Part shown: piece after piece, positions 1-12,087 of the stretch
Layout of the letters: every line of letters begins with the position of its first letter
Position numbering within the stretch: position 1 is the first letter of the stretch
Source of the DNA: an uncultured Angelakisella sp.
GTDB lineage: Bacteria > Bacillota > Clostridia > Oscillospirales > Ruminococcaceae
Direction of reading: 5' to 3'
Assembly: GCA_904420255.1 (NCBI GenBank)
Contig: CAJFUT010000018.1
Location: 1-12,087, forward strand
Length of the DNA stretch: 12,087 bases
Notes under the pieces: generated by a model
Told to the model about the DNA's origin: nothing
The model's input: only the letters and a program-made list of their open reading frames with translations
The model's database searches: none
Made by a program: the position numbers and the translations under genes

Positions 1-36
1 CACGGGGGTCCGGGGGGCTCCCCGGCCGCTCTTTGT

Positions 37-60
37 CACTTTCTCTCGGCAGAGAAAGTG
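37..60. repeat. Perfect 10-bp inverted repeat with 4-nt loop
   Basis: CACTTTCTCT and AGAGAAAGTG flank the loop CGGC. The left arm is preceded by CTTTGT, but the right arm is followed by AAGCCC rather than the matching ACAAAG. It therefore looks like a larger palindrome whose outer right arm was lost or diverged. No T-tract follows on either side, so it is unlikely to be an intrinsic terminator. By inference it may be a copy of a dispersed palindromic element; only one copy lies in this window. Confidence 0.6.
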
Positions 61-203
61 AAGCCCGGACTTCCGGTCCGACCGGAGTAATCTGATATAC
101 AGAAAACACTGCGGGACAAAAAGAGAGTGGGGCACAAACTGGCGATTCGCAAACCGTGCCTCACGGACGAAAAAGCCCCGCGCCCGGCAGGCCGGGCTAC
201 CAA

Positions 204-324
204 GTCCGTGAGAGAAGCGCCTTCATGGCGGTAGGTTGTGCGCCGCTCTTTGGCGGGCTAGGGCCCGCAGCCATGTCCGTGAGAAGCGTTTCGTGAAGCG
301 GGAGCTTGTGCGCCGCTCTCTGGC
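204..324. repeat. Degenerate direct repeat, two copies of about 50 bp
   Basis: Copy 1 (204-254) and copy 2 (275-324) both begin GTCCGTGAGA, share GAAGCG-type sequence and end with TTGTGCGCCGCTCT followed by TGGC. The middles differ. The copies are separated by about 20 nt. No reading frame is kept across them, so this is not a coding repeat. Function unknown; it may be the remnant of an intergenic duplication or an RNA element. Confidence 0.55.
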
Positions 325-381
325 TCCGCTTCGCAAGGCTCGTGTCTGACCGGGGTTAAGGAAAGGACAGCAGAAAACACC

Positions 382-648
382 ATGACAACCATACTCATTA
401 TGCTGGTAGGGGTGGCGGTGGGCGCCACCGTTTTCCCGGCGAAGCTGAAAAAATGGAACGAGAGGCTCCAGCTGGTGGTGACCGCCCTGCTCATCTTCAC
501 CATGGGGGTGAGCCTGGGCAGCCGCCCCGGCTTCCTGGACGAGATGGGGACCATGGGGCTGGACAGCCTCATCTTCGCCCTGGTGCCCATCCTGCTGTCG
601 GTGGCGGTGGTCTATCCCCTGAGCCGGTTTATGGACCGGAAGAAATAG
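382..648 (+). CDS. lysO: LysO-family lysine exporter, N-terminal half (split gene)
   Basis: An 88-residue membrane protein with about three hydrophobic segments (roughly residues 1-20, 30-48 and 58-80) and a basic tail ending DRKK. The sequence, including GVAVGATVFP and LLIFTMGVSLGSRPG, matches what I recall of the N-terminal part of LysO (E. coli YbjE, about 315 aa, L-lysine export). In many Firmicutes LysO is encoded as two adjacent genes, as here, and the two products presumably assemble in the membrane. An AAGGAAAGG lies about 14 nt upstream of the ATG, rather far for a ribosome binding site. The stop is 12 nt before the start of the second half, so the two are co-transcribed. Confidence 0.82.
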   Translation: MTTILIMLVGVAVGATVFPAKLKKWNERLQLVVTALLIFTMGVSLGSRPGFLDEMGTMGLDSLIFALVPILLSVAVVYPLSRFMDRKK

Positions 649-660
649 GGGGGCGGCGGC

Positions 661-1263
661 ATGGTTTTCCTGGCAATCGGCTGCCTCGCCCTGGGCACCG
701 CCTGCGGCCTGTGGTGGTTTTCCCCGGAGCTTTCCGCCCTTTTCACCGGGAATTCGGAGAAAACCCTCTGGCTGCTCATGTTCCTGGTGGGCATCAGCGT
801 GGGGCTCAACAAATCCGTTTTTCAAAAAGTGAGGGAATACCACCTGCGGGTCCTCATCATCCCCCTGAGCATCACCGCCGCCTCGGTGGCGGCGGGGTTC
901 CTCTGCGCCCCCATCACCGGGATGCCCCTGGCGGAAAGCGTCTGCATCACCAGCGGCATGGGGTGGTACAGCCTCACCGGCATCATGCTCACCGACCTGG
1001 CGGGGGCCGGGGTGGGGGCGGTGGCCTTCCTGGGCAACCTGATGCGGGAGATGCTTTCCTTCCTGGTGATCCCCTGGATCGCCAGGCACATGAACCACTA
1101 CACCGCCATCGCCCCCGCCGGGGCCACCAGCGAGGACACCACCCTCTCCATGCTGGTGCGGTACACCCGGGAGGAGATTGTGGTGCTGGCGGTGTTCAAC
1201 GGCGTCCTCTGTTCCGCCGCGGTGCCGCTGCTGATCCGGTTTTTCTATGCCGCCCTGCACTAA
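661..1263 (+). CDS. lysO: LysO-family lysine exporter, C-terminal half
   Basis: A 200-residue integral membrane protein with several hydrophobic stretches. Two segments are diagnostic for LysO as I remember it: SGMGWYSLTGIMLTD near residues 98-112 (E. coli has a GWYSL motif) and a GATSEDTTL segment near 158-166, matching the GGATSMDFTL region of the E. coli protein. These lie in the transport core. A purine-rich AGGGGGGCGG sits just upstream of the ATG. With the 88-aa partner it totals 288 residues, slightly below the fused family length. Expected role: export of excess lysine (and the analogue thialysine) across the cytoplasmic membrane. Substrate is inferred from family, not from residues seen here. 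Confidence 0.85.
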   Translation: MVFLAIGCLALGTACGLWWFSPELSALFTGNSEKTLWLLMFLVGISVGLNKSVFQKVREYHLRVLIIPLSITAASVAAGFLCAPITGMPLAESVCITSGMGWYSLTGIMLTDLAGAGVGAVAFLGNLMREMLSFLVIPWIARHMNHYTAIAPAGATSEDTTLSMLVRYTREEIVVLAVFNGVLCSAAVPLLIRFFYAALH

Positions 1264-1277
1264 AGGGGGGCGAAGGG

Positions 1278-1319
1278 CTGGAGCGTTTGCCAAGATTGTG
1301 CAAATGCTCCAGTTTTTTT
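1278..1319 (+). terminator. Intrinsic terminator of the lysO pair
   Basis: CTGGAGCGTTTGC (1278-1290) pairs with GCAAATGCTCCAG (1300-1312): 13 pairs with a single G-U, loop of nine, followed by seven T residues (1313-1319). It lies 15 nt after the stop codon of the second half. Confidence 0.93.
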
Positions 1320-1354
1320 GTGGGACAGAAAGAAATCCGTGAAGCATCTGCCTA

Positions 1355-1389
1355 TTTACAGGATAGGAAACAATGTGTATAATTATACA
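1355..1389 (+). promoter_or_regulatory. Promoter with palindromic operator over the -10 (dehydrogenase gene)
   Basis: TTTACA (1355-1360), a 17-bp spacer and TATAAT (1378-1383) form a near-consensus housekeeping promoter. The -10 is embedded in TGTATAATTATACA (1376-1389), a perfect 14-bp palindrome. With its flanks it fits the ArgR box pattern W-N-TGNAT-WWWW-ATNCA-N-W known from enterobacteria and Bacillus, with T instead of A in the third place. Spacer positions 6-9 read GGAA, as in three other promoters of this window. The same layout recurs at 2700-2734. Binding by ArgR is an inference from site geometry. Confidence 0.75.
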
Positions 1390-1502
1390 AAATAATAGAA
1401 TGAATAAACGCACTTTCCCGGCAGAATAGGATTCCCGCCGGGTTCGATTGAATAACCATGAGCGGGCAAGGGCTGCGGCGCCGCCCGGAAGGAGGAAGAA
1501 GG

Positions 1503-2600
1503 ATGCAAACCACCATGCTGACCCCCTACACTGTGGGGCCTGACGCCATGGATATTCTGGGGGAGCTTTTCCCCCGTGGAAGCCGGCTGCTGGTGATCGG
1601 TGGGAAAACCGCCCTGGAGAAGAGCGGCCCCGCCCTGGCCCGGGCGGCGGAGAAGGGAGGGCTGGCCCTTCTGGGGCCCCTTTGGTACGGGGGCCAGTGC
1701 AGCCGGGAGAACATGGAGAAGCTGACCGCCTGGGGGAAGGAGCTGGAACCCCAGGGGGTGCTGGGCATCGGCGGCGGCAAGGCCATCGATACCGCCAAGG
1801 GGGTGGCCCGGAACCTGGGACTGCCCCTGGTGACGGTGCCCACCATCGCCGCCACCTGCGCCGGGGTCACCCGGCTCTCGGTGGTTTACCAGCCGGACGG
1901 GGCCTTTGAAGGATTTATCTTCCATCCCGCGCCGCCCCTCCACTGCGTCATCCCCTTGGAGATCATCGCCCAGGCCCCGGCCAAATACCTCCGGGCCGGG
2001 ATGGGGGACGCCCTGGCCAAGCACCTGGAATGCACCATGGCCAGCCGGGGGGGCCGGCTGAACCACAGCTCCGCCATGGGGGTGGCCCTCAGCGCCGTCT
2101 GCGGGGAGGTCACCCTTTCCCAGGGGAAGGCGGCCCTGGCCGACTGCGCCGCCGGGAAGGCGGGCCCCGCCCTGGAGCAGGCCGTCCTGGGGAACATCGT
2201 CACCACCGGCATGGTGGCCTCCCTGGTGGACGAGGCCTACAACGGGGCGGTGGCCCACTCGGTCTGCTACGGCCTCACCGCCCTCCCCGGCCTGGAGGAG
2301 CGGCACCTCCATGGGGACCTGGTGGCCTACGGCACCCTGGTCCAGACCGCCCTGGACCAGCCGGAAAAGCTGGCCTCCCTGGGCCCGGCCCTGGCGGCCA
2401 TGGGCTTCCCCGTCAGCCTCCGGGAGCTGGGGCTGGACCTGGGGAAGGACGGGACCCTGGTGGAAACGGCCCTCACCGCCGCCCTGGCGGGCCCGGATAT
2501 GGAGCGCCTGCCCTACCCTGTAGCCCTGGAGGACCTGAGCCGGGCGGCGGCGGCGGTGGAGGCGGCCGGCTTCTCCCGGGGTGGATATTTGAATGGATAA
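1503..2600 (+). CDS. Iron-containing alcohol dehydrogenase family protein, HcxA/GldA-like
   Basis: A 365-residue NAD(P)-dependent dehydrogenase of the GldA branch. Visible motifs are the cofactor-binding GIGGGKAIDTAK (about 88-99), TVPTIAATCA (111-120), and the divalent-metal ligands D169 (GMGDALAK), H252 (AHSVCYGLT) and H270 (LHGDLVAYGTLVQ). All three ligands are intact. From memory the PTIAATCA segment followed by LSV, and the C-terminal LPYPVALEDL, resemble E. coli HcxA (YbdH), which reduces 2-oxoacids such as 2-oxobutyrate. A hydroxycarboxylate or 2-oxoacid dehydrogenase is thus at least as likely as glycerol dehydrogenase. I chose ATG 1503 for its GGAAGGAGG site; the in-frame ATG at 1458 has no ribosome site and adds 15 Arg-rich residues. 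It is monocistronic, with a 6-bp GC hairpin (1417-1442) in its leader. Confidence 0.85.
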   Translation: MQTTMLTPYTVGPDAMDILGELFPRGSRLLVIGGKTALEKSGPALARAAEKGGLALLGPLWYGGQCSRENMEKLTAWGKELEPQGVLGIGGGKAIDTAKGVARNLGLPLVTVPTIAATCAGVTRLSVVYQPDGAFEGFIFHPAPPLHCVIPLEIIAQAPAKYLRAGMGDALAKHLECTMASRGGRLNHSSAMGVALSAVCGEVTLSQGKAALADCAAGKAGPALEQAVLGNIVTTGMVASLVDEAYNGAVAHSVCYGLTALPGLEERHLHGDLVAYGTLVQTALDQPEKLASLGPALAAMGFPVSLRELGLDLGKDGTLVETALTAALAGPDMERLPYPVALEDLSRAAAAVEAAGFSRGGYLNG

Positions 2601-2699
2601 ACGCATATTTTTTCATTAATTTTTTCAGATTTATGTAAAATGACCAGTTTTTTTCTGGAAAACATCGGGTTTATTTCAGGAGAAAATGAATAAAAGCCC

Positions 2700-2734
2700 T
2701 TTACAACGCCGGAAGATGAGTGTATAATCATACA
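2700..2734 (+). promoter_or_regulatory. Promoter with palindromic operator over the -10 (amino-acid importer operon)
   Basis: TTTACA (2700-2705), 17 bp, TATAAT (2723-2728): the same hexamers and spacing as the promoter at 1355. The operator TGTATAATCATACA (2721-2734) is palindromic except for one central pair, and GTG/CAC extends it by one pair to 16 bp. It is an ARG-box-like site in the same register over the -10, so a bound repressor would occlude RNA polymerase. GGAA occupies spacer positions 6-9. The AT-rich stretch 2601-2699 just upstream could act as an UP element. No convincing terminator separates the dehydrogenase gene from this promoter, so some read-through is possible. Confidence 0.75.
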
Positions 2735-2770
2735 CACAACAAGCAAACACATTTGAAGGAGGACCCAGGA

Positions 2771-2827
2771 ATGAACAGAAGCCCTGCCGGCTGCCGGACC
2801 TTCCTTTCCCAGGAGCGACGACGATAA
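2771..2827 (+). CDS. Arginine-rich leader peptide ORF upstream of the ABC importer
   Basis: An 18-codon ORF starts 8 nt after a perfect AAGGAGG (2756-2762), a better ribosome site than that of the main gene, and encodes MNRSPAGCRTFLSQERRR. Five of 18 residues are arginine, and the last three codons before TAA are CGA CGA CGA (2816-2824), whereas neighbouring genes use mainly CGG and CGC. It lies between the promoter (predicted transcript start near 2735) and the binding-protein gene at 2888. Codons 11-13 contain TTCCTTT (2801-2807), which can pair with AAAGGAG (2873-2879) of the downstream ribosome site. A ribosome paused at the CGA run could relieve that pairing. No T-tract follows, so terminator-type attenuation is unlikely. 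I know of no named homologue; the sensing role is inference. Confidence 0.62.
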   Translation: MNRSPAGCRTFLSQERRR

Positions 2828-2887
2828 GCTCCGGAGCATATTCAGAAAGAAGCAACTGCCGTCATTGAGATAAAAGGAGTATGAATC

Positions 2888-3904
2888 ATGAAACTGAAAA
2901 AGCTGATGAGCGTTCTGCTGGCTGCCCTGATGGTGGCCGCCCTGGCCGCCTGCGGCGGCACCCCCGCTTCCTCCGCCTCCTCGGAAGCCTCCTCCGGGAG
3001 CGCCTCTTCGGAAAGCGCCTCCTCGGAAGCTTCCTCCTCTGAGGCCGCTTCCTCCTCCGACAGCACCATCGCCGACCTGGCCGCCAACCAGGATGGCCCC
3101 TCCAACGCCGCCGGCATCGGCCTGCCCGATGTTTCCAACGTGGACCTGGAGGCCCTGGAGGCCGAAATCGACGAGCTGGCCGCCAAGGTTACCACCGTCA
3201 GCGACGGCAAGCTCACCATCGGCACCTCCGCCGACTTCGCCCCCTATGAGTTCCACATCCTCCAGGACGGCCAGGATATGATCGTGGGCTTCGACATCGC
3301 CCTGGCCCAGGCCATCGCCGACGAGCTGGGCGTGGAGCTTGAGGTGCGGGACATTTCCTTCGACTCCATCCTGATGGAGCTCAACTCCGGCAGCATCGAC
3401 CTGGGCCTGGCGGGCTTCTCCCCCACCCCTGAGCGGCTGGAAGCGGTGGACATGAGCCTCCTCTACTACACCGGCGGCCAGTCCCTGATGATCAAGAAGG
3501 CGGACGCCGAGAAGTTCAAGAGCTTTGAGGACTTCGGCGCCGGCACCTCGGTGGGCGCCCAGACCGGCTCCATCCAGGAGGGCCTGGCCAAGGAGAACAC
3601 CCCCGACGCCTCCCTGGTTTCCCTCCAGACCGTCCCCTCGGTCATCATGGACCTGAAGACCGGCAAGATCGACGGCGCCTTCATTGAAACCGCCGTGGCG
3701 GTGGGCTATGTGGCCACCCAGGACGACCTGATGATCCTCTGCGATGTCCCCTACGACTCCGAGGGCTCCTCGGTGGCCGTCAAGAAGGGCAACGAGGATA
3801 TGCTGAACTTTGTCAACGCCGTCATCACCAAGGTGGTAGCCAACGGCAGCATGGACCAGTTCGTGGCCGAGGCCAACGAGCTCCAGGCCCAGAGCATCAG
3901 CTGA
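2888..3904 (+). CDS. Amino-acid ABC transporter substrate-binding lipoprotein
   Basis: A 338-residue secreted lipoprotein: basic N-terminus and hydrophobic core (1-21), lipobox LAAC with Cys22, then a Ser/Ala/Glu linker (about 25-60), an acidic stretch (61-105), and a family-3 periplasmic-binding domain from about 107. Family hallmarks are TIGTSADFAPYEF (110-122), GFDIALAQAIADELG (134-148), TPERLEAVDMS (180-190) with Arg183 expected to hold the ligand carboxylate, and SVGAQTGSIQEG (221-232). The length exceeds typical members (about 260-280 aa) because of the linker, which probably carries the domain across the cell wall. AAGGAG lies 8 nt before the ATG. It is the first full gene of the importer operon and is followed by a strong hairpin. 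The ligand cannot be read with certainty; a polar or basic amino acid such as arginine is suggested by the leader and operator. Confidence 0.93.
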   Translation: MKLKKLMSVLLAALMVAALAACGGTPASSASSEASSGSASSESASSEASSSEAASSSDSTIADLAANQDGPSNAAGIGLPDVSNVDLEALEAEIDELAAKVTTVSDGKLTIGTSADFAPYEFHILQDGQDMIVGFDIALAQAIADELGVELEVRDISFDSILMELNSGSIDLGLAGFSPTPERLEAVDMSLLYYTGGQSLMIKKADAEKFKSFEDFGAGTSVGAQTGSIQEGLAKENTPDASLVSLQTVPSVIMDLKTGKIDGAFIETAVAVGYVATQDDLMILCDVPYDSEGSSVAVKKGNEDMLNFVNAVITKVVANGSMDQFVAEANELQAQSIS

Positions 3905-3927
3905 TCCCGCCCCGCGTCAGAAAAAAT

Positions 3928-3952
3928 CCTCCCCCGGCGCCCCCGGGGGAGG
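3928..3952 (+). terminator. Strong GC hairpin between binding-protein and permease genes
   Basis: CCTCCCCCGG (3928-3937) pairs perfectly with CCGGGGGAGG (3943-3952) around a 5-nt loop. It is preceded by six A residues but followed by only three T residues. This suits a leaky terminator or an RNA-stabilising, 3'-end-protecting hairpin that keeps the binding protein more abundant than the permease and ATPase, a common arrangement in ABC importer operons. Confidence 0.7.
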
Positions 3953-3998
3953 TTTCACCGTATGAGCGGGCAGAACAACAACGGGAAGGAGATCAGCC

Positions 3999-4727
3999 AT
4001 GACATTCAACTTCGCCCCTATGCTGAAATACGCCCTTTATTTCCGGCAGGGGGTCATTTATACGGTGCTTCTCTCCGCCTGCACCGTGGCCATCGGCTTT
4101 GTGCTGGCCATGGCGCTGGCGCTGATGCGGATCGCGAAGCCCGGCCGGAGCGCGGTAAGCAAGGTGCTGGTGAAGGCGGCCCACGCTGTTTCGGGGGTCT
4201 ATATCGAAATCATCCGGGGCACCCCCATGCTGGTGCAGCTTTTCATTGTTTACTACATCGTGTTCGGGCCCGGGGGGTTCTCCGCCCCGGAGTTTGACCT
4301 TTTCGGATTCATCAGCGGGGAGCAATTTGTCCCCGGCATCATCGCCCTCTCCCTCAACAGCGGCGCCTATGTGGCGGAAATCGTCCGGGCCGGCATCCAG
4401 GGTGTGGATTACGGCCAGACCGAGGCCTGCCGGAGCCTGGGCATGACCCGGTTCCAGAATATGCGGTACATCGTGATGCCCCAGGCCATCAAGAACATCC
4501 TCCCCGCCATCGCCAACGAGTTTGTCACCATCATCAAGGAATCCTCCGTCTGCTCGGTGATCGGGATGCAGGAGATCATGTTCAACGCCAAACTCGTCCA
4601 GGGCGCCAGCTTCATGCCCGGCGAGCCGCTGCTCATCGCCGCGGCCCTCTACCTCTGCCTGACGGTGCCCACATCCAAGGTCATCGCCTATTTCGAAAGG
4701 AGGATGCGCAGTGGCGACCAGCGGTAA
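3999..4727 (+). CDS. Amino-acid ABC transporter permease
   Basis: A 242-residue inner-membrane permease of the HisM/ArtQ type. Hydrophobic segments are near 17-45, 64-90, 111-130 and 208-232. The family signature [17 protein letters not shown] (70-86) and the cytoplasmic EAA loop contacting the ATPase, [20 protein letters not shown] (142-161), are both intact. GGAAGGAG sits 8 nt before the ATG. Only one permease gene is present, so the channel is probably a homodimer. Its end overlaps the ATPase gene by 17 nt, indicating translational coupling. It works with the upstream binding lipoprotein and downstream ATPase. Confidence 0.95.
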
Positions 4728-5457
4728 CCTCATCGAGGTAAAGGACCTCTGCAAATATTTCGCGGGAGGCAAGATCAAGGCCCTGGACCATGTGAGCCTT
4801 TCCATCGACAAGGGGGACGTGGTGGTCATCGTGGGCCCCTCGGGAAGCGGCAAGTCCACCTTCCTGCGCTCCCTGAACCTCCTGGAGGAGCCCACCTCCG
4901 GCCAGGTGATCTTCGAGGGGGTGGATATCACCGGCCGGGGGGTAAACATCGACCTTCACCGGCGGAAGATGGGGATGGTGTTCCAGCACTTCAACCTGTT
5001 TCCCCACCTCACCATCCTCCAGAATATGACCCTGGCCCCCATGAAGGTGAAGAAGACGCCCCAGGAGGAGGCCGAAAAGCTGGCCCTCTCCCTGCTGGCC
5101 CGGGTGGGGCTGGAGGACCGGGCCAACGCCTATCCCATCCAGCTTTCCGGCGGCCAGAAGCAGCGGGTGGCCATTGTCCGGGCCCTGTGTATGCAGCCGG
5201 ACGTGATGCTCTTTGACGAGCCCACCTCCGCCCTGGACCCCGAAATGGTGGGGGAGGTGCTGGAGGTGATGAAGTCCCTGGCCCGGGACGGCATGACCAT
5301 GGTGGTGGTGACCCACGAAATGGGCTTTGCCCGGGAGGTGGGCACCCGGGTCATCTTCATGGATGAGGGGAAGATCGTGGAGGAAAACACCCCCGAGGAG
5401 TTTTTCACCCACCCCAGGAGCGAACGGCTCCAGGACTTTTTGGCCAAGGTGCTTTGA
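4711..5457 (+). CDS. Amino-acid ABC transporter ATP-binding protein
   Basis: A 248-residue cytoplasmic ATPase of the polar amino-acid uptake type (GlnQ/ArtP/HisP). Walker [10 protein letters not shown] is at 42-50, Q-loop [11 protein letters not shown] at 91-101, signature LSGGQKQR at 145-152, Walker B VMLFDE at 165-170, D-loop SALD at 173-176 and switch His202. The segment before the signature ([15 protein letters not shown]) and the C-terminal [16 protein letters not shown] are typical for the subfamily. The start is GTG at 4711, 7 nt after AAAGGAGG (4696-4703); the ATG at 4704 belongs to the permease frame. It powers the permease encoded just upstream, with which it overlaps. A strong terminator follows. 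Confidence 0.96.
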
Positions 5458-5474
5458 CCGCTCCGGCGGCTTCG

Positions 5475-5511
5475 CGCCCCCGCTCCCCCAGGAGGGAGCG
5501 GGGGCGTTTTT
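5475..5511 (+). terminator. Intrinsic terminator of the importer operon
   Basis: CGCCCCCGCTCCC (5475-5487) pairs perfectly with GGGAGCGGGGGCG (5494-5506) around a 6-nt loop and is followed by five T residues. It begins 18 nt after the ATPase stop codon. Confidence 0.94.
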
Positions 5512-5560
5512 GCTGCGCTTCCGCCTGCTTTTGCGGCGGGCCGCCCGCCCATGAAGTTTT

Positions 5561-5583
5561 AAGCCGGGAACAGCGGCTTTTTT
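5561..5583 (+). terminator. Possible weak second terminator
   Basis: AAGCCG (5561-5566) pairs with CGGCTT (5574-5579) around a 7-nt loop, and the T residues run on to 5583. The stem is short. It could act as a backup to the strong terminator upstream, insulating the next promoter, which starts a few bases later. Confidence 0.4.
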
Positions 5584-5585
5584 CC

Positions 5586-5614
5586 TTGTATTCCCCGGAA
5601 GGTGCGTGTATAAT
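5586..5614 (+). promoter_or_regulatory. Promoter of the cytidylate kinase-like gene
   Basis: TTGTAT (5586-5591), 17-bp spacer, TATAAT (5609-5614). GGAA again occupies spacer positions 6-9 and GTG precedes the -10, as in the promoters at 1355 and 2700. The sequence after the -10 is GATGG, so the right arm of the palindromic operator is absent here. That makes this promoter a useful internal control. Confidence 0.78.
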
Positions 5615-5639
5615 GATGGTACTGAAGGGAGGAGTTTCC

Positions 5640-6248
5640 ATGAAAGAAAACCTCGTCATCACCATCAGCAGGCAGTACGGAAGCGGAGGACGGGAAATCG
5701 GCGAAAGGCTGGCAAAGCGGTTCGGGATCCCCTACTACGACAAGGAACTGATCATTCTGGCGGCGGAGAAAAGCGGCTATGCCCGCAGCCTCTTTGAGGA
5801 GGCCGACCAGAAGGCCAGCAACAGTATGCTGTTTTCCCTGATGCGGGCGGGTTCCATGGTAAACACCTACGACCTGCCCCTCAACGACAAGATCTACCTG
5901 ATCCAGTCCGGGGTCATCCAGCAGGTGGCCCGGCAGGGCTCCTGCGTCATTGTGGGGCGCTGCGCCGACTACGTCCTTCAGGACAGGTGCCCCTGCGTCA
6001 ACATCTTTGTCCACGCCCCGCTGGAGAAGCGGATGGAGCGGGCGGTGACCCGGTACGGCCTTAAGGGGGACGACGTCCAGGGCGCCCTTCTGAAAACCGA
6101 CAAGCGCCGGGCAACCTATTACAACTACTACACCGGCAGGAAATTCGGCGACGCCAGGAACTACACCCTCTCCCTGGACAGCCTCAGCATCGGCATCGAA
6201 AACGCCGTGGAGGTCGTGGCCCGGTACGTGGAGAGCTGGCAGGGCTGA
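5640..6248 (+). CDS. Cytidylate kinase-like family protein
   Basis: A 202-residue soluble protein of the cytidylate-kinase-like group (Pfam Cytidylate_kin2 type). The N-terminal ITISRQYGSGGREIGERLA (8-25) is a P-loop variant with Gly-Ser-Gly-Gly-Arg in place of a classical GKST. It is followed by GIPYYDKELI (29-38) and a central CVIVGRCADYVL (102-113), all typical of the family. The probable reaction is phosphate transfer from a nucleoside triphosphate, but the natural substrate of this group is not well established, and it is not the housekeeping Cmk. GGGAGG lies about 8 nt before the ATG. It appears monocistronic; the short hairpin after it (6253-6268, CGGCAG/CTGCCG) has no T-tract. Confidence 0.85.
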   Translation: MKENLVITISRQYGSGGREIGERLAKRFGIPYYDKELIILAAEKSGYARSLFEEADQKASNSMLFSLMRAGSMVNTYDLPLNDKIYLIQSGVIQQVARQGSCVIVGRCADYVLQDRCPCVNIFVHAPLEKRMERAVTRYGLKGDDVQGALLKTDKRRATYYNYYTGRKFGDARNYTLSLDSLSIGIENAVEVVARYVESWQG

Positions 6249-6275
6249 CCGGCGGCAGTTTTCTGCCGAAAGGCC

Positions 6276-6304
6276 TTTGCCTGACGGGAAAAATATGGTA
6301 TCAT
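6276..6304 (+). promoter_or_regulatory. Candidate promoter of the HPr-like gene
   Basis: TTTGCC (6276-6281), 17-bp spacer, TATCAT (6299-6304); alternatively TTGCCT with a 16-bp spacer. GGAA falls at spacer positions 6-9 (6287-6290), the same place as in the three preceding promoters. Both hexamers are weaker than those upstream, and read-through from the kinase gene is possible because no terminator with a T-tract separates them. Confidence 0.55.
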
Positions 6305-6361
6305 AAGTGTATCGGCGCCGGAGGCGGCGGCCCCCGGCGGAATGTAAACAGGAAAGGCGGT

Positions 6362-6613
6362 ATGATTCCCATGAAAATCGAAATCAGCATCGAGGGACTG
6401 AAAAACGCGGAGAAATTCAGCGCCATCTGCCAGGACTACCCCTTTGAGCTTTACCTGCGCTCCGGCCAGTTCTGTGTGGACCCCAAGTCCATGCTGGGCG
6501 TGCTGGCCATCTTCTATTCGGCCAGCGACCCCGTCTTTGTGGACACCAACGACATGGATGAGGAAACCCTCAAGAAGTTTATCAAGGACATCGCCAAGTA
6601 TATCAAAAAATAA
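6362..6613 (+). CDS. HPr-like protein lacking the phospho-histidine
   Basis: An 83-residue protein with the size and order of an HPr fold. The segment VDPKSMLGVLAIF (38-50) aligns with VNLKSIMGVMSLG of B. subtilis HPr, keeping the serine equivalent to regulatory Ser46. The region that should carry the catalytic GIHARPA motif reads EGLKNAEKFSAI (11-22): there is no histidine or arginine at that place, so it cannot relay phosphate from PTS enzyme I. It may be a regulatory or structural HPr relative. ATG 6362 follows AGGAAAGG closely; ATG 6371 (giving MKIEIS) is an equally plausible start. Family assignment is by recalled alignment, moderately secure. It ends at a strong terminator between convergent genes. 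Confidence 0.7.
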   Translation: MIPMKIEISIEGLKNAEKFSAICQDYPFELYLRSGQFCVDPKSMLGVLAIFYSASDPVFVDTNDMDEETLKKFIKDIAKYIKK

Positions 6614-6629
6614 TCCGCGGATAGGAAAG

Positions 6630-6674
6630 AGGACGCCCCGGGCTCGGCCTAGCCAAGCCTGGGGCGTCCTTTTT
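6630..6674 (+). terminator. Intrinsic terminator between convergent genes
   Basis: AGGACGCCCC (6630-6639) pairs with GGGGCGTCCT (6661-6670). The helix extends inward through a G-U to GGCT/AGCC (6641-6644/6656-6659), giving 15 pairs, with a small GGC/GCC inner hairpin, followed by TTTTT. It ends the HPr-like gene and overlaps the last bases of the opposing ATPase gene. On the minus strand the T-tract is poor, so bidirectional action is only possible. Confidence 0.9.
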
Positions 6675-7344
6675 ATTCCAAAAGCTGGCCGTCCACAATG
6701 CGGACCACCCGGTGGGCGTATTTGGCCACCTTTTCATCGTGGGTGATCATCACAATGGTGTTCCCCAGCTCGTTGAGCTTCACAAACAGGTCCAGCACCT
6801 CCCGGCCGGTGTTGCTGTCCAGGGTGCCGGTTGGCTCGTCGGCCAGCAGGATGCTGGGCTTCCCCACCAGGGCCCGGGCGATGGCCACCCGCTGCTGCTG
6901 GCCGCCGGAAAGCTCGCTGGGCCGGTGGGTGATCCGCTCCCCCAGCCCCAGGAGCTGGATGGTTTCCATGCACTGCTCCCGGGCCTCCTGGTGGGTCTTC
7001 CCCCGGATCAGGATGGGCATACAGATGTTCTGCAGCACGGTGTATTTGGGGATGAGCTGGTATTTCTGGAAGATGAAGCCGATTTTGCTGTTGCGCACCT
7101 GGGTCAGCTGGTCGTCGGTCATGGTGGTGATCTCCTGGCCGTCCAGCAGGTAGCTGCCGGTGTCGGCGGTGTCCATGCAGCCGATGATGTTCATCAGGGT
7201 GGACTTGCCGGAGCCGGAGGGGCCCAGGATGGCCAGGAATTCCCCTTCTTCCACTGTCAGGTTCACGTCCTTGAGGGCGTGGAGGGATTCCTCCCCCATT
7301 TTGTAGTATTTGTTGATGTCGGTCATCTGGATGATGTGTTCCAT
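6673..7344 (-). CDS. MacB/LolD-type export ABC transporter ATP-binding protein
   Basis: A 223-residue ATPase. Walker [10 protein letters not shown] is at 41-49, Q-loop FQKYQLIPKYT at 92-102, signature LSGGQQQR at 145-152, Walker B ILLADE at 165-170, followed by PTGTLDSNTG (171-180) and switch His202. The ADEPTGTLDSNTG wording, the GCMDTADTGSYLLDG segment and the short length are typical of the MacB/LolD mechanotransmission subfamily. The start is supported by AAAGGAG 7 nt upstream. It is the last gene of the four-gene minus-strand operon; placing the ATPase last, after the permease and a lipoprotein, differs from the usual adaptor-ATPase-permease order. It powers the FtsX-type permease encoded at 8052-9428. 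Confidence 0.94.
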   Translation of the reverse strand: MEHIIQMTDINKYYKMGEESLHALKDVNLTVEEGEFLAILGPSGSGKSTLMNIIGCMDTADTGSYLLDGQEITTMTDDQLTQVRNSKIGFIFQKYQLIPKYTVLQNICMPILIRGKTHQEAREQCMETIQLLGLGERITHRPSELSGGQQQRVAIARALVGKPSILLADEPTGTLDSNTGREVLDLFVKLNELGNTIVMITHDEKVAKYAHRVVRIVDGQLLE

Positions 7345-7381
7345 GGGGCGCTCCTTTGGAGAAAGAGTACGGCCTCCGCCG

Positions 7382-8026
7382 TCAGGAGAGGGACTGGATC
7401 ACCTGGACCTGGGCCGGCGTGGTCCCGTCCTCCCGGAGGGTGATGGTGACCAGCAGGTCGGTGGTGAGGCTGTTGAAATCCCGCTCGGTACCGGTGAGGG
7501 TGATCACCGTGGCGCCGATGGGGATCTGGTAGGTGGCGGTTTCCCCGGTGCGGGTGTAGTTCTTCTGGGTGGTTTCCAGCCCTACGGTGATGCCGCCGCT
7601 GTCCTCCTCCATGGCGGGCGCTCCGCCCTCCCCGCCGGCAGGCGCGCCGCCGGCGGGAGCTTCATCCATCCCGGCAGGGGCTCCATCGCCCCCGGCGGAG
7701 GGTTCCCCGCCCTCCCCGGAAGGGGCTTCCCCCTCCCCAGCGGGGACCTGGCCGGAGGCCTCCTCCTCGCCGGAGGGGCCGCCGCTTCCCGGGCCTCCCT
7801 GGCCGCCCATGGCGCCATCCAGGGTTACCAGGTCCAGGGTGATCTCGTTGCCATTGACCTGGGTGATGATGCCGGATACCGTTTCCCCGGTGATGACCTG
7901 GCTTTCGGAGGAGCCGGAGCTGGAAACCCGGGCCATCACCGACTCCACCGCCTCCTCCACGGCGTCGCAGCCGGAGAGGAGGAGGGTGGCAGCCAGGGCC
8001 AGGGGGAGGATTCTTCTGTATCTCAT
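7382..8026 (-). CDS. Lipoprotein of unknown function in the export operon
   Basis: A 214-residue protein starting MRYRRILPLALAATLLLSGC: a lipoprotein signal peptide with lipobox LSGC and Cys20. Two small beta-like segments (about 48-70, GETVSGIITQVNGNEITLDL; about 145-214, with TYQIPIGATVITLTGT) flank a low-complexity Gly/Pro/Ala/Glu/Ser stretch (71-145). I do not recognise a named family. The start at 8026 follows AAAGGGCGG and gives a textbook signal peptide. An upstream in-frame ATG (8059) overlaps the permease stop and adds 11 polar residues ahead of the signal, so it is less likely. Its position between permease and ATPase suggests an extracellular partner of the exporter, anchored to the outer face of the membrane. 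Confidence 0.8.
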   Translation of the reverse strand: MRYRRILPLALAATLLLSGCDAVEEAVESVMARVSSSGSSESQVITGETVSGIITQVNGNEITLDLVTLDGAMGGQGGPGSGGPSGEEEASGQVPAGEGEAPSGEGGEPSAGGDGAPAGMDEAPAGGAPAGGEGGAPAMEEDSGGITVGLETTQKNYTRTGETATYQIPIGATVITLTGTERDFNSLTTDLLVTITLREDGTTPAQVQVIQSLS

Positions 8027-8051
8027 GGCGACGCCGCCCTTTCTGTTTGTT

Positions 8052-9428
8052 TTATTCATGGTTCAGCGCCTCGATGGGCTTGAGGGCGGCCGCCTTGGCC
8101 GCGGGGTAGAAGCCGAACAGCGTCCCGGTGATGATGGCGAAGAGCAGGGCCATCACCACCCCGGCCGCCGAGGCCTCCACCCGCATACTGAACTGGGACA
8201 GCACCGGCATCAGGGCCGAGCCGATGACCACCCCCACGATCCCCCCGAAGGTGGAGATCATATTGGATTCCATGAGGAACTCCATCAGGATGTTCTGCCG
8301 GGAGCAGCCCAGGGCCTTCAGGATGCCGATTTCCCGGGTGCGCTCCTGCACCGAAACGAAAAGGACGTTCATAATGCCGATGCCCCCCACAATAAAGACG
8401 ATGCTGGCCACGGCGATGAGCAGAAGGGACATGGTGTTGGCCGACTGGGTGGCCGCCTCCATGCTGCTGCCGGCGTCGGTGATGGTGTAGGTGACGCCGG
8501 GGTGGATGGAGGAGAGGGTGATCTCCACATTCTCCATCACCGCCTCCACGTCGGAAACGTCCTCCGCCAGGACGGTGATGATGGGGTCGATCTCCTTGCC
8601 GAAGAGGTACTTTTCAGCGGTGGTGTAGGGCAGGTAGATGGCGCTGTCGGGGCTGACGCCGGAGGAAACGGTGCCCATGGATTCCAGGATGCCCACGATG
8701 GTGTAGTCCCGGTCATCGATGGTGAGGACGTTGTTGTAGGCGTTGGCGGCGCTGCCGAAGATCTCGGAGCAGACGTCGCTGCCGATGACGCAGACCCGGC
8801 CCATTTCGTCGATGTCGTCGTCGGTGATGAAGTCCCCCATGGACATCTCCAGGTTGGAAACCTCGGTGTAGGCGGGGTACACCCCCACGACGGTGTACTC
8901 CTCTTCCTCCTCCATATCGTAGCCCAGGACGGCGTAGGAGCCGCTGGCCGAGATGGTGGCGGTGGTGATGTCAGGGACAAAGAGGGCGATCTCCTCCACA
9001 TCCGAGTAGGTGAGGGTGGAGTCCACATTGCTGCGGACCCCGGCGATGCCGCCGCCTCCCCCTGCCATCATCATGCCGCCGGGGAAGCCGCCGCCCCCGC
9101 CGCCGCGGTTCCCGCCGCCGGAGGGCATGGCGGGCATCCCGCCGCCGGAGGGCATGGCGGGCATCCCGCCGCCGGGCATCCCCCCGCCGGGGAAGCCGCC
9201 GCCCTGGTTTTCCAGGCCCTGCATATTGGGGTCGTAGCTGACCTCCACGGCGCCGGCGTTGAGGTTCTTGAACTGGTCCGCCACGTCCGCCTTGCCCCCC
9301 TGGCCGATGGCGATGACCAGGACGATGGTGGCGGCCCCCACGATGATCCCCAGGGAGGTGAGGAGGACCTTGAACTTGTTCTCCATGATGTTGACCCAGA
9401 CAAGGCCCATCAGCTCTGAAAACCGCAT
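8052..9428 (-). CDS. MacB-like FtsX-domain ABC transporter permease
   Basis: A 458-residue permease: one N-terminal membrane segment (about 20-42, preceded by a short helix with NIMENKFKVLLTSLGIIVG), a large extracytoplasmic domain (about 43-345), and a C-terminal FtsX core with three membrane segments. The core includes GGIGIMNVLFVSVQERTREIG-type sequence and ends in FYPAAKAAALKPIEALNHE. These are MacB hallmarks. Residues 76-129 are an unusual Gly/Met/Pro-rich insert with eight methionines, including the doubled nonapeptide MPAMPSGGG. The ATG overlaps the adaptor stop codon (TGATG), so translation is coupled. It should move substrate or force between the ATPase and the extracytoplasmic partners rather than conduct through a classical channel; substrate unknown. 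Confidence 0.93.
   Translation of the reverse strand: MRFSELMGLVWVNIMENKFKVLLTSLGIIVGAATIVLVIAIGQGGKADVADQFKNLNAGAVEVSYDPNMQGLENQGGGFPGGGMPGGGMPAMPSGGGMPAMPSGGGNRGGGGGGFPGGMMMAGGGGGIAGVRSNVDSTLTYSDVEEIALFVPDITTATISASGSYAVLGYDMEEEEEYTVVGVYPAYTEVSNLEMSMGDFITDDDIDEMGRVCVIGSDVCSEIFGSAANAYNNVLTIDDRDYTIVGILESMGTVSSGVSPDSAIYLPYTTAEKYLFGKEIDPIITVLAEDVSDVEAVMENVEITLSSIHPGVTYTITDAGSSMEAATQSANTMSLLLIAVASIVFIVGGIGIMNVLFVSVQERTREIGILKALGCSRQNILMEFLMESNMISTFGGIVGVVIGSALMPVLSQFSMRVEASAAGVVMALLFAIITGTLFGFYPAAKAAALKPIEALNHE
9111..9164. repeat. Perfect 27-bp tandem duplication inside the permease gene
   Basis: Two identical 27-bp units (9111-9137, 9138-9164), followed by a partial third, encode MPAMPSGGG twice (residues 89-97 and 98-106) in the Gly/Met/Pro-rich insert of the permease. 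Because the unit is a multiple of three, copy-number change would keep the frame. Identity at all 27 positions suggests a recent slippage event. Confidence 0.95.
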
Positions 9429-10981
9429 CAGCTGTTCACCCTGCTTTCAATGAGGACGATGTCCCCCTCCTCCAGGCCGGAGAGGATCTGGACGTTGCGC
9501 CCGTCGGAGAAGCCGGTGGTGACGGGGGTGACCACCGTTTCCCCAGTGTCGGTGAGGAGCTTCACCGTTTCGGTGCCGTCGTCCGCCGTGGTGACGGCCC
9601 GGTAGGAAACATAGAGGCAGTCGCTCTCCTGGCGGGTGATGAAGGTGGCGTCGCAGGTCATCCCCTCGTAGATATTGTCGGGATGGCCGTCCATGAGGAT
9701 ATTGACGGCGTAGCTGACGCTGGTGGAGCCCATCCGGGCGGCGGTGTAGGAGATGCTGTCGATGGTGCCGGTGAAGGTCTGGTCGTCGTAGGCGTCAAAG
9801 ACCATCTGGACCTCCATCCCCAGCTCCAGGTCGGCGATGTCGTCCTGGCTCACCGAAAGGGTGACATAGGCCGTCTGGGTGGCCAGGGAAACCAGCTCGC
9901 TGTCGGCCTCCATGGTGTCCCCCTCCGAGCAGTTCACCGACATCACCAGCCCGTCGATGGGGGCGGTGATGATGCCGTCGGTGATATACTGGCCCACCTC
10001 CTCCAGCTCCCGGAGGGCCTCGTTGACGTCGGCCTGGGCCGAGCTGACGGCGCTGGCCAGCTGGCTGATGGTGGCGTTATAGACGGTGTCGGCGTTTTCG
10101 TTCTCCGCCACCGTCTGGTTTTTATCCGCCTCGGCGGTGAGGACCTCCAGCTCCTCCTGGCTCTCCAGCTGCTCCAGCTCCAGCCGGGCGGTGGAAAGCT
10201 CGCTGCTGGTGTCGCTGTATTCGTCGCAGACGTTGTCGTAGTCCTCATCGAGATCTTCGTATTCCTGTTCATAAAGTTCCATCTCGCGCTTTTTTTCCTC
10301 AAGCACATCCTCGGTGATCTCGCCATTGGCGTACTGGGTTTTGGCTTCATTGTAGGCCGCCAGGGCCGCGTTGTAGGAATCGGAAGCCTCGCTTCGCCGG
10401 CTCCGCAGCTCGCTGCGCTGGTCATAAAGGTCCGCCAGCCGGTCGGCCAGCTCATCCACCCGGTCCTCCTGCTCCGCCAGGTTGGAGCTGATCTCGGCGA
10501 TGGTGTAGTCGTACTGGAGCTCGGCGGTCTGGCCGCTGAGGACGGTGGAGTCGTAGTCGTACTGGGCGGTGATGGCCCCGGTGGTCTGGTTCTGCTTCGC
10601 CTCCTCCAGGGCCAGCAGGGCCGAGTCATAGGCGGCCTCCAGGATGCTGTATTCATCCTGGAGGGCGGAAAGGTCCACCTTCAGGAGGGCCTCCCCGGCG
10701 GTGACCCGCTGGCCGGCCTTGACATAGACCTCCTCCACCTCCACCGAGACGGGGTAGGTGATGTATTCGGTTTCCAGGGTGGCGGTGCCGGATTCGGTGA
10801 TCCCCACCGTCAGGTCGCCCCGCTTCACCGTTTCCTCGATGGAAACCGCGGCGGAGCTTTCGCCCGAGGCGGCCCACAGGGGCCTTGTCAGCGCCGCCCC
10901 GCAGACCAGCACCGCCACCAGCGCCGCGGCGATGAGGGGTTTGGTCCACCGGGCCAGCCGTTCTGGGATTTTCAAAGTCAT
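9428..10981 (-). CDS. HlyD/MacA-family adaptor with long coiled coil
   Basis: A 517-residue membrane-anchored adaptor, first gene of the export operon. Residues 14-38 form a signal anchor. The first half-lipoyl motif is at about 77-103 (VEEVYVKAGQRVTAGEALLKVD). A very long acidic helical region (about 104-333, rich in E, Q, L, A and heptad-like) follows, then the second half-lipoyl motif (about 335-366, IITAPIDGLVMSVNCSEGDTMEADSELV). Beta-barrel and membrane-proximal domains run to the end (VQILSGLEEGDIVLIES). I chose ATG 10981 with AGGAG just upstream; longer in-frame extension to 11245 runs through promoter sequence and is not coding. Known role of the family: bridging the permease to outside components. 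In a monoderm cell the coiled coil may cross the wall. Confidence 0.92.
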   Translation of the reverse strand: MTLKIPERLARWTKPLIAAALVAVLVCGAALTRPLWAASGESSAAVSIEETVKRGDLTVGITESGTATLETEYITYPVSVEVEEVYVKAGQRVTAGEALLKVDLSALQDEYSILEAAYDSALLALEEAKQNQTTGAITAQYDYDSTVLSGQTAELQYDYTIAEISSNLAEQEDRVDELADRLADLYDQRSELRSRRSEASDSYNAALAAYNEAKTQYANGEITEDVLEEKKREMELYEQEYEDLDEDYDNVCDEYSDTSSELSTARLELEQLESQEELEVLTAEADKNQTVAENENADTVYNATISQLASAVSSAQADVNEALRELEEVGQYITDGIITAPIDGLVMSVNCSEGDTMEADSELVSLATQTAYVTLSVSQDDIADLELGMEVQMVFDAYDDQTFTGTIDSISYTAARMGSTSVSYAVNILMDGHPDNIYEGMTCDATFITRQESDCLYVSYRAVTTADDGTETVKLLTDTGETVVTPVTTGFSDGRNVQILSGLEEGDIVLIESRVNS

Positions 10982-11011
10982 CACGCTCCTAGCATTTTTC
11001 GGGATAGGCCC

Positions 11012-11075
11012 AGTATAAGGGGGGAAGGTGAAGAACTCTTGAACCTGGCGTGATTCTCCCTTGAAAAAATGTGAA
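11012..11075 (-). promoter_or_regulatory. Export operon promoter with 11-bp-spaced direct repeats
   Basis: Read on the minus strand, TATACT (11017-11012) is a good -10, but the matching -35 position (11040-11035, AAGAGT) is poor. Upstream lie TTCAC (from 11075), TTCAAG (from 11065), ATCACG (from 11054), TTCAAG (from 11043) and TTCACC (from 11032), at intervals of 10, 11, 11 and 11 bp. Direct repeats at one helical turn reaching the -35 are how OmpR/PhoB-family response regulators bind activated promoters. No regulator gene is in the window. The regulator family is an inference. Confidence 0.55.
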
Positions 11076-11101
11076 GGATTTCTTCCGGCAGGGAGAAATC
11101 C
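11076..11101. repeat. 11-bp inverted repeat in the divergent intergenic region
   Basis: GGATTTCTTCC (11076-11086) and GGGAGAAATCC (11091-11101) pair throughout, with one G-U, around the loop GGCA. It lies directly upstream of the direct repeats of the export promoter and about 60 bp before the divergent T-box promoter. It has no T-tract on the plus strand; on the minus strand a T-rich stretch (TTCACATTTTTT) follows. It could be an operator or a hairpin in an upstream-initiated minus transcript. Confidence 0.6.
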
Positions 11102-11158
11102 AGGCAAGACCCGACAAAATGCGGGGCAAAAAGGGGAAAACTTTTTACGGTCGCGGGA

Positions 11159-11188
11159 TTGACAGCGTCCCTCTCCGGGGGATATAAT
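11159..11188 (+). promoter_or_regulatory. Consensus promoter of the T-box leader
   Basis: TTGACA (11159-11164) and TATAAT (11183-11188) are both perfect consensus hexamers, separated by 18 bp. Transcription is expected to begin near 11195, just ahead of the T-box RNA. The spacer lacks the GGAA seen in the other four plus-strand promoters. A strong constitutive start is normal for a gene controlled by riboswitch termination. Confidence 0.9.
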
Positions 11189-11420
11189 AGCACCAACAAC
11201 TTGATGCGCGTGAAATGCAGTGATTGAGGAAAGTAGTCCCTCCACGGTTCTCCCAGAGAGCCCCGGGCAGCTGAAAACGGGGCAGGATCGGGCTGGATGA
11301 AGTTCCCTCAGGAGCAGTGGGCTGAACTTGCAGTAGGCTTCACCGGGACTTCCGCCGTTATCGGGAAGGGGATATGTTGGTATCCTGAAAAACAGTCACT
11401 TTGGGTGGTTGCGGGTTATG

Positions 11421-11452
11421 ATGCTCGTCCCTTGGCGGGGCGGGTGTTTTTT
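11421..11452 (+). terminator. Extra upstream terminator within the T-box leader
   Basis: An 11-pair stem (11421-11431 with 11437-11447, several G-U pairs, CGTCCC/GGGGCG core) around TTGGC is followed by a run of T to 11452. Just before it, GGG-TGGTTGC-GGG (11403-11415) resembles the T-box bulge TGGTACC with TGGT kept and ACC replaced by TGC. Together they look like a degenerate first antiterminator/terminator module. Confidence 0.65.
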
Positions 11453-11543
11453 ATTTCCATCCAGGGGCGGCTTCCGGGAAAACCGGCGTATCTCCAGTGA
11501 GTGGCGGCGCTTCTGCCGCAAAACGAGTGGTACCGTGGGCGAT

Positions 11544-11589
11544 GGCTCACCTCGTTCCCCCTTGGGGGGGAGCGGGGTGGGCCTTTTTT
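11544..11589 (+). terminator. T-box terminator hairpin (main)
   Basis: The 5' arm 11544-11561 pairs at all 18 positions with 11566-11583 (three G-U), loop TTGG, followed by six T residues. Its 5' arm contains GCTCACCTCGTT, the 3' half of the antiterminator, so the two structures exclude each other. Confidence 0.95.
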
Positions 11590-11657
11590 CATTCCCCGGC
11601 CCCTTTCGTGCGCATCGGGGAGAAAAACACAATTGTATGGAAAGGAAGATTTTTGCC

Positions 11658-12087
11658 ATGAAACGAATTGCAGCCATCCTCCTCAGCGCCCTGATGGTCC
11701 TCTCCCTGGCCGCCTGCGACGGCGCCGAAGCCTCCTCTGCCGCTTCCTCCGGGAGCGCCTCCCAGGAGTCCCAGAGCTCCTCCGAGAGCCAGTCCGCCTC
11801 CGCCTCCGGCGAGATGCTGAAGATCGGCGTCATCCAGCTCATGGAGCACGACAGCCTGGACCAGGCCTATCAGGGCTTTGTGGACGGCCTGGCCGAGGCC
11901 GGCTATGTGGACGGGGAGAACATCACCATCGACTACCAGAACGCCCAGGGAGAGCAGGCCAACTGCCAGACCATCGCTGAAAAGCTGGTGGCCGACCAGA
12001 GCGACCTGGTGCTGGCCATCGCCACCCCGGCGGCCCAGGCCATGGCCAACGCCACCACCGAAATCCCCATCCTGGTCACCGCCGTCA
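11658..12087 (+). CDS. TrpX-like ABC transporter substrate-binding lipoprotein (partial, runs off the window)
   Basis: The first 143 codons are present; the 3' end lies beyond the window. A lipoprotein signal with lipobox LAAC (Cys20) is followed by a Ser/Ala/Gln/Glu linker (about 24-50) and the start of an ABC_sub_bind domain: LKIGVIQLMEHDSLDQAYQG, FVDGLAEAGYVDGENITIDYQNAQGE and LVLAIATPAAQAMANAT-type segments, matching the TrpX family as I recall it. Members bind aromatic or other amino acids and pair with a permease and ATPase, which should lie just past the window end. AAAGGAAG lies 9 nt before the ATG. Expression is controlled by the T-box leader immediately upstream, so it should rise when the cognate tRNA is uncharged. 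The T-box points to Val or Phe rather than Trp. Confidence 0.9.
   Translation, partial: MKRIAAILLSALMVLSLAACDGAEASSAASSGSASQESQSSSESQSASASGEMLKIGVIQLMEHDSLDQAYQGFVDGLAEAGYVDGENITIDYQNAQGEQANCQTIAEKLVADQSDLVLAIATPAAQAMANATTEIPILVTAV

Follow-up and report, generated by a model that had tools for sequence, protein, structure and literature searches.

A short open reading frame that closes on three CGA arginine codons lies between the promoter and the first gene of a putative basic-amino-acid ABC importer in an uncultured Angelakisella species, and an equivalent leader precedes the same importer in six of the eight species of the genus whose upstream region is readable, this one included. Comparison of these sequences indicates that the leader ORF is genuine and under selection, and it probably works as an arginine-decoding sensor. 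The fuller reading, namely an arginine-sensing leader peptide gene that serves the importer and acts post-transcriptionally by way of a hairpin, appears to us evenly balanced.

The window, i.e., the whole stretch of 12,087 nucleotides analysed here, is contig C18 of genome G000, an assembly of 1.98 Mb in 331 contigs that is 81% complete. The binding protein encoded directly downstream of the leader matches TIGR01096 (Lys/Arg/Orn binding protein) at 115.7 bits, below the cut-off of 256, and the PDB entries 4i62, 4h5f and 4ymx, each with an E value of 1e-43 or better, which we take to be arginine-bound or part of an Arg/Lys/His transporter. Judged from these matches, the imported substrate would be a basic amino acid, probably arginine. 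The leader is an SD-led ORF on the same strand as the importer genes, with which it presumably shares a transcript. Re-reading of the sequence agreed with the preliminary description of an 18-codon ORF with a Shine-Dalgarno (SD) site, a CGA CGA CGA end and five arginine codons, the other two being AGA (codon 3) and CGG (codon 9). Between the binding-protein and permease genes there is a strong hairpin (3928-3952; 10 pairs, nine of them GC), which scores as terminator-like on the minus strand and is perhaps a processing or stabilising stem.

Features of the leader and importer region (window positions unless another locus is named)
Feature	Coordinates	Strand	Remarks
Promoter	2700..2728	+	-35 TTTACA 2700-2705, 17-nt spacer, -10 TATAAT 2723-2728; 11/12 consensus letters, 0.4 expected
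ArgR-like operator TGTATAATCATACA	2721..2734	+	overlaps -10; 11/14 letters of an ARG-box consensus
Leader Shine-Dalgarno AAGGAGG	2756..2762	+	8 nt 5' of ATG; SD in 6/6 leader species
Leader peptide ORF, 18 codons, MNRSPAGCRTFLSQERRR then stop	2771..2827	+	ATG 2771, TAA 2825-2827; equivalents in six species
Short predicted hairpin, GGAG 2812-2815 with CTCC 2829-2832	2812..2832	+	four pairs with probability >0.5
CGA CGA CGA, proposed sensor of charged tRNA-Arg	2816..2824	+	adjoins stop; 18/18 terminal Arg codons CGA, six species
Leader stop codon	2825..2827	+	position constant, codon variable: TAA x2, TAG x2, TGA x2
Spacer, leader stop to importer start, 60 nt	2828..2887	+	importer SD AAAGGAG 2873-2879; 60-75 nt in six species
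Substrate-binding lipoprotein, basic-amino-acid-type ABC importer	2888..3904	+	best NCBIfam match TIGR01096
Importer permease	3999..4727	+	TIGR01726, 57.6 bits, over cut-off of 42.2
Importer ATPase	4711..5457	+	amino-acid importer ATPase matches, e.g. GlnQ 323.8 bits, below equivalog cut-off of 379
Leader of G005 paralogous importer	L267 1517-1603 (G005 C33, about 21871-21957)		stop close 5' of importer SD

Ten genomes of the genus, all with some binding-protein match, were compared. Eight of them gave a readable sequence ahead of the closest importer gene (G000, the window genome, and G001, G002, G004, G005, G007, G008 and G009); G003, which ends within the gene, and G006, whose best match is 29% identical, were left out. 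The arginine-codon leader proposed for the window is borne out in the six carriers by a constant architecture: an SD, a start codon, two CGA codons, a third CGA either adjoining them or one codon further on, and a stop directly after. Four leaders end in an uninterrupted run (window QE-RRR-TAA, G004 PQ-RRR-TAA, G009 FQ-RRR-TAG, G001 FQ-RRR-TAG), and two contain the extra codon (G005 QL-RRGR-TGA, G002 EL-RRSR-TGA). This single codon is the only length difference inside the CGA word and keeps the frame; the start codon, ATG except in G001 (GTG), reads into the run in frame in all six. Conservation of arginine is confined to the three terminal codons, whereas AGA codon 3 and CGG codon 9 vary among relatives. 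The leader bodies, from start to run, show a mean identity of 50%, against 46% for shuffled sequences (15 pairwise alignments, range 39-71%), the highest values being found for G009/G001 (71%), window/G001 (57%) and G005/G002 (55%). Measured from the putative mRNA start, the CGA run sets in at 84-87 nt in five species and at 73 nt in G002.

Relatives that have the importer without the ORF, which the preliminary description had counted as evidence against it, do exist, namely G007, G008 and the relatives scanned outside the genus, where no leader was found; they stand against the six species that carry it. A motif search over 141 loci, many of them overlapping, returned occurrences in genus loci only. 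In the scan of relatives, starts were taken by rule, and among L062-L141 one locus gave no row (L103), two no start (L070 and L132), and L064 ends at the gene. In the importer tree, which includes six loci from outside the genus, G007, G008 and the outside loci are split with a support of 0.97 from G003 and all species with a leader. Since the leaderless loci share one side of this split, the topology fits a single gain of the leader; alternatively, it may have been lost in G007 and G008.

The run was also looked for away from this importer. An exact-pattern search with CGACGACGATAR in 396 genomes of the family matched 14 genomes, four of them genus genomes with the leader, and gave 15 matches in total, against 26 for the backwards control; in the other ten genomes the matched text was judged to be coding sequence or a chance occurrence. 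The search for the CGACGANNNCGATGA form covered the genus genomes only. Within the ten genus genomes, three pattern searches recovered the importer leaders and one further case, the remaining matches being judged by their matched text. This further case precedes a paralogous importer of G005, which has its own SD-led 28-codon ORF (MKEFFCIFSVPFHRRTSFFSNIFSLKSG then stop) with CGA CGA in frame, placed in the middle of the ORF and not at its end. A match in G002 beginning MDQINPRR belongs to an ordinary protein of 352 amino acids and not to a leader, and a DNA search matched mostly lipoprotein signal sequences.

The choice of codon is as constant as the residue, all 18 terminal arginine codons being CGA. 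In the nine control ORFs of the window (one counted in part) CGA makes up one of 100 arginine codons, in agreement with its having been described as uncommon in the neighbouring genes, and in segments of the importer genes from eight species of the genus it makes up two of 208. Codon identity alone is a modest argument, because invariant columns with a single codon are common in the importer genes (125 of 418 over six species); among the 17 invariant arginine columns, seven use one codon throughout (five CGG, two AGG), and none uses CGA. Occurrence of the rarest codon at every terminal place is stronger evidence.

Among the 46 of 54 tRNA matches that could be typed in G002, tRNA-Arg genes with the anticodons ACG, CCG, CCU and UCU are found once each, and UCG is absent; the eight untyped matches comprise seven of at least 81 nt and a weak one. 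Within that typed set, tRNA-Arg(ACG) is the one possible reader of CGA in this genome, and it would presumably decode CGA after A34-to-I editing. In G001, 27 of 34 matches were typed, ACG and CCU included, and in the window genome 17 of 29, with UCU and CCU present and ACG absent among those typed. In a his-leader reporter, tRNAs for CGU, CGC and CGA are reported to be poor readers of CGA and arginine pairs containing CGA to release attenuation strongly, CGA CGA being slow even under rich conditions (PMC4046918). CGA may nevertheless be dispensable for sensing, because rare and frequent arginine codons functioned equally in the speF leader (PMC6386406).

A predicted RNA structure surrounds the run. 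With folding from the putative mRNA start to 45 nt inside the importer gene, five of the six species, i.e., all but the window, are predicted to form a hairpin that brackets the CGA run with 12-18 pairs of probability above 0.5, the 5' arm lying in the leader body and the 3' arm beyond the stop. The fraction of shuffled sequences doing as well is 0.21 in G004, 0.02 in G009, 0/300 in G001, 0.10 in G005 and 0.02 in G002, so that the hairpins of G004 and G005, taken alone, are not significant. The short hairpin of the window is weaker than the other five and no better than shuffles (fraction 0.25); a possible longer alternative pairing, of 2790-2798 with 2830-2837, was seen by eye. Because the arm sequences differ between species, each leader was tested with its own spacer against swapped assignments, and the native assignment was equalled or beaten by seven of 720, itself included. 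A cruder test on leader-spacer duplex energies gave a weak 40 of 720; the folding-based test is preferred, because several duplexes in the cruder one had long loops.

With a modelled ribosome footprint of about 28 nt, a ribosome that has the first CGA in its A-site covers 69% (G004), 45% (G009), 74% (G001), 52% (G005) and 98% (G002) of the bracketing pairs, and one at the stop covers 32, 14, 26, 7 and 17%, respectively. The short hairpin of the window is covered in both positions alike. In these models the geometry suits a switch between stalling and reaching the stop in the five relatives, to which the reading is confined, and we place a hairpin switch of this kind just short of an even chance.

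Several other readings of the run would dispense with sensing through codons. Strict nucleotide conservation of CGACGA...CGAT would also suit a binding site in the DNA or RNA, open in one frame by chance, with no leader peptide; this is highly improbable given the SD-led in-frame start in all six species, the use of three stop codons and of one GTG, and a length difference of exactly one codon. A nascent peptide could instead be the signal, with R-X-R or RRR before the stop arresting the ribosome and arginine, ornithine or a macrolide/ketolide (drugs that favour Arg/Lys-X-Arg/Lys) as the trigger. R-X-R is indeed found in all six endings (RRR, RRGR, RRSR), and a uORF with Arg-Leu-Arg has been described before hflX (PMC8632094). 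Yet selection on the peptide would permit CGG or CGC where only CGA is seen, the remainder of the peptide is unconserved, the gene downstream encodes an importer, and the leader of the G005 paralogue has CGA CGA without R-X-R, all of which leaves a peptide signal distinctly unlikely. The run might also be a constitutive speed bump or a 5' ribosome shelter that stabilises the message or spaces ribosomes regardless of arginine. The slowness of CGA CGA under rich conditions would agree with this, and ArgR-like control could supply the arginine response; such an arrangement leaves unexplained why arginine codons stand before an arginine-type importer, and do so again at the G005 paralogue, and we give it a small probability. 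Decoding of arginine codons is the reading retained in what follows.

For the output step, the preliminary description had proposed that TTCCTTT within the leader (2801-2807) pairs with the importer SD and that a ribosome stalled on the CGA run, at low charged tRNA-Arg, frees this SD for translation. The complementarity does exist, but equal complementarity occurs in 46% of 500 shuffled leaders, and the predicted pair probability in the window is only 0.016-0.029. Across the six species the corresponding shuffle fractions are 0.46, 0.04 (G004), 0.11 (G009), 0.67, 0.58 and 0.25; in four of the species the complementarity is no better than that of shuffles, and the G004 duplex, which beats 96% of shuffles, is nonetheless imperfect. 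Opening the core of the importer SD costs 0.6-2.7 kcal/mol in all modelled states (mean unpaired probability 0.33-0.76), and a parked ribosome changes this cost by at most 1.0 kcal/mol, in either direction. For the SD together with the start region the cost likewise moves both ways, from 4.1 to 2.1 in G009 and from 1.9 to 3.3 in G002; these models ignore ribosome and folding kinetics. Predicted structures in the six species gave no case of erm/cat-type masking of the SD that a stalled ribosome opens. On these pairing probabilities and opening costs the SD-freeing half of the proposed model falls while its sensor half stands, and classical translational attenuation through the importer SD is very unlikely. 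Transcription attenuation controlled by the leader, through an intrinsic terminator or Rho, deserves mention since a leader with a hairpin over its stop resembles the 1:2 stem of classical attenuators. However, no hairpin followed by a T-run was found, by the criteria applied, in any of the six leader regions, and a simple scan of 2500-4100 found no terminator-like site on the plus strand, as had been stated, and one on the minus strand (3952-3928), where shuffles average 1.4. Rho was over the TIGR00767 cut-off in none of the ten genus genomes, against eight of 14 controls; weak matches of 62-67 bits to the Rho profile in five genus genomes were attributed to other ATPases. Completeness is below 90% in seven of the ten genomes, and the remaining three are likewise without a Rho match over the cut-off. 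We regard transcription attenuation, too, as very improbable.

Since terminator, Rho and SD masking are all unsupported, an effect on the life of the mRNA or on ribosome access remains for the arginine-decoding leader. RNase J family proteins are over the cut-off in eight of the ten genus genomes, and control of mRNA decay is the output that we tentatively favour. As a separate observation, folding predicts a pairing of TTCCTTT with the SD of the leader itself (2756-2762 with 2801-2807) at a probability of up to 0.69, and in the window species such pairing could throttle initiation on the leader.

Translation of the leader, stalling, polarity and output are what we infer from these comparisons, and they can be joined as follows. 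The CGA run directly before the stop would be the sensor and tRNA-Arg(ACG), which carries a wobble inosine and pairs inefficiently with CGA, its reader. A shortage of charged tRNA-Arg would stall the leader ribosome on the run, some 80 nt into the mRNA, where it would hold open the hairpin that joins the leader body to the sequence beyond the stop; when arginine is plentiful, the ribosome would reach the stop and the hairpin could close. Importer yield would then be set by an effect on the mRNA, through decay or ribosome access, and not by a terminator, Rho or SD masking, and would most likely be higher at low arginine. In its most specific form, the leader would be restricted to one codon, in a bacterium with no Rho detected, and would measure the charged, inosine-containing tRNA-Arg(ACG) through its weakest pairing, CGA, with the ribosome beside the stop protecting or refolding the importer mRNA; we consider this form rather unlikely. 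A conserved arginine leader on an importer, built on the rarest codon and with no terminator, detectable Rho or masked SD, would represent a rarely seen type of post-transcriptional sensing by codon speed, and the leader would report in a compact, natural way on charged tRNA-Arg(ACG).

A second layer of control may operate at the promoter, which has a similar counterpart in each of the remaining seven readable species of the genus. In all eight promoters, those of leaderless species among them, the -10 element is overlapped by a near-palindrome, TGTATAATNATNCA (TGTATGATAATACA in G008), that matches 11-13 of the 14 letters of an ARG-box consensus, letters of the -10 itself contributing to the match. 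In the window, a higher-scoring ARG-box-like site (12) is located 98 nt upstream of the -35 element. The summed best ARG-box scores of nine promoters, with the -10 region included, were above those of all 200 shuffles; this region had been brought into the scan after a first look, and the tenth promoter was left out, none being recognised there by pattern. Sites upstream of -35 alone are uneven, with single-locus shuffle fractions from 0.00 to 0.93, the sum again beating 200 of 200 shuffles, and even with the -10 region the single-locus fraction stays above 0.15 in three of nine promoters, reaching 0.58 in one case. ArgR family proteins are found in nine of the ten genus genomes, four of them over the cut-off. 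An ArgR-like operator and the leader together would make a dual control, by free arginine and by charged tRNA-Arg, and would place the importer, if this holds, under a double control like that of the trp operon.

The closest precedents are speF ORF34, rbfL and the TgApiAT1 uORF, none of which is a bacterial importer leader. Like the leader described here, ORF34 of Salmonella speF is a short leader ORF with consecutive arginine codons, in which the mRNA past the stop folds differently depending on whether the ribosome pauses, when arginine is low, or reaches the stop, with output through mRNA stability; it differs in its target, ornithine decarboxylase, in using Rho and RNase G, and in being gammaproteobacterial (PMC6386406). 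ORF34 also has a conserved peptide domain, DUF2618, with whose core the window peptide shares, by eye, only an arginine pair, and homology is not apparent, because the leader bodies here are unconserved. A Firmicute example is rbfL of Staphylococcus aureus, which senses arginine limitation through rare arginine codons and scarce tRNA-Arg; there, however, the codons are AGA/AGG, and the stalled ribosome blocks the rbf RBS, which overlaps the leader, so that low arginine represses (PMC13009471), whereas the importer RBS here is 60-75 nt away. In Toxoplasma, the arginine transporter TgApiAT1 is under post-transcriptional uORF control and goes up at low arginine; the system is eukaryotic, and there the peptide encoded by the uORF is reported to be critical (PMC8370653). 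No bacterial arginine-codon leader on an importer was among the matches listed in the open-licence PMC literature; most subscription journals lay outside this scope, and such a gap is not proof of absence.

Among established mechanisms, erm/cat translational attenuation has a drug-stalled leader ribosome that opens a hairpin and unmasks the SD, which can be accompanied by stabilisation of the mRNA. The leader described here differs from it in both respects, since the trigger there is a drug and the downstream SD is masked, whereas the importer SD here is not predicted to be masked. The G004 importer operon has two binding-protein genes in tandem (L042 / L062 616-2584), the leader preceding the first. 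Firmicutes are thought to prefer T-boxes and riboswitches to leader peptides for amino-acid control. T-box leaders (RF00230) resemble the present case in sensing aminoacyl-tRNA before amino-acid importers in this phylum; at the leader, however, Rfam at the gathering threshold gave nothing, RF00230 included, and sensing would use a translating ribosome. Arginine T-boxes occur in other clostridia; none was among the matches listed in the open-licence PMC literature. The sole RF00230 match of the window (100.2 bits, 11211-11557) precedes a second importer-type binding protein, an ORF that starts at about 11659, runs off the window and by eye is presumably TrpX-like, so that the same 12-kb stretch offers a contrast between the proposed leader peptide and a T-box before another importer.
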